Program-made: the position numbers and the translations under genes | The notes under the pieces: model-generated | Told to the model about the DNA's origin: nothing | What the model saw: the letters and a program-made list of their open reading frames with translations, nothing else | Database searches by the model: none | Shown here: positions 1 through 64,000 of the stretch, piece by piece | How the letters are laid out: the number at the start of each line of letters is the position of its first letter | Position numbering within the stretch: position 1 is the first letter of the stretch | Assembly (NCBI RefSeq): GCF_013409935.1 | Contig: NZ_JACCCO010000003.1 | Location: 1,054,001 to 1,118,000, forward strand | Reading direction: 5' to 3' | Length of the DNA stretch: 64,000 nucleotides | From: Streptosporangium sandarakinum | GTDB taxonomy: Bacteria > Actinomycetota > Actinomycetes > Streptosporangiales > Streptosporangiaceae

Positions 1-703
1 GCTGCCGCACGCGGCGGGCCGGCTCGTGCTCGCCGAGGTCGAGGTCCTGCGGAAGCTGACCGAGGAGCCGGCCCGGCCGTACGTCGTGGTCCTCGGCGGT
101 GCGAAGGTCTCCGACAAGCTCGGCGTGATCGGCAACCTCCTGACCAAGGTCGACCGGCTCCTCATCGGCGGCGGCATGGCCTACACCTTCCTGGCCGCCC
201 AGGGCCGCGAGGTGGGGCGTTCGCTGCTCCAGGAGGACCAGCTCGACACCGTGCGCGGTTTCCTCGACGAGGCGGCCAAGCGCGGCGTGGAGCTCGTCCT
301 GCCGGTCGACGTGCTGGCGGCCGTCGACTTCGCCGAGGACGCCGAGTACGAGGTGGTCGACGCCACCGCGATCCCGGCCGACCGTCAGGGCCTCGACATC
401 GGCCCGCGCACCCGCGAGCTGTTCGCGGAGAAGCTGGCCGACGCGCGGACGGTGTTCTGGAACGGCCCGATGGGCGTCTTCGAGTTCGAGGCGTTCTCCG
501 GGGGAACCCGCGCGGTCGCCGAGGCGTTGGTCGCATCGGAGGCGTTCACCGTCGTCGGCGGTGGAGACTCGGCCGCGGCCGTGCGCAGGCTCGGACTCCC
601 CGAGGACGGGTTCTCGCACATCTCCACCGGCGGCGGGGCCAGCCTCGAATACCTTGAGGGCAAGACCCTGCCCGGGCTCGTCGCTCTGGAGGCCGGGGAG
701 TGA
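1..703 (+). CDS. pgk: Phosphoglycerate kinase, C-terminal part (5' end outside window)
   Basis: Catalyses the ATP-forming step of glycolysis, 1,3-bisphosphoglycerate to 3-phosphoglycerate, in the cytosol. The first complete codon is at base 2 and 233 residues are visible, about 60% of a normal Pgk of roughly 395 residues. Visible family motifs are [12 protein letters not shown], the nucleotide-binding [13 protein letters not shown] and the C-terminal [18 protein letters not shown]. tpiA follows 100 bp downstream on the same strand, the usual actinobacterial gap-pgk-tpiA order, but a strong hairpin (716-744) lies between them. The start codon and N-terminal domain are beyond the window edge. 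Confidence 0.97.
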
Positions 704-715
704 ACCGACGCGGTG

Positions 716-744
716 AGCGGGCGCGCCGTCCCGGCGCGCCCGCT
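716..744 (+). terminator. Perfect 13-bp hairpin between pgk and tpiA
   Basis: Bases 716-728 (AGCGGGCGCGCCG) pair perfectly with 732-744 around a 3-base loop, starting 13 bp after the pgk stop. There is no U-tract, as is common for high-GC actinobacterial terminators. It may terminate or attenuate pgk transcripts, or act as a processing site between pgk and tpiA. Confidence 0.6.
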
Positions 745-803
745 TCCGACGCCAGGCATGTGAGAAGCGCTCCGCGGAGCGGACGAGGAACGGCGGGTGA
801 CAG

Positions 804-1589
804 ATGAGCACGGCACGCAAGCCCCTCATCGCCGGCAACTGGAAGATGAACCTCAACCACCTGGAGGCCATCGCTCACACCCAGAAGCTGGCGTTCGCGC
901 TGAACGACAAGGACCTCAACCGGGTCGAGGTGGCGGTCCTGCCGCCGTTCACCGACCTGCGCAGCGTCCAGACGCTGGTGGACGGTGACAAGCTGCGCCT
1001 GGTGTACGGCGCGCAGGACCTGTCCGAGCACGACGGCGGCGCGTACACCGGGGAGGTCTCCGGGGCGATGCTCGCCAAGCTCGGCTGCACCTTCGTGGTG
1101 ATCGGGCACTCCGAGCGGCGGCAGTACCACCGCGAGGACGACGACGTGGTCAACGCCAAGGTCCACGCGGCCTACCGGCACTCGCTCACGCCGATCCTGT
1201 GCGTGGGGGAGAACCTGGAGGTCCGCCGGTCCGGCGGCCAGGTGGCCCACAGCGTCGCCCAGCTCGACGGGGCGCTGCGCAAGGTCACCGCCGAGCAGGC
1301 CGCGTCGATCGTGCTGGCCTACGAGCCGGTGTGGGCGATCGGCACCGGCGAGGTGGCCACCCCGCAGGACGCCCAGGAGGTCTGCGGGGCGCTGCGCTCC
1401 CGACTCGCCGAGCTGTATGACGCCGATGTGGCCGCCGCCGTCCGTATCCTTTACGGAGGATCGGTCAAGGCCGACAACATCGTCGGCATCATGGCGCAGC
1501 CCGACGTGGACGGCGCCCTGGTCGGCGGTGCCAGCCTCGACCCGGTGGAGTTCGTGAAAATCTGCCGTTTTGGTGAAATGTCGGGCTGA
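804..1589 (+). CDS. tpiA: Triosephosphate isomerase
   Basis: Interconverts dihydroxyacetone phosphate and glyceraldehyde 3-phosphate in glycolysis. The 261-residue length is normal for a full TIM barrel. Visible hallmarks are the N-terminal AGNWKMN (Asn12 and catalytic Lys14), the catalytic-His motif GHSERR near residue 98, the catalytic-Glu motif [11 protein letters not shown] and the phosphate-binding GGSVKADN near the C-terminus. The ATG at 804 follows a GGACGAGGAA ribosome-binding region. It sits between pgk and secG in the conserved glycolytic cluster. Confidence 0.98.
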
Positions 1590-1603
1590 CCGGGGCGTTC
1601 GGG

Positions 1604-1641
1604 GGGTACGACTTGACAGGAGGTCGTACCCTCTTAGAGCA
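1604..1641 (+). promoter_or_regulatory. Putative secG promoter embedded in an inverted repeat
   Basis: A perfect -35 hexamer TTGACA lies at 1613-1618, followed after 16 bases by TAGAGC at 1635-1640 as a weak -10. The -35 sits in the loop of a perfect 9-bp inverted repeat, GGGTACGAC at 1604-1612 and GTCGTACCC at 1623-1631. The repeat could be an operator, or the terminator of tpiA (stop at 1589). The promoter call is from sequence only. Confidence 0.45.
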
Positions 1642-1722
1642 AGTTTGAATCGTCACGCCTCAGGCGTCACACAAGGGTCGTGCCCGGACGCGGGCCGCGC
1701 GTAAATAGGGAACAGGTCAACG

Positions 1723-1953
1723 GTGACAATCGGAATCTCCATCGCCCTCATTCTGGCGAGCTTGCTGATGATCCTGCTCGTCCTGCTCCACAAGGGCAAG
1801 GGCGGGGGTCTGTCGGATCTGTTCGGTGGCGGCTTCTCGTCATCGTTCGGAGGGTCCTCCGTGGTCGAGCGCAACCTTGACCGGCTCACCATCATCACCG
1901 GTGTGGTCTGGTTCGTCTGCATCATCGCGCTGGGCCTTCTTCTCAAGCCCTGA
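1723..1953 (+). CDS. secG: Preprotein translocase subunit SecG
   Basis: Small membrane subunit of the SecYEG protein-export channel. The 76-residue protein has two hydrophobic segments (about residues 2-22 and 55-74) separated by a glycine/serine-rich cytoplasmic loop containing LHKGKGGGLSDLFGGG, the usual SecG layout. It starts with GTG at 1723 after a weak AGGGAACAGG ribosome-binding region. The location between tpiA and rbpA is typical of actinobacteria. A hairpin at 2002-2033 probably ends its transcript. Confidence 0.95.
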   Translation: MTIGISIALILASLLMILLVLLHKGKGGGLSDLFGGGFSSSFGGSSVVERNLDRLTIITGVVWFVCIIALGLLLKP

Positions 1954-2001
1954 CCCGGGCTTTCAGGCGCCCTGGCTTTAGCCAAGCGTGACAGTGGTTC
2001 A

Positions 2002-2033
2002 GCCCCCCGCGCCCACCCGGAGCGGCGGGGGGC
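2002..2033 (+). terminator. Hairpin downstream of secG
   Basis: GCCCCCCGC at 2002-2010 pairs perfectly with GCGGGGGGC at 2025-2033 around a 14-base loop, about 50 bp after the secG stop and 22 bp before rbpA. It is probably a factor-independent terminator for secG. Confidence 0.5.
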
Positions 2034-2054
2034 CATCGAGCGAGGAGTTCATCC

Positions 2055-2402
2055 GTGGGTAGTGGCAACGCGATCCGTGGCAGCCGTGTCGGAGCCGGCC
2101 CGATGGGAGAGGCGGAGCGTGGCGAGGCGGCTCCCCGTGTAAGGGTCCCGTTCTGGTGCGCGAACATGCATGAGACGCGTCCCAGCTTCGCCAGCGACGC
2201 CCCCATACCGGAGTTCTGGGACTGCCCGCGGTGCGGCCTCCCGGCCGGCCAGGACGAGAGCAACCCGCCCGCGCCGCCGCGCAACGAGCCGTACAAGACG
2301 CATCTCGCGTACGTCAAGGAGCGCCGCAGCGACAAGGACGGGGCCCAGATCCTGGCCGAGGCGCTGGAGCGGCTGCGCTCCTCCTCCCGCCCGATGTACT
2401 GA
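2055..2402 (+). CDS. rbpA: RNA polymerase-binding protein RbpA
   Basis: Actinobacteria-specific transcription activator that binds RNA polymerase holoenzyme and the principal sigma factor and stabilises open complexes. The 115-residue product has the family signature: a flexible basic N-terminus (GSGNAIRGSRVG), a core with FWCANMHETRPSF and WDCPRCGLPAGQDESN, and a helical C-terminal sigma-interaction region ending RSSSRPMY. The Cys-x3-His and CPRC residues match the zinc ligands known for Streptomyces RbpA. GTG start at 2055, with GAGGAGTTC upstream. A strong terminator follows at 2423-2459. Confidence 0.97.
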   Translation: MGSGNAIRGSRVGAGPMGEAERGEAAPRVRVPFWCANMHETRPSFASDAPIPEFWDCPRCGLPAGQDESNPPAPPRNEPYKTHLAYVKERRSDKDGAQILAEALERLRSSSRPMY

Positions 2403-2422
2403 TCCACTGCTCCGGCAGACAT

Positions 2423-2459
2423 GAGGGGCCCCCGCGGAGAGTTTCCGCGGGGGCCCCTC
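2423..2459. terminator. Perfect 16-bp terminator hairpin after rbpA
   Basis: Bases 2423-2438 pair perfectly with 2444-2459 around the 5-base loop GAGTT, 20 bp after the rbpA stop. The next gene converges from the other side with its stop at 2531, so the symmetric hairpin may serve both strands. Confidence 0.8.
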
Positions 2460-2530
2460 GCGTCCCGCCGTACGCCCGACCGGGGTTCGGAGCCCGGCCA
2501 CGCCGCGGTGGTCGCGCCCTCGCCCGGGGC

Positions 2531-3346
2531 TCAGAGCCCGGCCACGCCGCGGCGGTAGGCGTAGCCGACGGCCTGGGCGCGGTCGCGCGCCCCGATCTTG
2601 GCGAAGAGATTGTTGACGTGCGTCTTCACCGTGGCCTCGCTGATGAACAGGGCCGCGGCGATCTCCGCGTTGGAGCGGCCCTCGGCGATGAGCCGCAGGA
2701 CCTCCCCCTCCCGCCTGGTCAGCCCGTCGGGCAGGGCGCCGCGCTCCCGTGCGGAGGCCGTCCCGGTGCCGTGGTGCCGCGCGGGGCCCGGCGGGCCGGT
2801 GCTGTCCTGTACGGGGTCCGGCGGGCCGGTGCGGCTCCGGCCGGGGTCCGGCCGGGTGTCCTCCGCGCCTCCCCGGGCTGGGACGGGCGGCGGGGCCGAA
2901 GGCATGGCGTCCAGGAGGCGGCGCTGGACGGCCGGGTCGAGCTGGGCGTCCCCCCGCGTCACGGCGGCGACGGCCCGGGAGATCTCCTCGGCGTCGGCGC
3001 TCTTGGTGAGGAAACCCCGGGCCCCGGCCCGCAGCGCGGCGAACACCGACTCGTCGTCGGAGTAGGTGGTCAGCACGACGACCTGGACGTCCGGGTACGC
3101 GGCGCGGATCCGCCCGGTGGCCTCGACGCCGTCCATCCGGGGCATCCGCAGGTCCATCAGGACCACGTCCGGCCGCTCGGCCTCGACCAGTCGCAGGGCG
3201 GCCTCCCCGTCGCCCGCGGAACCGGCCACCTCGATGCCGGGCAGCAGCCCCAGCAGCAGCGTCAGCCCCTCGCGCACGACCGTCTGGTCATCGACCACCA
3301 GCACCCGGACGGGCGCGTCGTTCGTCTCTGAGCCGCCCCCGGTCAC
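2531..3346 (-). CDS. NarL/FixJ-family response regulator with long linker
   Basis: Cytoplasmic DNA-binding partner of the kinase encoded immediately upstream. The 271-residue protein has a receiver domain (about residues 13-130: LVVDDQ, phospho-acceptor Asp in VLMDLRMP, VVLTTYS, FLTKSAD) and a C-terminal LuxR-type helix-turn-helix (LTRREGEVLRLIAEGRSNAE, then ATVKTHVNNLF). Between them is a proline/glycine-rich linker of about 60 residues, longer than the 15-25 usual in NarL proteins. The GTG start at 3346 overlaps the kinase TGA as GTGA, implying translational coupling. The open frame continues upstream to 4393 only as a shadow of the kinase gene. Target genes are unknown. Confidence 0.93.
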   Translation of the reverse strand: MTGGGSETNDAPVRVLVVDDQTVVREGLTLLLGLLPGIEVAGSAGDGEAALRLVEAERPDVVLMDLRMPRMDGVEATGRIRAAYPDVQVVVLTTYSDDESVFAALRAGARGFLTKSADAEEISRAVAAVTRGDAQLDPAVQRRLLDAMPSAPPPVPARGGAEDTRPDPGRSRTGPPDPVQDSTGPPGPARHHGTGTASARERGALPDGLTRREGEVLRLIAEGRSNAEIAAALFISEATVKTHVNNLFAKIGARDRAQAVGYAYRRGVAGL

Positions 3347-4545
3347 CTCGCCACCCCCTCCGGCCGCTCGAAGGCCCATTTCACCGGAAGTCTCTCCGCG
3401 GACCGCTCCGCCGTCGGAGGCTTCTCCGTGGACCGTTCCGCCGCCGGAAGCCTCAGCCGCACCCGGAATCCCTCGTCCGTCTCCCCGGCCTCCAGCGCTC
3501 CGCCGAGCAGTTCGGCCCGCTCGGCCATCCCGACGAGGCCGTACCCCCCTCCCGGCGTCCGCGGACCGTTCCCGGAGGGGTTGGTCACCTCCAGCTCGCA
3601 GACCTCGTCGCCGAAGGCCAGCCGTACGGTGGCCGGTGCCCCGGGAGCGTGCCGGCCGACGTTGGTGAGGGCCTCCTGGGCGGTGCGGACCACCGCCAGC
3701 TCTGTTCCGGGCGCCAGCCGCCGCTCGGAACCGGTCACCGTCAGCGGGCACGCCTGCCCGGTCGTCGCCCGGAACTCCTCCGCGAGCGCCTGAAGCGCCA
3801 CCGGCAGCGGCGGGCTGTCCTCCCGCAGCGCCGACACCGCCCTGCGGGCCTCCTCCAGCCCCGACCTGGCGAGCTTCCCGGCGTGCTCCACCCGTTCCAG
3901 CGCCTCGGCGTGCCGCTCGGCCCGCAGCAGCAGGCGCGCGCCCTCCAGGTGCACGATCTGCGCGGACAGGGAGTGCGCCAGCACGTCGTGGATCTCCCTG
4001 GCGATCCGCGCCCGTTCGGCGAGCACGGCCTCGCGCGCCTCGGCGGCCCGGGCCGCCCGGCGTTGCCGGACCGCGTAGGCGATGAGGAAGATCACGCAGA
4101 CGTTGAGGGCCAGGGACAGCTCCTGCTCCCAGGCGTGGCCGGCCAGGCCGATCAGCAGCAGGCCGGTCAGCGCGAGCAGCCCCACCGGCAGCGCCCGGTC
4201 CGGCGGGTGACGGAAGGCCGCCGCTCCGACGGTGAAGAGCAGGGCCGCGACGGCCGGGCCGCCGTCGGGGGAGAGGGCGAGGAGGCCGATCGAGGCGATC
4301 ACGGCGGCGCCGAGCCTGATCGGGATCCCCAGGACCGTGACCGGGGGACTCTCCCGCCGGGGCGAACCCGGCGGGGGAGCGGCGGCCAGGCACCCGGCGA
4401 CGACCAGCGCCAGTGCCGCGACCGCGAGGCGGTGGCCGGGGGCGGCGGTCTGGTCCCGGATCGCCTGGGCGACGGCGAACGCGGCGAACGTCGCGGCCAC
4501 CGCGACCCGCAGCAGGACCGCGGCTCGCCGCCGGATTCCGGACAT
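3343..4545 (-). CDS. Sensor histidine kinase (HisKA_3 type)
   Basis: Membrane sensor that autophosphorylates and passes phosphate to the adjacent NarL-type regulator. The 400-residue protein has about five or six hydrophobic helices in its first 160 residues with short loops, so it probably senses within the membrane. The dimerisation/phospho-acceptor motif is REIHDVLAHSLS and the HATPase domain has the N-box TAQEALTNVGRHA and GGGYGLVGMAERAELLGG. The tail after LRLPAAERS is low complexity. ATG at 4545. The CcdC-like membrane gene ends 79 bp upstream on the same strand and could be co-transcribed. Signal unknown. Confidence 0.93.
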   Translation of the reverse strand: MSGIRRRAAVLLRVAVAATFAAFAVAQAIRDQTAAPGHRLAVAALALVVAGCLAAAPPPGSPRRESPPVTVLGIPIRLGAAVIASIGLLALSPDGGPAVAALLFTVGAAAFRHPPDRALPVGLLALTGLLLIGLAGHAWEQELSLALNVCVIFLIAYAVRQRRAARAAEAREAVLAERARIAREIHDVLAHSLSAQIVHLEGARLLLRAERHAEALERVEHAGKLARSGLEEARRAVSALREDSPPLPVALQALAEEFRATTGQACPLTVTGSERRLAPGTELAVVRTAQEALTNVGRHAPGAPATVRLAFGDEVCELEVTNPSGNGPRTPGGGYGLVGMAERAELLGGALEAGETDEGFRVRLRLPAAERSTEKPPTAERSAERLPVKWAFERPEGVAR

Positions 4546-4624
4546 GTCCCCGAAGATACCGGCGGACCCGCCGTACGGCCGCGCCGGGCCGCTCTCCGCG
4601 CGGTTCTCCGTACGGCGGGGACGG

Positions 4625-5119
4625 TCACGCGCGTGCCGGGGCGGCGAGGGGCAGGGCGCGGGCGCGGCGGGCGACGAGGAGGGACTGGACGCCGATGGTC
4701 AGGCCCATGAAGAACAGGATGGCCGTGGGCGCCGACGCGAGACCGAGCGCGTGGCCGGCGCCGAACAGCGCGACGCGTGCGGCGGCCGAGGCCAGCCAGC
4801 CCAGCAGGGTCCAGCCGGTGCCCCTGGACCAGGGGACCCCCGTCTCGTCCCGCCAGACCCGGACGGTCGAGGCGCGCAGGACGCCGAAGGCCACCGCGCA
4901 GGCGGCCTCCACGGCCAGCAGGAGCAGGCTGAGCGGCAGGTGACGGGGATCCGCAAGTGCGCCGGAGGCGACGCCGGCCACCATCATGAACAGGGCGAGC
5001 CAGAGGAGACCGGTCCGGGTGGCGACCCGGGTCATCATCTGGCGGTACAGCACGAAGGCGACGACGAGGACGATGACGGCCGCCGTGCTCAGCGGGTTCG
5101 TCGGGTTGAGCGGGTTCAC
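4625..5119 (-). CDS. CcdC/DUF1453-like integral membrane protein
   Basis: Predicted 164-residue membrane protein with about five helices (AAVIVLVVAFVLY, TGLLWLALFMMVAGVASGAL, LSLLLLAVEAACAVAFGVL, WTLLGWLASAAARVALF, TAILFFMGLTIGVQSLL). The cytoplasmic stretch RASTVRVWRDETGVPWSRGT resembles CcdC/DUF1453 proteins. It is unlikely to be a cytochrome-c maturation factor here, as no other such gene is near. The GTG start at 5119 is the first plausible start but lacks a clear ribosome-binding site. It lies head-to-head with the TetR gene at 5273 and upstream of the kinase gene. Confidence 0.7.
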   Translation of the reverse strand: MNPLNPTNPLSTAAVIVLVVAFVLYRQMMTRVATRTGLLWLALFMMVAGVASGALADPRHLPLSLLLLAVEAACAVAFGVLRASTVRVWRDETGVPWSRGTGWTLLGWLASAAARVALFGAGHALGLASAPTAILFFMGLTIGVQSLLVARRARALPLAAPARA

Positions 5120-5162
5120 GGGGAAGACGGTAGGGAGAAGCGCGCCGGGGCGGATCGGCGCC

Positions 5163-5204
5163 GGGGTGGAGATACGGGATCTCCACCCCGGGGTGGAGAT
5201 CCCG
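5163..5204. promoter_or_regulatory. 30-bp perfect palindrome in divergent promoter region
   Basis: Bases 5175-5189 (CGGGATCTCCACCCC) are followed with no spacer by their exact reverse complement at 5190-5204. A further direct copy of the arm motif GGGGTGGAGAT lies at 5163-5173, giving three copies of the 11-mer. It sits between the divergent membrane-protein gene (start 5119) and TetR gene (start 5273), where an operator is expected. The binding protein is unknown; the adjacent TetR is the obvious candidate. Confidence 0.6.
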
Positions 5205-5224
5205 CCGGCGCCCGGAAAAACTTT

Positions 5225-5260
5225 CGTATCGCGCATCTTTTCCTGATACGCAAATATATG
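5225..5260 (+). promoter_or_regulatory. Inverted repeat CGTATC-N14-GATACG and AT-rich promoter before TetR gene
   Basis: CGTATC at 5225-5230 and GATACG at 5245-5250 form an inverted repeat whose centres are 20 bp apart, two helical turns. AT-rich CAAATATATG at 5251-5260 could hold the -10 region of the TetR gene. A repressor here would cover the promoter, as expected for TetR autoregulation. Inferred from sequence. Confidence 0.4.
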
Positions 5261-5272
5261 TACGGTGGTCCC

Positions 5273-5944
5273 ATGGACACCGGGAAACCCGAACGACCGG
5301 GACTTCGGGAGCGCAAGAAGCAGGAGACCCGTGCCGCGCTGAGCTGGGCGACCATCCGCCTGGTCGTCGAGCGCGGGCTGGACGCCGTCCGGGTGGAGGA
5401 CATCGCCGCCGAGGTCGGGGTCTCCCCCCGCACCTTCAACAACTACTTCTCCGGCAAGGGTGAGGCGATCGCCGCCCGGCACCTCGACCGCGCCCGCCGG
5501 ATCGCGGAGGAACTGCGCGCCCGGCCGGAGTCCGAGCCGCTGTGGGAGGCGATCCGCAACGCGGTGCAGACCCAGTTCTCGCCCGGGGACACGTCCGGTG
5601 GCGCGGCCGACGGGGGACGGGTGCCCGACCGGCGGTGGATCACCGGCGTCAGCCTGATGATCAGCGAGCCCTCGCTGCAGGGCGAGATGTTCAAGGCGAA
5701 CGCGGCCGCCGAGGCGGAGCTCGCCGCGGCGATCGCCGAGCGCACCGGCACCGACGTCGTCCGCGACCTGTATCCGCGGCTGGTGTCCGGCGCGGTCGGC
5801 GCGGCCGTCAGCCTGGTCATGGAGCGCTGGCTGCGGGCCGACCCGCCCGTGCCGTTCGGGCCGATGCTCCGCGACGCGCTCGGCCAGCTCGCCGCGGGGC
5901 TGCCGGTGCCGGAGCGGGAGGAGGCCGCCGGTCCCCGGGCCTGA
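5273..5944 (+). CDS. TetR-family transcriptional regulator
   Basis: DNA-binding repressor of 223 residues. The N-terminal TetR helix-turn-helix is clear (about residues 18-64: RKKQETRAALSWATIRLVVE, then VEDIAAEVGVSPRTFNNYFS and GKGE). The C-terminal half is helical and variable, so the ligand cannot be read from sequence. ATG at 5273 follows GGTGG; an in-frame ATG at 5258 is a less likely start. Two operator-like inverted repeats lie directly upstream. The flavin monooxygenase 395 bp downstream and the divergent membrane protein are the likeliest targets. Confidence 0.92.
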   Translation: MDTGKPERPGLRERKKQETRAALSWATIRLVVERGLDAVRVEDIAAEVGVSPRTFNNYFSGKGEAIAARHLDRARRIAEELRARPESEPLWEAIRNAVQTQFSPGDTSGGAADGGRVPDRRWITGVSLMISEPSLQGEMFKANAAAEAELAAAIAERTGTDVVRDLYPRLVSGAVGAAVSLVMERWLRADPPVPFGPMLRDALGQLAAGLPVPEREEAAGPRA

Positions 5945-6004
5945 GAACGGTCCTTCCGCCTTCCGGCCCTCGTCGATCCTCCGAGTCTCCCGGACCCGCC
6001 GGCC

Positions 6005-6200
6005 CTGATCGGCCCGGCCCCCGAGAGTCCCGCCTGAGAGGACTGATCGGCCGGCCCCCGAGAGTTCCGCCTGAGAGGCCCGATCCCCGCCGGGCCCCGT
6101 ACCCGGATCCACCGGCCCTGGCTCAGCCCCGCCCCTGAGAATCCGGCCTGGGAGGCCCGATCCCGCCGGGCCCCGTACTCGGGCGCATCCACCGGCCCGC
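6005..6200. repeat. Composite imperfect tandem repeats between TetR and monooxygenase genes
   Basis: The 395-bp stretch 5945-6339 has no convincing gene. It contains two 38-bp copies (6005-6042 and 6043-6080) built around CCCCCGAGAG and CCGCCTGAGAG, and a second pair (6075-6120 and 6152-6200) sharing GAGGCCCGATCCC, GCCGGGCCCCGTAC and ATCCACCGGCCC. Together they look like two diverged copies of a composite unit of about 77 bp. On the minus strand they would encode repeated QAGLSGAG-like peptides, but no gene is evident there. Function unknown. Confidence 0.6.
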
Positions 6201-6339
6201 CGCCTGGGTGGTCCGTCATGGCCGCCTTCGCACACCGTGCGTCAGGTATTAGTGACGGAGCGTACCTTTCATGCCCCCTTCGCTCGGAGCCCGGACCCCC
6301 GGGACCCGAGTCCCCCCGTCCCACAGAGGAGGAACCACC

Positions 6340-8013
6340 ATGTCCGCAGACGTGGTCATCGCCGGAGCCGGCCCCAACGGGCTGATGCTGGCCTGTGAGC
6401 TGAGCCTGGCCGGAGTGCGGCCGATCGTCCTGGAGCGGCTGCCCGCACGTACCACCGAGAACCGTGCCAACGGCCTGGTCGGCCAGGTGGTGCGGATGCT
6501 CGACCGCCGGGGCCTGTACGGGCGGCTCGGCGGCGGCTCCGAGCCGCCCCGGCCGGTGCCCGCCTTCGTGTTCGGCGCGCTGCCGCTCGACCTGAGCACG
6601 CTGGACGACAACCCGCTCTACGTCCTGGGGACGCCGCAACTGCGCATCGAGCAGGTCCTGGAGGAGCGCGCCGTCGAGCTGGGCGTCGAGATCCGCCGGG
6701 GACACGAGCTCACCGGTCTGTCGCAGGACGCCGAGGAGGTCGTCGCCGACGTCGCCGGGCCCGACGGCCCCTACCGGCTGCGGGCCCGCTATCTCGTCGG
6801 GGCCGACGGCGGGCGCAGCGTGATCCGGAAGCTGGCGGGGATCGGCTTCCCCGGCGTGACACGGGACTCCACGGTCTCCCGCACCGCGTCCGTCACCGTG
6901 CCGCCGGAGCTGGTGGACCCGGCCACCGGCGGGCTGAACGTGCTCGGCCACGGGCTCGTCCCGCCGTTCATGCACCACCGCACCGAGCGCGGGCTGTTCG
7001 TCTTCGCGCCCTTCCCCGGCCGCTCGACCCTGGTGACCACCATGGAGTGGGAGCCCGGCGCCGCCGAGGACGACGGGCGGCCGCCGTTGACCCTGGAGGA
7101 GCTGCGGGAGAGCGTCCGCCGGGTCCTCGGGGCCGACCTCCCCCTCGGCCCGGACACGGGGCCCGGCCCGCACCTGATGCGCCGCCTGGTCGGCGGCAAC
7201 ACCCGGCTGGCCGACCGGTTCCGGGACGGCAGGGTGCTGCTGGCCGGCGACGCGGCGCACGTGCACTCGGCGATCGGCGGCCCCGGCCTCAACCTGGGCC
7301 TGCAGGATGTGGTCAACCTCGGCTGGAAGCTCGCCGCCGAGATCCGCGGCTGGGCCCCGCCCGGCCTGCTGGACAGTTACGAGGCCGAACGGCGGCCGGC
7401 GGCCGAGCGGGTCGTCATGCACACCCAGGCGCAGTCCGCGCTGATCGCCCCGGGCGAGGAGGTCACCGCGCTGCGCCGGCTGTTCACCGAGCTGCTCGGC
7501 GACCGGAACGTCGTCCGGCACATCGCCGGCACCATGGCCGGGGCGGACGTCCGCTATGACATGGGCGCGGGCGACGCCCACCCCCTGGTAGGCCGGTGGG
7601 CGCCCGACGTGTCACTCGACACCGAGACCGACACCGACACCGGCGACGGCGCCGGTCCGGTACGGCTCGCCGAGCTGACCGCGGACGCCCGGCCGCTGCT
7701 GCTGGACCTGACCGGGGACGCGTCCCTCGCCGGGGAGGCGGCCGGGTGGGACGACCGGGTCAAGGTCATTACCGCGCGCCTCCTGGACCCGGCGACCACG
7801 AACGCCCCGGGTGTCCGGGACGGCTCGGCCGGCTCGCGAGGCTCCGGCGGCCCGGGCGACGGTGGGTCCGGCGAGATCACGGCCCTGCTGCTGCGGCCCG
7901 ACTGCTACGTCGCCTGGGCCTCGTCGTCGCCCCGCCCGGACTCCGCCGAGCGTGAGGCCCTCCGTGCCGCCCTGGCCCGGTGGTTCGGGGCGCCGGTGAC
8001 CGTGGACGCCTGA
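6340..8013 (+). CDS. FAD-dependent aromatic-type monooxygenase (PheA/TfdB family)
   Basis: NAD(P)H- and O2-dependent flavoprotein hydroxylase of 557 residues. It has the N-terminal Rossmann motif GAGPNG (about residues 8-13), the GADGGRSVIRKLAG motif near residue 155 and the FAD-ribityl motif GDAAHVHSAIGGPGLNLGLQ near residue 303; the C-terminal 150 residues fit the thioredoxin-like domain of this group. Relatives hydroxylate phenols, polyketides or rifamycins, so the substrate is open. The ATG at 6340 follows AGAGGAGG; an upstream in-frame ATG at 6271 lacks a ribosome-binding site. It is in the TetR neighbourhood and may be induced by its substrate. Confidence 0.9.
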   Translation: MSADVVIAGAGPNGLMLACELSLAGVRPIVLERLPARTTENRANGLVGQVVRMLDRRGLYGRLGGGSEPPRPVPAFVFGALPLDLSTLDDNPLYVLGTPQLRIEQVLEERAVELGVEIRRGHELTGLSQDAEEVVADVAGPDGPYRLRARYLVGADGGRSVIRKLAGIGFPGVTRDSTVSRTASVTVPPELVDPATGGLNVLGHGLVPPFMHHRTERGLFVFAPFPGRSTLVTTMEWEPGAAEDDGRPPLTLEELRESVRRVLGADLPLGPDTGPGPHLMRRLVGGNTRLADRFRDGRVLLAGDAAHVHSAIGGPGLNLGLQDVVNLGWKLAAEIRGWAPPGLLDSYEAERRPAAERVVMHTQAQSALIAPGEEVTALRRLFTELLGDRNVVRHIAGTMAGADVRYDMGAGDAHPLVGRWAPDVSLDTETDTDTGDGAGPVRLAELTADARPLLLDLTGDASLAGEAAGWDDRVKVITARLLDPATTNAPGVRDGSAGSRGSGGPGDGGSGEITALLLRPDCYVAWASSSPRPDSAEREALRAALARWFGAPVTVDA

Positions 8014-8211
8014 CCGCCGCGCCCGCCGTACGGCGCGCCCGTCCGCCCGCTGTACGGCAGGTCCCCGTGGGGATGCCCGCCGTACGGCGCGTCGGGCCCG
8101 GCGGGGACGTTCCGCCGGGCCGCCGGGCCGCCGGGAGCGTCGGGAACCCGTTGGGACGCGGTTGCCGGCACGCCGGGGCGTCGAGGGGCGCGTTCCGCGC
8201 CGGGGCCCATT

Positions 8212-8248
8212 AGTACGATGTTCATCGTAGTTTGACATCTATCGTACT
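8212..8248. promoter_or_regulatory. Three half-site operator (TACGAT/ATCGTA) before quinone oxidoreductase
   Basis: TACGAT at 8214-8219 and ATCGTA at 8224-8229 form a palindrome with a 4-base centre. A further ATCGTACT at 8241-8248 is the exact reverse complement of AGTACGAT at 8212-8219. TTGACA at 8232-8237 between the second and third half-sites is a perfect -35 hexamer, though no good -10 follows at standard spacing. A repressor here would block the gene starting at 8293; no regulator gene is adjacent. Confidence 0.55.
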
Positions 8249-8292
8249 TACGTGCTTGGGTCGATCATCATCTCTTGCGGAGGAAGAGCGAC

Positions 8293-9294
8293 ATGATGGC
8301 GAAGACGGTGCTGTTCCACGAGCTCGGCGGCCCCGAGGTGATGAGGCTGGAGGACGCGGAGGTCGGTGAGCCGGGTCCGGGCGAGGTCCGGATCCGCGTG
8401 GACGCGATCGGACTGAACCGGGCCGAGGTGCTGTTCCGCACCGGCCACTACATCGAGCCGGTGAAGCGGTTCCCCGCCCGGCTGGGCACCGAGGCCGCGG
8501 GCGTGGTGGAGGCGGTCGGTGAGGGCGTCGAAGGGTTCCGGCCCGGGCAGCCGGTCAGCACCGTGCCCGGGTTCTCGCAGAACGGCCACGGGGTCTACGC
8601 CGAACGGGCGATCGTGCCCGCGGCGTCGGTGCTGCACCGCCCCGAGGGGATCGGCGCCGTCGAGGGCGCGGCGGTGTGGATGCCGTACCTGACGGCCTAC
8701 GGCGCACTGGTGGAGGTCGGCGGGATGCGGCCGGGGGACACGGTCGTGTTGAACGCGGCCTCCAGCAGTGTGGGACTGGCCGCGATCCACGTCGCCGACC
8801 GCGTCGGTGCCACGCCGATCGCCCTCACCCGCACCGCCGCCAAGAAGGAGGCGCTGCTGAAGGAGGGCGCGGCGGAGGTGATCGTCACCGGATCGGAGGA
8901 CGTGGCCGAGCGGGTGCTGGCGGCGACCGGCGGCCGGGGCGCCGAGTTCGTCTTCGACGCCGTCGCCGGCCCCGGCGTGCGGGACCTGGCCAGGGTGGTG
9001 GCCGACGACGGCACGCTCCTGGTGTACGGCGCGCTGAGCGGCGAGCCCACCCCCTACCCGGGCATCGAACTCGGCATGCCCGCGCTGAACATGCGCACGT
9101 ACACCATGATCGAGACGGCCGGCCGGCCCGAACGGCTGCGCCGGGCGGCGGCGTTCGTGACCTCCGGGCTGCGTTCGGGCGCGTTCCGGGCCGTGGTGGA
9201 CCGCACCTTCGACCTGAGCGAGATCGTCGAGGCCCACCGGTACCTGGAGTCGAACGCCCAGGTCGGCAAGATCGTGATCACCGTCGCGCACTGA
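8293..9294 (+). CDS. Zinc-independent quinone oxidoreductase / MDR-family alcohol dehydrogenase
   Basis: Medium-chain dehydrogenase/reductase of 333 residues, probably using NADPH to reduce quinones or enones. It has the GroES-like N-terminal domain (LGTEAAGVVEAVGEGVEGFRP) and a Rossmann domain with AASSSVGLAAIHVADRVGA. The zinc-ligand GHE of alcohol dehydrogenases is replaced by TEA, favouring the quinone-oxidoreductase side of the family. The ATG at 8293 sits 8 bases after GGAGGA; the in-frame start at 8275 precedes that ribosome-binding site. An operator-like triplet repeat lies at 8212-8248, so expression is probably inducible. Confidence 0.9.
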   Translation: MMAKTVLFHELGGPEVMRLEDAEVGEPGPGEVRIRVDAIGLNRAEVLFRTGHYIEPVKRFPARLGTEAAGVVEAVGEGVEGFRPGQPVSTVPGFSQNGHGVYAERAIVPAASVLHRPEGIGAVEGAAVWMPYLTAYGALVEVGGMRPGDTVVLNAASSSVGLAAIHVADRVGATPIALTRTAAKKEALLKEGAAEVIVTGSEDVAERVLAATGGRGAEFVFDAVAGPGVRDLARVVADDGTLLVYGALSGEPTPYPGIELGMPALNMRTYTMIETAGRPERLRRAAAFVTSGLRSGAFRAVVDRTFDLSEIVEAHRYLESNAQVGKIVITVAH

Positions 9295-9360
9295 CCTCCG
9301 CCGCGTCGGCGGCCTCGGCCTCGGGAGCGTCGATCAGAAGGGCGTAGACGCGGCTTCGAT

Positions 9361-9429
9361 GCATGACCGCACCGTACCGGTCGCGTTTCCGGCCCGTCGT
9401 GGCCGGCTTCCGGCCGGTACCGCTCATGC
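9361..9429. terminator. Long imperfect inverted repeat between convergent genes
   Basis: GCATGA (9361-9366) and GTACCGG (9374-9380) are mirrored by CCGGTAC (9414-9420) and TCATGC (9424-9429). The resulting long hairpin lies between the convergent quinone oxidoreductase and DUF488 genes, so it may be a bidirectional terminator. Confidence 0.35.
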
Positions 9430-9489
9430 GATGGTGATGCCGTCGGCGGCCTCGAAGAGGCCTGAGGGCCCCGGAGGCGACGGGGAGGG

Positions 9490-9858
9490 TCAGCCGTCCT
9501 GCCCGGCGAGCCGGTCGCGCAGATACTCCCGCAGCACCACGGCGTTGTTGTGCTCGGTGTCCTTGGCCGCGTACAGCAGCGTGACCGGCCCGTGGCGCGC
9601 GGCCTCCAGCAGCGGGCGGACGGCGTCAGCCTCGCCGTCCAGCTCCTCGCGGTAGCGGCGGCGGAACTCCGCGAACCGCTCCGGGCGGTGCCCGAACCAG
9701 CGCCGCAGCTCCGCCGAGGGCGCGAGGTCGCGGACCCAGTGGACCCGCTCCAGGTCCTCCTTGCGCACGCCGCGCGGCCACATCCCGTCCACCAGGAAAG
9801 CCGTCCCCTCGACCTGCCCGCCGTCGTCGTACACCCGTCTGGCGATGATGTCCCCCAT
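9490..9858 (-). CDS. DUF488-family protein
   Basis: Small 122-residue cytosolic protein of the DUF488 family, whose biochemical role is not established. Family features visible are VDGMWPRGVRKEDL, the DLAPSAELRRWFGHRPERF segment and TLLYAAKDTEHNNAVVLREYL near the C-terminus. ATG at 9858. It is transcribed divergently from the DinB-like gene at 9925 with only 66 bp between them. I cannot infer a function beyond the family. Confidence 0.85.
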   Translation of the reverse strand: MGDIIARRVYDDGGQVEGTAFLVDGMWPRGVRKEDLERVHWVRDLAPSAELRRWFGHRPERFAEFRRRYREELDGEADAVRPLLEAARHGPVTLLYAAKDTEHNNAVVLREYLRDRLAGQDG

Positions 9859-9924
9859 CCCCGGGATCTACCCAGGAGGCGTGCCGCGGAAGCGGCGGAC
9901 CGGCCCGCGACAAAGGGTGGCAGG

Positions 9925-10524
9925 ATGTCCGGCATGACTGCATCGGATCCGAAGTCGGATCTTCACCGTTACCTGAAGGTCGCCCGCGAGGCCCTGCTCT
10001 GGAAGCTCGACGGACTGTCGGAGTACGACATCCGCCGGCCGATGACCCCCACCGGGACCAATCTTCTCGGGCTGGTCAAGCATGTGGCCGGCACCGAGGC
10101 CGGATACTTCGGTGACGTCTTCGGCAGGCCGTTCCCCGAACCGCTGCCCTGGATGGAGGACGACGCCGAAGCCAACGCGGACATGTGGGCGACCGCCGAG
10201 GAATCGCGTGATGAGATCGTCGCGCTGTACCGCCGGGTGTGGGCGCATTCGGACGCGACGATCGAGGCGTTGGAGCTGGACGCGGCCGGCCGGGTGCCGT
10301 GGTGGCCCGACGGGCGGAACGAGGTGACCCTGCACCGGATCCTGATCCACATGATCGCCGAGACCGACCGGCACGCCGGGCACGCCGACATCGTCCGGGA
10401 GCTCATCGACGGGGCCGCCGGACTGCGGCAGGACGGCAGCAACCTGCCGCCGGGCGACCGGTCGTGGTGGGAGGAGTACCGCGCCCGGCTGGAGCACGTG
10501 GCACAGGAGGCCGGACGTACCTGA
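9925..10524 (+). CDS. DinB-like (DUF664) family protein
   Basis: Predicted four-helix-bundle protein of 199 residues of the DinB/DUF664 group, many of which bind a metal through conserved histidines and some of which are mycothiol-dependent transferases. Likely metal-ligand regions are LLGLVKHVAGTEAGYFG and IHMIAETDRHAGHADIVREL, with a downstream DRSWWEEYRARLE typical of actinobacterial members. Starts at ATG 9925 or 9934 are both possible, the latter with AGGA at better spacing. The substrate is unknown. Confidence 0.82.
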   Translation: MSGMTASDPKSDLHRYLKVAREALLWKLDGLSEYDIRRPMTPTGTNLLGLVKHVAGTEAGYFGDVFGRPFPEPLPWMEDDAEANADMWATAEESRDEIVALYRRVWAHSDATIEALELDAAGRVPWWPDGRNEVTLHRILIHMIAETDRHAGHADIVRELIDGAAGLRQDGSNLPPGDRSWWEEYRARLEHVAQEAGRT

Positions 10525-10746
10525 GGCGGTGACCCGGCCGGGGCGCCGGAGGGGCGCCTGAGTCCGCCGGGGCGGCGGCGGGACCGCGGGCCTGGCCGTA
10601 CGGGACGCCGTCGCCCCGGCCGGCGTCCCGCCGCGCGGTGGGCCCGGTCACCCGGACGTCCCGGCCTCAAGGATCGAGACGATGGAGAAGAGGGTGAAGC
10701 ACACCGTGCCCGGTCCCACCAAGTCGTCGCACCGCTGCTGCGGGGA

Positions 10747-10783
10747 GCCGCGCCGTACGGCCGGAGGAACCGTACGGCGCGGC
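10747..10783. terminator. Perfect 14-bp hairpin in the 10525-10869 intergenic region
   Basis: Bases 10747-10760 pair perfectly with 10770-10783 around a 9-base loop, with a CCGTACGG core in each arm. It lies 220 bp after the DinB-like gene and 87 bp before the membrane-protein gene. I see no convincing gene in the rest of this 345-bp stretch; the short open frame starting at 10682 has no family features. Confidence 0.5.
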
Positions 10784-10869
10784 CCGCGCCACCGGTGCGG
10801 GTGGGACCGCGCTGGACGGTTCGCGGCATACGGGTGGGAGGATCATGGTCCTTCTGTTTTCATGGGCCG

Positions 10870-12048
10870 ATGCCGAAGGCGGGAAGAGTCGTGCTCGCGG
10901 TGGCCGGGGTGCTGGCCGCCGGGCCGTGCGTGTCCGTGCTCCTCGCCGCGATCGACCGGCTTGAGCTCGCGGGGATGCCGACCGGCCTGGTGGCGGGGGG
11001 CCTCCTTCGCGGGGACCCGGCGAAGGCCGCCGTCGCGACCCTGTACGGCAGCGTCGCCGCCGTCATGGTCGGAGAGAGCGTCACGGACGCCTCCGACGGT
11101 GGAGACTTCGCCGACGTGATGGCCGGCTGGCCGGGCTGGCCGGGCTGGGTGATCGGGGCCGTGCTCGCCTATCTGGTCGCGGCCGGAGGGCTGCCGCGCA
11201 CCGAGGCCCGCGGGATGGGGCCGGCCGTACCCGCGGTGGTGGCCGCCGCGCTCACCGCCGCGGTGCTCGCCTGCGGCCAGCTCGTCGCGGCCGAGGCGCT
11301 GGGAAGGACGCTGTGGGAGCGGTATCACGAGTGGGACGGTCCCGGCTGGTACCGCGACCTGACCCGCGCCGTCTGGTATCCCGCCGCTGCGGTCGTGGCG
11401 GCTTCGGTGATCGCGGGCAGGATGCCCGGCGGCCGTGACCGGTTCCTGGCGCTGCCGTCGGCCGCATGGCTCGGCTGCGCGGTGACGGCCGGGCCGCTGC
11501 AGTATCTCCAGGCGCTCGGCGCGGTCGACGACCCCCCGGTCGTGGCGCTGACCGCGTCCCTCGCGGGCGCGGGCATCGGCGCGGCGGCGGGCGCAGCCGC
11601 GCTCCGGCACGCCGGGACGCGGCGCGGGCTGCTCTGCTTCATCCTGCTGTTCACCGCCATCGAGGTGATGGGCGGCCTCCCGGGCTCCCTGGCGGACGGA
11701 GCCCTGAGCATGTTGATCGTCTCGACCGTCCTGGCCGTCGTGGTCGCCGCCTGGACGGCGCGGCGGGATGCGAGCACGGGATCGGCGGTGACGGCGGGTG
11801 TGGCGGGGCCGCTGCTCGTCTGGTCGGTGTACGTGACGGTCGGCTCCCGGGACTACGACCACAGCACCCAGTACCTGCCGTACTGGACCGCGTGCGTCGC
11901 CGCGCTCCTGGCGTCGATCGCCGCGCCGCCGGCGGCCGGGGTGGCGCGGCTGGGCCGCGCCGGTGGCGTCAGCGGCCGTGGACCTGTTCGCCGCGGACGA
12001 AGGTCATGGCGACCCTCGCCCGCCAGATGTCGGCGGCGGGTTCGGTGA
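10870..12048 (+). CDS. Uncharacterised multi-pass membrane protein
   Basis: I do not recognise a family. The 392-residue product has about ten hydrophobic segments (for example VLAVAGVLAAGPCVSVLLAA, AVVAAALTAAVLACGQLV, LCFILLFTAIEVMGGLPG, MLIVSTVLAVVVAAWTA) and few charged residues until a basic tail of about 30 residues. The ATG at 10870 gives a start close to the first helix; GTG at 10834 is an alternative. The last 80 bp overlap the 3' end of the convergent amidohydrolase gene, so the arginine-rich C-terminal tail is constrained by the opposite strand and may be incidental. No neighbour suggests a role. Confidence 0.65.
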   Translation: MPKAGRVVLAVAGVLAAGPCVSVLLAAIDRLELAGMPTGLVAGGLLRGDPAKAAVATLYGSVAAVMVGESVTDASDGGDFADVMAGWPGWPGWVIGAVLAYLVAAGGLPRTEARGMGPAVPAVVAAALTAAVLACGQLVAAEALGRTLWERYHEWDGPGWYRDLTRAVWYPAAAVVAASVIAGRMPGGRDRFLALPSAAWLGCAVTAGPLQYLQALGAVDDPPVVALTASLAGAGIGAAAGAAALRHAGTRRGLLCFILLFTAIEVMGGLPGSLADGALSMLIVSTVLAVVVAAWTARRDASTGSAVTAGVAGPLLVWSVYVTVGSRDYDHSTQYLPYWTACVAALLASIAAPPAAGVARLGRAGGVSGRGPVRRGRRSWRPSPARCRRRVR

Positions 12049-13594
12049 ACGGGTCGCGGTCCAGGACGACCAGGTCGGCGCGGTTGCCGGGGGCGATCGT
12101 CCCGGCGTCGTCGTCGCCGTTGATCCACGCCGAGCCCGCGGTGTAGGCGGTCAGCGCGGTCGCCAGGTCCAGGGACTGGCCGGGCAGGAACGGGGTCTGC
12201 GCCGTCGGGTAGCCGGCGTGCACCGAGCTCGGTGGCTCGGTGCGGTTGACCGCGACGTGCATGCCCTGGATCGGGTCGGCGCTGGAGACCGGCCAGTCGC
12301 TGCCCGCGCAGAACCGGGCGCCGGTCCGCAGCAGGTCGGCGAAGGGGTACTGCCACGACGAGCGCTCCTCGCCCAGGTACGGGATCGTCAGCTCGTCCAT
12401 CTGGGCGTGGTGGGTGGCCCACAGCGGCTGCAGGTTGGCCGTCACGCCCAGCTTCGCGAAGCGCGGGACGTCCGACGGCTCGATGATCTGCAGGTGCGCG
12501 ACGTGGTGCCGGTTCGCCGGGTCGGTCCCGGTGAGGCTGTCCAGCGCCTCGCGTACGGCCCGCTCGCCGATCGCGTGGAAGTGCACCTGGAAGCCGTGCC
12601 GGTCCAGTTCGGCGACGTGGCCCTTCAGCAGCTCCGGGTCCACGTACGACAGGCCCGTCCCGCCGCCCGTGCCGCCGCAGCGGCAGTAGGGCTCGATCAC
12701 CGCGGCGGTGAAGTTCTCGGCGATGCCGTCCTGCATGATCTTCACCGAGGTGGCGCGGAACCGCTCCAGGCCCTCGGCCGAGCGACGGCGCTCCAGCAGC
12801 TCGGGGATCTGCTCGGCGCCGCGCGCCCGGTCCCACCACAGCGCGCCCACCACCCGGGCGGTGAGCCGGCCCGAGGATGCCGCCTCAAGGTAGGCGGGGA
12901 GCTGGTCGTCGGAGCCGGCGAAGGGACCGACGATGGCGTCCTGCCAGGCGGTGACGCCCAGGGAGAACAGGTAGCGCTGGGCGTCCAGCAGGGCCGCGAC
13001 CTGGTCGGCGATGCCGGGCCGCGGGGTGAGCGGGCCGACGAGCTCCATCGCGCCCTCGTGCAGCACCCCGGTGGGCTCCCCGTCGGCGTCGCGCTCGATC
13101 CGGCCGTCGGCGGGGTCGGGGGTGTCGCGGGTGATCCCGGCCAGTTCCAGGGCGCGGCCGTTCACCCAGGCGGCGTGGTGGTCGCGCTGGACCAGGTAGG
13201 CCGGGCGGTCGAGGAAGTCGAGCTGGGAGCGGTGCGGCAGGCCGCCGGGGAAGGCCGACATGTCCCAGCCGCCGCCCTCGATCCAGACCCGGTCCGGGTG
13301 CGCGGCGGCGTAGCCGGCGATCCTCTCCAGGTACTCCGGCAGGCCGTACACCTCCGCGAGGTCGCATTTGGCCCGCTCCAGCCCGGCCTGCACCGGGTGG
13401 ATGTGGGCGTCGGTGAAGCCGGGGGTCAGCAGGCCGCCGTCCAGGTCGACGGTCTCGCAGCCGGGGCCGGCCTGGCGCGCGACGTCGGTCTCGGCGCCCA
13501 CGGCGGCGACGCGGTCGCCGCGGACCAGTACGGCCTCGGCGAAGGCGCCGCCGGGCAGGAAGGCGCGCCCGCCGCGGAAGAGGATCTCGTTCAC
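11969..13594 (-). CDS. YtcJ-like metal-dependent amidohydrolase
   Basis: Metal-dependent hydrolase of 541 residues. The metal-binding DAHIHPVQ motif is near residue 62; further conserved elements are KIMQDG, VHFHAIGERAVREAL, HVAHLQIIEP and the late Asp motif FCAGSDWPVSS. Members hydrolyse amide or imide bonds in cyclic or N-acylated substrates, but the specificity of most is unknown. The ATG is at 13594. The FAD oxidoreductase gene ends 148 bp upstream on the same strand, so the two may degrade one nitrogen compound together. Its 3' end overlaps the convergent membrane-protein gene by 80 bp. Confidence 0.9.
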   Translation of the reverse strand: MNEILFRGGRAFLPGGAFAEAVLVRGDRVAAVGAETDVARQAGPGCETVDLDGGLLTPGFTDAHIHPVQAGLERAKCDLAEVYGLPEYLERIAGYAAAHPDRVWIEGGGWDMSAFPGGLPHRSQLDFLDRPAYLVQRDHHAAWVNGRALELAGITRDTPDPADGRIERDADGEPTGVLHEGAMELVGPLTPRPGIADQVAALLDAQRYLFSLGVTAWQDAIVGPFAGSDDQLPAYLEAASSGRLTARVVGALWWDRARGAEQIPELLERRRSAEGLERFRATSVKIMQDGIAENFTAAVIEPYCRCGGTGGGTGLSYVDPELLKGHVAELDRHGFQVHFHAIGERAVREALDSLTGTDPANRHHVAHLQIIEPSDVPRFAKLGVTANLQPLWATHHAQMDELTIPYLGEERSSWQYPFADLLRTGARFCAGSDWPVSSADPIQGMHVAVNRTEPPSSVHAGYPTAQTPFLPGQSLDLATALTAYTAGSAWINGDDDAGTIAPGNRADLVVLDRDPFTEPAADIWRARVAMTFVRGEQVHGR

Positions 13595-13742
13595 TCGGCC
13601 GCCGCCGGGGTGCGGGCGGCGAGACCGGGCAGGTGGGGCATGGCTCTCCTTCTCCTCGATGTCCCGGGAGGCTCCCGGTGCCCAGGCGTCCGGGCGTCCA
13701 GACAGCTGGGCGCCGAACCCGATGCCGGCGACGGAACCGAAC

Positions 13743-15143
13743 CTAGCGGCCGGTGATGGCGTCGGCGACGCGCGCCAGCGCCGAGGTGCGGCCGAGACCG
13801 GCCTTCTCCCTGGCGTCGGCGCGGCGGTACAGGTCGTACATCGCGTGCACGCCGATCCAGCGCAGCGGCTCCACCTCCCAGCCGCGGACCTTCCGGTCCA
13901 CCCACGGCAGCGCCGTCAGCTCGGTGTCCTCGCGCAGGATCAGGTCGCGCAGGGTACGGCCGGCGAGGTTGGTGGTGGTGACTCCGTGGCCGGTGTAGCC
14001 GCCCGCCCAGCCGATGCCGGTCTCGTGGTCGACGTGCACGGTGGCGCACCAGTCGCGCGGCACGCCCAGCACGCCGGACCAGGCGTGCGCCACCTTCGAC
14101 TCCCGCACGGCCGGGAACATGCCGGTCAGCAGCTCCCACAGCGCCTCGATCGTCCAGGCGTGGGTGTGGCCCCGGTCGTCCACCCGTGAGCCGTACAGGT
14201 ACGGCTTGCCGCGCCCGCCGAACGCGATGCGGCCGTCGGCGGTGCGCTGGGCGTACATGTAGTAGTGGGCCATGTCGCCGAGCAGCTCGCAGCCCTCCCA
14301 GCCGATCGCGTCCCACAGGTCGCCCAGCGGCTCGGTGACGATCATCGAGCTGTTCATCGGCAGCCAGGCACGGTGGTACTGCCGCAGCCCGGCGGTGAAG
14401 CCCTCGGTGGCGCGGACGACGTAGCGGGCGCGGACCGTGCCGTACGGCGTGCGGGCCTCATGCGGGGCGATCTCGGTGACCGGGGTGCGCTCGAAGATCT
14501 CCACTCCGAGGTCGCGCACGACCTGGGCCAGGCCGAGGACCAGCTTCGCGGGCTGGATCCGCGCGCAGTGCGGGCTCCAGATCGCGCTGATCGCGCCGTC
14601 CACCCGCAGGCGGCTCTCCCGCTCGGCCGGGTCCAGCAGCCGGACGTCCTCCTCGGTCCAGCCCCAGTGGCGCTCGTGGTCGAGCAGCGCGCGCAGCCGC
14701 CGGTCCTGGGCGGCGTTGGTGGCGACCGTGGTGACGCCGCCCTTGACGATGTCGGCGTCGATGCCCTCCTTGCCGGCGACGGCGATGACCTCGTCGATCG
14801 AGGAGAACATCTCCCGCTGGAGCCGCCTGGCGGCGTCCACGCCGTGCGTCCGGGCGTACCGCTCGGGGGTGCCGGCCAGCTCGCCGACCAGCCAGCCGCC
14901 GTTGCGGCCCGAGGCGCCGTAGCCGGTGAACTCCTTCTCCAGCACGGTGACGCGCAGGCCGGGATCGGCCCGCTTGAGGTAGTAGGCGGTCCACAGGCCG
15001 GTGTAGCCGGCCCCGACGATCACGACGTCGGCCTCGCGGTCGCCGTCGAGGGGTTCTCCTGCCGTGGGGATGCCGAGGGAGCGGTACCAGAAGGAGACAT
15101 CCCCGTTGACAAAGTCCCCAGACAGGGGAACTCGCGTGCTCAT
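13743..15143 (-). CDS. FAD-dependent amine/amino-acid oxidoreductase (DAO family)
   Basis: Flavoprotein of 466 residues, probably oxidising an amine or amino acid. The FAD Rossmann motif is VVIVGAGYTGLWTAYYL near residue 43, followed by EKEFTGYGASGRNGGWLVGE, typical of gamma-glutamylputrescine-oxidase-like proteins. GFTAGLRQYHRAWLPMNSSM and GIGWAGGYTGHGVTTTNLAG near the C-terminus belong to the same subgroup. The ATG at 15143 has CAGGA upstream; the in-frame ATG at 15170 does not. It lies upstream of an amidohydrolase gene and divergent from the ACT-GNAT gene, consistent with a nitrogen-catabolic pair, but the substrate is unknown. Confidence 0.88.
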   Translation of the reverse strand: MSTRVPLSGDFVNGDVSFWYRSLGIPTAGEPLDGDREADVVIVGAGYTGLWTAYYLKRADPGLRVTVLEKEFTGYGASGRNGGWLVGELAGTPERYARTHGVDAARRLQREMFSSIDEVIAVAGKEGIDADIVKGGVTTVATNAAQDRRLRALLDHERHWGWTEEDVRLLDPAERESRLRVDGAISAIWSPHCARIQPAKLVLGLAQVVRDLGVEIFERTPVTEIAPHEARTPYGTVRARYVVRATEGFTAGLRQYHRAWLPMNSSMIVTEPLGDLWDAIGWEGCELLGDMAHYYMYAQRTADGRIAFGGRGKPYLYGSRVDDRGHTHAWTIEALWELLTGMFPAVRESKVAHAWSGVLGVPRDWCATVHVDHETGIGWAGGYTGHGVTTTNLAGRTLRDLILREDTELTALPWVDRKVRGWEVEPLRWIGVHAMYDLYRRADAREKAGLGRTSALARVADAITGR

Positions 15144-15257
15144 GGCCACATATCCTGCTATATCCGTCATGGGGCGTGCATCACCCCACGGAAACCGTTG
15201 TACAACCGCATCATCCACAACTCCCTCAAGACGTAACGGCGGGCTCACCCCGGTGTA

Positions 15258-15280
15258 GCGGAGCCGTAACAGGGCTCCGC
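15258..15280 (+). promoter_or_regulatory. Leader hairpin just upstream of ACT-GNAT gene
   Basis: GCGGAGCC at 15258-15265 pairs perfectly with GGCTCCGC at 15273-15280 around a 7-base loop. It ends 16 bases before the GGAGGGAG ribosome-binding site (15297) and 28 bases before the start codon, so it may lie in the mRNA leader or be an operator. The position makes regulation plausible but unproven. Confidence 0.4.
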
Positions 15281-15308
15281 CAAGCTGATGGCGATGGAGG
15301 GAGCTTTG

Positions 15309-16418
15309 ATGGGGTTTCTGAGGATTCGTACTACCGTCGATGAGCGGCCCGGGCGGCTCGCCTCGCTGGCCACCGCGCTCGCCGAGCGGGGCGGCAACAT
15401 CCTGGGCCTGAGCGTCCAGTCCGACGCGGACGGCACCGTGGACGAGTTCATGGCCGACATCCCCGCCGGGCCGGAGACCGTGCGCCAGGCGCTGGAGGCC
15501 GCCGGAGGCCGCCGGGTGCAGGTCGTCCCGGCCACCGCCCACGAGCTGACCGACGAGCCCACCCGCGCGCTCCTGCTCGCCTCCCGGCTGCGCGCCGAGC
15601 CCTGGCGGCTGCCCGCGCTGCTGGGCGAGCTGCTGCGCGCCGACGACTCCCGCTGGGTCTACGGCGCCGACATGAGCGAGCTGCCCGACCCCACGCAGCT
15701 CACGGTGCCGGTCGCGCCGCGCCGCGCCGTACGGCTGCGCCGCGCCGGGCTGCCCTTCACGCTGACCGAGGCCGCCCGCGCCGCCTCCTTCGTACGGCTC
15801 GCCCAGCCGGTCCGCCCCCGGCCGGCCGGCGCGGTGCGGACCGCCAGGCTGACCGACGGCACCGAGACGCAGGTGCGCCCGGTCACCCCGCTCTACCGCG
15901 AGGCCGTCCGCGACCTGCACGACCGCTGCTCACCGGAGTCACGCCGGTTCCGCTACTTCACCCCCGTGCCCACGCTGCCGGACCGCGCCTTCGACCGGCT
16001 CTGCGACCGCGCGCACGGCCACTCGCTGGTCGCCGGGCACGACGGCCAGGCGATCGCGCTGGCCGGCCTGACGTTCACCCCCGACCCGGGCATCGCCGAG
16101 ATGGCCCTGCTCGTCGAGGACCGCTGGCAGGGCCGGGGGCTGGGCTCGGCGCTGGCGAGGATCCTCCTCGCCGAGGCCCGCGACCTGGGCTTCGCCGAGG
16201 TCCGGGCGAACATGCTGGCCGGCAACACGCGCATGCGCAGGCTCCTGGTCTCGCTGGGCGCGACCCTGACCCTCACCGACGACCCCGGCGTGGTGGAGGC
16301 CAGGCTCGCGGTCGGCGTCACGACGGCGACCCTCCCGTCCGCCCCTCCGCCGGCCTCTTCCACGGCGTCCGCGGAGCCCGGGGAGCCCGCGGAGTCCCGG
16401 GCGGTGCCCGCGGCCTGA
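15309..16418 (+). CDS. ACT-GNAT fusion: amino-acid-regulated N-acetyltransferase
   Basis: Predicted 369-residue acetyltransferase with an N-terminal ACT domain (about residues 3-75: LRIRTTVDERPGRLASLATA, then GGNILGLSVQS) and a C-terminal GNAT domain (about 175-340) with the acetyl-CoA loop WQGRGLGSALARILLAEA. Actinobacterial ACT-GNAT proteins are known as protein lysine acetyltransferases allosterically controlled by amino acids, for example on acetyl-CoA synthetase; that role here is inference. About 100 residues between the domains are unassigned and the last 30 are low complexity. ATG 15309 follows GGAGGGAG. Divergent from the FAD oxidoreductase gene, with a hairpin at 15258-15280 in its leader region. 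Confidence 0.85.
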   Translation: MGFLRIRTTVDERPGRLASLATALAERGGNILGLSVQSDADGTVDEFMADIPAGPETVRQALEAAGGRRVQVVPATAHELTDEPTRALLLASRLRAEPWRLPALLGELLRADDSRWVYGADMSELPDPTQLTVPVAPRRAVRLRRAGLPFTLTEAARAASFVRLAQPVRPRPAGAVRTARLTDGTETQVRPVTPLYREAVRDLHDRCSPESRRFRYFTPVPTLPDRAFDRLCDRAHGHSLVAGHDGQAIALAGLTFTPDPGIAEMALLVEDRWQGRGLGSALARILLAEARDLGFAEVRANMLAGNTRMRRLLVSLGATLTLTDDPGVVEARLAVGVTTATLPSAPPPASSTASAEPGEPAESRAVPAA

Positions 16419-16428
16419 CCCGCACGCT

Positions 16429-16478
16429 CGCCCCCTTCCGGGCCGGGAGCTCTCAGGGGACCGGCCTGGAAGGGGGCG
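16429..16478. terminator. 18-bp hairpin between convergent genes
   Basis: Bases 16429-16446 pair with 16461-16478 across 18 positions with one G-U pair and a 14-base loop. The hairpin begins 11 bp after the ACT-GNAT stop and lies 108 bp before the stop of the convergent hydrolase, consistent with a terminator working from both sides. Confidence 0.65.
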
Positions 16479-16585
16479 TACCCCGCACCGCCGCGCGCCG
16501 CCCCGTACGCGTCGTGCTCGTACAGGGCGGGGCCGTGGGCGCCGTCCGACGCGCCCGCGCCTCGTGATCGAGGCACGGCCTGTGG

Positions 16586-17272
16586 TCACAGCGCGGCCCG
16601 GAACCCCTCCAGGCGCTCGACGAGCTCCTCCGGGTGGCTCAGCGGGGCGAGATGGCCGCCGTCCATCTCGTCGGGGACGATGCCGAGTCGCTCACGGACG
16701 ACGCGCCGCTGGAAGCCGGCGGGGAAGAAGCGGTCGTCGCGGCAGATGAGGAACCGGGTCGGCACGTCCGGCCACGCCGGCAGCGGCCACGGCTTCAGGA
16801 ACGGGGTGCCGGACTGGTTCAGCGAGTGCTCCTCCACCTGGGCCGCGATCTCCGGCGGGACGCCGTTCAGGAAGGCGAAGGCCGGGTCCAGCGGGGCGTC
16901 GGCCGGACGGCCGTGGCGCTCGTTCGGCTCGCGCACGGCCTGGGCGTGACCGGTGCCGGCCCACCAGTCGCCGGGCGGCTCGCCGGGCGCCGGGATCATC
17001 GCGGTGAGCAGCACCAGCAGGTCGACCGGCAGCCGCTCGCACACCAGCGGCGCGGTGAAGCCCCCCAGGGAGTGGGCCACCAGCACCAGGTCGGTACGGT
17101 CGCCGACGGCCGCCACGACCGCGTCGGCGTACTCGGCCAGCCCGGCCGCGTCGTCCTCGCAGGGCAGCGCCACCGCCACCACGTCGTGGCCGCGCGCCCG
17201 CAGCAGCGGGGTCACCCGGTGCCAGAACCACGCGTCGGATCCGGCGCCGGGGATCAACACGTATGTCGCCAT
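16586..17272 (-). CDS. Alpha/beta hydrolase
   Basis: Serine hydrolase of 228 residues with a compact alpha/beta fold. The oxyanion strand is YVLIPGAGSDAWFWHRV, the nucleophile elbow is VAHSLGG (Ser near residue 72), and the likely catalytic His is in DEMDGGHLAPLSHPEEL near the C-terminus; the acid is probably in ICRDDRFFP. These features match a group of small actinobacterial esterase-like hydrolases. The ATG at 17272 follows AAGGCAGGA; an upstream frame to 17344 lacks such a signal. No neighbour shows the substrate. Confidence 0.87.
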   Translation of the reverse strand: MATYVLIPGAGSDAWFWHRVTPLLRARGHDVVAVALPCEDDAAGLAEYADAVVAAVGDRTDLVLVAHSLGGFTAPLVCERLPVDLLVLLTAMIPAPGEPPGDWWAGTGHAQAVREPNERHGRPADAPLDPAFAFLNGVPPEIAAQVEEHSLNQSGTPFLKPWPLPAWPDVPTRFLICRDDRFFPAGFQRRVVRERLGIVPDEMDGGHLAPLSHPEELVERLEGFRAAL

Positions 17273-17447
17273 GCTTCCTGCCTTCGTGAGCTGGTCGTCC
17301 CGCCGGCGCCCGTGAGGCGCCGGGACGCCGGGATCCGTGCCCACCCAGTCAAGCCTGTGCCACCGACAAAATGAAGTTGACTTTTTAATGTCAGATTAAC
17401 CGGTAACTGCTACCGCTGAGGAAAGAGAGGTGCATAGGGTCTCCGCC

Positions 17448-18551
17448 ATGACGATCGACGCCTTCATCGACGCGCTGCCCAAGGCCGAACTGCACGTCCA
17501 CCTCGTCGGCTCCGCGTCGGTGCCCACCGTGCTGGAGCTGTCGCGCCGCCACCCCGGCGGCCGGGTGCCCACCACCGAGAAGGAGTTGCGGGAGTTCTAC
17601 CGGTTCCGGGACTTCGGGCACTTCGCCGAGGTGTACGAGGCGGTCAACGCCCTGGTGCGCGAGCCCGAGGACGTGGCCGCCCTCGTGACCGGCCTCGCCC
17701 GGGACCTCGCCGCGCAGAACGCCCGCTACGTCGAGCTGACGGTCACCCCCTACTCCCACCACATCGTGGGCATGCCGATGCGGGAGGTCACCGAGGCGCT
17801 GGACCTGGCCGCCCGCGCCGCCCTCGACGACCACGGCGTCCGCGTCGCCTACGTCTTCGACATCCCCGGCGAGTGCGGGGCCGAGGGCGCCCGCGTCACA
17901 CTGGACCACGCGCTGGGCGAACCTCCCCAGGCACTGGTAGGTTTCGGCCTCGGTGGAACCGAGCACGCGCGCCCCATGCACCGCGAGGCGTTCCGCGACG
18001 CCTTCCGCGCCGCCGTCGCCGCCGGGCTGCACAGCGTCCCGCACGCGGGGGAGATGACCGGCCCCGAGAGCGTCTGGGAGGCCGTCGAGGGGCTGCGCGC
18101 CGAGCGGATCGGCCACGGCATCGGCTGCCTGGGCGACCCCCGCCTGGTCGCCCACCTGCGCGAGGCCCGCATCCCGCTGGAGGTCTGCCCCACCTCCAAC
18201 CTCCGCACCGGCCAGATATCCGACCTGAGGGAACACCCGCTGCCCCGCATGCTCGGCGAGGGCCTGTTCGTCACCCTCAACAGCGACGACCCGCCCATGT
18301 TCGCCACCACCCTCCGCGGCGAGTACCGGGCCGCCGCCGAGGTCCTCGGCCTCGACCGGGAGGCGCTCGCCGGGCTGGCCCGCAACGCCGTCGTCGCCTC
18401 CTACCTCGACCCGGCCGGCAAGCAGGCCCTCCTCACCGAGATCGACGCCGTGACCGCCGCCCGGACCGGTTCGCCGTACCTCGATGAGGACGACGAGGAG
18501 GTGGTTCTCGCGGAAGGACTAGAAGCGTCACACCAAGGTGCTTCGCGATAG
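17448..18551 (+). CDS. Adenosine deaminase family protein
   Basis: Zinc-dependent purine deaminase of 367 residues. The metal-ligand motif KAELHVHLVGSAS is near residue 14, with HAGEMTGPESVWEAV, the catalytic RIGHGIGC, CPTSNLRTGQI and the aspartate motif LNSDDPPMF following in the normal order. Actinobacterial members with the LVGSAS signature include enzymes acting on adenosine or on 6-aminodeoxyfutalosine in menaquinone synthesis, so the substrate is not certain. The ATG at 17448 has AGGG eight bases upstream; GTG at 17430 is an alternative. Monocistronic, with a terminator-like hairpin before the convergent pgl gene. Confidence 0.9.
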   Translation: MTIDAFIDALPKAELHVHLVGSASVPTVLELSRRHPGGRVPTTEKELREFYRFRDFGHFAEVYEAVNALVREPEDVAALVTGLARDLAAQNARYVELTVTPYSHHIVGMPMREVTEALDLAARAALDDHGVRVAYVFDIPGECGAEGARVTLDHALGEPPQALVGFGLGGTEHARPMHREAFRDAFRAAVAAGLHSVPHAGEMTGPESVWEAVEGLRAERIGHGIGCLGDPRLVAHLREARIPLEVCPTSNLRTGQISDLREHPLPRMLGEGLFVTLNSDDPPMFATTLRGEYRAAAEVLGLDREALAGLARNAVVASYLDPAGKQALLTEIDAVTAARTGSPYLDEDDEEVVLAEGLEASHQGASR

Positions 18552-18584
18552 CGGAGTGGAAGGGGGAGACGCCTCGGCCCCGTG

Positions 18585-18615
18585 CCCGGCCGGACGGTTC
18601 GCGCGCCCGGCCGGG
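18585..18615. terminator. Hairpin between convergent deaminase and pgl genes
   Basis: CCCGGCCGG at 18585-18593 pairs perfectly with CCGGCCGGG at 18607-18615 around a 13-base loop, 34 bp after the deaminase stop and 26 bp from the pgl stop. Likely a bidirectional terminator. Confidence 0.5.
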
Positions 18616-18640
18616 GGAGGCGGCCGAAAGGGGAGGCGGG

Positions 18641-19414
18641 TCAGGGGGAGGAGATGCGGCTCAGGGAGGAGGGGATCTTGGAGGCGGCGGCGCGGTCCAG
18701 CAGGAACAGCGTCCGCTGCCGGCCCCGGGCCCCGGCCGCCGGGACCTGCATCGGCCCCGACTCCGACAGGGCCAGCCGTACGGCTCCCGCCTTGTCCTCA
18801 CCGGCGACGACCACCCACACCTCGCGGGAGTTCCGGATGACCGGCAGGGTCAGCGAGACGCGGACGGGCGGCGGCTTGGGGGAGCCGTGCACCGCCACCA
18901 CGGGCCGCTCGTCGTACAGCGCCGGCATTCCGGGGAACAGCGAGGCCACATGACCGTCGGGGCCCATGCCCAGCATCATGACGTCGAACGACGGCGCCGG
19001 CCCGTGGTCCTCCGGGCGGGCGGCGCGGCGCAGCTCCTCGGCGTAGGCCTCGGCCGACTCCTCGACGGTCATCCCCGAGTCGGGGCCGCGCATCGGGTGG
19101 ACGCGGGCCGGGTCGACGTCGACGTGGTCGAGCAGGGCCCGCCGGGCGCCGGTCTCGTTGCGCTCGGGGTCGCCGTCGGGCAGGAAGCGCTCGTCGCCCC
19201 ACCAGACGTCCAGGTTGCGCCAGTCGACGGCGTCGCGGGCCGGACTGGCGGCGATCTCGGCCAGCGTCGCGGTGCCGACCGTGCCGCCGGTCAGCACCAG
19301 GGACGCCGACCCCTTGGCCGACTGGGCGTCGACGGTACGGGTGATCACCCTCGCGGCGACGGCCTTGGCGAGCATGTCGGCGTCACGATGGACGATCACG
19401 GTGGGAACGCTCAC
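18641..19414 (-). CDS. pgl: 6-phosphogluconolactonase
   Basis: Hydrolyses 6-phosphogluconolactone to 6-phosphogluconate in the oxidative pentose-phosphate pathway. The 257-residue protein has the glucosamine-6-phosphate-isomerase-like fold, with WWGDERFLPDGDPERNETGA and MLGMGPDGHVASLFPG as signatures. I chose GTG at 19414 because GAGAGG precedes it; the ATG at 19426 lacks a ribosome-binding site. It is the last gene of the tkt-tal-pgi-zwf-opcA run but is separated from opcA by a strong terminator, so it may need its own promoter or read-through. Confidence 0.95.
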   Translation of the reverse strand: MSVPTVIVHRDADMLAKAVAARVITRTVDAQSAKGSASLVLTGGTVGTATLAEIAASPARDAVDWRNLDVWWGDERFLPDGDPERNETGARRALLDHVDVDPARVHPMRGPDSGMTVEESAEAYAEELRRAARPEDHGPAPSFDVMMLGMGPDGHVASLFPGMPALYDERPVVAVHGSPKPPPVRVSLTLPVIRNSREVWVVVAGEDKAGAVRLALSESGPMQVPAAGARGRQRTLFLLDRAAASKIPSSLSRISSP

Positions 19415-19496
19415 GGAACCTCTCATTTCACATCGAAGTCAGTACGGCGGGCGATGAGGACGTGCGACAGCAGGTTCCCACCGAAGGGCCCGTGAC

Positions 19497-19534
19497 GCGA
19501 AAGCGCCCCGCGACGTGCCGCGGGGCGCTTTCGC
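19497..19534 (-). terminator. Perfect 16-bp terminator between opcA and pgl
   Basis: Bases 19497-19512 pair perfectly with 19519-19534 around a 6-base loop. Read on the minus strand, it begins 82 bp after the opcA stop (19617) and lies 82 bp before the pgl start (19414). It should end or attenuate the tkt-tal-pgi-zwf-opcA transcript. Confidence 0.75.
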
Positions 19535-19616
19535 ACGGAACCGGGCCCGGCGCGGAACACCCCCGCGCGGGAACCGGCCGGCCGCGGGCGCCCGGGAACG
19601 CCGGGCGCCCGCCGCG

Positions 19617-20531
19617 TCAGGACTCCGGGCCGCCGTGGGCGATCCGCCGGACCGCCGCCTCGTAGATCTCGTCGGGATCCAGCCGGCGCAGCTCCTCGGC
19701 CAGCAGCTCCGACAGCGGGCGGCGGGTCAGCGCGACCTGCCGGTCCGGCTGGCCGGGCCGCTGCAGGGTGGCCACCCGGGCGTCCTCGCGCAGGACGGCG
19801 ATCTCCCCGCCGGGGGTCTCCAGCCGGACCGCGGTCAGGCCGGGACCCTGGGAGTCGGCCACCCTGATCGGGACGCCGAGGCGCTCGCCGAGCCAGGCCG
19901 CCAGCAGCGGGGCGCTGGCGTGCCGGGACGCCGCCTCGACCGTGCCGCCGGTGACCTTGCTGACCTGCTGGTCGAACGCGGCGGCCAGCAGGCTCCGCCA
20001 CGACGTCAGCCGGGTCCAGGCGAGGTCGGTGTCACCCGGGAGGTAGCCCTCGGCGCGGGAGGTGATCGCCGCGACCGGGTCGGGCGCGGCGTGCGCGTCG
20101 ACGATGCGGCGCTGGGCCAGCACCCCGATGGGGTCCTTGGACGGCGACTCCGGGCAGTGGCCCGGCCACCACGCCACCACCGGGGTGTCGGTGAGCAGCA
20201 GGGGGCTGACCACCGAGTCGGCGTGCCGGGTCAGCTCGCCGTACAGGCGCAGCAGGATCACCTCGCCGGGGGTGGACTCCCCGAGCCGGATCTCGGCGTC
20301 GAGCCGGTTGGGCTCGGACGCGTCGCGGGCGATGACGACCAGTATCCGGGAGGGGTGCTCCCGGGCCGCGTCGGTCGCCGCGCGGACCGCGTCGTACTGG
20401 TTGCTCTCGTCGCAGACGACCACCAGGGTCAGCACCATGCCGAGCGCGGGCGTGCCCATCTGGTGCCGCAGCTGGGTGAGCTGGGCGGAGATCTTCGACG
20501 CGGTCGTGCCGCTGAGCATGAAGTTCGCCAT
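19617..20531 (-). CDS. opcA: Glucose-6-phosphate dehydrogenase assembly protein OpcA
   Basis: Actinobacterial and cyanobacterial protein needed for assembly and redox control of glucose-6-phosphate dehydrogenase. The 304-residue product shows the family features TTASKISAQLTQLRHQMG at the N-terminus, TPVVAWWPGHCPESPSKDPI in the centre and DPDEIYEAAVRRI at the C-terminus. Its ATG at 20531 directly abuts the zwf stop (TAGATG), showing tight coupling with its partner. Together with zwf, pgl and tkt-tal it forms the NADPH-producing arm of the cluster. Confidence 0.96.
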   Translation of the reverse strand: MANFMLSGTTASKISAQLTQLRHQMGTPALGMVLTLVVVCDESNQYDAVRAATDAAREHPSRILVVIARDASEPNRLDAEIRLGESTPGEVILLRLYGELTRHADSVVSPLLLTDTPVVAWWPGHCPESPSKDPIGVLAQRRIVDAHAAPDPVAAITSRAEGYLPGDTDLAWTRLTSWRSLLAAAFDQQVSKVTGGTVEAASRHASAPLLAAWLGERLGVPIRVADSQGPGLTAVRLETPGGEIAVLREDARVATLQRPGQPDRQVALTRRPLSELLAEELRRLDPDEIYEAAVRRIAHGGPES

Positions 20532-22244
20532 CTACAGCCTCCTCCACGCGCGACCGTCACGGGCCATCATCTCGTCGGCCGACGCCGGGCCCCACGTCCC
20601 GGAGGGGTACTCCTCCGGCGGACCCTGCGACGCCCAGAACTCCTCGATCGGGTCGAGGATCTTCCACGACAGCTCGACCTCGCGCTGGTGCGGGAAGAGC
20701 GGCGGGTCGCCGATCAGCACGTCCAGCAGCAGCCGCTCGTAGGCCTCGGGGGAGGACTCCATGAACGACTCGCCGTAGGCGAAGTCCATCGAGACGTCCC
20801 GGACCTCCATGGCCGTGCCCGGCACCTTGGAACCGAACCGCACCGTGATGCCCTCGTCCGGCTGGACCCTGATGACCAGGGCGTTCTGCCCCAGGATCTC
20901 GGTCTCGTCCTTGCTGAACGGCAGGTGCGGCGCGCGCTGGAACACCACGGCGACCTCCGTCACCCGGCGGCTCAGCCGCTTGCCGGTGCGCAGGTAGAAC
21001 GGCACGCCCGCCCAGCGGCGGTTGGCGATCTCCAGCTTGACGGCGGCGTAGGTCTCCGTCGTGGAGCCCGGCGGGATGCCGGTCTCGTCGGTGTAGCCGA
21101 CGACCGGCTCGCCGCCCTGCCAGCCGGAGGCGTAGCGGCCGCGCGCGGTGCCCAGGGTCAGGTCCTGCGGCAGCCGTACGGCCTTGAGGACCTTCTCCTT
21201 CTCGCGGCGCAGCGCGTCGGCGTCGAAGGACGTGGGGTCCTCCATGCCCACCAGCGCCAGCAGCTGGAGCAGGTGGTTCTGGATGACGTCGCGGGCCGCG
21301 CCGATGCCGTCGTAGTAGCCCGCCCGGCCGCCGATGCCGATGTCCTCGGCCATCGTGATCTGGACGTGGTCGACGTAACCGCGGTTCCAGATCGGCTCGA
21401 ACAGGTTGTTGGCGAAGCGCAGCGCCAGGATGTTCTGGACGGTCTCCTTGCCGAGGTAGTGGTCGATGCGGAACACCGAGCTCTCGGGGAAGACCGCGCT
21501 GGTGACGGCGTTCAGCTCCCGGGCGCTCTTCAGGTCGTGCCCGAACGGCTTCTCGATCACCACCCGCCGCCACGACCCGGGGGGCCCGTCGGCGAGGTTC
21601 GTCCGCTTGAGCTGCTCGATCACGACCGGGAAGAACTTCGGCGGCACCGACAGGTAGAAACCGTAGTTGCCGCCGGTGCCCCGGGTCTCGTCGATCTCCT
21701 TGAGCATCATGGCCAGCGCGTCGAACGCGCCGTCGTCGGTGAACTCGCCGGGGCAGAAGAAGATGCCCTCCGACAGCTGCTTCCAGACCTCCTCGCGGAA
21801 CGGCGTGCGGGCGTGCTCCTTGACGGCGTCGTGGGCCAGCCGCGCGAAGTCCTGGTCCTCCCAGTCGCGCCGGGCGAACCCGACCAGCGAGAAGCCCGGC
21901 GGCAGCAGCCCCCGGTTCGCCAGGTCGTAGATCGCCGGCAGCAGCTTCTTGCGCGCCAGGTCGCCGGTCACGCCGAACAGCACCAGCACGCACGGCCCGG
22001 CCACCCGCGGCAGGCGCTTGTCGCGCGGGTCGCGCAGCGGGTTGGCCGCCACCACCGCGTCGGTGGTGCCCGCGGTGGCCCCCGCCGAGGCGACGGCCAC
22101 CGAGTCGGAGGTGTGCAGGTCCTCGGTACGGCGGTCGTCGTCCTTCGGTGTCTCGGCGCGCGGCTCGGCGGGCGTGACCTGCCCGTCGCCCGTGCCGTCG
22201 GGAACGGCCGCCTCGGCGGCCTTCCCCGCTTTCTGCTTGCTCAT
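20532..22244 (-). CDS. zwf: Glucose-6-phosphate 1-dehydrogenase with N-terminal extension
   Basis: Oxidises glucose 6-phosphate with NADP+ to 6-phosphogluconolactone. At 570 residues it is some 55-60 longer than typical Zwf. The extra N-terminus is charged and Ala/Asp/Thr-rich, and the conserved protein begins near residue 65 at NPLRDPRDKRLPRVAGP. The coenzyme motif is FGVTGDLARKKL and the active-site His is in RIDHYLGKE. The ATG at 22244 abuts the pgi stop (TGAATG), supporting the long start, but no alternative ATG lies near residue 60 and an internal GTG or other start cannot be excluded. Followed without a gap by opcA. Confidence 0.96.
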   Translation of the reverse strand: MSKQKAGKAAEAAVPDGTGDGQVTPAEPRAETPKDDDRRTEDLHTSDSVAVASAGATAGTTDAVVAANPLRDPRDKRLPRVAGPCVLVLFGVTGDLARKKLLPAIYDLANRGLLPPGFSLVGFARRDWEDQDFARLAHDAVKEHARTPFREEVWKQLSEGIFFCPGEFTDDGAFDALAMMLKEIDETRGTGGNYGFYLSVPPKFFPVVIEQLKRTNLADGPPGSWRRVVIEKPFGHDLKSARELNAVTSAVFPESSVFRIDHYLGKETVQNILALRFANNLFEPIWNRGYVDHVQITMAEDIGIGGRAGYYDGIGAARDVIQNHLLQLLALVGMEDPTSFDADALRREKEKVLKAVRLPQDLTLGTARGRYASGWQGGEPVVGYTDETGIPPGSTTETYAAVKLEIANRRWAGVPFYLRTGKRLSRRVTEVAVVFQRAPHLPFSKDETEILGQNALVIRVQPDEGITVRFGSKVPGTAMEVRDVSMDFAYGESFMESSPEAYERLLLDVLIGDPPLFPHQREVELSWKILDPIEEFWASQGPPEEYPSGTWGPASADEMMARDGRAWRRL

Positions 22245-23873
22245 TCAGACCTCCCGCGCTGCCTCGAGCAGGCGTGCGACCCCGGCGGCCCGGTCGGTCA
22301 GGTGCAGCCGCACCACGGGCCGGCCGCGGTCGGCCAGCGCGCCCAGGTCGCCCAGGGCCTGCGCGAGCTGGAGCCTGCCCAGGGTGTACGGCTTGCCCGG
22401 CACCTCGACGTCGGCCTCGTTCGCCCCGGTGAGCTGGAGGAAGACGCCGTTCTGCGGGCCGCCCTTGTGGTACTGGCCGGTGGAGTGCAGGAACCGGGGA
22501 CCCCAGCCGAAGGTCACCGGCCGGTCGGTGCGGACGGCCAGCAGCCCGCGCAGCGTGGCCGGGTCGGCCGCGCTCCAGGCGTCGGTCATCTCCTCGAACG
22601 AGGCGCCCTCGGCGTGCGGGGCGTCGAACGCGGCCTCCCGGTCGAGGTAGGCCATGACCGCGAGGTAGCCCCGCTCGGGGATGGCCTCCAGCAGCCGGGT
22701 GAGCACCTCCGGCAGGTCCTTGGGAGCCGAGCTGCCGGGCACCTCGCCGTAGACCTCCACCGGGCCGTCCACCAGGACCGGCGTGCCGACCGGCGGTTCG
22801 GCGCGGTCGAGGATCTTGGCGGTGTTCTCCTTCGACTCGGCCACGTTCGGCTGGTTGAAGGGGTCGATGCCGAGGACGCGGCCGGCGACGGCCGTGGCGT
22901 ACTCCCAGATCAGGAACTGCGCGCCCAGCGGGCCGCTGACGGTCACGTCGCCGCCGGACTCGATCCCGGCGACCAGCTCGTCGTCGGTGTCGTCGGGGTC
23001 GGCGCCGACGACCGGCAGGATGCCCCGGCCCTGCTTGCCGGTGGACTCGGCGATCAGCTGCTCGATCCAGTCGGGCAGGCCGTTGATCTCCGCGAGGCTG
23101 TCCTCCAGGACGAGCTTGTCGCGTCCGGCGGCCGCGGCCGCGCCCAGGGCGGCGCCGAGCGTCAGGCCCGGGTTGCCCTCGGCCTGGGCGAGCAGCGGGC
23201 GCACGGCCTCGGCGTCGTCGAGGAGCTTCTCGATGTCGGCCCCGGCCAGCGCGCTGGGCACCAGGCCGAACGCCGACAGGGCGCTGTAGCGGCCGCCGAC
23301 GTTGGGGTCGGCCAGGATGACCGGGTAGCCCGCCTCGATGGCGGCCTGCTCCAGCGGCGATCCCGGGTCGGTGACCACGATGATCCGCTCGGCGGGGTCG
23401 ATGCCCGCCTCGCGGAACGCCTGCTCGTAGATCCTGCGGTGGCTGTCGGTCTCGACGGTGCCGCCGCTCTTGCTGGCCACCACCACGATCGTGCGCTCCA
23501 GCCGGTCGGCCAGCGCGCGGCGCACCTGGCCGGGGTCGGTGGTGTCGAGCACGGTCAGCGGGACGTCCGCGGTGGTCGTGATGACCTCGGGCGCCAGCGA
23601 GGAGCCGCCCATGCCGGCCAGGACCACGTGGTCCAGGCCCTGGGCGCGGGCCCGCTCGACCAGCTTGCCGATCTCCGGCAGCAGCTCCCTGCTGTTCCGC
23701 GGCAGGTCGAGCCAGCCGAGGCGGACGGCCGCCTCGGCCTGCGCGTCCGGGCCCCACAGGCCGGGGTCGCCGTTCGACAGCGCCTCGTGGAAGCCCGCGG
23801 CGACGAGGTCCTTGACGGCCTCGGCGGCCTGCTCGGCCAGCCGCTCGTTGCCGATCGTCACGGATGCCGTCAT
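22245..23873 (-). CDS. pgi: Glucose-6-phosphate isomerase
   Basis: Interconverts glucose 6-phosphate and fructose 6-phosphate, linking the pentose-phosphate genes around it with glycolysis. The 542-residue protein has two sugar-isomerase domains: AGMGGSSLAPEV with VVVASKSGGTVETDSH, then GGRYSALSAFGL and NQPNVAESKENTAKIL. ATG at 23873 has GGAAGG ten bases upstream; GTG at 23882, overlapping the tal stop, is an alternative. Located between tal and zwf, so it shares the operon transcript. Confidence 0.95.
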   Translation of the reverse strand: MTASVTIGNERLAEQAAEAVKDLVAAGFHEALSNGDPGLWGPDAQAEAAVRLGWLDLPRNSRELLPEIGKLVERARAQGLDHVVLAGMGGSSLAPEVITTTADVPLTVLDTTDPGQVRRALADRLERTIVVVASKSGGTVETDSHRRIYEQAFREAGIDPAERIIVVTDPGSPLEQAAIEAGYPVILADPNVGGRYSALSAFGLVPSALAGADIEKLLDDAEAVRPLLAQAEGNPGLTLGAALGAAAAAGRDKLVLEDSLAEINGLPDWIEQLIAESTGKQGRGILPVVGADPDDTDDELVAGIESGGDVTVSGPLGAQFLIWEYATAVAGRVLGIDPFNQPNVAESKENTAKILDRAEPPVGTPVLVDGPVEVYGEVPGSSAPKDLPEVLTRLLEAIPERGYLAVMAYLDREAAFDAPHAEGASFEEMTDAWSAADPATLRGLLAVRTDRPVTFGWGPRFLHSTGQYHKGGPQNGVFLQLTGANEADVEVPGKPYTLGRLQLAQALGDLGALADRGRPVVRLHLTDRAAGVARLLEAAREV

Positions 23874-23878
23874 GTGCC

Positions 23879-24982
23879 TCACGCCTTCCGCAGCTCGGAC
23901 TCGACCGTGGCCAGGAGTTCCTTCCAGGACGCCTCGAACTTGTCCACGCCCTCCCGCTCCAGCACGGCGACCACGTCGTCATAGTCGACGCCGGCCTCCT
24001 TGAGCGCCGCCATGGTGTTCCAGGCGTCCTCGTAGAGGGGGCGGATCGTGTCGCCCTCGATCCGGCCGTGGTCGGCCGCGGCGTCGAGGGTCTTCTCCGG
24101 CATCGTGTTGACCGTGCCGGACGTGACCAGCTGGTCGACGTAGAGGGTGTCGGGGTAGCTGGGGTCCTTGGTGCCGGTGGAGGCCCACAGCGGGCGCTGC
24201 GGGCGGGCGCCGGCCTCCTTCAGGGCCTGCCAGCGCGGGGAGTTGACCACGTCCTCGTAGGCGGCGAAGGCCAGGCGGGCGTTGGCGATCGCCGCCTTGC
24301 CCTTGAGGGCCTTGGCCTCGGGCGTGCCGATCTTCTCCAGCCGCTTGTCGATCTCGGTGTCGACCCGGCTGACGAAGAAGGAGGCCACCGAGTCGATGCC
24401 CGAGAGGTCCAGGCCCTTCTCCTTGGCCTGCTCCAGGCCGGTCAGCCAGGCGTCCATCACCGCGCGGTAGCGCTCCAGGGAGAAGATCAGCGTGACGTTG
24501 ACGCTGATGCCCTCAGACAGGGCCTTGGTGATCGCGGGGAGCCCCTCGACCGTGGCCGGAATCTTGATCATCGTGTTGGGGCGGTCGACCAGCCACCACA
24601 GGGCGCGCGCCTCGGCGATCGTCTTGGCCGTGTCCTTGGCCAGGCGCGGGTCCACCTCGATGGAGACCCGGCCGTCCACGCCGTCGGTGGCGTCGAAGAC
24701 CGGCCGCAGCACGTCGGCGGCCCAGCGGATGTCGTAGGTGGTGATCGCGCGCACCGCCTCCTCCAGGTCCACCCCCCGCACGGCGAGGTCGCGGATCTGG
24801 GCGTCGTAGGCGTCGCCCTTGCTCAGCGCCGAGGCGAAGATCGTCGGGTTGGAGGTGACGCCGACCACGTGCTTCTCGCGGATGAGCCCCTTCAGGTTGC
24901 CGGTGCGCAGCCGCTCGCGGCTGATGTCGTCCAGCCAGATGGACACGCCCTGGTCGGAGAGCTTCTTCAGGATCTCGCTCAT
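23879..24982 (-). CDS. tal: Transaldolase
   Basis: Transfers a three-carbon dihydroxyacetone unit between sugar phosphates in the non-oxidative pentose-phosphate pathway. The 367-residue length fits the longer actinobacterial transaldolase group. The Schiff-base lysine lies in [15 protein letters not shown] near residue 141; [17 protein letters not shown] near the N-terminus and [13 protein letters not shown] are further family motifs. ATG at 24982 starts two bases after the tkt stop, so it is co-translated with tkt. Confidence 0.97.
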
Positions 24983-24984
24983 GA

Positions 24985-27096
24985 TCAGTTTCCCGTCGTC
25001 TCGCCCTTGTCGGCCCCGGTCCGGGCGAGGCTCGCCTTGGCGGCGGCGGCCACGCGCTCGGCGGTCAGGCCGAACTGCTCGTACAGGGTCTTGTAGGGGG
25101 CCGAGGCACCGAAGTGCTCCAGTCCCACGACTTCCCCTTCATCTCCCACGAACTGCCGCCAGCCCAGCGTGATTCCCGCCTCCACCGCGACGCGGGCGCG
25201 GACCGACGGGGGCAGCACCAGCTGCTTGTAGGCGGTGTCCTGCTCCTGGAACCACTCGACGCACGGCATGGACACCACGCGGGCCGGGATGCCCTCCTCC
25301 TCCAGCAGCTTCCGGGCGCCGACGGCCAGCTCGACCTCCGAGCCGGTGGCGATGAGGATCACCGCGGGCTGGCCGGTGGAGGCCTCCTCCAGCACGTAGG
25401 CGCCCTTGGCGACCTTGTCGTGGTCGCGGGTGCCCTCGTAGACCGGGAGGTTCTGCCGGGTCAGCGCGAGACCGGCCGGGCGGTCGGTGTGCTCCAGCAC
25501 GGCGCGCCAGGCGGCGGCCGTCTCGTTGGCGTCGGCCGGGCGGACGATGTCCAGGCCCGGGATGCCGCGCAGCGCCCACAGCTGCTCGATCGGCTGGTGG
25601 GTGGGGCCGTCCTCGCCCAGGCCGATGGAGTCGTGCGTCCACACGTAGGTGACCGGCAGCTTCATCAGCGCGGCGAGCCGTACCGAGGGCCGCATGTAGT
25701 CGCTGAAGACCAGGAACGTGCCACCGTAGGGGCGGGTGCCGCCGTGCAGCGCGATGCCGTTGAGGATCGCCCCCATGCCGTGCTCGCGGATGCCGAAGTG
25801 CAGCGTCCGGCCGTAGCGGCTGCCGGGGAACTCCTTGGTCTGGTACTCCTCGGGGATGAAGGACGGCTCGCCCTTCATCGTGGTGTTGTTGGACTCGGCG
25901 AGGTCGGCCGAGCCGCCCCACAGCTCCGGCAGGACCGGCGCGAGGCTGTTGAGCACCTCGCCGGAGGCCTTGCGGGTGGCGACGGACGCGCCGGGCTCGA
26001 ACGTCGGCAGCGCCTCGGTCCAGCCGGCCGGCAGCCGCCGGTGGCTGATCCGGTCGAACTCCGCCGCCCGCTCGGGGTTGGCCTCCCGCCAGCTCGTGTA
26101 GGCCTTCTCCCACTCCTGGCGGGCCGCCCGGCCGCGCTCGACGACCTTGCGGGTGTGCTCCAGCACCTCCGCGGGGACGTCGAAGCTCTTCTCCGGGTCC
26201 ATCCCCATGATCTGCTTGGTGGCGGAGATCTCCGCGGCGCCCAGGGCCGACCCGTGGGCCTTGCCGGTGTTCTGCTTGTTGGGCGCGGGCCAGCCGATGA
26301 TGGTGCGCAGGCGGATGAACGACGGCCTGCCGGTCTCGGCGCGGGCGGCCTCCAGGGCCTGGTTCAGCGCCTCGACGTTCTCGCTGTACTCGCCGTCGCC
26401 GGTCCAGTCGACGGTCTGGACGTGCCAGCCGTAGGCCTCGTAACGCTTGGCGATGTCCTCGCTCAGCGCGATCTGGGTGTCGTCCTCGATCGAGATGTGG
26501 TTGCTGTCGAAGACGACGACGAGGTTGCCCAGCTTCTGGTGGGCGGCGATGGCGCTGACCTCGTGGCTGACGCCCTCCTCGATGTCCCCCTCGGAGGCGA
26601 TGCACCAGATCATGTGGTCGAACGGGCTGGTGCCCTCGGGGGCGTCGGGGTCGAACAGGCCCCGCTCGCGGCGGGCGGCCATGGCCATGCCCACGGCGTT
26701 GCCGATGCCCTGGCCCAGCGGGCCGGTGGTGGTCTCCACGCCGGCGGTGTGGCCGTACTCGGGGTGACCCGGGGTGAGGCTGTTCCACTGCCGCAGCGAC
26801 TTCAGGTCGTCGAGGCTCAGGCCGTAGCCCGACAGGAAGAGCTGGATGTACAGGGTGAGGCTGGAGTGACCGGCCGAGAGGACGAACCGGTCGCGCCCCA
26901 CCCACGTCGGGTCGGAGGGGTCGTGCCGCATCGCCTTCTGGAACAGGAGGTAGGCGGCGGGGGCCAGGCTCATGGCGGTGCCGGGGTGGCCCGACCCCGC
27001 TTTCTCTACCGCGTCCATCGCCAGAGCCCGTACGACGTCGACCGCCCTGCGGTCGAGGTCGTTCCATTCAAGGGTTGGCACGAGTTCGCTGCTCAA
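24985..27096 (-). CDS. tkt: Transketolase
   Basis: Thiamine-diphosphate enzyme moving two-carbon units between sugar phosphates. The 703-residue protein has the cofactor-binding segment [34 protein letters not shown] at the N-terminus, and the pyrimidine domain with [11 protein letters not shown] and [21 protein letters not shown] chose TTG at 27096 because GGAG lies nine bases upstream and the conserved protein starts at once ([19 protein letters not shown]); the open frame to 27351 has no homologous sequence. It heads the tkt-tal-pgi-zwf-opcA operon and is divergent from ctaB. Confidence 0.96.
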
Positions 27097-27311
27097 GTGC
27101 TCGATCTCCGGATCTAGTCGTGTGATGGTGGCGCCGGTTTGGCTTTTCCCGCCCACACCGGACCCTAACGGGTCGGCCTCCTCAGCGTCGCGCAGGCCGA
27201 TCGGCGGCGGCTCCGCCGGGCGTTCACCAGCGCGGACGACTCCCGGGGGACTCCCCGCGGCCGTCCGCTCACGCCGCTTTCCGCACCCTGTGCCGGGACC
27301 GCCCCTCTCAG

Positions 27312-27323
27312 CAACTACAGTTG
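27312..27323. promoter_or_regulatory. Palindrome CAACT-AC-AGTTG in tkt-ctaB divergent region
   Basis: The 316-bp region between tkt (start 27096) and ctaB (start 27413) must hold the promoters of both. A perfect 5-bp-arm palindrome with a 2-base centre lies at 27312-27323, 89 bp before ctaB. It may be an operator. No promoter with good hexamers is obvious to me here. Confidence 0.3.
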
Positions 27324-27412
27324 AGACCTCAAGGCTGGCTGGTGCCCGCATTCACGGATCCGCTCTAATCAGAGGTTACGCGTTGACCCCGCACGTGCTG
27401 GAAGCGCCTTAG

Positions 27413-28369
27413 ATGGTGCTGACCGACAAGCAACCGACGACGGCCCCGCTTCGCGCGGGCGCGGCGGCGTCCGCCGCTCCGCGCTCGTTCGGCGCCGTCG
27501 TGAAGGCATACGTCGCCCTCACCAAGCCGCGGATCATCGAACTGCTGCTGATCACGACGCTGCCGGTGATGTTCATGGCCGCGCGGGGCCTTCCCCCGCT
27601 GTGGACGGCCGTCTCGACCCTGGTCTTCGGCACCCTGTCGGCGGGCAGCGCCAACGCGCTGAACTGCTACATCGACCGCGACATCGACGCGGCGATGCGC
27701 CGCACCCGACGCCGGCCGCTGGCCCGCGAGCAGGTCCCGCCGCGTAACGCGCTGGTCTTCGGCGTCGTTCTCGGCATCCTGTCCACTCTTGGCCTGGGCT
27801 TTGCGGTGAATTGGCTCGCGGCGGGTCTCTCCCTGGCCGCGAACCTGTTCTACGTGTTCGTCTACTCGATGCTCCTGAAGCGCCGCACCCCGCAGAACGT
27901 CGTCTGGGGCGGCATCGCCGGCTGCATGCCGGTGCTGATCGGCTGGGCGGGCATCACCGGCGACGTCGGCTGGGCCCCCGTGGTTCTGTTCGGGGTGGTG
28001 TTCTTCTGGACGCCCCCGCACACCTGGACCCTCGCCATGCGCTACCGGGAGGACTACGCCGCGGCGAACGTCCCGATGCTGCCGGTGGTCGCCACCGAGC
28101 GCCGCGTGGTGCTGGAGAGCCTGGCCTACACCTGGGCCACGGTGCTGTGCTCGCTGCTGCTGTGGCCGGTGGCCCACACCACCCTGCTCTACCCCGCCGT
28201 GGCGGCCGTCCTCGGCGGCGCCTGCCTGTGGGAGGTCTACCGCCTCCTCGGCCGGGTCAAGGCCGGCAAGACCGGGGTGGACCTGCGCCCGATGCGCTTC
28301 TTCCACTGGTCCAACGCCTACCTGGCGCTGCTCTTCCTCACCGTCGCCATCGACTCGATGCTCGTCTGA
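27413..28369 (+). CDS. ctaB: Protoheme IX farnesyltransferase (heme O synthase)
   Basis: Integral membrane enzyme attaching a farnesyl group to heme b to make heme O for cytochrome oxidase. The 318-residue protein has about nine hydrophobic helices. The prenyl-diphosphate-binding motif [18 protein letters not shown] is near residue 82, and a conserved [18 protein letters not shown] follows near residue 200. ATG at 27413 with GGAAGC upstream. ctaA, the next enzyme of the pathway, is 3 kb away; the two flank a protease-like and a SanA-like gene. Confidence 0.96.
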
Positions 28370-28536
28370 TCCGGCCCGCCCGCGCCGGGCCGTTCGGGGC
28401 GGGACCGTACGGGGCCGGGGCGGGGGCCGCCTCCGGGTGACCGTACGGAGCCGGGGAGATGACCGCTCGCGGCCAGGGCGGCCCCCGGAGGGGGCGGGAT
28501 TGGGACACCTCGTGGTTGTTCCGTTACGGTTGCCAC

Positions 28537-29685
28537 ATGGCGAGCCGTGACCCCCGGTGGGTGCTGAGGGACCGCCCGTCCGTCGCGCTGATCTCCGGGC
28601 TCGTCGTGACCGGGCTGTGCGCGCTGGCGTCGTTCTCCTTCGACGTGCTCAACGGCGACCCGGTGTACTTCTTCATCGCGCTCGCCCTGGCCCTGGCGCC
28701 CGTGCCGGTGCTGCTGGCGGCCGTGCTGGCGCTGGACCGCATGGAGCCCGAGCCGCGCAGCAACCTCGTCTTCGCCTTCGCCTGGGGCGCGGGCGTGGCG
28801 GTGCTGGTCGCCGGCCTGATCAACTCCTTCAACCTGCTCTACATCGAGAACGCCGCCCAGCTGGGCCCGGGCGCGGCCCGCGCCGTCGCGGCCACCTTCG
28901 GTGCGCCGGTGGTCGAGGAGACGATGAAGGGCCTGGTGCTGCTGGGCCTGCTGCGGTTCCGCCGGGCCGAGCTGGACGGGCCCACCGACGGCGTCATCTA
29001 CGCGAGCATGGTCGGCCTGGGCTTCGCGATGAGCGAGAACGTCAGCTACTACATCGCCGCCCTGTCGGAGGCCGGCGCGCACGGCCTTGCGGTGACGGTC
29101 GTGCTGCGGGGCGTGCTGTCGCCGTTCGCCCACCCGCTGTTCACCTCGATGATCGGCGTCGCGGTGGCCTACGCCGCGCTGCGCCGCGGTCCGGGCAGGA
29201 CCTGGGTGGTCCTGGCGGGCTGGGCCGGGGCGATGCTGTTGCACGGCATCTGGAACGGTTTCACCACCTACGCCGGCATCACCGGCCTGGCCGTGGCCTA
29301 CCTGCTGCTGATGGTCGTGCTGGTGGTGCTCATCGTGATCGTCTTCCGCGACCGCAAGCGCATCGTCGGCCTGATCCAGACCTACCTGCCCGCCTACCAG
29401 CCGACCGGCCTGGTGGGCCCGTACGACGTCTTCATGCTGTCGTCGCTGCCGGCCCGCCGCGAGGCGCGCGACTGGGCCAGGAACCACGGCGGCCGGGCCG
29501 GGCTGCGGGCGATGAGCGACTTCCAGCTCGCCGCGACCGAGCTGGGGCTGCTGCACGAGCGGGCCCGGCGCGGCGTGATCGACGAGCGGACGTTCGACGA
29601 GGAACAGCAGGCGCTGCTGCGGTGCATCGCCGGCGCCCGCGCGTCCTTCCCGGCGCCCGCGCGGACGTCCCCGCCCGGCCGCTGA
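28537..29685 (+). CDS. PrsW-family intramembrane metalloprotease
   Basis: Multi-pass membrane protein of 382 residues related to PrsW, the protease that cleaves anti-sigma factors in Bacillus. The putative active-site motif is VVEETMKG (EExxK), with conserved SENVSYY, FAHPLFTSMIG and HGIWNGF in later helices, consistent with the CPBP/PrsW metalloprotease superfamily. About eight helices are followed by a cytoplasmic tail of about 100 residues with helical segments (SDFQLAATELGLLHERARRG). ATG at 28537; the open frame before it lacks family sequence. The substrate is unknown. Confidence 0.88.
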   Translation: MASRDPRWVLRDRPSVALISGLVVTGLCALASFSFDVLNGDPVYFFIALALALAPVPVLLAAVLALDRMEPEPRSNLVFAFAWGAGVAVLVAGLINSFNLLYIENAAQLGPGAARAVAATFGAPVVEETMKGLVLLGLLRFRRAELDGPTDGVIYASMVGLGFAMSENVSYYIAALSEAGAHGLAVTVVLRGVLSPFAHPLFTSMIGVAVAYAALRRGPGRTWVVLAGWAGAMLLHGIWNGFTTYAGITGLAVAYLLLMVVLVVLIVIVFRDRKRIVGLIQTYLPAYQPTGLVGPYDVFMLSSLPARREARDWARNHGGRAGLRAMSDFQLAATELGLLHERARRGVIDERTFDEEQQALLRCIAGARASFPAPARTSPPGR

Positions 29686-29707
29686 GCCGTCCGTACGGGG
29701 CCCGCCG

Positions 29708-29733
29708 GGCGGCCGGTCGCCCACCCGGCCGCC
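29708..29733. terminator. Hairpin and adjoining 18-bp palindrome between convergent genes
   Basis: GGCGGCCGG at 29708-29716 pairs with CCGGCCGCC at 29725-29733 around an 8-base loop, 22 bp after the protease stop. The perfect 18-bp palindrome GCCGTCCGTACGGACGGC follows at 29736-29753. Both sit before the convergent SanA-like gene, so a bidirectional terminator is likely. Confidence 0.5.
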
Positions 29734-29786
29734 GGGCCGTCCGTACGGACGGCCCGGGCAGGAACCCCCGTCCCTTTCAAGCTCGC

Positions 29787-30476
29787 TCAGGGCGCGCCGG
29801 CGGCCCGGAGCGCGGCGTCCAGGGTCGTCTCGCGCGGCCCGGGGAAGACGGGGGAGGAGCGCAGCGCCGCGTCCAGCATGGCCTTGGCCGAGGCGCCGAA
29901 CTCGCGGACGGCGTAGGCATAGGTGGTGGAGGCCCACCGCCGCGAGGAGTCGTCGCCGACGCCGAAGGTCGAAAGCCCCGCCGCCCGGCACAGCGCGACG
30001 GCCCGGGGCAGGTGGAAGACCTGGCTCACCACGGTCACCCGGGTGGCCCCGAAGACCTCGCGGGCCCGCACGCACGAGTCCCAGGTGTCGAAGCCGGCGT
30101 GGTCGAGGACGAGCGCGCGGTCGGGGACGCCGCGGGCGAGGAGGTAGTCGCGCATCACGGTCGGCTCGTCGTAGCCGGGGCGGCCGTTGTCGCCCGACAG
30201 CAGGATCGCCCGGACCCTGCCCGCCCGGTACAGCTCGGCGGAGACGTCCAGGCGGCGGGCGAGCATGGGGGTGGGGGTCCGGCCGTTGACCCTGGCGCCC
30301 AGCACCAGCGCCACCGGCGCCCGCGGGACCTCCGACAGCCAGCCGGGGGAGGTGTCGGCGACCGTCCGGTGCCCGGAGCTGACCAGCCACGCCCAGGTCA
30401 TCGGGGCGAGCGCCAGCATGCTCAGCAGGACGGCGGCCAGGTAGGAACGCCGGAGGAGTCTGCGGGAAGGCTGCAT
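29787..30476 (-). CDS. SanA/YdcF-like (DUF218) membrane-anchored protein
   Basis: Predicted 229-residue protein with one N-terminal membrane anchor (about residues 12-32) and a DUF218 domain: PVALVLGARVNGRTPTPMLA, AILLSGDNGRPGYDEPTVM, LDHAGFDTWDSCVRA and VSQVFHLPRAVALC. SanA/VanZ-independent relatives influence envelope barrier function in Gram-negatives, but the biochemical activity is not established. ATG at 30476. It lies 158 bp downstream of ctaA on the same strand, across a tandem repeat. Confidence 0.88.
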   Translation of the reverse strand: MQPSRRLLRRSYLAAVLLSMLALAPMTWAWLVSSGHRTVADTSPGWLSEVPRAPVALVLGARVNGRTPTPMLARRLDVSAELYRAGRVRAILLSGDNGRPGYDEPTVMRDYLLARGVPDRALVLDHAGFDTWDSCVRAREVFGATRVTVVSQVFHLPRAVALCRAAGLSTFGVGDDSSRRWASTTYAYAVREFGASAKAMLDAALRSSPVFPGPRETTLDAALRAAGAP

Positions 30477-30518
30477 ACGCCCATTGTCCCGGTGCGTGCG
30501 CCGACTGTCCCGATCATG

Positions 30519-30639
30519 CCGGGATATGGCCGGTCCGCCCCGGTCCGGCGGTGGTCTCCGTCACGGCCCCCGTCACGCGGGGATGTGGCCGGACCGCTCT
30601 GGTCCCCGGCCGCGGTCTTCGTCACGGCCCCCGGTCACG
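30519..30639. repeat. Two tandem ~60-bp imperfect repeats at the 3' end of ctaA
   Basis: Copies at about 30519-30577 and 30578-30639 share the blocks GGGATRTGGCCGG, the CGGTCTTCGTCACGGCCCCC-like segment and GTCACG. The second copy contains the ctaA stop codon (30635-30637), so the tail of the gene appears to have been duplicated just downstream and to have diverged. No function evident. Confidence 0.5.
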
Positions 30640-31624
30640 CCGGGACGGGGTCGAGCCTCTCCCGCTCGGCGGAGGGGACGGCGAGCGCGGGCCTGGCTCG
30701 CAGCGCGTACACCGCGCGCAGCGTGAAGATCCACACCAGCGTCGCGCCGAGCACGTGCACGCCGACCAGTACGGCGGGCACGGCCAGGAAGTACTGGACG
30801 TATCCCACGACCCCCTGGGCCAGCTCCACGCCCAGCAGCACCAGCGCCGCGCGCCGCGCGTGGGCCGGGGCGCCGCTCACCCGCAGGGTGAGCAGCAGGG
30901 CGAGGGTGAGCCCGAGGACGATGTAGACGACGTCGGCGTGCAGCCGGACCACCGCCTGGATGTCGAACGGGAACCGGGTGGCGATCTCGTCGCCGGAGTG
31001 GGGACCGGTGCCGGTCACCACGACGCCCACCACCAGCAGCACCGCCACCGCGGCGACCAGTACGTGGCCGAGGATCCGGATGTCACGGTGGACCAGCGAC
31101 TCGGGGGCGCCGTCGCCCTCCCCGGCGCGGACGTAGAGGGCGACGCAGGCGGCGAGCAGGGCGATGGAGAGCAGGAAGTGAACGCTCACCGTGACCGGGT
31201 TGAGCGCGCTGCGCACGACGAGGCCGCCCCAGACGGACTGCGCGACCACGCCGGCCGGCTGCGCCAGCGCCAGGCCGATGAGGACCCGGCGGCGGGGCGC
31301 GAGCCGGGCCGCGGCGATCAGGCAGCCCAGGCCGGCGGCCAGGACCAGGAAGGCCAGCAGCCGGTTGCCGAACTCGACGGCCATGTTGGCGGCCGAGATG
31401 CCGGAGTGGGCGGTCGGCAGCAGACTCTCGGGGGTGCACCGGGGCCAGGTCGGGCAGCCGAGGCCCGACTTGGTGACCCGCACGGCCGCGCCGGTCACGG
31501 TGATGCCGGCGTTGGCCACCACCGCGGCCAGCGCCCAGCGGCGCATGGTGGCGGTCGTGGGCGACCACATGGACAGCCACAGGTCCGCGGCACGGCGACG
31601 AGCCTGGTCGAAAAGGTGGTTCAC
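30635..31624 (-). CDS. ctaA: Heme A synthase (COX15/CtaA family)
   Basis: Membrane oxygenase converting heme O to heme A for the aa3 cytochrome oxidase. The 329-residue protein has about eight helices. The first helix pair contains NAGITVTGAAVRVTKSGLGC and PTWPRCTPESLLP; conserved heme-ligand histidine regions are AHSGISAANMAVEFGNR, VSVHFLLS, RLHADVVYIVLG and VGVHVLGATLVW. The paired cysteines in the first extracytoplasmic loop (C-PTWPR-C) match the redox-active type. Start is GTG at 31624. It ends at a duplicated segment and lies divergent from the hydroxyproline island. Confidence 0.94.
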   Translation of the reverse strand: MNHLFDQARRRAADLWLSMWSPTTATMRRWALAAVVANAGITVTGAAVRVTKSGLGCPTWPRCTPESLLPTAHSGISAANMAVEFGNRLLAFLVLAAGLGCLIAAARLAPRRRVLIGLALAQPAGVVAQSVWGGLVVRSALNPVTVSVHFLLSIALLAACVALYVRAGEGDGAPESLVHRDIRILGHVLVAAVAVLLVVGVVVTGTGPHSGDEIATRFPFDIQAVVRLHADVVYIVLGLTLALLLTLRVSGAPAHARRAALVLLGVELAQGVVGYVQYFLAVPAVLVGVHVLGATLVWIFTLRAVYALRARPALAVPSAERERLDPVPA

Positions 31625-31773
31625 GGCTCACATGCTAGGCGGCGCGGTGGATGGTCCCGCCTTCGCCCCCGGGCCGCCGGAGGCCGGGGCGGCGGGGTGG
31701 AAGCCGAGGGGAGCCGGACCGGAGGCCGCGCGATGCCGGGGCGGCCATGGGGTGGAATCGGGACGTGAAGGCA

Positions 31774-31802
31774 TTGATCGCCCTTGAGGTATGTGACATA
31801 GT
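31774..31802 (+). promoter_or_regulatory. Promoter with TATGTGACATA palindrome before D-hydroxyproline dehydrogenase genes
   Basis: TTGATC at 31774-31779 and CATAGT at 31797-31802 are spaced 17 bases, a plausible promoter. The perfect odd palindrome TATGTGACATA (31790-31800) overlaps the -10. Its core TGTGACAT recurs in the second promoter region of the island (complement of 36902-36909). Likely the binding site of a regulator of this island, most probably the GntR protein at 43769; inference. Confidence 0.5.
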
Positions 31803-31835
31803 ACCGGCGAGCCGGGCGAGGAAACGAGGTGGGTC

Positions 31836-33005
31836 GTGCCGGATGTCGTCGTGATCGGCGCCGGGGTGGTGGGCGCCGCCTGCGCCCATTACGCGGCGCG
31901 GGCCGGACTCGACGTGGTCGTGCTCGACCGCGGGCCGGTGGCCGGCGGCACGACCGGCGCCGGGGAGGGCAACGTGCTGGTCTCCGACAAGGAGCCCGGC
32001 CCCGAGCTCGACCTGGCCGTGCTGTCCGCCGGGCTGTGGCGCGAGCTGGCCGGGCTCGGCGGGTTCGAGTACGAGCCCAAGGGCGGCCTGGTCGTCGCCG
32101 AGGACGACGAGGTGCTGGCCGCCCTCACCGCGCTGGCCGCGGGGCAGGGCGTCGAGCACACCGTGGTCGACGCCGGGCGGCTCACCGACTACGAGCCCCA
32201 CCTGGCCCCGGGCTTCGCCGGGGGCGTGTTCTACCCCCAGGACGCCCAGGTCCAGCCCATGCTGGCCGCGGCCACGCTGCTCCGGGAGGGCGGCCGGGGC
32301 GCCGGGCGCGGCACGCTGAGCCTGCGCACCGGCGTCACGGTCACCGGGTTCCTCCGCGACGGCGAGCGCGTCACCGGCGTGCGGACCGACCGCGGCGACA
32401 TCCCCGCCGGGGCCGTCGTCAACGCCGCCGGGACCTGGGGCGGCGAGGTCGCCGCGCTGGCCGGGGTACACCTGCCGATCCTGCCGCGGCGCGGGTTCAT
32501 CCTGGTCACCGAGCCGCTGGACGAGCCGCTCGTGCTGCACAAGGTCTACACCGCCGCCTACGTCACCAACGTCGCCAGCGACTCGGCGGGCCTGGAGACC
32601 TCGGCCGTGGTCGAGGGCACCCCCTCCGGGCCGGTCCTCATCGGCGCCAGCCGCGAGCGGGTCGGCTTCGACCGCACGGTCTCGATCCCGGTCCTGGAAC
32701 GGCTCGCCCGCCAGGCCGTCGAACTGTTCCCCGCGCTGGCCGCGCGCCGGGTGATCCGCGCCTACTGCGGGTTCCGCCCCTACTGCCCCGACCACCTCCC
32801 GGTGATCGGCGAGGACCCCAGGGCCCCGGGGCTGTACCACGCCTGCGGCCACGAGGGCGCCGGCATCGGCCTGGCCCCGGCCACCGGGCACCTGATCGCC
32901 CAGGCCCTGACCGGCGCCCGGCCCGGCCTGGACCTGGACCCCTTCCGCCCGGACCGCTTCGACCCGGACCGTTCCGGCACCGGCACACCCGCCAAGGAGG
33001 GCTGA
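31836..33005 (+). CDS. D-hydroxyproline dehydrogenase-type FAD oxidoreductase subunit (DAO fold)
   Basis: Probable catalytic flavin subunit that oxidises cis-4-hydroxy-D-proline to pyrroline-4-hydroxy-2-carboxylate. The 389-residue protein has an N-terminal FAD motif VVVIGAGVVGAACAHYAARA, GTTGAGEGNVLVSDKEPGPE, and GLYHACGHEGAGIGLAPATG near the C-terminus. It is followed by a [2Fe-2S] subunit and a second FAD subunit; this triad is known in Pseudomonas hydroxyproline dehydrogenase and in octopine oxidase/HcnABC. The epimerase and DapA-like genes nearby support the hydroxyproline role. GTG at 31836 after AACGAGGTGGG. It overlaps the next gene by one base. Confidence 0.87.
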   Translation: MPDVVVIGAGVVGAACAHYAARAGLDVVVLDRGPVAGGTTGAGEGNVLVSDKEPGPELDLAVLSAGLWRELAGLGGFEYEPKGGLVVAEDDEVLAALTALAAGQGVEHTVVDAGRLTDYEPHLAPGFAGGVFYPQDAQVQPMLAAATLLREGGRGAGRGTLSLRTGVTVTGFLRDGERVTGVRTDRGDIPAGAVVNAAGTWGGEVAALAGVHLPILPRRGFILVTEPLDEPLVLHKVYTAAYVTNVASDSAGLETSAVVEGTPSGPVLIGASRERVGFDRTVSIPVLERLARQAVELFPALAARRVIRAYCGFRPYCPDHLPVIGEDPRAPGLYHACGHEGAGIGLAPATGHLIAQALTGARPGLDLDPFRPDRFDPDRSGTGTPAKEG

Positions 33006-33319
33006 TGCGGCCACCGTACGAGCTCGTGGGGGCGCGTCCCGACCCCGCGTTCGAGATCAGCGTGGACGGCAGGCCCGTCCCCGTCGTCCCCGGCCAGAGC
33101 GTCGGCGCCGCGCTGCACGCCGCGGGCGTCCGCTCCTGGCGCTCCACCCGGTTCGGGGGCCGCCCCCGGGGGCTGTTCTGCGGAATCGGGGTCTGCTTCG
33201 ACTGCCTGGTCACCGTCAACGACGTCCCCGCCCTGCGGGCCTGCGTGACCGAGGCCCGTCCGGGCGACCGGGTCCGCACGTCCGCGGCGGACTCCGGTCC
33301 GGAGGTGAGCGGCCGGTGA
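33005..33319 (+). CDS. [2Fe-2S] subunit of the D-hydroxyproline dehydrogenase
   Basis: Small 104-residue electron-transfer subunit of the (2Fe-2S)-binding/SoxA-HcnA type. The plant-ferredoxin-like ligand set is Cys59, Cys64, Cys67 and Cys80, in FCGIGVCFDCLVTVND and ALRACV. ATG at 33005 overlaps the upstream stop by one base (TGATG), and the downstream gene overlaps its stop as GTGA, so the three subunits are translationally coupled. It should pass electrons between the two flavin subunits. Confidence 0.92.
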   Translation: MRPPYELVGARPDPAFEISVDGRPVPVVPGQSVGAALHAAGVRSWRSTRFGGRPRGLFCGIGVCFDCLVTVNDVPALRACVTEARPGDRVRTSAADSGPEVSGR

Positions 33320-34731
33320 CGCGCGTGTACGACCTGGCCGTCATCGGCGCGGGGCCCGCCGGGGTCGCCGGCGCGCTGGAGGCGTCCCTCGCCGGGCTGG
33401 ACGTCGTGGTGATCGACGCCGCGCCCCGGCCCGGCGGGCAGTACCACCGCCACCTGCCCGACTCCTTCCACGCCCTGCGCCCCGGGGCGCTGCACCACGG
33501 CCTGGAGCGGTTCATGCGGCAGTGGGAGGCGCTGCGGTCGCGCGCCGAGATTCTGCTCGGCCACCGCGTCTGGGCGGTCGAGCGGACCGGCGGGGACGCG
33601 GCGGGAGGTACGGCGGGCGCCACGGTGACCGTGCGGTGCCTGGCCGGGGACCGCGAGGAGCGGCCCCGCGCGGTCCGCGCCCGCGCCCTGCTGATCGCCA
33701 CCGGCGCGCACGACCGGCCGCTGCCGTTCCCCGGCTGGGACCTGCCCGGCGTGCTCACCGCGGGCGGGGCCCAGGCGCTGCTCAAGGGCTCCCTGGTCGT
33801 GGCGGGCCGCAGGGTCGTGGTCTCCGGGACGGGCCCCTTCCTGCTGCCGGTCGCCGCCGGGCTGGCCAGGGCCGGCGCCGACGTGCGCGGCGTCTACGAG
33901 GCGGGCGGCCGGTTCGGCCTGGCCCGGCACCCGCTGCTCGCCGCGGGCAAGGCCGCCGAGGCCGCCGGCTACGCCGCCGTCCTGGCCCGCCACCGGGTGC
34001 CCTACCGAGGCCGCCACGCGGTCGTCGCCGCGCACGGCGAGGACACGCTGACCCACGTCACCGTGGCCCGGCTCGACGCGGACTGGCGGCCGGTCGCGAC
34101 GAGGACGGTCGAGTGCGACACCCTCGCCTGCGGCTACGGGTTCGTCCCCCAGCTGGAGCTGCCCGTCCAGCTCGGCTGCGCGACCCGCCGCGACGCCGAC
34201 GGCACCCCCGTCGTCGCGGTGGACGCGGGCCGGCGCACCAGCGTGCCCGGCGTCTACGCGGCGGGGGAGACCACCGGCGTCGGCGGCGCGGAGCTGGCCG
34301 AGGCCGAGGGCCGCCTGGCCGGCCGTACCGTCGCCGCCGACCGGGGCCTCCGCGTCCCGCCGCTGCCCGCCCTGGCGCGGCGCGTGGACCGGCTCGCGGC
34401 CTTCGCGCGGGCGCTGCACGAGGCCTACCCGGTACGGCCCGGCTGGCGCGACTGGCTGCGCGACGACACCCTGGTCTGCCGTTGCGAGGAGGTGCCGCTG
34501 TCGGCCGTGCGCGAGGCGCGCCGCCTGGGCGCCACCGACGCGCGCTCCGTCAAGCTTCTGGCCCGGCCCGGTATGGGCTGGTGCCAGGGCCGCATGTGCG
34601 GCTACGCCGTGGCGTGCCTGGCGGGCGAGGACCCCGCCGCGCCGCGGCGCCCGATCGCCCAGCCCGTCCGGCTCGGCGACCTCGCCGGCCTGGAACACCC
34701 CCTTCGGAAGGATGACCGTGATGACCCGTGA
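33316..34731 (+). CDS. FAD/NAD(P)-type oxidoreductase subunit with C-terminal BFD-like [2Fe-2S] domain
   Basis: Large subunit of the three-part dehydrogenase, 471 residues. The N-terminal FAD motif is DLAVIGAGPAGVAGALEASL, with GGQYHRHLPDSF, and ALLIATGAHDRPLPFPGWDLPGVL is typical of HcnB/octopine-oxidase subunit A proteins. A cysteine cluster near the C-terminus, LVCRCEEVPL and GWCQGRMCG, fits a bacterioferritin-associated-ferredoxin-like [2Fe-2S] site. GTG at 33316 overlaps the upstream stop. Its 3' end overlaps the next gene by 11 bp. Confidence 0.88.
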   Translation: MTRVYDLAVIGAGPAGVAGALEASLAGLDVVVIDAAPRPGGQYHRHLPDSFHALRPGALHHGLERFMRQWEALRSRAEILLGHRVWAVERTGGDAAGGTAGATVTVRCLAGDREERPRAVRARALLIATGAHDRPLPFPGWDLPGVLTAGGAQALLKGSLVVAGRRVVVSGTGPFLLPVAAGLARAGADVRGVYEAGGRFGLARHPLLAAGKAAEAAGYAAVLARHRVPYRGRHAVVAAHGEDTLTHVTVARLDADWRPVATRTVECDTLACGYGFVPQLELPVQLGCATRRDADGTPVVAVDAGRRTSVPGVYAAGETTGVGGAELAEAEGRLAGRTVAADRGLRVPPLPALARRVDRLAAFARALHEAYPVRPGWRDWLRDDTLVCRCEEVPLSAVREARRLGATDARSVKLLARPGMGWCQGRMCGYAVACLAGEDPAAPRRPIAQPVRLGDLAGLEHPLRKDDRDDP

Positions 34732-35614
34732 GAAGCCCTGGCGCGGAGTGATGGTGGCCACCGCGCTGCCGCTCGGCGGCGACGACCTGGCGCCCGACTT
34801 CGCCCGCTACGCCGAGCACTGCCGCTGGCTGGTCGACGGCGGCTGTGACGGCGTGGTGCCGAACGGATCGCTGGGCGAGTACCAGACGCTGACCGCCGAG
34901 GAGCGGGCCAGGGTCGTGGAGACCGCGGTCGAGGCGGTCGGCGGCGACCGCGTCATGCCCGGCATCGCCGCCTACGGCGCCCTGGAGGCGCGCCGCTGGG
35001 CCGAGCAGGCCCGCGACGCCGGCTGCGGGGCGGTCATGCTGCTGCCGCCCAACGCCTACCGGGCCGACGAGCGGGCGGTGTTCGAGCACTACCGCGAGGT
35101 CGCCAGGGCGGGCGTGCCGATCGTGGCCTACAACAACCCCCTCGACACCAAGGTGGACCTCACCCCCCGGCTGCTGGCCCGGCTCCACGAGGAGGGGCTG
35201 ATCGTGGGCGTCAAGGAGTTCACCGGAGACGTGCGCCGGGCCTACGAGCTGGCCGAGCTGGCCCCCGGCCTGGACCTGCTGGTCGGCTCCGACGACGTGC
35301 TGGTGGAGCTGCTGCTGGCCGGCGCGGTCGGCTGGGTGGCCGGCTACCCCAACGCGCTGCCCCACTCGTGCGCGGCCCTGTACGCCGCGGCCGCGGCCGG
35401 TGACCTGGCCACCGCGCTGCCGTTGTACCGTTCGCTGCACCCGCTGCTGCGCTGGGACTCCAAGACCGAGTTCGTCCAGGCCATCAAGCTGTCCATGGAC
35501 CTGGCCGGCCGGCCGGGCGGCCCCTGCCGCCCGCCGCGCACGCCGCTGGCCCCCGAGCAGGAGGCCGCGGTGCGCGCGGTGACCGAGAAGGTCCTGGCGG
35601 AGGGCCTGCGCTAG
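34721..35614 (+). CDS. DapA-like pyrroline-4-hydroxy-2-carboxylate deaminase
   Basis: Class I aldolase-fold enzyme of 297 residues. In hydroxyproline pathways this family member deaminates pyrroline-4-hydroxy-2-carboxylate to 2-oxoglutarate semialdehyde. The Schiff-base Lys165 is in IVGVKEFTGD and the catalytic Tyr137 in VAYNNP; N-terminal PNGSLGEYQTLTAEER is close to the DapA signature. I chose ATG 34721, eight bases after GGAAGGA; ATG 34712 overlaps that site. The assignment rests on family plus its place between the dehydrogenase and the epimerase. Other DapA-like functions cannot be excluded. Confidence 0.85.
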   Translation: MTREKPWRGVMVATALPLGGDDLAPDFARYAEHCRWLVDGGCDGVVPNGSLGEYQTLTAEERARVVETAVEAVGGDRVMPGIAAYGALEARRWAEQARDAGCGAVMLLPPNAYRADERAVFEHYREVARAGVPIVAYNNPLDTKVDLTPRLLARLHEEGLIVGVKEFTGDVRRAYELAELAPGLDLLVGSDDVLVELLLAGAVGWVAGYPNALPHSCAALYAAAAAGDLATALPLYRSLHPLLRWDSKTEFVQAIKLSMDLAGRPGGPCRPPRTPLAPEQEAAVRAVTEKVLAEGLR

Positions 35615-35638
35615 CGGGTCCCGAGCGTCCGCCCGACG

Positions 35639-35779
35639 CCCCGAGGGGGAACCGAACGCCTCCGAGGGGGAATACGAGCGTCCCCGAGGGAGAGCTGAGC
35701 GCCTCCGAGGGGAAACCGAACGCCCCCGAGGGAGGACCCAGCGTCCCCGAGGGGAACACGAACGTCCCCGAGGAGGGGG
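35639..35779 (+). repeat. Seven ~21-bp tandem repeats upstream of hydroxyproline epimerase
   Basis: Six full units and one partial unit of CYCCGAGGGRRA-N-CGARCGY type run from 35639 to 35779, mostly 21 bp and one 22 bp. Each unit carries a GAGGG or GAGGGG core resembling a Shine-Dalgarno sequence, and the last (GAGGAGGGGG, 35770-35779) is the ribosome-binding site of the epimerase. The spacing is two helical turns. They fill nearly all of the 167 bp after the DapA-like gene. Confidence 0.75.
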
Positions 35780-35781
35780 AG

Positions 35782-36783
35782 ATGAGAACGAAACGGGTCT
35801 TCCACGCGGTGGACTCCCACACCGAGGGCATGCCCACCCGGGTCGTCACCGGGGGAGTGGGGGTCATCCCCGGGGCCACCATGGCCGAGCGCCGCGAGCA
35901 CTTCCTGGCCGAGATGGACCACGTCAGGACCCTGCTGATGTACGAGCCGCGCGGCCACTCGGCCATGAGCGGGGCCATCCTGCAACCGCCCACCCGGCCC
36001 GACGCCGACTACGGCGTGCTCTACATCGAGGTCTCCGGCTGCCTGCCGATGTGCGGCCACGGGACCATCGGCGTGGCGACCGTGCTGGTGGAGACGGGGA
36101 TGGTCGAGGTCGTCGAGCCGGTCACCACCATCCGGCTCGACACCCCCGCCGGGCTGGTCGTCGCCGAGGTGCGCGTCGAGGACGGCGCCGCCGTCGCGGT
36201 CACCATCGTCAACGTGCCCTCCTTCAGCGTCGGCCTGGACAGGGTGGTCGAGGTGCCCGGCCTGGGCGAGGTCCGCTACGACCTGGCCTACGGCGGCAAC
36301 TTCTACGCGATCGTGCCGATCGAGTCGGTCGGCCTGCCGTTCGACCGCGCCGCCAAGGACCGCATCCTCGGCGCGGGGCTGGCGATCATGAAGGCGGTCA
36401 ACGAGGAGGACGAGCCGGTCCACCCGCTGGACGACGGCATCCGGGGCTGCCACCATGTGCACTTCACCGCCCCCGGCTCCGACGCCCGCCGCTCGCGGCA
36501 CGCGATGGCCATCCACCCCGGCTGGTTCGACCGCTCGCCGTGCGGCACCGGCACGAGCGCCCGGATGGCGCAGCTGCACGCCAGGGGCGAGCTGGGCCTG
36601 GACATCGACTTCGTCAACGAGTCGTTCATCGGCACCCGGTTCGTCGGGCGGCTCGTCGCGGAGACGGAGGTGGCGGGCCGGCCCGCGGTGGTCCCGGCCA
36701 TCACCGGGCGGGCGTGGGTCACCGGGACCGCGCAGTACTTCCTCGACCCGCGCGACCCGTTCCCCGCGGGCTTCCTGCTCTGA
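35782..36783 (+). CDS. 4-hydroxyproline 2-epimerase (proline racemase family, Cys/Cys type)
   Basis: PLP-independent epimerase of 333 residues, predicted to convert trans-4-hydroxy-L-proline into cis-4-hydroxy-D-proline. The two catalytic cysteines are Cys91 in CLPMCGHGTIG and Cys254 in DRSPCGTGTSA. The N-terminal DSHTEGMPTRVVTGGVG and EPRGHSAMSGAI belong to the racemase/epimerase branch. With the dehydrogenase and deaminase genes upstream it completes the first three steps of 4-hydroxyproline breakdown; proline racemase is an alternative activity. ATG 35782 follows GAGGAGGGGG from the repeat array. A hairpin follows at 36789-36831. Confidence 0.88.
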   Translation: MRTKRVFHAVDSHTEGMPTRVVTGGVGVIPGATMAERREHFLAEMDHVRTLLMYEPRGHSAMSGAILQPPTRPDADYGVLYIEVSGCLPMCGHGTIGVATVLVETGMVEVVEPVTTIRLDTPAGLVVAEVRVEDGAAVAVTIVNVPSFSVGLDRVVEVPGLGEVRYDLAYGGNFYAIVPIESVGLPFDRAAKDRILGAGLAIMKAVNEEDEPVHPLDDGIRGCHHVHFTAPGSDARRSRHAMAIHPGWFDRSPCGTGTSARMAQLHARGELGLDIDFVNESFIGTRFVGRLVAETEVAGRPAVVPAITGRAWVTGTAQYFLDPRDPFPAGFLL

Positions 36784-36788
36784 CCCGG

Positions 36789-36831
36789 CCTGCCCGCGCC
36801 CGCCCGATCCGGGTGGGCGCGGGCGGGCAGG
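36789..36831 (+). terminator. GC-rich hairpin after epimerase gene
   Basis: CCTGCCCGC at 36789-36797 can pair with GCGGGCAGG at 36823-36831, and the intervening GC-rich bases can extend the stem with bulges. It begins 6 bp after the epimerase stop and separates the enzyme genes from the transporter genes. Confidence 0.5.
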
Positions 36832-36873
36832 TGAAGGTTCGGGACGAGAAGGCTAACGGTCTTGTTTCGGTCC

Positions 36874-36918
36874 TTGACGGCCCAGGGCACGCGCTAGTGC
36901 AATGTCACACATCACTAG
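36874..36918 (+). promoter_or_regulatory. Promoter region with CTAGTG-N13-CACTAG and TGTGACAT for ABC importer operon
   Basis: TTGACG at 36874-36879 with TAGTGC at 36895-36900 is a candidate promoter with a short 15-base spacer. An inverted repeat CTAGTG (36894-36899) and CACTAG (36913-36918) spans it, and inside lies ATGTCACA (36902-36909), the reverse complement of the octamer TGTGACAT found in the other island promoter. This fits co-regulation by one protein. Confidence 0.45.
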
Positions 36919-36934
36919 CCGTGAGGAGCCGCAC

Positions 36935-38104
36935 ATGCGTGCCACCCCCCTTACCTCCATCGCCTCGCTGGCCGCCGTGGCCCTGCTCGCCACCGGATGT
37001 GGCCAGGGGCTGCTCGGCGGCGGCGACGGAGGCGACACCGCCAAGACGAACGAGCCGATCGTCCTCGGAATGCTGATCCCCCAGTCGGGCAGCGAGGCAG
37101 CGATCGGCCCATATATGAGCAACGCGGCCCAGCTCGCCGTAGACGAGATCAACGCCAAGGGCGGGGTCCTCGGCCGCAAGCTGCAGCTCAAGACCGCCGA
37201 CGACGCCTGCGACGCCCAGTCCGCGGCGGCCGGAGCCAACAAGCTGGTCACCGAGGGGGTGGACGTCTCGGTCGGAGGATACTGCTCCGGCGCGACCCTG
37301 CCCACCCTTCCGATCTTCGGCAAGGCGAACATACCGATGATCATTCCGGCGGCCAACTCCCAGGAGCTGGTCGACCAGAAGCTCAAGCACGTCTTCCTCA
37401 TCAACGGCACCGGCACCCAGCAGGCCGCCGCCGCCGAGAAGTGGATGACCAAGCAGGGCGCCAAGAGCGTCGCGCTGATGCACGACAACACCAGCTACTC
37501 CAAGGACATCGCGCTGCGCACCCAGACCCTGCTGGACGCTCCCGGCGGCGCCGACACCGCGCTCATCGAGGCGGTCACCCCCAAGGAGAGCGACTACAGC
37601 GCCAACATCACCAACGTGCTGGCCAAGAAGCCCGACTTCGTCTACTGGACCGGCTACTTCCAGGAGGGCGGCCTGATCGCCCGCCAGCTCCGCCAGGCCG
37701 GCTACAAGGGCTCCATCATGGTCGGCGACGGCTCGGTCTCGCCCAAGCTCGTCGAGATCGCCGGCCCCGAGGCCGCCGAGGGCGTCTACGCCACCATGAC
37801 CCAGACCCCCGACACCCTGGAGGGCGCCGAGGGCTGGATCGAGGCGTACAAGAAGAAGTTCGGCGCCGAGCCCGGCCCCTACTCCAACCAGGCCTACGAC
37901 GCCGTACGGCTGGCCGCCGAGGCGGTCGGCAAGGCGGGCGGCACCGACGGCGCCAAGGTCATCGCGGCGCTGGAGGCGATCGACGGGTTCCAGATGTTCT
38001 CCGGGCCGCTGAAGTTCACCCCCGAGCACACCCTGTCCAACGGCGGGTTCCAGATCCTGGTCGTCAAGGACGGAAAGATCATCCTGCAGGACTCCCTGAA
38101 ATGA
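36935..38104 (+). CDS. Branched-chain-type ABC transporter substrate-binding lipoprotein
   Basis: Extracellular lipid-anchored binding protein of 389 residues of the LivK/Leu-Ile-Val-binding family. The signal peptide ends in the lipobox LLATGC near residue 22. The mature part begins EPIVLGMLIPQSGSEAAIGP and has the periplasmic-binding-protein type I layout (AVDEINAKGGVLGRKLQL, GEGVDVSVGGYCSGAT-like region, YSNQAYDAVRLAAEAV). Location inside the hydroxyproline island suggests it binds hydroxyproline. ATG 36935 is preceded by AGGAG. It overlaps the permease start as ATGA. Confidence 0.93.
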   Translation: MRATPLTSIASLAAVALLATGCGQGLLGGGDGGDTAKTNEPIVLGMLIPQSGSEAAIGPYMSNAAQLAVDEINAKGGVLGRKLQLKTADDACDAQSAAAGANKLVTEGVDVSVGGYCSGATLPTLPIFGKANIPMIIPAANSQELVDQKLKHVFLINGTGTQQAAAAEKWMTKQGAKSVALMHDNTSYSKDIALRTQTLLDAPGGADTALIEAVTPKESDYSANITNVLAKKPDFVYWTGYFQEGGLIARQLRQAGYKGSIMVGDGSVSPKLVEIAGPEAAEGVYATMTQTPDTLEGAEGWIEAYKKKFGAEPGPYSNQAYDAVRLAAEAVGKAGGTDGAKVIAALEAIDGFQMFSGPLKFTPEHTLSNGGFQILVVKDGKIILQDSLK

Positions 38105-38994
38105 CGCAGCTCATCTGGAACGGGCTGTTCGTCGGCTCGTTCTACGCCCTGGTGGCGCTGGGCTACAGCATGGTCTACGGGATCATCAAGCTGCTCAACT
38201 TCGCCCACGGCGACCTGTACATGCTCGGCGCGTTCGCCGGCTTCGCCATCCTCGGCGCGGTCGGCGGCGTGTCCTCCTCGATGGCGCTGCCCGTGCTGCT
38301 GGCCGTACTGGTGGTGACCATGGCCGTCACCGGCCTGGCCGGGGTGGCGCTGGAGCGGATCGCCTACCGGCCGCTGCGCCGCGCCCCCCGCCTCTCCCTG
38401 CTGATCACCGCCGTCGGCGCGTCCTTCGCCCTGGAGTACGGCATGCGCGCCGCCGCCGGGGCCGACCCGCGGGTCTACCCGCTGCGGCTCGGCGGCTCCT
38501 CGCTGGAGGTCGCCGGGGCCAGGCTGACAGTCGCGCAGCTCGTCCTGGTCGGGGTGGCCGTGGTCCTCATGATCGGGCTGAACCTGCTGGTCACCCGGAC
38601 CCGCGAGGGCCGCGCCATGCGGGCCATCGCCCTGGACCCGACCACCAGCTCGCTGATGGGCATCGACGTCAACGCCGTCATCTCCCGGACCTTCTTCATC
38701 GGCTCGGCCCTCGCCGGGGCCGCCGGGGTGATGGCGGGCGCCTACTACGGCAAGATCGACTTCCTGATGGGGTTCCTGATCGGGCTCAAGGCGTTCACCG
38801 CGGCCGTCATCGGCGGCATCGGCAACATCCCCGGCACGATGCTCGGCGGCCTGGTGCTCGGCCTGCTGGAGTCGTTCGGCACGTTCTGGCTGGGCGGCGA
38901 GTGGCGCGACGTCTTCGCCTTCGGGGTGCTGATCCTGTTCCTGACCGTGCGGCCCACCGGCCTGCTCGGCGAACGCGTGACGGAGCGAGTGTGA
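38101..38994 (+). CDS. Branched-chain-type ABC transporter permease (LivH-like)
   Basis: First membrane permease of the importer, 297 residues with about eight helices. The N-terminus (LIWNGLFVGSFYALVALGYS, then MVYGIIKLLNFAHGDLYMLG) is the classic LivH signature, and the conserved ALDPTTSSLMGIDVNAVISR loop, which contacts the ATPases, is in the middle. ATG at 38101 overlaps the upstream stop and the downstream gene starts within its stop (GTGA), so all five transporter genes form one tightly coupled operon. Confidence 0.95.
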   Translation: MTQLIWNGLFVGSFYALVALGYSMVYGIIKLLNFAHGDLYMLGAFAGFAILGAVGGVSSSMALPVLLAVLVVTMAVTGLAGVALERIAYRPLRRAPRLSLLITAVGASFALEYGMRAAAGADPRVYPLRLGGSSLEVAGARLTVAQLVLVGVAVVLMIGLNLLVTRTREGRAMRAIALDPTTSSLMGIDVNAVISRTFFIGSALAGAAGVMAGAYYGKIDFLMGFLIGLKAFTAAVIGGIGNIPGTMLGGLVLGLLESFGTFWLGGEWRDVFAFGVLILFLTVRPTGLLGERVTERV

Positions 38995-40136
38995 CCCGCG
39001 TCCCCGACACCACCCCCGAAGGCGCCCCCGAGGACACGGTCCGCAGCACGGCGGCGGACACGGCCGAGAGCACGGGCGGGAGCGCGACCGCGGGCGCGGC
39101 ACGGGCCGCCGCCCCGGACGAGGCCACAGGCGAGGCCGTGAACGAGACCACGAACGAGGCCGCGGGCCCCGCCCGGAAGACCGCCGAGGTCCGCCGACGC
39201 GGCGCCGGCCGGCCCCCCACCCGCGCCTCCCGGCTGCTGCAGAACCGCTGGGCCGGACTGGCCGGCCTGCTCGTCGCGCTGCTCGCGCCGTTCGTCAACG
39301 CCACGCCGTACGCGCTGTCGGTCATGACCAGCGCGGCCATCTTCGTGATGCTCGCCGCCGGGCTGAACATCGTGGTCGGCTACTGCGGCCTGCTCGACCT
39401 CGGCTACGTCGCGTTCTTCGCGGTCGGCGCCTACACCAGCGGCGTGCTGGCCACTCGCCTGGACCTGCCGCTGGTGGCCACCGTGCCCGCCGTCATCGTC
39501 GTCACGGTCGTGGCGGGCATCGTCATCGGCGCGCCCACCCTGCGGCTGCGCAGCGACTACCTCGCCATCGTCACCCTCGGCTTCGGCGAGATCATCCGGA
39601 TCACCGCCAACAACCTGGACGTCACCGGCGGCCCCTCGGGCATCTACGGCATCCCCGGCCTGGCCGGGAGCCCGGTGGCGTTCTACTACCTGACCGTGGT
39701 CGTCGTCGCGCTGGCAGTCCTCGGCGCCGCCCGGCTGGGCCGCTCCCGCATCGGCCGGGCCTGGCGGTTCGTCCGCGAGGACGAGGACGCCGCCGAGGCC
39801 ATGGGCGTGCACACCTACCGCGTCAAGCTCGCGGCCTACATCGCCGGCGCCGTCTGGGGCGGCCTGGCCGGGGTGCTGTTCGCCGCCCACCTGTCGGCGA
39901 TCTCCCCGGGCAGCTTCACCTTCCTGCAGTCGGCCCTGGTGCTGATGGCCGTCGTCCTGGGCGGCATGGGATCGATCCCCGGCGTCGTCATCGGCGCCAT
40001 CGTGATCAGCATCCTGCCGGAGATCCTCCGCGACCTGGCCGACTACCGGTTCTTCCTGTTCGGAGTCCTGCTCATCGCCGTCATGCTGCTGCGCCCGCAG
40101 GGGCTGTGGCCCGCCCGGTCCAAGGAGGTCCCGTGA
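38991..40136 (+). CDS. Branched-chain-type ABC transporter permease (LivM-like) with N-terminal tail
   Basis: Second permease, 381 residues. The LivM core with about nine helices begins near residue 82 (NRWAGLAGLLVALLAPF) and has LAAGLNIVVGYCGLLDLGYV and the coupling loop EDEDAAEAMGVHTYRVKLAA. In front of it is a hydrophilic tail of about 80 residues rich in Ala, Thr and Glu, absent from most LivM proteins. The GTG at 38991 overlaps the LivH stop, favouring this start, though a shorter start inside the tail is possible. Confidence 0.93.
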   Translation: MTRVPDTTPEGAPEDTVRSTAADTAESTGGSATAGAARAAAPDEATGEAVNETTNEAAGPARKTAEVRRRGAGRPPTRASRLLQNRWAGLAGLLVALLAPFVNATPYALSVMTSAAIFVMLAAGLNIVVGYCGLLDLGYVAFFAVGAYTSGVLATRLDLPLVATVPAVIVVTVVAGIVIGAPTLRLRSDYLAIVTLGFGEIIRITANNLDVTGGPSGIYGIPGLAGSPVAFYYLTVVVVALAVLGAARLGRSRIGRAWRFVREDEDAAEAMGVHTYRVKLAAYIAGAVWGGLAGVLFAAHLSAISPGSFTFLQSALVLMAVVLGGMGSIPGVVIGAIVISILPEILRDLADYRFFLFGVLLIAVMLLRPQGLWPARSKEVP

Positions 40137-40903
40137 CGACCCTGCTGAGCGTTTCGGACCTGCGCCTGTCCTTCGGCGGGCTGCTGGCCATCGACGGGCT
40201 GACGTTCTCGGTGAACGAGGCGGAGGTCGTCTCGGTCATCGGGCCCAACGGCGCCGGCAAGACGTCGGCCTTCAACTGCGTCACCGGCTTCTACCGCCCC
40301 ACCGCGGGGCAGATCATGCTGCGCGGCCGGAGCCTGCGCGGCCTGCGGCCGTCGGCCGTCGCCGCGCTCGGCGTCGCCCGGACCTTCCAGAACCTGCGCC
40401 TGTTCGGCGAGCTGTCGGTCCTGGACAACGTGCGGGCCGGCGCCCACCTGTGGCTGCGGCAGAACGTCCTGGACGCGCTGCTGCACACCCCCCGCTACCG
40501 CCGCTCCGAGCGCGAGTGCACCGAGCAGGCCCACCACTGGCTCGACTTCGTCGGCCTGCGCGGCGACCGGTACGGCGAGGCCCGCCACCTGCCCTACGGC
40601 GAGCAGCGCCGCGTCGAGATCGCCCGGGCGCTGGCCCGCCGCCCCGACCTGCTGCTGCTCGACGAGCCCGCCGCCGGTCTCAACCACGGCGAGAAGACCG
40701 AGCTGCTCGACCTGATCCGCCGCATCCAGGCGCTGGGCGTGGCCATCGTCCTCATCGAGCACGACATGGGCCTGGTCATGGAGGTCTCCGAGCGCGTGGT
40801 CGTGCTCAACTTCGGCAAGGAGATCGCCGACGGCCGCCCGGAGGACGTGCGCCGCGACCCGGCCGTCATCGAGGCCTACCTCGGGAGCGACACCCATGCT
40901 TGA
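40133..40903 (+). CDS. ABC transporter ATP-binding protein (LivG-like)
   Basis: Cytoplasmic ATPase of 256 residues that powers the importer. Walker A is GPNGAGKTS, followed by Q-loop VARTFQNLRLF, signature LPYGEQRRVEIARAL and Walker B LLLLDEPAAGLN with the switch His in VLIEHDM. LPYGEQRR is the LivG-type form of the signature. GTG at 40133 lies after AAGGAGG and overlaps the LivM stop. It overlaps the LivF gene by 8 bp. Confidence 0.96.
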   Translation: MTTLLSVSDLRLSFGGLLAIDGLTFSVNEAEVVSVIGPNGAGKTSAFNCVTGFYRPTAGQIMLRGRSLRGLRPSAVAALGVARTFQNLRLFGELSVLDNVRAGAHLWLRQNVLDALLHTPRYRRSERECTEQAHHWLDFVGLRGDRYGEARHLPYGEQRRVEIARALARRPDLLLLDEPAAGLNHGEKTELLDLIRRIQALGVAIVLIEHDMGLVMEVSERVVVLNFGKEIADGRPEDVRRDPAVIEAYLGSDTHA

Positions 40904-41603
40904 GATCAGCGGACTCGACGTCCACTACGGCGGCGTGCACGCCCTGCGGGGGCTGTCGCTCACCGTCGGGCCGGGCGAGATCGTCGCCCTGCTCGGCAAC
41001 AACGGCGCCGGCAAGACCACCACGCTGGCGGCGGCCTCCGGGCTGGTACGGCCCAGCGGCGGCACGGTCGTCTTCGACGGCCACGACGTCACCGGCGGCA
41101 GGCCGCACCGCGTCACCGCCCTGGGCCTGGTCCACGTCCCCGAGGGCCGCCGGGTCTTCAGTACCCTCACCGTCCACGAGAACCTCCAGCTCGGCGGCTA
41201 CCTCGTCCGCGACCAGGCCGAGGTGCGCAGGCGGATCGACCGGGCCTACGAGCTGCTGCCCCGGCTGGCGGAGCGGCGCGCCCAGCAGGGCGGCACGCTG
41301 TCCGGCGGCGAGCAGCAGATGCTCGCCATCGGCCGGGCCCTGGTCACCGGGCCCAGGATGCTGCTGCTCGACGAGCCGTCCATGGGACTGGCCCCGCTGG
41401 TGGTGGCCTCGGTGATGGAGCTGATCGCCCAGATCAACGCCGAGGGCACCGCGGTGCTGCTCGTCGAGCAGAACGCCACCGCCGCGCTCGGCATCGCCCA
41501 CCGCGGCTACGTGATCGAGAACGGTGAGCGCGTGCTGGACGGCCCGGCCGCCGAGCTGCGCGACGACCCCCGCGTGGTCGAGGCGTACCTGGGCGGCGTC
41601 TGA
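40896..41603 (+). CDS. ABC transporter ATP-binding protein (LivF-like)
   Basis: Second ATPase of the importer, 235 residues. Walker A is GNNGAGKTTTLAAASG, with LVHVPEGRRVFSTLTVHENL, signature LSGGEQQMLAIGRAL and Walker B LLLDEPSMGLAPLVV, all typical of LivF. ATG at 40896 overlaps the LivG gene by 8 bp. A terminator-like hairpin follows at 41677-41706, ending the transporter transcript before the next enzyme genes. Confidence 0.96.
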   Translation: MLEISGLDVHYGGVHALRGLSLTVGPGEIVALLGNNGAGKTTTLAAASGLVRPSGGTVVFDGHDVTGGRPHRVTALGLVHVPEGRRVFSTLTVHENLQLGGYLVRDQAEVRRRIDRAYELLPRLAERRAQQGGTLSGGEQQMLAIGRALVTGPRMLLLDEPSMGLAPLVVASVMELIAQINAEGTAVLLVEQNATAALGIAHRGYVIENGERVLDGPAAELRDDPRVVEAYLGGV

Positions 41604-41676
41604 CGGCGTCCGGCGGGCACGGCGCCGCAGAGGGGCAGCGGAGGGGCCGCGCCTCACGAGAGGACCTTCACGAGAC

Positions 41677-41706
41677 GGGGCCGCCCCGCGTCCGCGAGGC
41701 GGCCCC
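41677..41706 (+). terminator. Hairpin between importer and second racemase-family gene
   Basis: Bases 41677-41690 pair with 41693-41706 at 13 of 14 positions around a 2-base loop, 74 bp after the LivF-like stop. It probably ends the importer operon. Confidence 0.55.
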
Positions 41707-41766
41707 GCCGGGCGGCGCGGCCCTCCGGCGGCCCCGGACCGGATGGGAACGACAGAACGGGAGAAC

Positions 41767-42783
41767 ATGCAGATCCACACCGTGGACTACCACACCGGCG
41801 GCGAGCCGTTCCGGATCGTCACCGCCGGAACGCCGGACATCCCCGGCGGCACGGTCCTCGAACGCCGCGAGGCGGCGCGGGCCCCGCAGATCGACGCCGT
41901 GCGGCGGCTGCTCTGCCACGAGCCGCGCGGCCACGCCGACATGTACGGCTGCTTCCTCGTCCCGCCCGACGACGACGGAGCCCACCTCGGCGTGCTGTTC
42001 TGGCACAAGGACGGCTACTCCACCGCCTGCGGCCACGGCACCATCGCGCTCGGCGTCCACGCCGCCGACACCGGCCTGGTGGCGACCGCCCCGGACGGGG
42101 AGACCGACGTCGTGGTGGACGTCCCCTCCGGCCGGGTGACGGCCCGGGTGCGCCGCTCGGCGGGCCGCGTCGAGGCCGTCACCTTCCGCAACGTCCCCTC
42201 CTACGTGCTCGCCCGGGACGTCGAGCTGGGCCCGCTCGCCGCCGCGGCCGGCCCCGCCTCGTCCGTCCCGGGTCTTCCCGGCCTGGCCGGGGTGACCGCC
42301 GACGTCTCCTACGGCGGGGCCATCTACGCCTCCGTCCCGGCCGCCGCGTTCGGCCTCGCCGCGGCCCCCGAGCACCTGACCGCGCTGATCGCGCTCGGCC
42401 GGGCCGTCAAGGCCGCCCTGGCCGGCCACCCCGCCGCCCGGCACCCGGAGGACGAGCGGCTGTCGGGGATCTACGGCGTCATCTTCTACGACGAGCTGGG
42501 CCCCGGCCACCAGCGCAACGTGACGGTCTTCGCCGACGGCGAGGTGGACCGCTCGCCCTGCGGCTCGGGCACCGCCGCCCGGCTGGCGCTGCTGCACGCC
42601 GACGGCTTCACCGGCACGCTCGTCCACGACGGCGTCGTGGGGGCCTCCTTCCGGGCGCGGGTGGCCGAGGAGACGGAGGCGGGCGTGATCCCCGAGATCG
42701 AGGGAATGGCCTACCGCACCGGCGAGCACCGCTTCACCCTGGACCCGCGCGACCCGCTGGGCACCGGGTTCACGCTCCGATGA
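41767..42783 (+). CDS. Proline racemase-family enzyme, trans-3-hydroxy-L-proline dehydratase-like but with Cys/Cys pair
   Basis: PLP-independent enzyme of 338 residues. Its sequence (VDYHTGGEPFRIVTAGTPDI, EPRGHADMYGCFLVP, GYSTACGHGTIALG, GIYGVIFYDE) resembles trans-3-hydroxyproline dehydratases more than the epimerase at 35782, and it pairs with an imine reductase gene. The active-site pair is Cys88 and Cys265 (DRSPCGSGTAAR); known dehydratases such as human L3HYPDH have Thr at the second site. It may be a dehydratase with an altered residue or another racemase/epimerase. ATG 41767 with GGGAGA upstream; ATGA overlap with the reductase. Confidence 0.8.
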   Translation: MQIHTVDYHTGGEPFRIVTAGTPDIPGGTVLERREAARAPQIDAVRRLLCHEPRGHADMYGCFLVPPDDDGAHLGVLFWHKDGYSTACGHGTIALGVHAADTGLVATAPDGETDVVVDVPSGRVTARVRRSAGRVEAVTFRNVPSYVLARDVELGPLAAAAGPASSVPGLPGLAGVTADVSYGGAIYASVPAAAFGLAAAPEHLTALIALGRAVKAALAGHPAARHPEDERLSGIYGVIFYDELGPGHQRNVTVFADGEVDRSPCGSGTAARLALLHADGFTGTLVHDGVVGASFRARVAEETEAGVIPEIEGMAYRTGEHRFTLDPRDPLGTGFTLR

Positions 42784-43772
42784 GCGCGCCCCCCTACCTG
42801 GACGGGCCGGCGCTGCGCGAGCTGGTGCCGATGGCCACGGCCGTCCGGGTGCTGGAGGAGGCGCTGCTCGCCGGGCTCGACCCCGAGGACGGCCCGCAGC
42901 GGCCCGTCGTGGAGGTCCCCGCCGGGCAACTGCTGCTGATGCCCGCCGCCTGGGGCCGCTTCACCGGGATCAAGGTGGCCGGCGTCGCCCCGGGCAACCC
43001 CGCCCGCGGCCTGCCCCGGATCTGCGGCACCTACCTGCTGATGGACGGCGAGACCCTCGTCCCGCTGGCCGTGCTGGACGGCGCCGCGCTCACCGCGCTG
43101 CGCACCCCGGCCGTCTCGGCGCTGGCCGTACGGCACCTGGCAGCCGAGGACGCCGGGCACCTGACGGTGTTCGGCACCGGGCCGCAGGCGTGGGGGCACG
43201 TGGAGGCGCTGCGCGCGGTCCGGCCGCTGCGGAGGGTCAGCGTGGTCGCCCGGGACCCGGCGCGGGCGGAGGAGTTCGCCGCCCGCTGCGCCGCCGCGGG
43301 CCTGCGGGCGGACACCCTGCCCGCCACGGCGCCCGCCGCCGGGTACGGAGCACCGCCCGGAACGGCGCCCGCCCTGGCCGATCCCGGACAGTCCGGCCTC
43401 GTGGCCTGCTGTACCACCTCCAGGACCCCGTTGTTCGACGGTAGGATGATCCGCGACGGCGTGACCGTGATCGCGGTCGGCTCCCACGAGCCGGACGCCC
43501 GGGAGATCGACGATGACCTCGTCGCGCGGTCCACCGTGGTCGTCGAGGCGCGCCGCGCCGCCCTCGCCGAGGCGGGAGATCTGGTCATCCCGATACGGAA
43601 CGGTACGATCACTTCCGGTCATCTCGCCGGGAACCTCGCGGACCTGGTCACCGGTGCCGTGTCCCCCGGCCCGGGGCCGCGGGTGTTCAAGAGCGTGGGC
43701 ATGGCGTGGGAGGACCTGGTGGTGGCGGGAGCCGCCTACGAGGCGTGGCTGCGGGCCCGGACGACGAGATGA
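42780..43772 (+). CDS. Ornithine cyclodeaminase/mu-crystallin-family imine reductase
   Basis: NAD(P)H-dependent enzyme of 330 residues, likely reducing pyrroline-2-carboxylate to L-proline in trans-3-hydroxyproline use. It has the family elements FTGIKVAGVAPGNPARGLPR, TALRTPAVSALAVRHLA, the Rossmann motif LTVFGTGPQAWGHVEAL and IAVGSHEPDAREID. Classical ornithine cyclodeaminase is an alternative, but the pairing with a racemase-family gene favours the reductase. ATG overlaps the upstream stop; the GntR gene overlaps its stop as ATGA. Confidence 0.87.
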   Translation: MSAPPYLDGPALRELVPMATAVRVLEEALLAGLDPEDGPQRPVVEVPAGQLLLMPAAWGRFTGIKVAGVAPGNPARGLPRICGTYLLMDGETLVPLAVLDGAALTALRTPAVSALAVRHLAAEDAGHLTVFGTGPQAWGHVEALRAVRPLRRVSVVARDPARAEEFAARCAAAGLRADTLPATAPAAGYGAPPGTAPALADPGQSGLVACCTTSRTPLFDGRMIRDGVTVIAVGSHEPDAREIDDDLVARSTVVVEARRAALAEAGDLVIPIRNGTITSGHLAGNLADLVTGAVSPGPGPRVFKSVGMAWEDLVVAGAAYEAWLRARTTR

Positions 43773-44482
43773 GAGGCGGGAGGATGGCTCCTTCGGCGGA
43801 CGACCGGCTCGACCTGCCGGCGGTGGGTGAGCGGCAGAGCCTGCGGGAGCAGGTGGCGCACGCCCTGCGGGCCGCCCTGATCACCGGCGAGATGCGGCCC
43901 GGCGTCGTGTACTCGGCGCCCGTGCTGGCCGCCCAGTTCGGCGTCTCGGCCACCCCGGTGCGCGAGGCGATGCTCGACCTCGCCAAGGAGGGCCTGGTCG
44001 AGGCGGTGCGCAACAAGGGCTTCCGGGTCACCGAGCTGTCCGACCGCGACCTGGACGAGCTCACCGAGATCCGGCTGCTCATCGAGGTGCCCACGGTGAC
44101 CCGCCTGGCCGCCGCGGGCGGTACGGACGGCACGGGCGGCGCCGCGAGGTTCGACCCGCTGCGCCCGCTGGCCCGGAAGATCGTCGACGCGGCCGACCGC
44201 GGCGACCTGATCGCCTATGTCGACGCCGACATCCGCTTCCACCTGGAACTGCTGGCGCTGGCCGGAAACGCGCACCTGGTGGACGTGGTGCGCGACCTGC
44301 GCGGCCGCGCCCGCCTGTACGGCCTGCCCGCCCTCAGCGCCCGGGGCGGCCTGGCCGGCTCCGCCCGCGAGCACCTCGAACTGCTCGACCTGCTGGCGGC
44401 CGGCGACCGGGAGGGCACCGAGCGGCTGATCCGCCGCCACATCGGCCACGTCCGCGGCATCTGGGCCGGCGGCACCGACTAG
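43769..44482 (+). CDS. GntR-family (FCD domain) transcriptional regulator
   Basis: Probable ligand-responsive repressor of the hydroxyproline island, 237 residues. The winged helix is about residues 22-90 (SLREQVAHALRAALITGEMR, AAQFGVSATPVREAMLDLAK, FRVTELSDRDLDEL) and the C-terminal FCD/VanR-type helical domain has the metal/ligand histidines in DADIRFHLELLALAGN and SAREHLELLDLLAAG. ATG 43769 overlaps the reductase stop; ATG 43784 lies immediately after GGGAGG, too close. Candidate operators are at 31790 and 36902. Confidence 0.9.
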   Translation: MRGGRMAPSADDRLDLPAVGERQSLREQVAHALRAALITGEMRPGVVYSAPVLAAQFGVSATPVREAMLDLAKEGLVEAVRNKGFRVTELSDRDLDELTEIRLLIEVPTVTRLAAAGGTDGTGGAARFDPLRPLARKIVDAADRGDLIAYVDADIRFHLELLALAGNAHLVDVVRDLRGRARLYGLPALSARGGLAGSAREHLELLDLLAAGDREGTERLIRRHIGHVRGIWAGGTD

Positions 44483-44505
44483 GTCCGGTGCCGTCCGGGC
44501 CCGGG

Positions 44506-44540
44506 GCCGCGCGCCGTACGTTCCGGGAAGGGCGCGCGGC
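44506..44540. terminator. Perfect 10-bp hairpin between convergent genes
   Basis: GCCGCGCGCC at 44506-44515 pairs with GGCGCGCGGC at 44531-44540 around a 15-base loop, 23 bp after the GntR stop and 31 bp before the EamA stop. It marks the end of the hydroxyproline island. Confidence 0.6.
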
Positions 44541-44571
44541 GGCGCCGTTCGCGGGGCCCGCCGGGCGCGGG

Positions 44572-45486
44572 TCAGCGGGTGCTGCGGGTGGCGCCCACGC
44601 TGGCGACGACCACGCAGGCGATGGCGGCCCACTCGCGTGCCTCCAGCACCTCGCCCAGCACGACCAGCCCGATCAGCGCCGCCGCGGCCGGCTCCAGGCT
44701 CATCAGGATGCCGAACACCTGCTTGGGCATCCTGCGCAGCGCCTCCAGCTCGATCGAGTAGGGGATGACCGACGACAGCAGGCCCACCCCGAGCCCGATC
44801 AGCAGCACCTCGGGCCGCAGCAGGTCGGCGCCGCCCGTCCCGACCCCCAGCGGCGCGATCACCACGAACGCCACGATCATCGCGAAGGACAGGCCGGTCG
44901 TGCCGGGGAAGCGCCGGCCCACGGCCGCCGACAGCAGGATGTAGCCGGCCCAGCAGAGCGCGGCCACCAGCGCGAAGGCGATCCCGGCCCAGCTCGTCCC
45001 GGCCGCCGCGCCCCACGGGGCCAGCAGTACGATCCCCGATCCGGCCAGCAGGACCCAGAGCAGGTCCAGGCGGCGGCGTGAGGCGGCGACCGCCACCCCG
45101 AGCGGCCCGAGGAACTCGATCGCCACCGCGATGCCCATGGGCAGCCGGGCCAGCGCCTCGTAGAAGGACAGGTTCATCACGCCCAGGATCACGCCGAACG
45201 CCACCCCGGCCGCGACGTCCGCCCGGGTCAGGCCCCGCAGCCGGGGCCGGGCGACCAGGCCCAGGACCAGCGCGCTCATCGCGATGCGCAGGAACACCAC
45301 CGCGCTCGGCGGCAGCTGCGTGAACAGGTCCTTGGCGAAGCCCGCGCCGAGCTGCACCGACAGGATGGCCAGCAGCACCAGTCCGGACGGCGGGATGGCG
45401 TCGGAGGCGGTCCGCAGCAGCGCTCCCGGCCCCGGCAGGCCCCGCCGGTACGGTTCCGCGGGTCCCGGCAGCCCCTCGGCGGTCAT
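44572..45486 (-). CDS. EamA/RhtA-family transporter
   Basis: Predicted inner-membrane drug/metabolite exporter of 304 residues with ten helices in two EamA repeats. GVMNLSFYEALARLPMGIAV, then AIEFLGPLGVAV, and SSVIPYSIELEALRRMPKQV match RhtA (threonine/homoserine exporter)-like proteins. The substrate is inference; amino acids or homoserine derivatives are likely. Codon use looks like the neighbours. ATG at 45486, convergent with the GntR gene. Confidence 0.9.
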   Translation of the reverse strand: MTAEGLPGPAEPYRRGLPGPGALLRTASDAIPPSGLVLLAILSVQLGAGFAKDLFTQLPPSAVVFLRIAMSALVLGLVARPRLRGLTRADVAAGVAFGVILGVMNLSFYEALARLPMGIAVAIEFLGPLGVAVAASRRRLDLLWVLLAGSGIVLLAPWGAAAGTSWAGIAFALVAALCWAGYILLSAAVGRRFPGTTGLSFAMIVAFVVIAPLGVGTGGADLLRPEVLLIGLGVGLLSSVIPYSIELEALRRMPKQVFGILMSLEPAAAALIGLVVLGEVLEAREWAAIACVVVASVGATRSTR

Positions 45487-45658
45487 GAGACTCCCTAGTG
45501 TCAGTGCCGTATCGACTTGCAGACCTTACTCGCCGGGGCTGGGACGGCCGAGCGGCATCCGGGATGTGAGATCACCGGCGGTCACGGGAGGGCGCCCGCC
45601 CGGACACCCGCCTGGACATCCGGGCGGGGCGCCGCCGGGTCGTTCCCGGCCGGCGGGG

Positions 45659-46426
45659 TCATTCCCAGCGGAAGGTGCGGGAGGCCAGGGCCAGCGAGAC
45701 CGCCGCCCAGGCCGCGAGGATCGCGACGGCGCCCAGCGGGAGCGCCGCGCCGTCGGTCAGCACCGAGCGCAGCCCGCCGGTCAGCGCGGAGATCGGCAGC
45801 AGCCGCAGCACCGGCTCCACCGCCGCGGGGAAGGCCGTCAGCGGGAAGATCACCCCGCCGCAGCCCAGCAGGATCAGGTAGACCAGGTTGGCCCCGGCGA
45901 GCGTGGCCTCGGCGCGCAGGGTGCCGGCCATCAGCAGCCCGAGGCCGCTGAAGGCGGCGGTGCCGAGCAGGATCAGCACCAGCGCGGCCAGGGGGGAGCC
46001 CGCGGGGCGCCAGCCCAGGGCCAGCGCCACCGCGCCGATGACGACCACCTGGACGACCTCCACGGCGATCACCGCGAGCGTCTTGGCCAGCATCAGCCCG
46101 GCCCGGGACAGCGGGCTGGCGCCCAGCCGCTTGAGCACGCCGTACCGGCGCTCGAAGCCGGTCGCGATGGCCTGGCCGGTGAAGGCGGTGGACATCACCG
46201 CCAGCGCGATCACGCCGGGGGCGATGAAGGCGACCCGGGAGCCGCGGCCGACGTTCACCAGCGACGTGGTGGAGAAGCCGACGAGCAGCAGCACCGGGAT
46301 GATCAGGGTGAGCAGGAGCTGCTCGCCGTTGCGGAGGGTCGACTTGATCTCCGCGCCCGCCTGCGCGAGCACCATCCGCGGCAGTGGGGCGGCGCCGGGC
46401 GACGGGGTGAGGTCGAGGGTGGTCAC
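45659..46426 (-). CDS. ABC-2-type exporter permease
   Basis: Membrane subunit of 255 residues with six predicted helices and the ABC-2 features of multidrug or polyketide exporters (LRNGEQLLLTLIIPVLLLVG, FERRYGVLKRLGASPLSRAG, GGVIFPLTAFPAAVEPVLRL). It starts at GTG 46426, 46 bp after the stop of its ATPase partner. The pair resembles the DrrAB/YadGH organisation; the substrate is unknown. Confidence 0.9.
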   Translation of the reverse strand: MTTLDLTPSPGAAPLPRMVLAQAGAEIKSTLRNGEQLLLTLIIPVLLLVGFSTTSLVNVGRGSRVAFIAPGVIALAVMSTAFTGQAIATGFERRYGVLKRLGASPLSRAGLMLAKTLAVIAVEVVQVVVIGAVALALGWRPAGSPLAALVLILLGTAAFSGLGLLMAGTLRAEATLAGANLVYLILLGCGGVIFPLTAFPAAVEPVLRLLPISALTGGLRSVLTDGAALPLGAVAILAAWAAVSLALASRTFRWE

Positions 46427-46472
46427 TGTGCTCTCCGTGCTCTTCCGGTCGGTCCGCCGCGGGGCGTGGTGG

Positions 46473-47381
46473 TCATCGGAGCTCCCGGCCGGTCAGCTCC
46501 AGGAAGACGTCCTCCAGCGTGCGGCGCTCGATGCTGAGGTCGGCGGCCGTGACGCCCTCCGCGGCGCACCAGGTGGTCACGGTGGCCAGCAGCTCCGGGC
46601 CGACCTGCCCCTCGACGATGTAGTGCCCCGAGGGGGACTCCTTGGCCGTGCTGCCGGAGGGCAGGGCGGCCAGCAGCTCGTCCAGTGACAGGCCCGGCCG
46701 GGCGCGGAAGCGCAGCTGCCGCTCGGCGCCGGTGAGGGCGCTCGGGGTGCCCTCGGCGACCACCCCGCCGTGGTCGATGATCACGACGTGGTCGGAGAGC
46801 CTCTCGGCCTCGTCCATGTGGTGGGTGGTGAGCACCACCGACACGCCCGCGGTCCGCAGGTCGGCGACGAGGTCCCAGCAGGCGTGCCGGGCCTGCGGGT
46901 CCAGGCCCGCGGTCGGCTCGTCGAGGAAGACCAGCTCCGGGCGGCCGATGACGGCCGCGGCCAGCGACACGCGCTGCTGCTGCCCGCCCGACAGCCTGCG
47001 GTACGGCGTGCGGGCGTGCTCGGTCATCCCGAGCCGCTCCAGCAGCGCCGCCGGGTCCAGGGGGCGGGCGTGGAAGCGCGCCATCAGGCGCAGCCACTCC
47101 CCGCAGCGCGCCGCCGGGGGGACGCCCCCGGCCTGGAGCATCACCCCGACCCGGGCGCGCAGCTCCGGCCGCGTGGGGGGAAGGCCCAGCACCCGGACGG
47201 TGCCGCCGTCGGGCCGCCGGAACCCCTCGCAGATCTCGATGGTCGAGGTCTTGCCCGCCCCGTTGGGGCCGAGGATGGCGGTGACCGCGCCGCGGCCCGC
47301 GGTGAGCGTGAGGCCGTCGATCGCGGTGGTACGGCCGTATCTCTTGACCAGATCGATGATCTCGACGGCTGGGGACTCCAT
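46473..47381 (-). CDS. ABC exporter ATP-binding protein
   Basis: ATPase of 302 residues for the ABC-2 permease downstream. Walker A GPNGAGKTS (about residue 37), signature LSGGQQQRVSLAAA, Walker B LVFLDEPTAGLDPQ and switch His in VLTTHHMDEAE are in order, and a C-terminal regulatory segment of about 80 residues ends ERRTLEDVFLELTGREL. I chose ATG 47381, directly at the conserved sequence; the longer frame is low complexity. Little leader remains before that ATG, and the divergent VOC gene begins at 47578. Confidence 0.92.
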   Translation of the reverse strand: MESPAVEIIDLVKRYGRTTAIDGLTLTAGRGAVTAILGPNGAGKTSTIEICEGFRRPDGGTVRVLGLPPTRPELRARVGVMLQAGGVPPAARCGEWLRLMARFHARPLDPAALLERLGMTEHARTPYRRLSGGQQQRVSLAAAVIGRPELVFLDEPTAGLDPQARHACWDLVADLRTAGVSVVLTTHHMDEAERLSDHVVIIDHGGVVAEGTPSALTGAERQLRFRARPGLSLDELLAALPSGSTAKESPSGHYIVEGQVGPELLATVTTWCAAEGVTAADLSIERRTLEDVFLELTGRELR

Positions 47382-47577
47382 GACCACGAGTTTAGGGACT
47401 GCGCCGGATGCTCCCGCTGCCGGACCTGCGGTTGTTCCCGTCGTGGCGGCGGGCCGTCCCGGCGTCCGGTAAAGGCTTCGGGCGGATCCCGCCAAGGCGG
47501 CCGATCGGCCGCCGGGTCCGCCGCGGGCCGCGTGCCACTCTGTGCCTGTCCCGAATCACGACATGAGGAGGTTCGGC

Positions 47578-48390
47578 GTGTCCGAGCGGAGTGGCTGCAA
47601 ATCAGGTGTCCCGTGCTGGGTGGAGCTGTCGAGCGCCGACGTCACCCTGTCGGTCCGGTTCTACCGCGAGGTCTTCGGCTGGGAGGCGGTGTTCGACCCG
47701 CGTCCGGAGTCCGGCGGGTACGGCCGGTTCACGCTCGGCGGCAGGGCCGTGGCCGGGGTCGGTCCCGGTTCGGGCGACGGCGTCCCCTCTGTCTGGAACA
47801 CCTACGTGGCCACCGACGACGCGGGCGTCACGGCGCTGAAGGTCCGCGCGGCCGGGGGAGGGATCGTCTGCGAGCCGGCGGAGGTCTTCGACGAGGGCGT
47901 CGCCGCGGCCTTCCAGGACCCGTGGGGCGCCGTCTTCGCCGCCTGGCAGCCGGGCCTGCACCGGGGAGCGGAGGTGACCGGCGAGCCGGGCGCGTTCGCC
48001 TGGAGCGAGCTGGTCACCGCCGACCCCCGCGGCTGCGACCCCTTCTACGCGTCCGTCTTCGGCTGGAGCCGCGGCGACGGCGGGACCGGCGGCGCGGACG
48101 GGACCGACGCGATCGGCGGGCCGGACGGCGACCGCGTCGAGTGGCGGGTGGACGGCCGCCCCGTCGCCGGGGCCTCGGCGGCCTGGGGGCCGCTCCCGCC
48201 CGGCGCGCCGCCGTACTGGCTGGCCTGCTTCGCCGTCGAGGACGTCGGCGAGGCCGTGGCGAGGATCGTCCACCTGGGCGGCTCCCTGGAGATGCCGCCC
48301 GCGACGACGCCGGCGGGCAGGACGGCGGTCGTCGCCGACCCGCAGGCGGCCCTGTTCGCCGTGGTCGGCCCGCGGGAGGCGACCGGCTGA
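47578..48390 (+). CDS. Double VOC (glyoxalase/bleomycin-resistance-like) protein
   Basis: Cytosolic protein of 270 residues with two tandem VOC-type domains, about residues 7-125 (WVELSSADVTLSVRFYREVF, DPWGAVFAAWQPG) and 135-265 (AWSELVTADPRGCDPFYASV, DPQAALFAVVGP), like the actinobacterial CFP30.5/hydroxylase-type proteins. The catalytic role is not established and typical metal ligands are not obvious. GTG 47578 is chosen because GAGGAGG lies at 47566-47572; the ATG at 47563 precedes it. Divergent from the ABC exporter genes. Confidence 0.85.
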   Translation: MSERSGCKSGVPCWVELSSADVTLSVRFYREVFGWEAVFDPRPESGGYGRFTLGGRAVAGVGPGSGDGVPSVWNTYVATDDAGVTALKVRAAGGGIVCEPAEVFDEGVAAAFQDPWGAVFAAWQPGLHRGAEVTGEPGAFAWSELVTADPRGCDPFYASVFGWSRGDGGTGGADGTDAIGGPDGDRVEWRVDGRPVAGASAAWGPLPPGAPPYWLACFAVEDVGEAVARIVHLGGSLEMPPATTPAGRTAVVADPQAALFAVVGPREATG

Positions 48391-48415
48391 GCCCGATACT
48401 TTTTCCATCACGTTT

Positions 48416-48434
48416 CCGAAATTTGGGAATTCGG
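48416..48434. promoter_or_regulatory. AT-rich inverted repeat CCGAA-N9-TTCGG before MFS gene
   Basis: CCGAA at 48416-48420 and TTCGG at 48430-48434 flank an AT-rich centre, in the 118-bp gap upstream of the MFS start at 48509. AT-rich sequence is rare in this window, so it may mark the promoter/operator of the pump. Weak evidence. Confidence 0.3.
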
Positions 48435-48508
48435 ATGACCTGATTGCGGTTCCAGACCCCTGGCCCTCAAGGGCCCATCGTGGCCCGTGAGGGAAAAGGG
48501 GTTGGAGA

Positions 48509-49816
48509 ATGACCGCGGCAGCCGCCGAGTCGGAGAAGGCGCCCGTCGAGACCGCGCGGGCGCCCGCCGCGCCCGAGGACGCGCCGGCCGGGCCCGGGGA
48601 GGCGCCCGCCACGCGGCGCGGGGGGATGCTGCTGCTCATCCTGGGCGCGCTGTCCGCGATCGGCCCGCTGTCGATCGACATGTACCTGCCGGCGCTGCCG
48701 TCCATCGCCGCCGAGATGAACGCCGGCCAGTCCCAGGTGCAGCTCAGCCTGACCGCCTGCCTGATCGGGGTCTCGGTGGGGCAGGTCCTCGCCGGCCCGA
48801 TCAGCGACGTGCGGGGGCGGCGGGCGCCGCTGCTGATCGGGATCGCCGCCTACGCCGTCGCCTCCCTGCTGTGCGCGTTCTCGCCCGGCGTCTACGGCCT
48901 GATCGGGTTCCGGCTGCTGCAGGGCGTGGCGGGCGGCGCCGCGCTGGTGATCGTGCGGGCCGTCGTCCGCGACCTGTACCACGGCGCGGCCATCGCCCGC
49001 ATCTTCGCCACCCTCATGCTGGTCAGCGGCCTCGCGCCGATCCTCGCCCCCATCGCGGGCGCCCAGCTGCTCGAACACACCTCCTGGCGGGGCGTGTTCG
49101 TCTCGCTCGCCGTCGCGGGGCTGCTCCTGCTCGCGGCGGCCCTGTTCGGGGTGCGCGAGACGCTGCCGCCCGACCGGCGCGAGGAGGGCGGGCTGCGGCA
49201 CACCCTCGTCACCTTCTGGCACCTGCTGCGCGACCGGTCGTTCATGTCCAGCGCGCTGACCGCGGGCCTGGGCTTCGGTGCGATGTTCGCCTACATCTCC
49301 GCCTCGCCGTTCGTGATCCAGGAGGTCTACGGCGCCTCCCCGCAGACCTACTCGCTGCTGTTCGCGCTGAACGCCTGCGGGCTGACCATCACCGCGCAGC
49401 TCGGCGGGCGCCTGGCCGGGCGCAGGGTCGCCCCTGCCCGGCTGATCGTCATCGGCCTGGTCCTCTTCGCCGCGGGCGCCGCCGTGCTGCTGGTCACCGC
49501 CCTCGCCGGGCTGCCCCTGCCGGCGCTGGCCGCCGGCCTGCTCGTCATGATGTGCGGGGGCGGCCTGGTGATGCCCGGCGCCGGGGCGCTCGCCCTGGCC
49601 GGGCAGCCGCAGCAGGTCGCCGGGAGCGCCTCGGCGCTGACCGGCGTGCTGCAGTTCGCGCTCGGCGCGGTCGCCGCGCCGCTGACCGGGCTGGCCGGCG
49701 GGGGAGCGCTGCCGATGGCCGCCGTGCTCGCCGCCTTCGCGCTCGCCGCCCTCGCCGCCTTCACCGTGCTGCGCCGCGGCGCGACCGGCGCCACTCCCGA
49801 GGCTTCCGCTGATTAG
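48509..49816 (+). CDS. Bcr/CflA-type MFS multidrug efflux transporter
   Basis: Inner-membrane proton-driven drug exporter of 435 residues with 12 helices. The N-terminal cytoplasmic tail of about 35 residues is Ala/Pro/Glu-rich. Diagnostic sequences are IGPLSIDMYLPALPSIAAEM in helix 1, motif A GPISDVRGRRAPLLIG, and SGLAPILAPIAGAQLL, all typical of the Bcr/CflA subfamily. ATG 48509 has a GGGGTTGGAG-like upstream region. It precedes sufR but is probably a separate unit. Confidence 0.93.
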   Translation: MTAAAAESEKAPVETARAPAAPEDAPAGPGEAPATRRGGMLLLILGALSAIGPLSIDMYLPALPSIAAEMNAGQSQVQLSLTACLIGVSVGQVLAGPISDVRGRRAPLLIGIAAYAVASLLCAFSPGVYGLIGFRLLQGVAGGAALVIVRAVVRDLYHGAAIARIFATLMLVSGLAPILAPIAGAQLLEHTSWRGVFVSLAVAGLLLLAAALFGVRETLPPDRREEGGLRHTLVTFWHLLRDRSFMSSALTAGLGFGAMFAYISASPFVIQEVYGASPQTYSLLFALNACGLTITAQLGGRLAGRRVAPARLIVIGLVLFAAGAAVLLVTALAGLPLPALAAGLLVMMCGGGLVMPGAGALALAGQPQQVAGSASALTGVLQFALGAVAAPLTGLAGGGALPMAAVLAAFALAALAAFTVLRRGATGATPEASAD

Positions 49817-49831
49817 GTAAGCCTTCCCTGC
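49813..49831 (+). promoter_or_regulatory. Iron-box-like sequence upstream of sufR
   Basis: TTAGGTAAGCCTTCCCTGC (49813-49831) matches the IdeR/DmdR/DtxR iron-box consensus at 13 of 19 positions by my alignment, with a strong left half and weak right half. It begins at the MFS stop codon and is 73-91 bp upstream of sufR. Iron regulation of suf by DtxR-type proteins is known in corynebacteria, so the site is plausible but unproven. Confidence 0.35.
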
Positions 49832-49867
49832 GTGATGAATCGCACCGGAAGGGCCGCACGCCGCGGT

Positions 49868-49907
49868 TTGTCAGGCGGGAAGGAATTACGCCACACTGAT
49901 GTTGTGA
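49868..49907 (+). promoter_or_regulatory. sufR promoter and SufR operator overlapping start codon
   Basis: ACACT-GATGT-TGTGA at 49893-49907 exactly fits the ACACT-N5-TGTGA inverted repeat reported for mycobacterial SufR. TTGTCA (49868-49873) and CACACT (49892-49897, spacer 18) could be the -35 and -10, placing the transcription start at or next to GTG 49904. This would make sufR leaderless and self-repressed. Recall of the published site should be verified. Confidence 0.6.
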
Positions 49908-50698
49908 AATACGTGACCGAGATGCAGGACGCCCGGGAGGCCGCCGCCGCGCGGCAGTCCGGCGTGTCCGCCGAGCGCAGCACGCGCGCGCGTGTCGCCC
50001 GGCTCATCCTGGAGCACGGACCCATCACCGCCGCCGCCCTCGGCGAACGGCTCGGGCTCACCCCCGCCGCCGTCCGCCGCCACCTCGACACCCTGCTGGC
50101 CGAGGGCATGATCGAGCCCCGTACGGCCCGGCCCCGGGGTCAGCGCGGACGCGGGCGGCCGGCGAAGCTGTTCGCCATCACCGACGCGGGACGCAGCGCC
50201 TTCGAGCACGCCTACGACGGGCTCGCCGGCAACGCCCTGCGTTTCATCGCCGACCGCATGGGATCGGAGGCGGTGGCGGAGTTCGCCCGTTCGCAGGTGT
50301 CCGGCCTCGTCGGCCGCCTGCTGCCCAGGATGCGCGAGGTCCCCGCCGACCAGCGGGTGCGCGTCCTGGCCGAGGCCCTGTCGGACGACGGCTACGCCGC
50401 CTCCGCCAGCGGGGCCGGATCCGGGGGCGAGCAACTGTGCCAGCACCATTGCCCCGTGGCCCATGTGGCGGCGGAGTTCCCCCAGCTGTGCGAGGCCGAG
50501 ACGGAGGCGTTCGCGCACATCCTCGGCACGCCGGTGCAGCGACTGGCGACCATCGCCCACGGCGACGGCATCTGCACCACGCACGTGAGCCCGCGCAGGA
50601 CGCCCGGCCCGGACGCGCTCCGGCGGGCGGCCGGGTCCGAGCGGCCCGCACCCCGTCAAGAAACCACCGACGAAACGAGCAAGGAGACCGGAAGGTGA
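49904..50698 (+). CDS. sufR: Fe-S-responsive suf operon repressor SufR
   Basis: Winged-helix repressor that senses Fe-S status through a bound cluster and controls the suf operon. The 264-residue protein has an N-terminal HTH ([20 protein letters not shown], then [20 protein letters not shown]) and C-terminal cluster cysteines Cys179, Cys183 and Cys196 in LCQHHC and FPQLC, with Cys224 as a possible fourth ligand. GTG 49904 is chosen because the operator/promoter implies a leaderless start there; GTG 49913 and ATG 49922 are alternatives. It heads the operon and overlaps sufB as GTGA. Confidence 0.92.
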
Positions 50699-52107
50699 CT
50701 GTCACCGACCGCCCGGAGCTGGAAGGCCTCGGGAATTACAAGTTCGGCTGGGCTGACCCGGACACCGCCGGAGCCGCCGCCCGCCGTGGCCTGTCCGAAG
50801 AGGTCGTCCGCAACATCTCCGCGCTCAAGAACGAGCCGGAGTGGATGCTGGACCTGCGCCTGAAGGGCCTGCGCCTGTTCGGCAAGAAGCCGCTGCCCAC
50901 CTGGGGCTCCGACCTCACCGGCATCGACTTCGACAACATCAAGTACTTCGTGCGCTCCACCGAGAAGCAGGCCGCCTCCTGGGACGAGCTCCCCGAGGAC
51001 ATCAAGGCCACCTACGACAAGCTCGGCATCCCCGAGGCCGAGAAGCAGCGCCTCATCGCCGGCGTCGCCGCCCAGTACGAGTCCGAGGTCGTTTACCACA
51101 AGATCCGTGAGGACCTCGAGGAGAAGGGCGTCATCTTCGTCGACACCGACACGGGCCTGCGCGAGCACGAGGAGCTCTTCAAGGAGTACTTCGGCTCGGT
51201 CATCCCGGTGGGCGACAACAAGTTCGCCGCGCTCAACACCTCCGTGTGGTCGGGCGGCTCGTTCATCTACGTGCCGCCGAACGTCACGGTCGAGATCCCG
51301 CTGCAGGCCTACTTCCGGATCAACACCGAGAACATGGGCCAGTTCGAGCGGACCCTGATCATCGTGGACGAGAACTCCTACGTCCACTACGTCGAGGGCT
51401 GCACCGCGCCGATCTACTCCTCCGACTCGCTGCACAGCGCGGTCGTCGAGATCGTCGTGAAGAAGGGCGCCCGCTGCCGCTACACGACCATCCAGAACTG
51501 GTCGAACAACGTCTACAACCTGGTCACCAAGCGCGCCGTCGCCTACGAGGGCGCGACCATGGAGTGGATCGACGGCAACATCGGCTCCAAGGTCACCATG
51601 AAGTACCCGGCGGTGTACCTCATGGGCGAGCACGCCAAGGGCGAGACCCTCAGCGTCGCCTTCGCCGGTGAGGGCCAGCACCAGGACGCCGGCTCCAAGA
51701 TGGTGCACCTGGCGCCCAACACCAGCTCCAGCGTCATCTCCAAGTCCGTCGCCCGCGGCGGCGGCCGCACCTCCTACCGCGGTCTGGTGCAGATCGAGGA
51801 GGGCGCGCACGGCAGCGCCAGCACGGTCAAGTGCGACGCCCTGCTGGTCGACCAGATCAGCCGGTCCGACACCTACCCGTACGTCGACGTGCGCGAGGAC
51901 GACGTGTCCATGGGCCACGAGGCCACCGTCTCCAAGGTCTCCGAGGACCAGCTCTTCTACCTGATGAGCCGCGGCATGGGCGAGGACGAGGCGATGGCGA
52001 TGATCGTGCGCGGCTTCGTCGAGCCGATCGCGCGTGAGCTGCCCATGGAGTACGCCCTGGAGCTGAACCGCCTGATCGAGCTGCAGATGGAAGGGGCCGT
52101 CGGCTGA
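50695..52107 (+). CDS. sufB: Fe-S cluster assembly scaffold SufB
   Basis: Core subunit of the SufBCD Fe-S assembly scaffold, 470 residues. It has the SufB N-terminal region ([20 protein letters not shown]), the beta-helix core and conserved [40 protein letters not shown] and the C-terminal [11 protein letters not shown]. No intein interrupts it, unlike in some mycobacteria. GTG 50695 with AAGGAGACCGGAAG upstream overlaps the sufR stop. The sufD start overlaps its stop by one base. Confidence 0.97.
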
Positions 52108-53228
52108 TGGGTCTCGAAACCAAGCCCCTGACGACCCTCCACGAGAGGTCCTCCTACGACGTCGAGGACTTCCCGGTCCCCACGGGCCGCGAGGAGGAGT
52201 GGCGCTTCACCCCGCTGTCGCGCCTGAAGGGCCTGCACACCGGCGCCGCCGCCTCCGGCGGGGGCGTCGTGGTCGCCGTGGAGGCGGCCCCCGAGGTCAC
52301 CGTCGAGACCGTGGGCCGCGACGACCCGCGGCTCGGCCGGGCCTACGTCCCCGCCGACCGCGTCAGCGCCCAGGCCTACGGCGCCTTCGAGAAGGCGACC
52401 GTGATCACGGTCCCGCGCGAGGCCGTCGCCTCCGTCCCGACCGTGATCACCGTCACCGGGTCCGGCGACGGGACCGCCTACGGCCACACCCTCGTCAACG
52501 TGGAGCCGATGGCCGAGGCCGTCCTCGTCCTCGACCACCGGGGCAGCGCGGTCTACGCCGACAACGTCGAGTTCGCCGTCGGCGAGGGGGCCACCCTCAA
52601 GGTCGTCAGCCTGCAGGACTGGGCCGACGACGCGGTGCACGTCTCCCACCACCACGCCCGGCTCGGCAAGGACGCCACGTTCAGGAGCTTCGTGGTCACC
52701 CTCGGCGGCGACCTCGTACGGCTGTCGCCCTCGGTCGCCTACACCGGCCCCGGCGGCGACGCCGACCTGACCGGCCTGTACTTCGTGGACGCCGGCCAGC
52801 ACCTGGAGCACCGCCTGCTCGTCGACCACTCCCAGCCCAACTGCCGCAGCAACGTCGTCTACAAGGGCGCGCTGCAGGGCGACGGCGCCCACGCCGTGTG
52901 GATCGGCGACGTCATCATCCGGGTCGAGGCCGAGGGCACCGACACCTACGAGCTCAACCGCAACCTGCTGCTCACCGACGGCGCCCGCGCCGACTCGGTG
53001 CCCAACCTGGAGATCCTCACCGGCGAGGTCGCCGGGGCGGGCCACGCCAGCGCCTCGGGCCGGCTCGACGACGAGCACATCTTCTACCTCCAGGCCCGCG
53101 GCATCCCCTTCGAGGAGGCGCGCCGCCTGGTCATCCGCGGCTTCTTCGCCCAGCTCCTGGAGAAGATCGAGCTGGACGAGCTCCGCGAGCGCGTTTTCGC
53201 CAAGGTCGAGGCGGAGCTGGAGAAGTGA
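52107..53228 (+). CDS. sufD: Fe-S cluster assembly protein SufD
   Basis: Partner of SufB in the scaffold complex, 373 residues. The family core repeats appear as GEGATLKVVSLQDWADDAVH, GDADLTGLYFVDAGQHLEHR, GALQGDGAHAVWIGDVIIR and ASASGRLDDEHIFYLQARGI, where the late His-rich segment marks SufD. ATG at 52107 is coupled to sufB (TGATG). The Rieske-ferredoxin gene overlaps its end as GTGA. Confidence 0.96.
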   Translation: MGLETKPLTTLHERSSYDVEDFPVPTGREEEWRFTPLSRLKGLHTGAAASGGGVVVAVEAAPEVTVETVGRDDPRLGRAYVPADRVSAQAYGAFEKATVITVPREAVASVPTVITVTGSGDGTAYGHTLVNVEPMAEAVLVLDHRGSAVYADNVEFAVGEGATLKVVSLQDWADDAVHVSHHHARLGKDATFRSFVVTLGGDLVRLSPSVAYTGPGGDADLTGLYFVDAGQHLEHRLLVDHSQPNCRSNVVYKGALQGDGAHAVWIGDVIIRVEAEGTDTYELNRNLLLTDGARADSVPNLEILTGEVAGAGHASASGRLDDEHIFYLQARGIPFEEARRLVIRGFFAQLLEKIELDELRERVFAKVEAELEK

Positions 53229-53542
53229 CGTTCGAAAAGGTCTGCAAGCTCGGCGACATCCCCGACGGCGGAGTGATCGCCGTCGAGGTGGAGGACACCC
53301 CGGTCGCCCTCGTGCGCAAGGGGCAGGAGGTCTTCGCGCTGCACGACGTGTGCTCCCACGCCGAGGTCGCCCTCAGCGAGGGCGACGTCTACGACGAGAC
53401 GCTGGAGTGCTGGCTGCACGGCTCGTGCTTCGACCTGCGCACCGGCAAGCCCACCGGGCCGCCCGCCACCAGGCCCGTCCCTGTCTACCAAGTGAAGATC
53501 GACGGCGACGACGTCCTCGTCTCGCTCTCGAAGGAGTCATAA
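53225..53542 (+). CDS. Rieske-type ferredoxin in suf operon
   Basis: Small 105-residue non-heme [2Fe-2S] protein of the bphF/NirD-like type, the usual insertion between sufD and sufC in actinobacterial suf operons. Cluster ligands are Cys43 and His45 (CSH) and Cys62 and His65 (CWLH). It may donate electrons during cluster assembly, but its exact role is not proven. GTG 53225 overlaps the sufD stop; sufC follows after one base. Confidence 0.93.
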   Translation: MTFEKVCKLGDIPDGGVIAVEVEDTPVALVRKGQEVFALHDVCSHAEVALSEGDVYDETLECWLHGSCFDLRTGKPTGPPATRPVPVYQVKIDGDDVLVSLSKES

Positions 53543-53543
53543 A

Positions 53544-54317
53544 GTGTCTGATTCGACCCGGGTCCCCGCGGGCTCCACGCTCGAGATCCGCGACCTGAAG
53601 GTCTCCGTCGCGGACAAGGAGATCCTGCGCGGCGTCAACCTGACCGTGCGAGCCGGCGAGACCCACGCCATCATGGGCCCCAACGGTTCCGGCAAGTCCA
53701 CGCTCGCCTACGCGATCGCCGGCCACCCGAAGTACACCATCACCGGCGGCCAGGTCCTGCTCGACGGCGCCGACCTGCTGGAGATGTCGGTCGACGAGCG
53801 CGCCCGCGCCGGCCTGTTCCTCGCCATGCAGTACCCGGTCGAGGTCCCCGGCGTCAGCGTCTCCAACTTCCTGCGCTCGGCGGTCACCGCCGCCCGCGGC
53901 GAGGCCCCGAAGCTCCGCCAGTTCTCCAAGGACCTCAAGGCCGGCATGGACGCCCTGTCGATCGACTCGGCCTTCGCCCAGCGCAACGTGAACGAGGGCT
54001 TCTCCGGCGGTGAGAAGAAGCGCCACGAGATCCTCCAGCTGGAGCTGCTCAAGCCGAAGATCGCCGTCCTCGACGAGACCGACTCCGGCCTCGACGTCGA
54101 CGCCCTGCGCGTGGTCTCCGAGGGCATCAACCGCTTCCGCGCCGGCGGCGACACCGGCGTGCTGCTCATCACCCACTACACCCGCATCCTGCGCTACGTG
54201 AAGCCGGACTTCGTCCACGTCTTCGCGGGCGGCCGGATCGTGGAGCAGGGCGGCCCCGAGCTCGCCGAGAAGCTGGAGGCCGAGGGCTACGAGGCGTACA
54301 CGAAGGCAACGGCCTGA
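53544..54317 (+). CDS. sufC: Fe-S cluster assembly ATPase SufC
   Basis: ABC-type ATPase that drives SufBCD, 257 residues. Walker A is GPNGSGKSTL, signature FSGGEKKRHEILQLEL, Walker B IAVLDETDSGLDVDALRVV and switch His LLITHYTR, matching SufC rather than transporter ATPases. GTG 53544 is preceded by AAGGAG. Its stop overlaps the sufS ATG (TGATG). Confidence 0.97.
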   Translation: MSDSTRVPAGSTLEIRDLKVSVADKEILRGVNLTVRAGETHAIMGPNGSGKSTLAYAIAGHPKYTITGGQVLLDGADLLEMSVDERARAGLFLAMQYPVEVPGVSVSNFLRSAVTAARGEAPKLRQFSKDLKAGMDALSIDSAFAQRNVNEGFSGGEKKRHEILQLELLKPKIAVLDETDSGLDVDALRVVSEGINRFRAGGDTGVLLITHYTRILRYVKPDFVHVFAGGRIVEQGGPELAEKLEAEGYEAYTKATA

Positions 54318-55576
54318 TGACGACCGGCTTTGACGCGGAGAGGATCAGGAAGGACTTCCCGGTCCTCTCCCGTGAGCTGCCCGGCGGCCGGCCGCTGGTC
54401 TACCTCGACTCGGCCAACTCCGCGCAGAAGCCGACCCGGGTCGTCGAGGCCATGCGCGAGCACATGGCCATGCACTACAGCAACGTCGGCCGGGCCATGC
54501 ACGCGCTGGGCGCGGAGTCCACCGAGGCGTACGAGGCCGCCCGCGACAAGATCGCCGCGTTCGTCGGCGCGCCGAGCCGCGAGGAGATCGTCTTCACCAA
54601 GAACGCCTCCGAGGCGCTCAACCTGGTGGCCTACTCCTTCGGCAACCGCACCAACGACGACCCCCGGTTCCGGATGGGCCCCGGCGACGAGATCGTCATC
54701 TCCGAGATGGAGCACCACTCCAACATCGTGCCGTGGCAGATGCTCGCCCAGCGCACCGGCGCCACGCTGCGCTGGTTCGGGGTCACCGACGAGGGCCGCC
54801 TGGACCTCGGGAACCTGGAGGAGCTGGTCAACGAGCGGACGAAGATCGTCTCGATCGTGCACCAGTCGAACGTCCTCGGCACCGTCAACCCCGTCGAGCG
54901 GGTCCTCGCCCGGGTCCGCCAGGTCGGCGCGCTGATGATGCTGGACGCCTCGCAGTCGGTCCCCCACCAGGCGGTGGACGTCGCCGCGCTCGGCGTCGAC
55001 TTCCTGGCCTTCACCGGGCACAAGGTCGTCGGCCCCTCCGGCGTCGGCGTGCTGTGGGGCCGGGGCGAGCTGCTGGACGCCATGCCCCCGTTCCTCGGCG
55101 GCGGCGAGATGATCGAGGCGGTCTGGATGGACCGCTCGACCTACGCGCCCGCGCCGCACAAGTTCGAGGCCGGCACCCCGCCGATCGTCGAGGCCGTCGG
55201 CCTCGGCGCCGCCGTGGACTACCTGTCGGAGATCGGCCTGGACGCGGTGGCCCGGCACGAGCGGGAGCTCACCGCCTACGCGCTGGAGGCGCTGGCGGAA
55301 GTCCCGGGGCTGAAGGTGGTCGGGCCGCGCGACCTCGACATGCGCGGCGGCACGGTGTCCTTCACCCTGGAGGGGATTCACCCGCACGATGTCGGGCAGA
55401 TCCTCGATGACGACTTCGGTGTGGCCGTGCGGGTCGGACACCACTGCGCCCGCCCGCTGCACCTGAGGTTCGGGATTCCCGCCACCACGCGGGCCTCCTT
55501 CTACCTCTACACCGTCCCGGCCGAGATCGACGCCCTGGTCCGCGGCCTCCACCACGTGCGGAAGGTGTTCGCCTAG
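54317..55576 (+). CDS. sufS: Cysteine desulfurase SufS
   Basis: PLP enzyme that abstracts sulfur from cysteine for cluster assembly, 419 residues. The PLP lysine is Lys236 in FTGHKVVGPSG and the sulfur-relay cysteine is Cys377 in RVGHHCARPLH. VFTKNASEALNLVAYSFG and QSVPHQAVDVAALGVDFLAF are further class V aminotransferase signatures. SufU, its sulfur acceptor, follows after 19 bp. Confidence 0.97.
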   Translation: MTTGFDAERIRKDFPVLSRELPGGRPLVYLDSANSAQKPTRVVEAMREHMAMHYSNVGRAMHALGAESTEAYEAARDKIAAFVGAPSREEIVFTKNASEALNLVAYSFGNRTNDDPRFRMGPGDEIVISEMEHHSNIVPWQMLAQRTGATLRWFGVTDEGRLDLGNLEELVNERTKIVSIVHQSNVLGTVNPVERVLARVRQVGALMMLDASQSVPHQAVDVAALGVDFLAFTGHKVVGPSGVGVLWGRGELLDAMPPFLGGGEMIEAVWMDRSTYAPAPHKFEAGTPPIVEAVGLGAAVDYLSEIGLDAVARHERELTAYALEALAEVPGLKVVGPRDLDMRGGTVSFTLEGIHPHDVGQILDDDFGVAVRVGHHCARPLHLRFGIPATTRASFYLYTVPAEIDALVRGLHHVRKVFA

Positions 55577-55595
55577 CAATGCCGGAGCAGTTGAG

Positions 55596-56033
55596 ATGAT
55601 CGCCGAGTCGATGTACCAGGAGCTGATCCTGGAGCACTACAAGCACCCCCAGGGCCGGGGGCTGCGCGATCCGTACGACGCCGAGGTCCACCACGTGAAC
55701 CCGACGTGCGGCGACGAGATCACCATGCGGGTGAAGCTCGGCGACGGCGGCAAGGTCGAGGACGTCTCCTACGACGGCCAGGGCTGCTCCATCAGCCAGG
55801 CCGCCGCCTCGGTGCTGTACGAGCTGACCGAGGGCTCCACCGTGGACGAGACGCTCGCCGTGGTGGAGGAGTTCACCCGGCTCATGCAGAGCAGGGGACA
55901 GATCGAGGGCGACGAGGAGGTGCTGGGCGACGCCGTGGCGTTCGCCGGCGTCTCCAAGTACCCCGCCCGGGTGAAGTGCGCGCTGCTGGCCTGGATGGCC
56001 TACAAGGACGCGGTCATGAGGAGTTCCAAGTGA
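55596..56033 (+). CDS. sufU: SUF system sulfur-transfer protein SufU
   Basis: Zinc-containing sulfur acceptor for SufS in Gram-positive suf systems, 145 residues. The conserved ligand cysteines are in NPTCGDEITM, YDGQGCSISQAA and ARVKCALLAW, the SufU pattern. ATG 55596 has GGAG nine bases upstream. The sufT start overlaps its stop (GTGA). Confidence 0.96.
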   Translation: MIAESMYQELILEHYKHPQGRGLRDPYDAEVHHVNPTCGDEITMRVKLGDGGKVEDVSYDGQGCSISQAAASVLYELTEGSTVDETLAVVEEFTRLMQSRGQIEGDEEVLGDAVAFAGVSKYPARVKCALLAWMAYKDAVMRSSK

Positions 56034-56398
56034 GCAAGCCTGTGGAGACGCCCACCTCGGCGTCGTACGACGGGGAGACCACCCTTGACGAGGTCATGGA
56101 GGCCCTCAAGGACGTCGTCGACCCCGAGCTCGGCATCAACGTCGTCGACCTCGGCCTGATCTACGGGGTCAACCTCGACCCCGCCGAGACCGGCGCCGCG
56201 CCGATCGCCACCATCGACATGACGCTGACCAGCGCGGCCTGCCCGCTGACCGACGTCATCGAGGACCAGGCCCACTCGGCCCTGGACGGCATGGTCTCGG
56301 ACGTGAAGATCAACTGGGTCTGGCTCCCGCCGTGGGGCCCCGACAAGATCACCGACGAGGGGCGCGAGCAGTTGCGCATGCTCGGCTTCAACGTCTGA
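56030..56398 (+). CDS. sufT: Metal-sulfur cluster assembly factor SufT (DUF59/MIP18 domain)
   Basis: Fe-S maturation factor of 122 residues with a MIP18/DUF59 domain. The core is VMEALKDVVDPELGINVVDL and the conserved cysteine is in LTSAACPLTD; GTG 56030 overlaps the sufU stop. The first 20 residues are a variable tail. It ends the suf operon, and a complex hairpin follows at 56407-56448. Confidence 0.94.
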   Translation: MSKPVETPTSASYDGETTLDEVMEALKDVVDPELGINVVDLGLIYGVNLDPAETGAAPIATIDMTLTSAACPLTDVIEDQAHSALDGMVSDVKINWVWLPPWGPDKITDEGREQLRMLGFNV

Positions 56399-56406
56399 CC
56401 GTCCCG

Positions 56407-56448
56407 CCGGCCGCGGCCCGCACCCACCGGGTGCCGGGTCGCGGCCGG
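56407..56448 (+). terminator. Long hairpin after sufT
   Basis: CCGGCCGCG at 56407-56415 pairs with CGCGGCCGG at 56440-56448, and the stem continues through a G-U pair, a 4-bp block and a 5-bp block with one bulge to a 3-base loop. It begins 9 bp after the sufT stop, as expected for the suf operon terminator. Confidence 0.65.
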
Positions 56449-56472
56449 ATCGTGTGAATCGTGTGAGAGGAT

Positions 56473-56506
56473 GCCCCGTGCCGGGAATGAACATCCGGCA
56501 CGGGGC
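56473..56506 (+). other. Perfect 12-bp hairpin in the region upstream of the DEAD-box helicase gene
   Basis: GCCCCGTGCCGG at 56473-56484 pairs with CCGGCACGGGGC at 56495-56506 around a 10-base loop. The stretch 56399-56777 (379 bp) has no gene that I can support. A downstream GGCGCCCGCCTTTTTCG at about 56526-56542 has a short GC stem followed by T5, an unusual U-tract for this genome. The two may be part of a long mRNA leader or a small RNA. Confidence 0.35.
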
Positions 56507-56777
56507 GTTGGCTCCATAGTCGGGTAGGCGCCCGCCTTTTTCGTGCGAGGCGCCCCCGTCATCGACCTGGCACTGCGACGGCCAGGTACGCCAGTCCGTG
56601 GTTCGACTGCGCGCGGGTGTCCGAGACCCGCCTCCGCGGTGCGCCTCGACTCGCACCGCATCACCGCCCCCCACGTGGGCGTAGTACGACCGCGGCCTTC
56701 CGAGGGCCGCGTGTTCCAGGCTCGTCCTTTCGCAGAAGTGACGTGCCGCGTCCTTCTATCGAAAGGCACGACTCTTC

Positions 56778-58391
56778 GTGACCATGCTCGACGCCGCCCT
56801 GCCCGAGATCACCGAGACCCAGGGCGAGCCCGGCGCCCCCGCCGGCCCGTCCGAGTTCACCCTGCTGGGGCTGCCCCGGCCGCTGGTCTCCGGCCTGGCC
56901 CGCCGGGGCATCGAGGCGCCCTTCCCCATCCAGCGCGCCACCATCCCCGACATCCTCGCCGGCAGCGACGTCCTCGGCCGCGGCCAGACCGGCTCCGGCA
57001 AGACCCTCGCCTTCGGCCTGCCCACGATGGTCCGCGTCGCCGGTGTCAAGGCCCGCCCCGGCCGCCCCCTCGCCGTCATCCTGGTGCCGACCCGCGAGCT
57101 GGCCATGCAGGTGACCGACGCGCTGGAGCCGCTCGGCCGCGGCCTGTCGCTGCGGATGAAGACCGTCGTCGGCGGCATGTCCATGGGCCGCCAGATCGAG
57201 GCGCTGCGCCGCGGCGTCGAGATCGTCGTCGCCACCCCGGGCCGGCTCACCGACCTCGTCCAGCAGGGCGAGTGCGTCCTGGACGAGGTCCGGGTGACCG
57301 TCCTGGACGAGGCCGACCACATGTGCGACCTCGGCTTCTTCCCGGTCGTCAGCGCCCTGCTCGCGCAGACCCCGGCCGACTGCCAGCGCCTGCTGTTCTC
57401 CGCCACCCTCGACGGCGACGTGGACAAGCTCGTCCGCCGCTTCCTCACCGACCCGGTCACCCACTCCCTGGCCCCGGCCTCCTCGCCGGTGGACACCATG
57501 GAGCACCACCTCCTGGAGGTCCACCGCGACGACAAGTTCGCGGTGACCGCCGAGATCGCCAACCGCGAGGGCCGCACCATCGTGTTCGCGCGCACCCAGC
57601 ACGGCGTCGACCGGCTGTGCAAGCAGCTCGCCCAGGTCGGCGTCCGGGCCGGCGGCCTGCACGGCGGCAAGCGCCAGAACCAGCGCACCCGCATCCTGGC
57701 CGAGTTCAAGGAAGGCGCGATCGACGTCCTGGTCTGCACCGACGTCGCCGCCCGCGGCATCCACGTCGACAACATCAGCCTCGTGCTGCACGTCGACCCG
57801 CCGCAGGACCACAAGAGCTACCTGCACCGCGGCGGCCGTACGGCCCGCGCGGGGGAGAAGGGCACCGTCATGACGCTGGTGCTCCCCAGCGAGCGCCGCT
57901 CCACCGACACGATGGCCCGCCGCGCGGGCATCAAGCCGTTCCGCCTGCGGGTCACCCCGGGCCACCCGCGCCTTTCGGAGATCGCCGGGGCGCGCACGCC
58001 CAGCGGCGAGCCGGTCCCGGTCTGGGAGCCCGCGGCCCCCGCGCCCAAGCAGCGCGAGCGCCGCGGCGGCGGTGGCTTCGGCGGCGGCGGCCGCGGCCCG
58101 CGCCGGTTCCGTGAGCGGTCCGCCCACGGCGAGGACGGCCACCGCTCCCGCGAGCGCGGCGCCGGCGAGCCCCGCGGGAACGTCTCGGAGCTGCGCGGCC
58201 AGTACCGCACCGAGCGCCGCTTCGACGGCCACCCCGACTCCAGGCCCGGCCGCCGCGGCGGCGAGCGCCAGGGCGGCGGCTACCGTTCCGGCCGCTCCGG
58301 CGGGGACCGCGAGCCGCTCCGCGGTGACCGGGAGCCGTTCCGCTCCGGGGGCCGCCCCGAGGGGCGCGGCAACCGCCACCACGGCCGCTGA
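56778..58391 (+). CDS. DEAD-box RNA helicase with RGG-rich tail
   Basis: ATP-dependent RNA helicase of 537 residues. The helicase core (about residues 30-390) has the Q-motif region FPIQRATIPDI, Walker A GQTGSGKT, DEADHM, SAT, ARGIHVDNISLVLH and the HRGGRTARAG motif VI. The C-terminal 120 residues are Arg/Gly-rich, an RNA-binding tail common in actinobacterial RhlE-type helicases. Start is GTG 56778 or ATG 56784. Such genes often respond to cold; the long leader fits regulation after transcription starts. It ends at a strong terminator. Confidence 0.95.
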   Translation: MTMLDAALPEITETQGEPGAPAGPSEFTLLGLPRPLVSGLARRGIEAPFPIQRATIPDILAGSDVLGRGQTGSGKTLAFGLPTMVRVAGVKARPGRPLAVILVPTRELAMQVTDALEPLGRGLSLRMKTVVGGMSMGRQIEALRRGVEIVVATPGRLTDLVQQGECVLDEVRVTVLDEADHMCDLGFFPVVSALLAQTPADCQRLLFSATLDGDVDKLVRRFLTDPVTHSLAPASSPVDTMEHHLLEVHRDDKFAVTAEIANREGRTIVFARTQHGVDRLCKQLAQVGVRAGGLHGGKRQNQRTRILAEFKEGAIDVLVCTDVAARGIHVDNISLVLHVDPPQDHKSYLHRGGRTARAGEKGTVMTLVLPSERRSTDTMARRAGIKPFRLRVTPGHPRLSEIAGARTPSGEPVPVWEPAAPAPKQRERRGGGGFGGGGRGPRRFRERSAHGEDGHRSRERGAGEPRGNVSELRGQYRTERRFDGHPDSRPGRRGGERQGGGYRSGRSGGDREPLRGDREPFRSGGRPEGRGNRHHGR

Positions 58392-58419
58392 GGGTCGCCG
58401 GCGCGCGTCCTGATCTGAC

Positions 58420-58458
58420 CGGAAGGGCCGGTACGGCGATGCCGTACCGGCCCTTCCG
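58420..58458 (+). terminator. Perfect 18-bp terminator after helicase
   Basis: Bases 58420-58437 pair perfectly with 58441-58458 around the 3-base loop GAT. It begins 29 bp after the helicase stop codon and ends 172 bp before hisE. Confidence 0.75.
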
Positions 58459-58629
58459 CGTCCGCCCGGCCAGGGCGACCGGGCGCGGATCCGGGACGAA
58501 GCATCCCGGACCCGCCCGCCCGGTGCGGGCCGTCGTCCCGCACCCGTCCCGAAGTGCGAACACCTGCCCCGCCGGTCCCGGGGTCCGGCTACCCTTGACG
58601 CGTACGTCCGACGACTTCGAGAAGAGACG

Positions 58630-58893
58630 ATGAAGACCTTCGAAGAGCTGTACGCCGAGCTGTCCGACAAGGCGCGCACCCGGCCCGAGGGGTCGGGGAC
58701 CGTGGCCGCGCTGGACGCCGGGGTCCATGCCATCGGCAAGAAGGTCGTCGAGGAGGCCGCCGAGAGCTGGATGGCCGCCGAGCACGAGTCGAACGAGCGG
58801 GCCGCGGAGGAGATCTCCCAGCTCCTCTACCACGTGCAGGTTCTCATGATCGCCAAAGGGATCGGGCTGGACGAGGTCTACAAGCATCTGTGA
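58630..58893 (+). CDS. hisE: Phosphoribosyl-ATP pyrophosphatase
   Basis: Second step of histidine biosynthesis, hydrolysing phosphoribosyl-ATP to phosphoribosyl-AMP. The 87-residue all-alpha protein shows [15 protein letters not shown] and [17 protein letters not shown] with the metal-binding acidic pair EEAAE, then [23 protein letters not shown] 58630. The gene is followed by hisG after 63 bp, as is usual in actinobacteria. Confidence 0.96.
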
Positions 58894-58956
58894 GCCGGCG
58901 CGCCCGGCTCCGGCTCCCGTGACACCTCTTCCACCCGTGTAAGGAACTTCCACGCC

Positions 58957-59802
58957 ATGCTGCGTCTCGCCGTCCCCAACAAGGGGGCCCTCACCGAGGG
59001 CGCCCAGACCATGCTCAAGGAAGCCGGCTACCGCCCGCGCAGGGACAGCAAGGAACTGGTGGTCGTCGACCCCGACAACTCCTGCGAGCTGTTCTTCCTG
59101 CGCCCCAAGGACATCGCCGTCTACGTCGGCGAGGGCACGCTCGACGCCGGGATCACCGGCCGCGACATGCTCCGCGACTCCGGCGCGCAGGTCGAGGAGA
59201 TCCTGCCGCTCGGCTTCGGCGGCTCCACCTTCCGCTTCGCCGCCGACCCGGGCCGCTTCTCCGGCGTCGCCGACCTCAAGGGCAGGCGCGTCGCCACCGC
59301 CTACGCCGGCCTGCTGGAGGCGTACCTCGCCGAGCAGGGCGTGGACGCCCGGGTGATCAAGCTGGACGGCGCGGTCGAGACCGCCGTCCGGCTGGGCGTG
59401 GCCGACGCCGTGGCCGACGTCGTCGAGACCGGCACCACGCTGCGCAACATGGGCCTGCAGGTGTTCGGCGAGCCGATCGCCCGCTCCGAGGCGGTGCTGA
59501 TCAGGCGGGTCGGCGCTCCCGAGACCCAGGGGCTGGAGCAACTCCTGCGCCGCCTGCGCGGCGTGCTGGTGGCCCGCGACTACGTGATGATGGACTACGA
59601 CATCCGCGTCGAGCGGATCGAGGAGGCCATCGCCCTGACCCCCGGCATGGAGGGGCCCACGGTCTCCCCGCTGCACCGGGAGGGCTGGGTGGCGGTCCGC
59701 GCCATGGTGCCGCGCAAGGGGCACCAGCAGGTGATGGACCGGCTCTGGGAGATCGGCGCGAAGGCCATCCTGGTCACCGCCATCTTCGCCTGCCGCCTCT
59801 GA
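58957..59802 (+). CDS. hisG: ATP phosphoribosyltransferase (long form HisG)
   Basis: Committed step of histidine synthesis, joining ATP and PRPP. At 281 residues it is the long, self-regulated form with a C-terminal ACT-like domain (HisG_C, from about residue 210). Visible features are LRLAVPNKGALTEGAQTMLK, the PRPP-binding DVVETGTTLRNMGLQVFG and VRAMVPRKGHQQVMDRLWEI, giving histidine feedback control. No HisZ is needed. Second gene of the hisE-hisG pair; hairpin at 59844-59879. Confidence 0.97.
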   Translation: MLRLAVPNKGALTEGAQTMLKEAGYRPRRDSKELVVVDPDNSCELFFLRPKDIAVYVGEGTLDAGITGRDMLRDSGAQVEEILPLGFGGSTFRFAADPGRFSGVADLKGRRVATAYAGLLEAYLAEQGVDARVIKLDGAVETAVRLGVADAVADVVETGTTLRNMGLQVFGEPIARSEAVLIRRVGAPETQGLEQLLRRLRGVLVARDYVMMDYDIRVERIEEAIALTPGMEGPTVSPLHREGWVAVRAMVPRKGHQQVMDRLWEIGAKAILVTAIFACRL

Positions 59803-59843
59803 CACCCGCCCCGTCCGGCCGCGCGCCGTCCCCGGCGGGCCGC

Positions 59844-59879
59844 CCGCCGTACGGCCCGCGGCGGGAGGCCGTACGGCGG
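59844..59879 (+). terminator. Hairpin with CCGTACGG arms after hisG
   Basis: CCGCCGTACGG at 59844-59854 pairs perfectly with CCGTACGGCGG at 59869-59879 around a 14-base loop. It lies 42 bp after the hisG stop and ends directly before the operator-like palindrome of the next operon. Confidence 0.55.
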
Positions 59880-59882
59880 ATC

Positions 59883-59894
59883 TGACAAATGTCA
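59883..59894. promoter_or_regulatory. Operator-like palindrome TGACA-AA-TGTCA before ABC/two-component operon
   Basis: TGACA at 59883-59887 and TGTCA at 59890-59894 form an inverted repeat 61 bp upstream of the ABC ATPase gene. NarL-type regulators of such self-contained ABC/two-component operons often bind a palindrome at this place, so it is a good candidate for the regulator at 62733. Inference. Confidence 0.5.
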
Positions 59895-59954
59895 CCGCCG
59901 ATCACGGACGACGGGCACTGAGATCCGCGCCCGGACGTCCCTAGCGTTGCGCTC

Positions 59955-60842
59955 ATGAACGCCATCGCCTTCGCCGACGTGAGCAGACGCTACGGCGACG
60001 TGCTCGCCGTGGACGGCCTGGACCTGACCGTCGAGGCCGGCCGGACCGTCGCCCTGCTCGGGCCCAACGGGGCCGGCAAGTCCACCTCGATCAACATGCT
60101 GCTCGGGCTGCTGCGCCCCACGCGGGGCCGCATCGAGGTCTTCGGGCACTCCCCGGACGAGGCCGTCGCCAGGGGAGAGGTCGGCGCCATGCTGCAGAGC
60201 GGCGAGCTCATCCCCGAGCTCACCGTCCGGGAGCTGGTCGCCTTCGTGCGGCGGCTCTACCCCTCCCCGCTCGGCCTGGACGAGGTCCTGGAGATGGCCG
60301 ACCTCACCGGCCTGGCCGGGCGCCGGGCCGCCAAGCTGTCCGGGGGACAGACCCAGCGGGTCAGATTCGCCCTGGCCATCGCCGGCGCGCCCAGGCTGCT
60401 GGTGCTGGACGAGCCCACCGCGGCCATGGACGTGGAGTCGCGGCTGCGGTTCTGGGAGGCCATGCGCTCCTACGCCGAGGGCGGCCGGACCGTCCTGTTC
60501 GCCACCCACTACCTCCAGGAGGCCGACGAGAACTCCGACCGGGTGATCGTGGTGGCCGGGGGCCGCGTCGTGGCCGACGGCACCGCCGCCGAGATCAAGG
60601 CCGGGGCGGGCGGGCACACCGTCCGCTTCACCCTCGGCGGCCAGGCGGCGGCCGGCCTGGAGGCGCTGCCCGGCGTCTCCGCCGTGGAGATCTCCGCCGG
60701 CACCGCCACGCTCCGCACCGCCGACCCGGACGCCACCGTCGCGGCCCTCTACCGGGGCACCACGCTGGAGGTCCGCGACCTGCGGATCGACGGCGCCGAC
60801 CTCGAAGACGCCTTCCTCTCACTCGTCCAGGAGTCCCGATGA
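59955..60842 (+). CDS. ABC exporter ATP-binding protein (DrrA-like)
   Basis: ATPase of 295 residues of a small ABC-2 exporter. Walker A is GPNGAGKST, signature LSGGQTQRVRFALA, Walker B LLVLDEPTAAMDVESR and the switch His in LFATHYLQEAD. About 80 C-terminal residues form a regulatory segment. ATG 59955 begins a four-gene operon (ATPase, permease, kinase, regulator). Substrate unknown; such sets often protect from membrane-active compounds. Confidence 0.93.
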   Translation: MNAIAFADVSRRYGDVLAVDGLDLTVEAGRTVALLGPNGAGKSTSINMLLGLLRPTRGRIEVFGHSPDEAVARGEVGAMLQSGELIPELTVRELVAFVRRLYPSPLGLDEVLEMADLTGLAGRRAAKLSGGQTQRVRFALAIAGAPRLLVLDEPTAAMDVESRLRFWEAMRSYAEGGRTVLFATHYLQEADENSDRVIVVAGGRVVADGTAAEIKAGAGGHTVRFTLGGQAAAGLEALPGVSAVEISAGTATLRTADPDATVAALYRGTTLEVRDLRIDGADLEDAFLSLVQESR

Positions 60843-61573
60843 CGGACTACATCAGGATCGAACTCCTGCGGATGCTGCGCAACAAGCGCTATGTCATCTT
60901 CGTCGTGGCCTTCCCGGTGGCCTTCTACCTCGTCTTCTCCGGCATCTACGGCGGTGAGGTCGCCGCCGGGGGGCTGAGCGGCAAGGCGTACTTCATGGTC
61001 TCGATGAGCGCCTACGGCGCGCTCGCCGCCTCCCTGATGAGCACCGCCGTGCCGTGGGCGCAGGAGCGCGGGAGCGGCTGGCTGCGCCAGCTCCAGATCA
61101 CCCCGCTGTCCGGCTGGAAGATCATCACGACCAAGCTGGTCGCCTCGATGCTGCTGGTGCTGCCGGCCATCCTGCTCGTCTGCGCCGCCGCCGTGCTGGT
61201 CCAGGGCGTGTCGCTGCCTCCGGGGCGGTGGCTCGGCCTGCTGGCGGCGATGTGGCTCGGCGTGGCGCCGTTCGCGGCGCTGGGCCTGACCATCGGCTCG
61301 CTGCTGCCCCCCGACACCGCGCAGCCCGTGTCGATGATCGGGATGTTCGGGCTGGCGCTCCTCGGCGGCCTGTGGATCCCGCTGGAGGTCATGCCCGAGG
61401 GCATGCGGAGCGTCGCCCGGGTGCTGCCGTCCGCCGAATACGCCGGCATGGGGCGCGGCATCGTCGCCGGGGACGGCCTGCCGGCGGGCGACGCCCTGGC
61501 CGTCGTCGTCTGGGCGGCCGTCCTGGGGGTGATCGCGATCCTCGCCTACCGGCGGGCCACCGCGCGCGCCTGA
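60839..61573 (+). CDS. ABC-2-type exporter permease
   Basis: Partner permease of 244 residues with six predicted helices (YVIFVVAFPVAFYLVFSGIY, MLLVLPAILLVCAAAVLVQG, FGLALLGGLWIPLEVMPEGM). Conserved ABC-2 elements WAQERGSGWLRQLQITPLSG and VLPSAEYAGMGRGIVAGDGL are present. ATG at 60839 overlaps the ATPase stop as ATGA. Kinase gene starts 27 bp downstream. Confidence 0.92.
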   Translation: MTDYIRIELLRMLRNKRYVIFVVAFPVAFYLVFSGIYGGEVAAGGLSGKAYFMVSMSAYGALAASLMSTAVPWAQERGSGWLRQLQITPLSGWKIITTKLVASMLLVLPAILLVCAAAVLVQGVSLPPGRWLGLLAAMWLGVAPFAALGLTIGSLLPPDTAQPVSMIGMFGLALLGGLWIPLEVMPEGMRSVARVLPSAEYAGMGRGIVAGDGLPAGDALAVVVWAAVLGVIAILAYRRATARA

Positions 61574-61599
61574 GATCTCCCGATGGGAGGATTCCCGAT

Positions 61600-62736
61600 G
61601 TGAACACCCCCCCTGCCCGGGTCCTCCGCGGGGTGGACCGCGACCGCCTCCTGCTGCTGGCCAGGCTCTCGATCGGCCTGACGTACCTGTGCTTCCCGAT
61701 CCTGGAGATCACCACCGGAGAGGTGACCGGCGCGAGCGCCGCGTGGGGCGCGCTCGGGCTGGCCGCCTTCGTGGCCTGCTACGTCGCCGCCGTGCTGGCC
61801 GTGCGGGCCTTCGGCGATCCCGGCCGCGCGACCTACCGGCTGCTGGGCGCCGCCACGGTCCTGGCCGTCGTGCTGGCGGTGGTCTTCGGCGGCGGCTGGC
61901 TGGCCCTGCCGATCTTCATGGCCGTGGTGCACGGCGTCCTGCTGCCGCCGCGCGCGTCGATGGCCGGGATCGCCGCGATGGGCGTCACCGTCCTGCTGAT
62001 CGGCCTGCTCAGGGACCACGACCCCGGCATGACCCTCCTGCTGCTGCTACAGGCCGTCACCCTCGGCGTGCTGTTCCGGGGCATGCGCTCCACCCGGCTG
62101 CTGGTGACCCAGCTGCGCCGGGCGCAGGAGGAGGTGGCCCGGCTGGCGGCGAGCGAGGAGCGGCTGCGCATCGCCCGCGACCTGCACGACCTGCTCGGTC
62201 ACAGCCTGTCGCTCATCGTGCTGAAGAGCGAGCTGGCCGGGCGGCTGGCGGAGGAGGGCTCGGAGCGGGCGCTGCCGGAGATCCACGATGTCGAGGCGGT
62301 GGCCAGGAAGGCGCTGGTCGAGGTGCGCGAGGCCGTCGCCGGCTACCGCAGGCGCGGCCTGCCGGAGGAGCTGGACGGGGCCCGCGCGGCCCTGGAGGCC
62401 GCCGGGACGCACGTGACGGTCCGCCTGGCGGGCACGCCGCTGCCCGAGGCGCTGGACGGCCTGCTCGGCTGGGCGGTGCGGGAGGGCGTCACCAACGTCA
62501 TACGGCACGCCCGGGCGAGCCGGTGCGAGATCGGTGTGATCTCCGGCGGCGACGTCACCGTGCTGGAGATCGCCGACGACGGGCGCGGGGCGGAGCCGTA
62601 CGAGCCGGGCAGCGGGCTGCGCGGCCTGGCCGAGCGGGTGGAGGCGGCCGGCGGCGTGGTCAGCGCCGGGCCGCGGAAGGACGGGTTCGTCCTGCGGGTC
62701 ACGGTCCCCGCGGCGGCGGGGGAGGCGCGGACGTGA
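61600..62736 (+). CDS. Sensor histidine kinase (HisKA_3 type)
   Basis: Membrane kinase of 378 residues with about six helices in the first 150 residues and no large sensor domain, of the DesK-like kind. Dimerisation/phospho-acceptor motif is ARDLHDLLGHSLSLIVLKSE, and the ATPase domain has VREGVTNVIRHARASRCEIG and GSGLRGLAERVEAAGG. GTG at 61600 lies nine bases after GGGAGG. It probably senses the membrane or the transported drug together with the ABC pair. GTGA overlap with the regulator gene. Confidence 0.93.
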   Translation: MNTPPARVLRGVDRDRLLLLARLSIGLTYLCFPILEITTGEVTGASAAWGALGLAAFVACYVAAVLAVRAFGDPGRATYRLLGAATVLAVVLAVVFGGGWLALPIFMAVVHGVLLPPRASMAGIAAMGVTVLLIGLLRDHDPGMTLLLLLQAVTLGVLFRGMRSTRLLVTQLRRAQEEVARLAASEERLRIARDLHDLLGHSLSLIVLKSELAGRLAEEGSERALPEIHDVEAVARKALVEVREAVAGYRRRGLPEELDGARAALEAAGTHVTVRLAGTPLPEALDGLLGWAVREGVTNVIRHARASRCEIGVISGGDVTVLEIADDGRGAEPYEPGSGLRGLAERVEAAGGVVSAGPRKDGFVLRVTVPAAAGEART

Positions 62737-63338
62737 TCAGGGTGCTGCTGGCGGAGGACCAGGCGATGGTCCGGGGCGCACTGGTGTCCCTGCTCGGGCT
62801 GGAGCCCGACATCGAGGTCGTGGGGGAGGCCGCCTCCGGCCCGGAGGCGGTCGCCGTGGCGCGCGAGGCCCGCCCGGACGTCGCGCTGCTCGACATCGAG
62901 ATGCCCGGCGGCGACGGCATCACGGCCGCGGCGATGATCCGCGAGGAGGTGCCGGACTGCAAGATCGTGATCCTGACGACCTTCGGCCGCCCCGGCTACC
63001 TGCGCCGGGCGATGGAGGCCGGGGCGGTGGCCTTCCTGGTCAAGGACCGCCCGGCGAGCGAGCTCGCCGCCGCCGTACGGCGGGTGCGACGCGGTGAGCG
63101 GGTCATCGACCCGGACCTGGCCGCGGCGGCGCTGAGCGCCGGGCCGAACCCGCTGTCGCCCCGCGAGTGCGACGTCCTGGCCGCCGCCGCGGACGGCTCC
63201 ACCGTCGGCGACATCGCCGGGCGCCTGCACCTGTCGGAGGGCACGGTCCGCAACTACCTGTCCTCGGCCATCCACAAGACCCACGCCCGCAACCGCATCG
63301 AGGCGGTCCGGCGCGCCCGGTCGCAGGGCTGGCTCTGA
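62733..63338 (+). CDS. NarL/DesR-type response regulator
   Basis: DNA-binding regulator of 201 residues, partner of the kinase just upstream. Receiver domain has LLAEDQ, the phospho-acceptor Asp in ALLDIEMPGGDG, VILTTFG and FLVKDRP; the LuxR-type HTH is LSPRECDVLAAAADGSTVGD followed by EGTVRNYLSSAIHKTHARNR. The short linker is normal. GTG 62733 overlaps the kinase stop. It probably activates its own operon at the palindrome 59883-59894. Confidence 0.94.
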   Translation: MIRVLLAEDQAMVRGALVSLLGLEPDIEVVGEAASGPEAVAVAREARPDVALLDIEMPGGDGITAAAMIREEVPDCKIVILTTFGRPGYLRRAMEAGAVAFLVKDRPASELAAAVRRVRRGERVIDPDLAAAALSAGPNPLSPRECDVLAAAADGSTVGDIAGRLHLSEGTVRNYLSSAIHKTHARNRIEAVRRARSQGWL

Positions 63339-63354
63339 CTCCGTGACGGGCCGG

Positions 63355-63373
63355 CCCCGATCCCGGATCGGGA
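63355..63373. terminator. Short palindromic hairpin between convergent genes
   Basis: CCCGATCC at 63356-63363 and GGATCGGG at 63365-63372 flank one base and can form a stem-loop after opening the centre, 17 bp after the regulator stop. Weak terminator candidate. Confidence 0.3.
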
Positions 63374-63404
63374 CCCCCGCGCCGCCGCCCCCGGACGTCG
63401 CGCC

Positions 63405-64000
63405 TCAGGCCGACAGCAGCGCGGTCTCCTCCTCCTCGATCCGCCGGTTCCACTCCTTCTTGGTGGCCCGCCAGGACTCGTCGTCGCGGCCCGCGCGCCA
63501 GTAGCCGGAGATGGACAGCCGCGACAGCGGCAGGCCGCGCTCGGCCCGCAGGTGGCGGCGCAGGTCCCGGACGAACCCCGCCTCGCCGTGCACGAAGACG
63601 TGCGGCTCGCCCTCGGGGAAGTCCAGGGCCCGCACGGCGGCGACCAGCGCCTCGCCGACCGGCGCGTCACCGCGGTGCAGCCACACGATCTCCGCGTCCG
63701 CCGGGTGGTTCAGCGGCTGCTCCTCCTCTGGCCCGGCCACCTCCAGGAACACGTGGGCGCGGGCCGTGGCGGGCAGGCGCTCCAGCGCGGCGGCGATGGC
63801 CGGCAGGGCGCTCTCGTCACCCGCCATCAGGTGCCAGCCGGCCTCGGGGTCGGGCGCGTAGGCCCCGCCGGGGCCGAGGAAGTGGATCTCGTCACCGGGC
63901 CGTACCCGGGCCGCCCAGGGGCCGGCCAGGCCGCTGTCGCCGTGGTGGACGAAGTCGAGCGTCAGCTCGCGCGCCACGGGGTCCCACGCCCGGACCGTGT
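63405..64000 (-). CDS. Siderophore-interacting protein (ViuB/SIP), 5' end outside window
   Basis: Flavin-dependent ferric-siderophore reductase of the SIP family, releasing iron from siderophores in the cytosol. About 198 residues of the C-terminal part are visible: WHLMAGDESALPAIAAALER (NAD-type domain), RAHVFLEVAGPEEEQPL, HVFVHGEAGFVRDLRRHLRA and the C-terminal ISGYWRAGRDDESWRATKKE, all hallmarks of the family. The N-terminal FAD-binding domain and start lie beyond base 64000. An iron-box is expected at its promoter but is not in view. Confidence 0.93.
   Translation of the reverse strand, partial: TVRAWDPVARELTLDFVHHGDSGLAGPWAARVRPGDEIHFLGPGGAYAPDPEAGWHLMAGDESALPAIAAALERLPATARAHVFLEVAGPEEEQPLNHPADAEIVWLHRGDAPVGEALVAAVRALDFPEGEPHVFVHGEAGFVRDLRRHLRAERGLPLSRLSISGYWRAGRDDESWRATKKEWNRRIEEEETALLSA

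Follow-up and report, generated by a model that had tools for sequence, protein, structure and literature searches.

The window, that is, the whole 64,000-nucleotide stretch of Streptosporangium sandarakinum DNA analysed here, contains a gene for a 338-residue protein, P0001, which a profile search assigns to the proline racemase superfamily (PF05544, 280 bits against a cut-off of 27). Its translation bears out the motifs HTGGEPFRIV, EPRGHADMYG and GYSTACGHG, as well as the second active-site residue Cys265 in DRSPCGSG, that an earlier note made from the sequence had pointed out; the first catalytic residue, Cys88, lies within GYSTACGHG. P0001 carries the Cys/Cys pair of proline racemases, and lacks both the Thr of the Cys-Thr dehydratase type at the second catalytic position (Cys265) and the Ser of the Ser-Cys/Ser-Thr dehydratase/epimerase types at the first (Cys88). 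It scores far below the cut-off of the NCBIfam dehydratase model (284.8 vs 540) and below that of a second dehydratase model, NF047722 (137.9 vs 550 bits). Since the Thr is absent and these cut-offs are missed, P0001 is not classed as a Cys-Thr enzyme and is only said, on the strength of its sequence, to work like that type. A search of the genome retrieved two superfamily genes, P0001 and P0003, both within the window. In the closest named relative found, Streptosporangium pseudovulgare, this protein is 98% identical.

The earlier note had also coupled P0001 to an imine reductase, and this holds: the start of the next gene and the P0001 stop codon share the sequence ATGA. The encoded protein belongs to the OCD/mu-crystallin family (PF02423, 158.7 bits, cut-off 24); its top NCBIfam family is PRK06141, yet the score is below the cut-off (215.4 vs 322). 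Its best solved match is PDB 6t3e, a Delta1-pyrroline-2-carboxylate reductase, presumably from T. litoralis. The product is thus a probable Delta1-pyrroline-2-carboxylate reductase.

Upstream of P0001 lie a branched-chain-type ABC transporter, P0003, a DHDPS-family gene and a three-part D-amino acid oxidase-like enzyme (Table 1). Judged from these gene assignments, the layout is that of a combined trans-4- and trans-3-hydroxyproline catabolic cluster, in which the LivKHMGF-type transporter is probably a hydroxyproline importer. None of the ORFs read near the 4-hydroxyproline genes (31836-36783) was recognisable as an aldehyde dehydrogenase, and the aldehyde dehydrogenase of a Yinghuangia cluster (L110) has a best match of only 39% identity in the source genome (G000). 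The last 4-hydroxyproline step may therefore be encoded elsewhere or by another family.

Table 1. Genes and codons of the P0001 cluster, with positions counted within the window
Feature	Position	Strand	Basis or remark
D-amino acid oxidase-type beta subunit	31836..33005	+	ORF text and synteny
Small [2Fe-2S] subunit of D-hydroxyproline dehydrogenase-like oxidase	33002..33319	+	ORF text; start set by eye
D-hydroxyproline dehydrogenase-like alpha subunit	33316..34731	+	Family profiles
Cluster gene between the P0003 and oxidase alpha-subunit genes	34712..35614	+	Family profiles
P0003, 4-hydroxyproline 2-epimerase-like paralogue, Cys/Cys with Ser/His pocket	35782..36783	+	
LivKHMGF-type amino acid ABC transporter genes (substrate-binding protein 36902-38104, two permeases, ATPases 40106-40903 and 40896-41603)	36902..41603	+	ORFs and synteny; family names by reading sequences
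P0001, Cys/Cys trans-3-hydroxyproline dehydratase-like protein, proline racemase superfamily	41767..42783	+	Translation, family profiles, tree
Tyr60 codon, dehydratase pocket	41944..41946	+	Human Tyr76
Cys88 codon, first catalytic residue	42028..42030	+	Human Cys104
Tyr236 codon, dehydratase pocket	42472..42474	+	Human Tyr241
Cys265 codon, second catalytic position	42559..42561	+	Thr273 in human
His287 codon	42625..42627	+	In 106/107 Cys/Cys and 0/24 Cys/Thr rows of Tyr/Tyr type
Ornithine cyclodeaminase-family imine reductase, probable Delta1-pyrroline-2-carboxylate reductase	42780..43772	+	Start overlaps P0001 stop codon
GntR/FCD regulator	43706..44482	+	Longest ORF; true start probably further in

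Family tree and distribution of the catalytic pair

Removal of near-identical entries reduced 265 sequences to 213, from which 114 representatives were taken for a maximum-likelihood tree, computed by a quick search without bootstrap and with column 265 left out. One branch (SH-aLRT 99) separates 31 rows, namely the racemase, epimerase and Ser-type rows together with one odd Cys/Gly row, from 83 rows comprising the human and T. litoralis dehydratases, annotated LhpH proteins and P0001. The family tree that the earlier note had proposed as a check thus places P0001 on the dehydratase side, apart from ordinary proline racemases. Several rows of this tree are long, and the long, odd Ser/Gly row L212 also falls on the dehydratase side. 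The STACGH clade comprises 68 rows (58 Cys/Cys and 10 Cys/Thr; SH-aLRT 99) and stands beside the human-enzyme group with a support of 90, which is under the starred level.

Exchange of Cys and Thr at the second position is observed repeatedly. The fewest changes between Cys/Cys and Cys/Thr amount to six on the whole tree, five among the rows with the Tyr/Tyr pocket described below and three inside the STACGH clade, where at least three are needed; well-supported branches force at least three such label changes on the whole tree. The Thr rows L073 and L097, for instance, are nested deep among Cys rows (support 97). Natural Cys and Thr versions within one clade offer a clean test of the role of the second residue in dehydration.

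Among 100 homologous ORFs from the relatives and named genomes, a count that includes repeats (L002 and L003 are one gene), 98 are Cys/Cys and two Cys/Thr, hence Cys265 is no sequencing slip. In all 118 distinct actinobacterial STACGH-motif sequences fetched, the second position is Cys in 108 and Thr in 10. As the sample was centred on P0001, these counts describe its clade and not the superfamily. The published classification leans on the second letter, with Cys denoting racemases or epimerases and Thr dehydratases, the latter being classed as Cys-Thr or Ser-Thr types (PMC4364671, available portion). The branch of P0001 breaks this second-letter rule, so that proteins annotated as 'proline racemase family protein' may be dehydratases.

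Pocket residues and characterised relatives

Tyr60 and Tyr236 of P0001 align with Tyr76 and Tyr241 of the human enzyme, which are given in the accessible text of PMC9309405 as the hydrogen-bonded pair of the closed form. The human numbering was set by Cys104, whereupon nine of the 11 residues named in that text match by letter, both tyrosines included; its Asp98 and Asn267 are Glu and Gln in the PDB chain used. The available part of Goytia 2007 (PMC1964878) assigns Phe at site R1 to racemases, Ser or Val to 4-epimerases, and Tyr or His to proteins with neither activity, and reports His at site R2 in 4-epimerases. At the place of Phe102 (R1) P0001 has Tyr60 instead of the racemase Phe, and with Tyr60 and Tyr236 it has neither the Ser/Val at R1 nor the His at R2 of 4-epimerases.

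Across the 213 rows, the Tyr/Tyr pocket occurs with the [YFW]S-x-x-CGH motif in 131, of which 107 are Cys/Cys (one gapped at residue 60) and 24 Cys/Thr, and in none of the racemase-, epimerase- or Ser-type rows. A Tyr at the residue-60 place goes with a dehydratase-type motif in 130 of 131 rows, the remaining one being an annotated LhpH copy. An exception is the annotated LhpH L203, a second copy outside the tree representatives, which combines Tyr/His with Cys/Thr. Racemase-type rows have Phe at the first pocket place. The 65 Cys/Cys rows with a Ser pocket have His at R2 in 52 cases and another letter in 13, indicating that this His is not strict for the 4-epimerase type. Collectively, the row, tree and neighbour counts indicate that the pocket tracks tree position and gene neighbours, whereas the second catalytic residue does not, and the Tyr60/Tyr236 pair seems to mark dehydratase function.

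P0003, of the 4-hydroxyproline 2-epimerase type, shares the superfamily and the Cys/Cys pair with P0001 but differs in its Ser/His pocket, its LPMCGH motif and its place on the other side of the tree. The proline racemases of A. sticklandii (7pb3) and L. salivarius (L211) likewise share the superfamily and the pair, but have a Phe/Asp pocket and an LNMCGH motif; for L211, which lies beside the D-proline reductase genes prdA and prdB, this pocket is as expected of a racemase. In the window, none of the ORFs read was recognisable as a prd gene. It is improbable, then, that P0001 is itself a genuine racemase or epimerase, whether its substrate is 4-hydroxyproline, 3-hydroxyproline or proline, that acts together with the cluster's D-hydroxyproline dehydrogenase while the reductase is incidental or recycles an imine. 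Such a role would agree with Cys/Cys as the racemase/epimerase pair and with a broad Cys/Cys racemase/epimerase of T. litoralis found in a similar cluster (PMC4364671, in the portion available), but the pocket has neither the racemase Phe nor the Ser/His of P0003.

The best solved match of P0001 is the Thermococcus litoralis dehydratase, with which it shares a Cys at the first position in a YST-CGH motif and the Tyr/Tyr pocket; unlike P0001, this enzyme has Thr as its second catalytic residue, Met in front of the first Cys (Ala87 in P0001) and Ile at the place of His287. Human L3HYPDH (PDB 7qpo) also lies on the dehydratase side of the tree and has the corresponding pocket, but carries Thr273 for Cys265, and Cys137 where P0001 has Val119. 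In the predicted structure of P0001 (mean pLDDT 90.4), Foldseek ranks the T. litoralis dehydratase first, whereas VIA-align scores this dehydratase and a proline racemase as equals (Z 43.0 and 43.3); the model confirms the fold and cannot choose the function.

Precedents for the Cys/Cys pair come from Bacilli. In the available part of PMC1964878, both B. anthracis homologues are listed as Cys/Cys, and neither racemase nor epimerase activity is reported for these two proteins and one Cys/Cys protein of V. parahaemolyticus. According to the accessible sections of Zhao 2014 (PMC4113996), Bacilli proteins of cluster 5, which like P0001 have reductase neighbours, were assayed as dehydratases, and a B. 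cereus protein of cluster 4 was placed among 4-epimerases. The two B. anthracis proteins appear to be counterparts of clusters 4 and 5; if they match, it is very likely that Bacilli have Cys/Cys dehydratases. B. badius L201 resembles P0001 in its Cys/Cys pair, Tyr/Tyr pocket, His287 and adjacent reductase, lies outside the actinobacterial STACGH clade, and would itself belong to cluster 5. It was the only sequence above 60% identity recovered from plasmids when a Bacillus cereus sequence was sought as precedent; viral contigs gave none. The Bacilli dehydratases of 2014 are thus very probably Cys/Cys, a conclusion that joins the two papers with one B. badius sequence and is stated outright in neither, as far as their available text goes. 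With these precedents set against the classes of PMC4364671 (portion available), the Cys/Cys dehydratase variant is probably known in substance, though the text accessible here does not name it as such; the accessible parts of the literature on dehydratase active-site pairs and pyrroline-2-carboxylate reductases describe no Cys-Cys dehydratase. The accession list in the available part of PMC4113996 includes D2AV87. The earlier note would have abandoned its proposal had Cys/Cys dehydratases proved already common and characterised: the pair is indeed common in the branch, while the assayed Bacilli enzymes very probably have it without this being said outright. As for D2AV87, we take it to be from Streptosporangium roseum.

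Within the Tyr/Tyr rows, His287 accompanies Cys265 in 106 of 107 Cys/Cys rows and Thr265 in none of the 24 Cys/Thr rows; the exception, L091, has Cys265 with Asn287 and is sister to two Thr265 rows. This pattern would favour a bifunctional P0001 with a side epimerase activity, in which irreversible dehydration and the reductase drain both substrates to L-proline, but the link fails an independent-contrast test (three supported contrasts, two for and none against, sign test p 0.5), which is far too small for the link to count as support. The human Thr273Cys variant (Visser 2012) reportedly regains 4-hydroxyproline epimerase activity, suggesting that a natural Cys265 could epimerise. PaLhpL (PA1255), which we take to be Q9I489, would through this mapping share Cys at the second position with P0001, and has reported dehydratase activity; unlike P0001, it has Ser at the first position and is bifunctional. 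The P. aeruginosa homologue Q9I489 appears as Ser-Cys in Table 1 of PMC1964878, as far as available. A Cys-to-Thr change is stated to turn an epimerase into a dehydratase in the accessible part of PMC8142540. This statement and the reported human result are the reasons for keeping side epimerase activity as a rival, possible though doubtful: the Cys/Cys B. anthracis homologues lack epimerase activity in PMC1964878, the available part of which does not mention 3-hydroxyproline as a substrate.

Gene partners and the proposed reaction

An adjacent imine reductase fits a dehydratase and not an epimerase, since the former makes an imine and the latter a D-amino acid. In the 110 distinct STACGH sequences whose flanks reach 1.4 kb or more on both sides, a reductase lies within 300 bp of the gene in 68 of 102 Cys members and 4 of 8 Thr members, and 34 of the 102 Cys members have none within this distance. 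Of the 80 loci from named genomes, 64 are flanked by 5.5 kb or more on both sides, and 42 of these have a reductase within 400 bp. A reductase homologue was found at E 1e-10 in 11 of 11 genomes, mostly picked for a missing neighbour, five of them at 47-55% identity.

Fifteen of the 42 reductase loci show no homologue of the oxidase, the 4-epimerase or the deaminase in flanks of about 6 kb, which is mostly an effect of short flanks and no sign of independence. When the 14 genomes to which these loci belong were checked in full, 12 proved to hold a 4-epimerase gene with 73-91% identity to P0003, so that independence from the oxidase pathway is seen in few genomes. In two metagenome-assembled genomes (L075 and L112), no superfamily gene was found other than the Cys/Cys one next to the reductase; a search of L075 at E 1e-20 gave no oxidase beta homologue, and L112 has distant ones only. 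Overall, an oxidase beta homologue is present in 7 of 8 Cys/Cys genomes checked, some of them distant.

The frequent presence of 4-epimerase genes (12/14) and oxidase beta homologues (7/8, some distant) in Cys/Cys genomes, like the D-hydroxyproline dehydrogenase genes within the P0001 cluster, would suit the true epimerase or racemase considered above. However, that cluster, besides its oxidase and deaminase genes, already holds the 4-hydroxyproline epimerase-type gene P0003, and the gene content of L075 and L112 also argues against such a role. Moreover, if L-proline were racemised, D-proline oxidised and the imine reduced back, a futile cycle would result. The 'new epimerase feeding the reductase' of the earlier note is likewise unsupported: a 2-epimerase would yield a D-amino acid, whereas reductases of this kind act on an imine, and P0001 does not share the pocket of P0003.

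The other option of that note, dehydration with Cys at the second position, is the better supported one in view of the tree, the Tyr/Tyr pocket, the gene partner and the closest solved relatives. We propose, with a probability of about 0.8, that P0001 dehydrates trans-3-hydroxy-L-proline and that the overlapping reductase then yields L-proline. Cys88 would be the working base, with residue 265 on the opposite face; the resulting enamine would tautomerise to Delta1-pyrroline-2-carboxylate, which the reductase would convert to L-proline. Cys265, placed where most characterised dehydratases carry Thr, would be tolerated because the reaction would be set by the Tyr60/Tyr236 pocket and not by the second catalytic letter. 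The substrate, the reaction and the direction of proton transfer in this scheme, like the role of the transporter, are what we infer from these features. According to the available part of Zhao 2014 (PMC4113996), syn-dehydration requires a single general base, the conjugate acid of which probably aids departure of the hydroxyl, and the second Cys is replaced by Thr in the dehydratases characterised by then. Cys at 265 is compatible with dehydration and could add epimerisation.

It is very improbable that the same dehydration serves another 3-hydroxy imino acid, such as 3-hydroxypipecolate or a 3,4-dihydroxyproline. The family of the neighbouring reductase also reduces piperideine carboxylates, by the name of NCBIfam PRK06141, and the pocket could be larger in P0001, since Ala87 takes the place of the Met of the human and T. 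litoralis dehydratases; against this, the genes around P0001 belong to hydroxyproline use, and collagenase/M9 peptidase genes occur near three plasmid-borne relatives. The latter genes, on Streptomyces and Arthrobacter plasmids (L192:9167-11491, L206:9978-12572 and L200:2774-5041), fit collagen use.

ProC-type reductases and unusual superfamily members

The Cys/Cys gene is followed without a gap by a ProC-family gene in Kutzneria L101, Amycolatopsis L109 and Kribbella L093 (L101:6984-7772, L109:6972-7742 and L093 about 6999-7800); in Kribbella L085 and L089 such a gene comes 722 bp downstream. In these five loci the ProC type occupies the place of the usual OCD-family reductase. All three ProC-type proteins tested score above the TIGR00112 proC cut-off, and the linked copies form one group (support 96/99). 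Each of four ProC-linked genomes tested has a second ProC, 45-47% identical to the linked copy of Kutzneria, and one of them (G492) a distant third match (35%); seven other genomes have one ProC in six cases and none in one. The four ProC-linked genomes have no close reductase of the usual kind (best 35-39%), but its lack is not peculiar to them, since two of the seven other genomes, both Kribbella (G495 and G498), lack it too. From their sequences and positions, the linked copies may be recruited Delta1-pyrroline-2-carboxylate reductases; the accessible parts of the above literature on active-site pairs and pyrroline-2-carboxylate reductases describe no ProC-type enzyme of this activity. A wider proposition, put forward as a rather unlikely one, is that across a large branch of bacteria the Tyr/Tyr pocket, rather than the second catalytic residue, decides whether the proline racemase fold dehydrates or epimerises, and that in one sub-branch a recruited ProC copy has taken over from the partner reductase and acts on Delta1-pyrroline-2-carboxylate.

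Two further loci hold members with Gly at the second catalytic position. One is an Azospirillum brasilense protein (L195:3965-4978), whose neighbours are ABC transporter, isocitrate lyase/PEP mutase-family and LeuC/LeuD-like genes. The other is a Paenibacillus cluster with two tandem superfamily genes, the second of which (L212:5024-6022) carries Ser and Gly as its catalytic pair and sits on a long branch.
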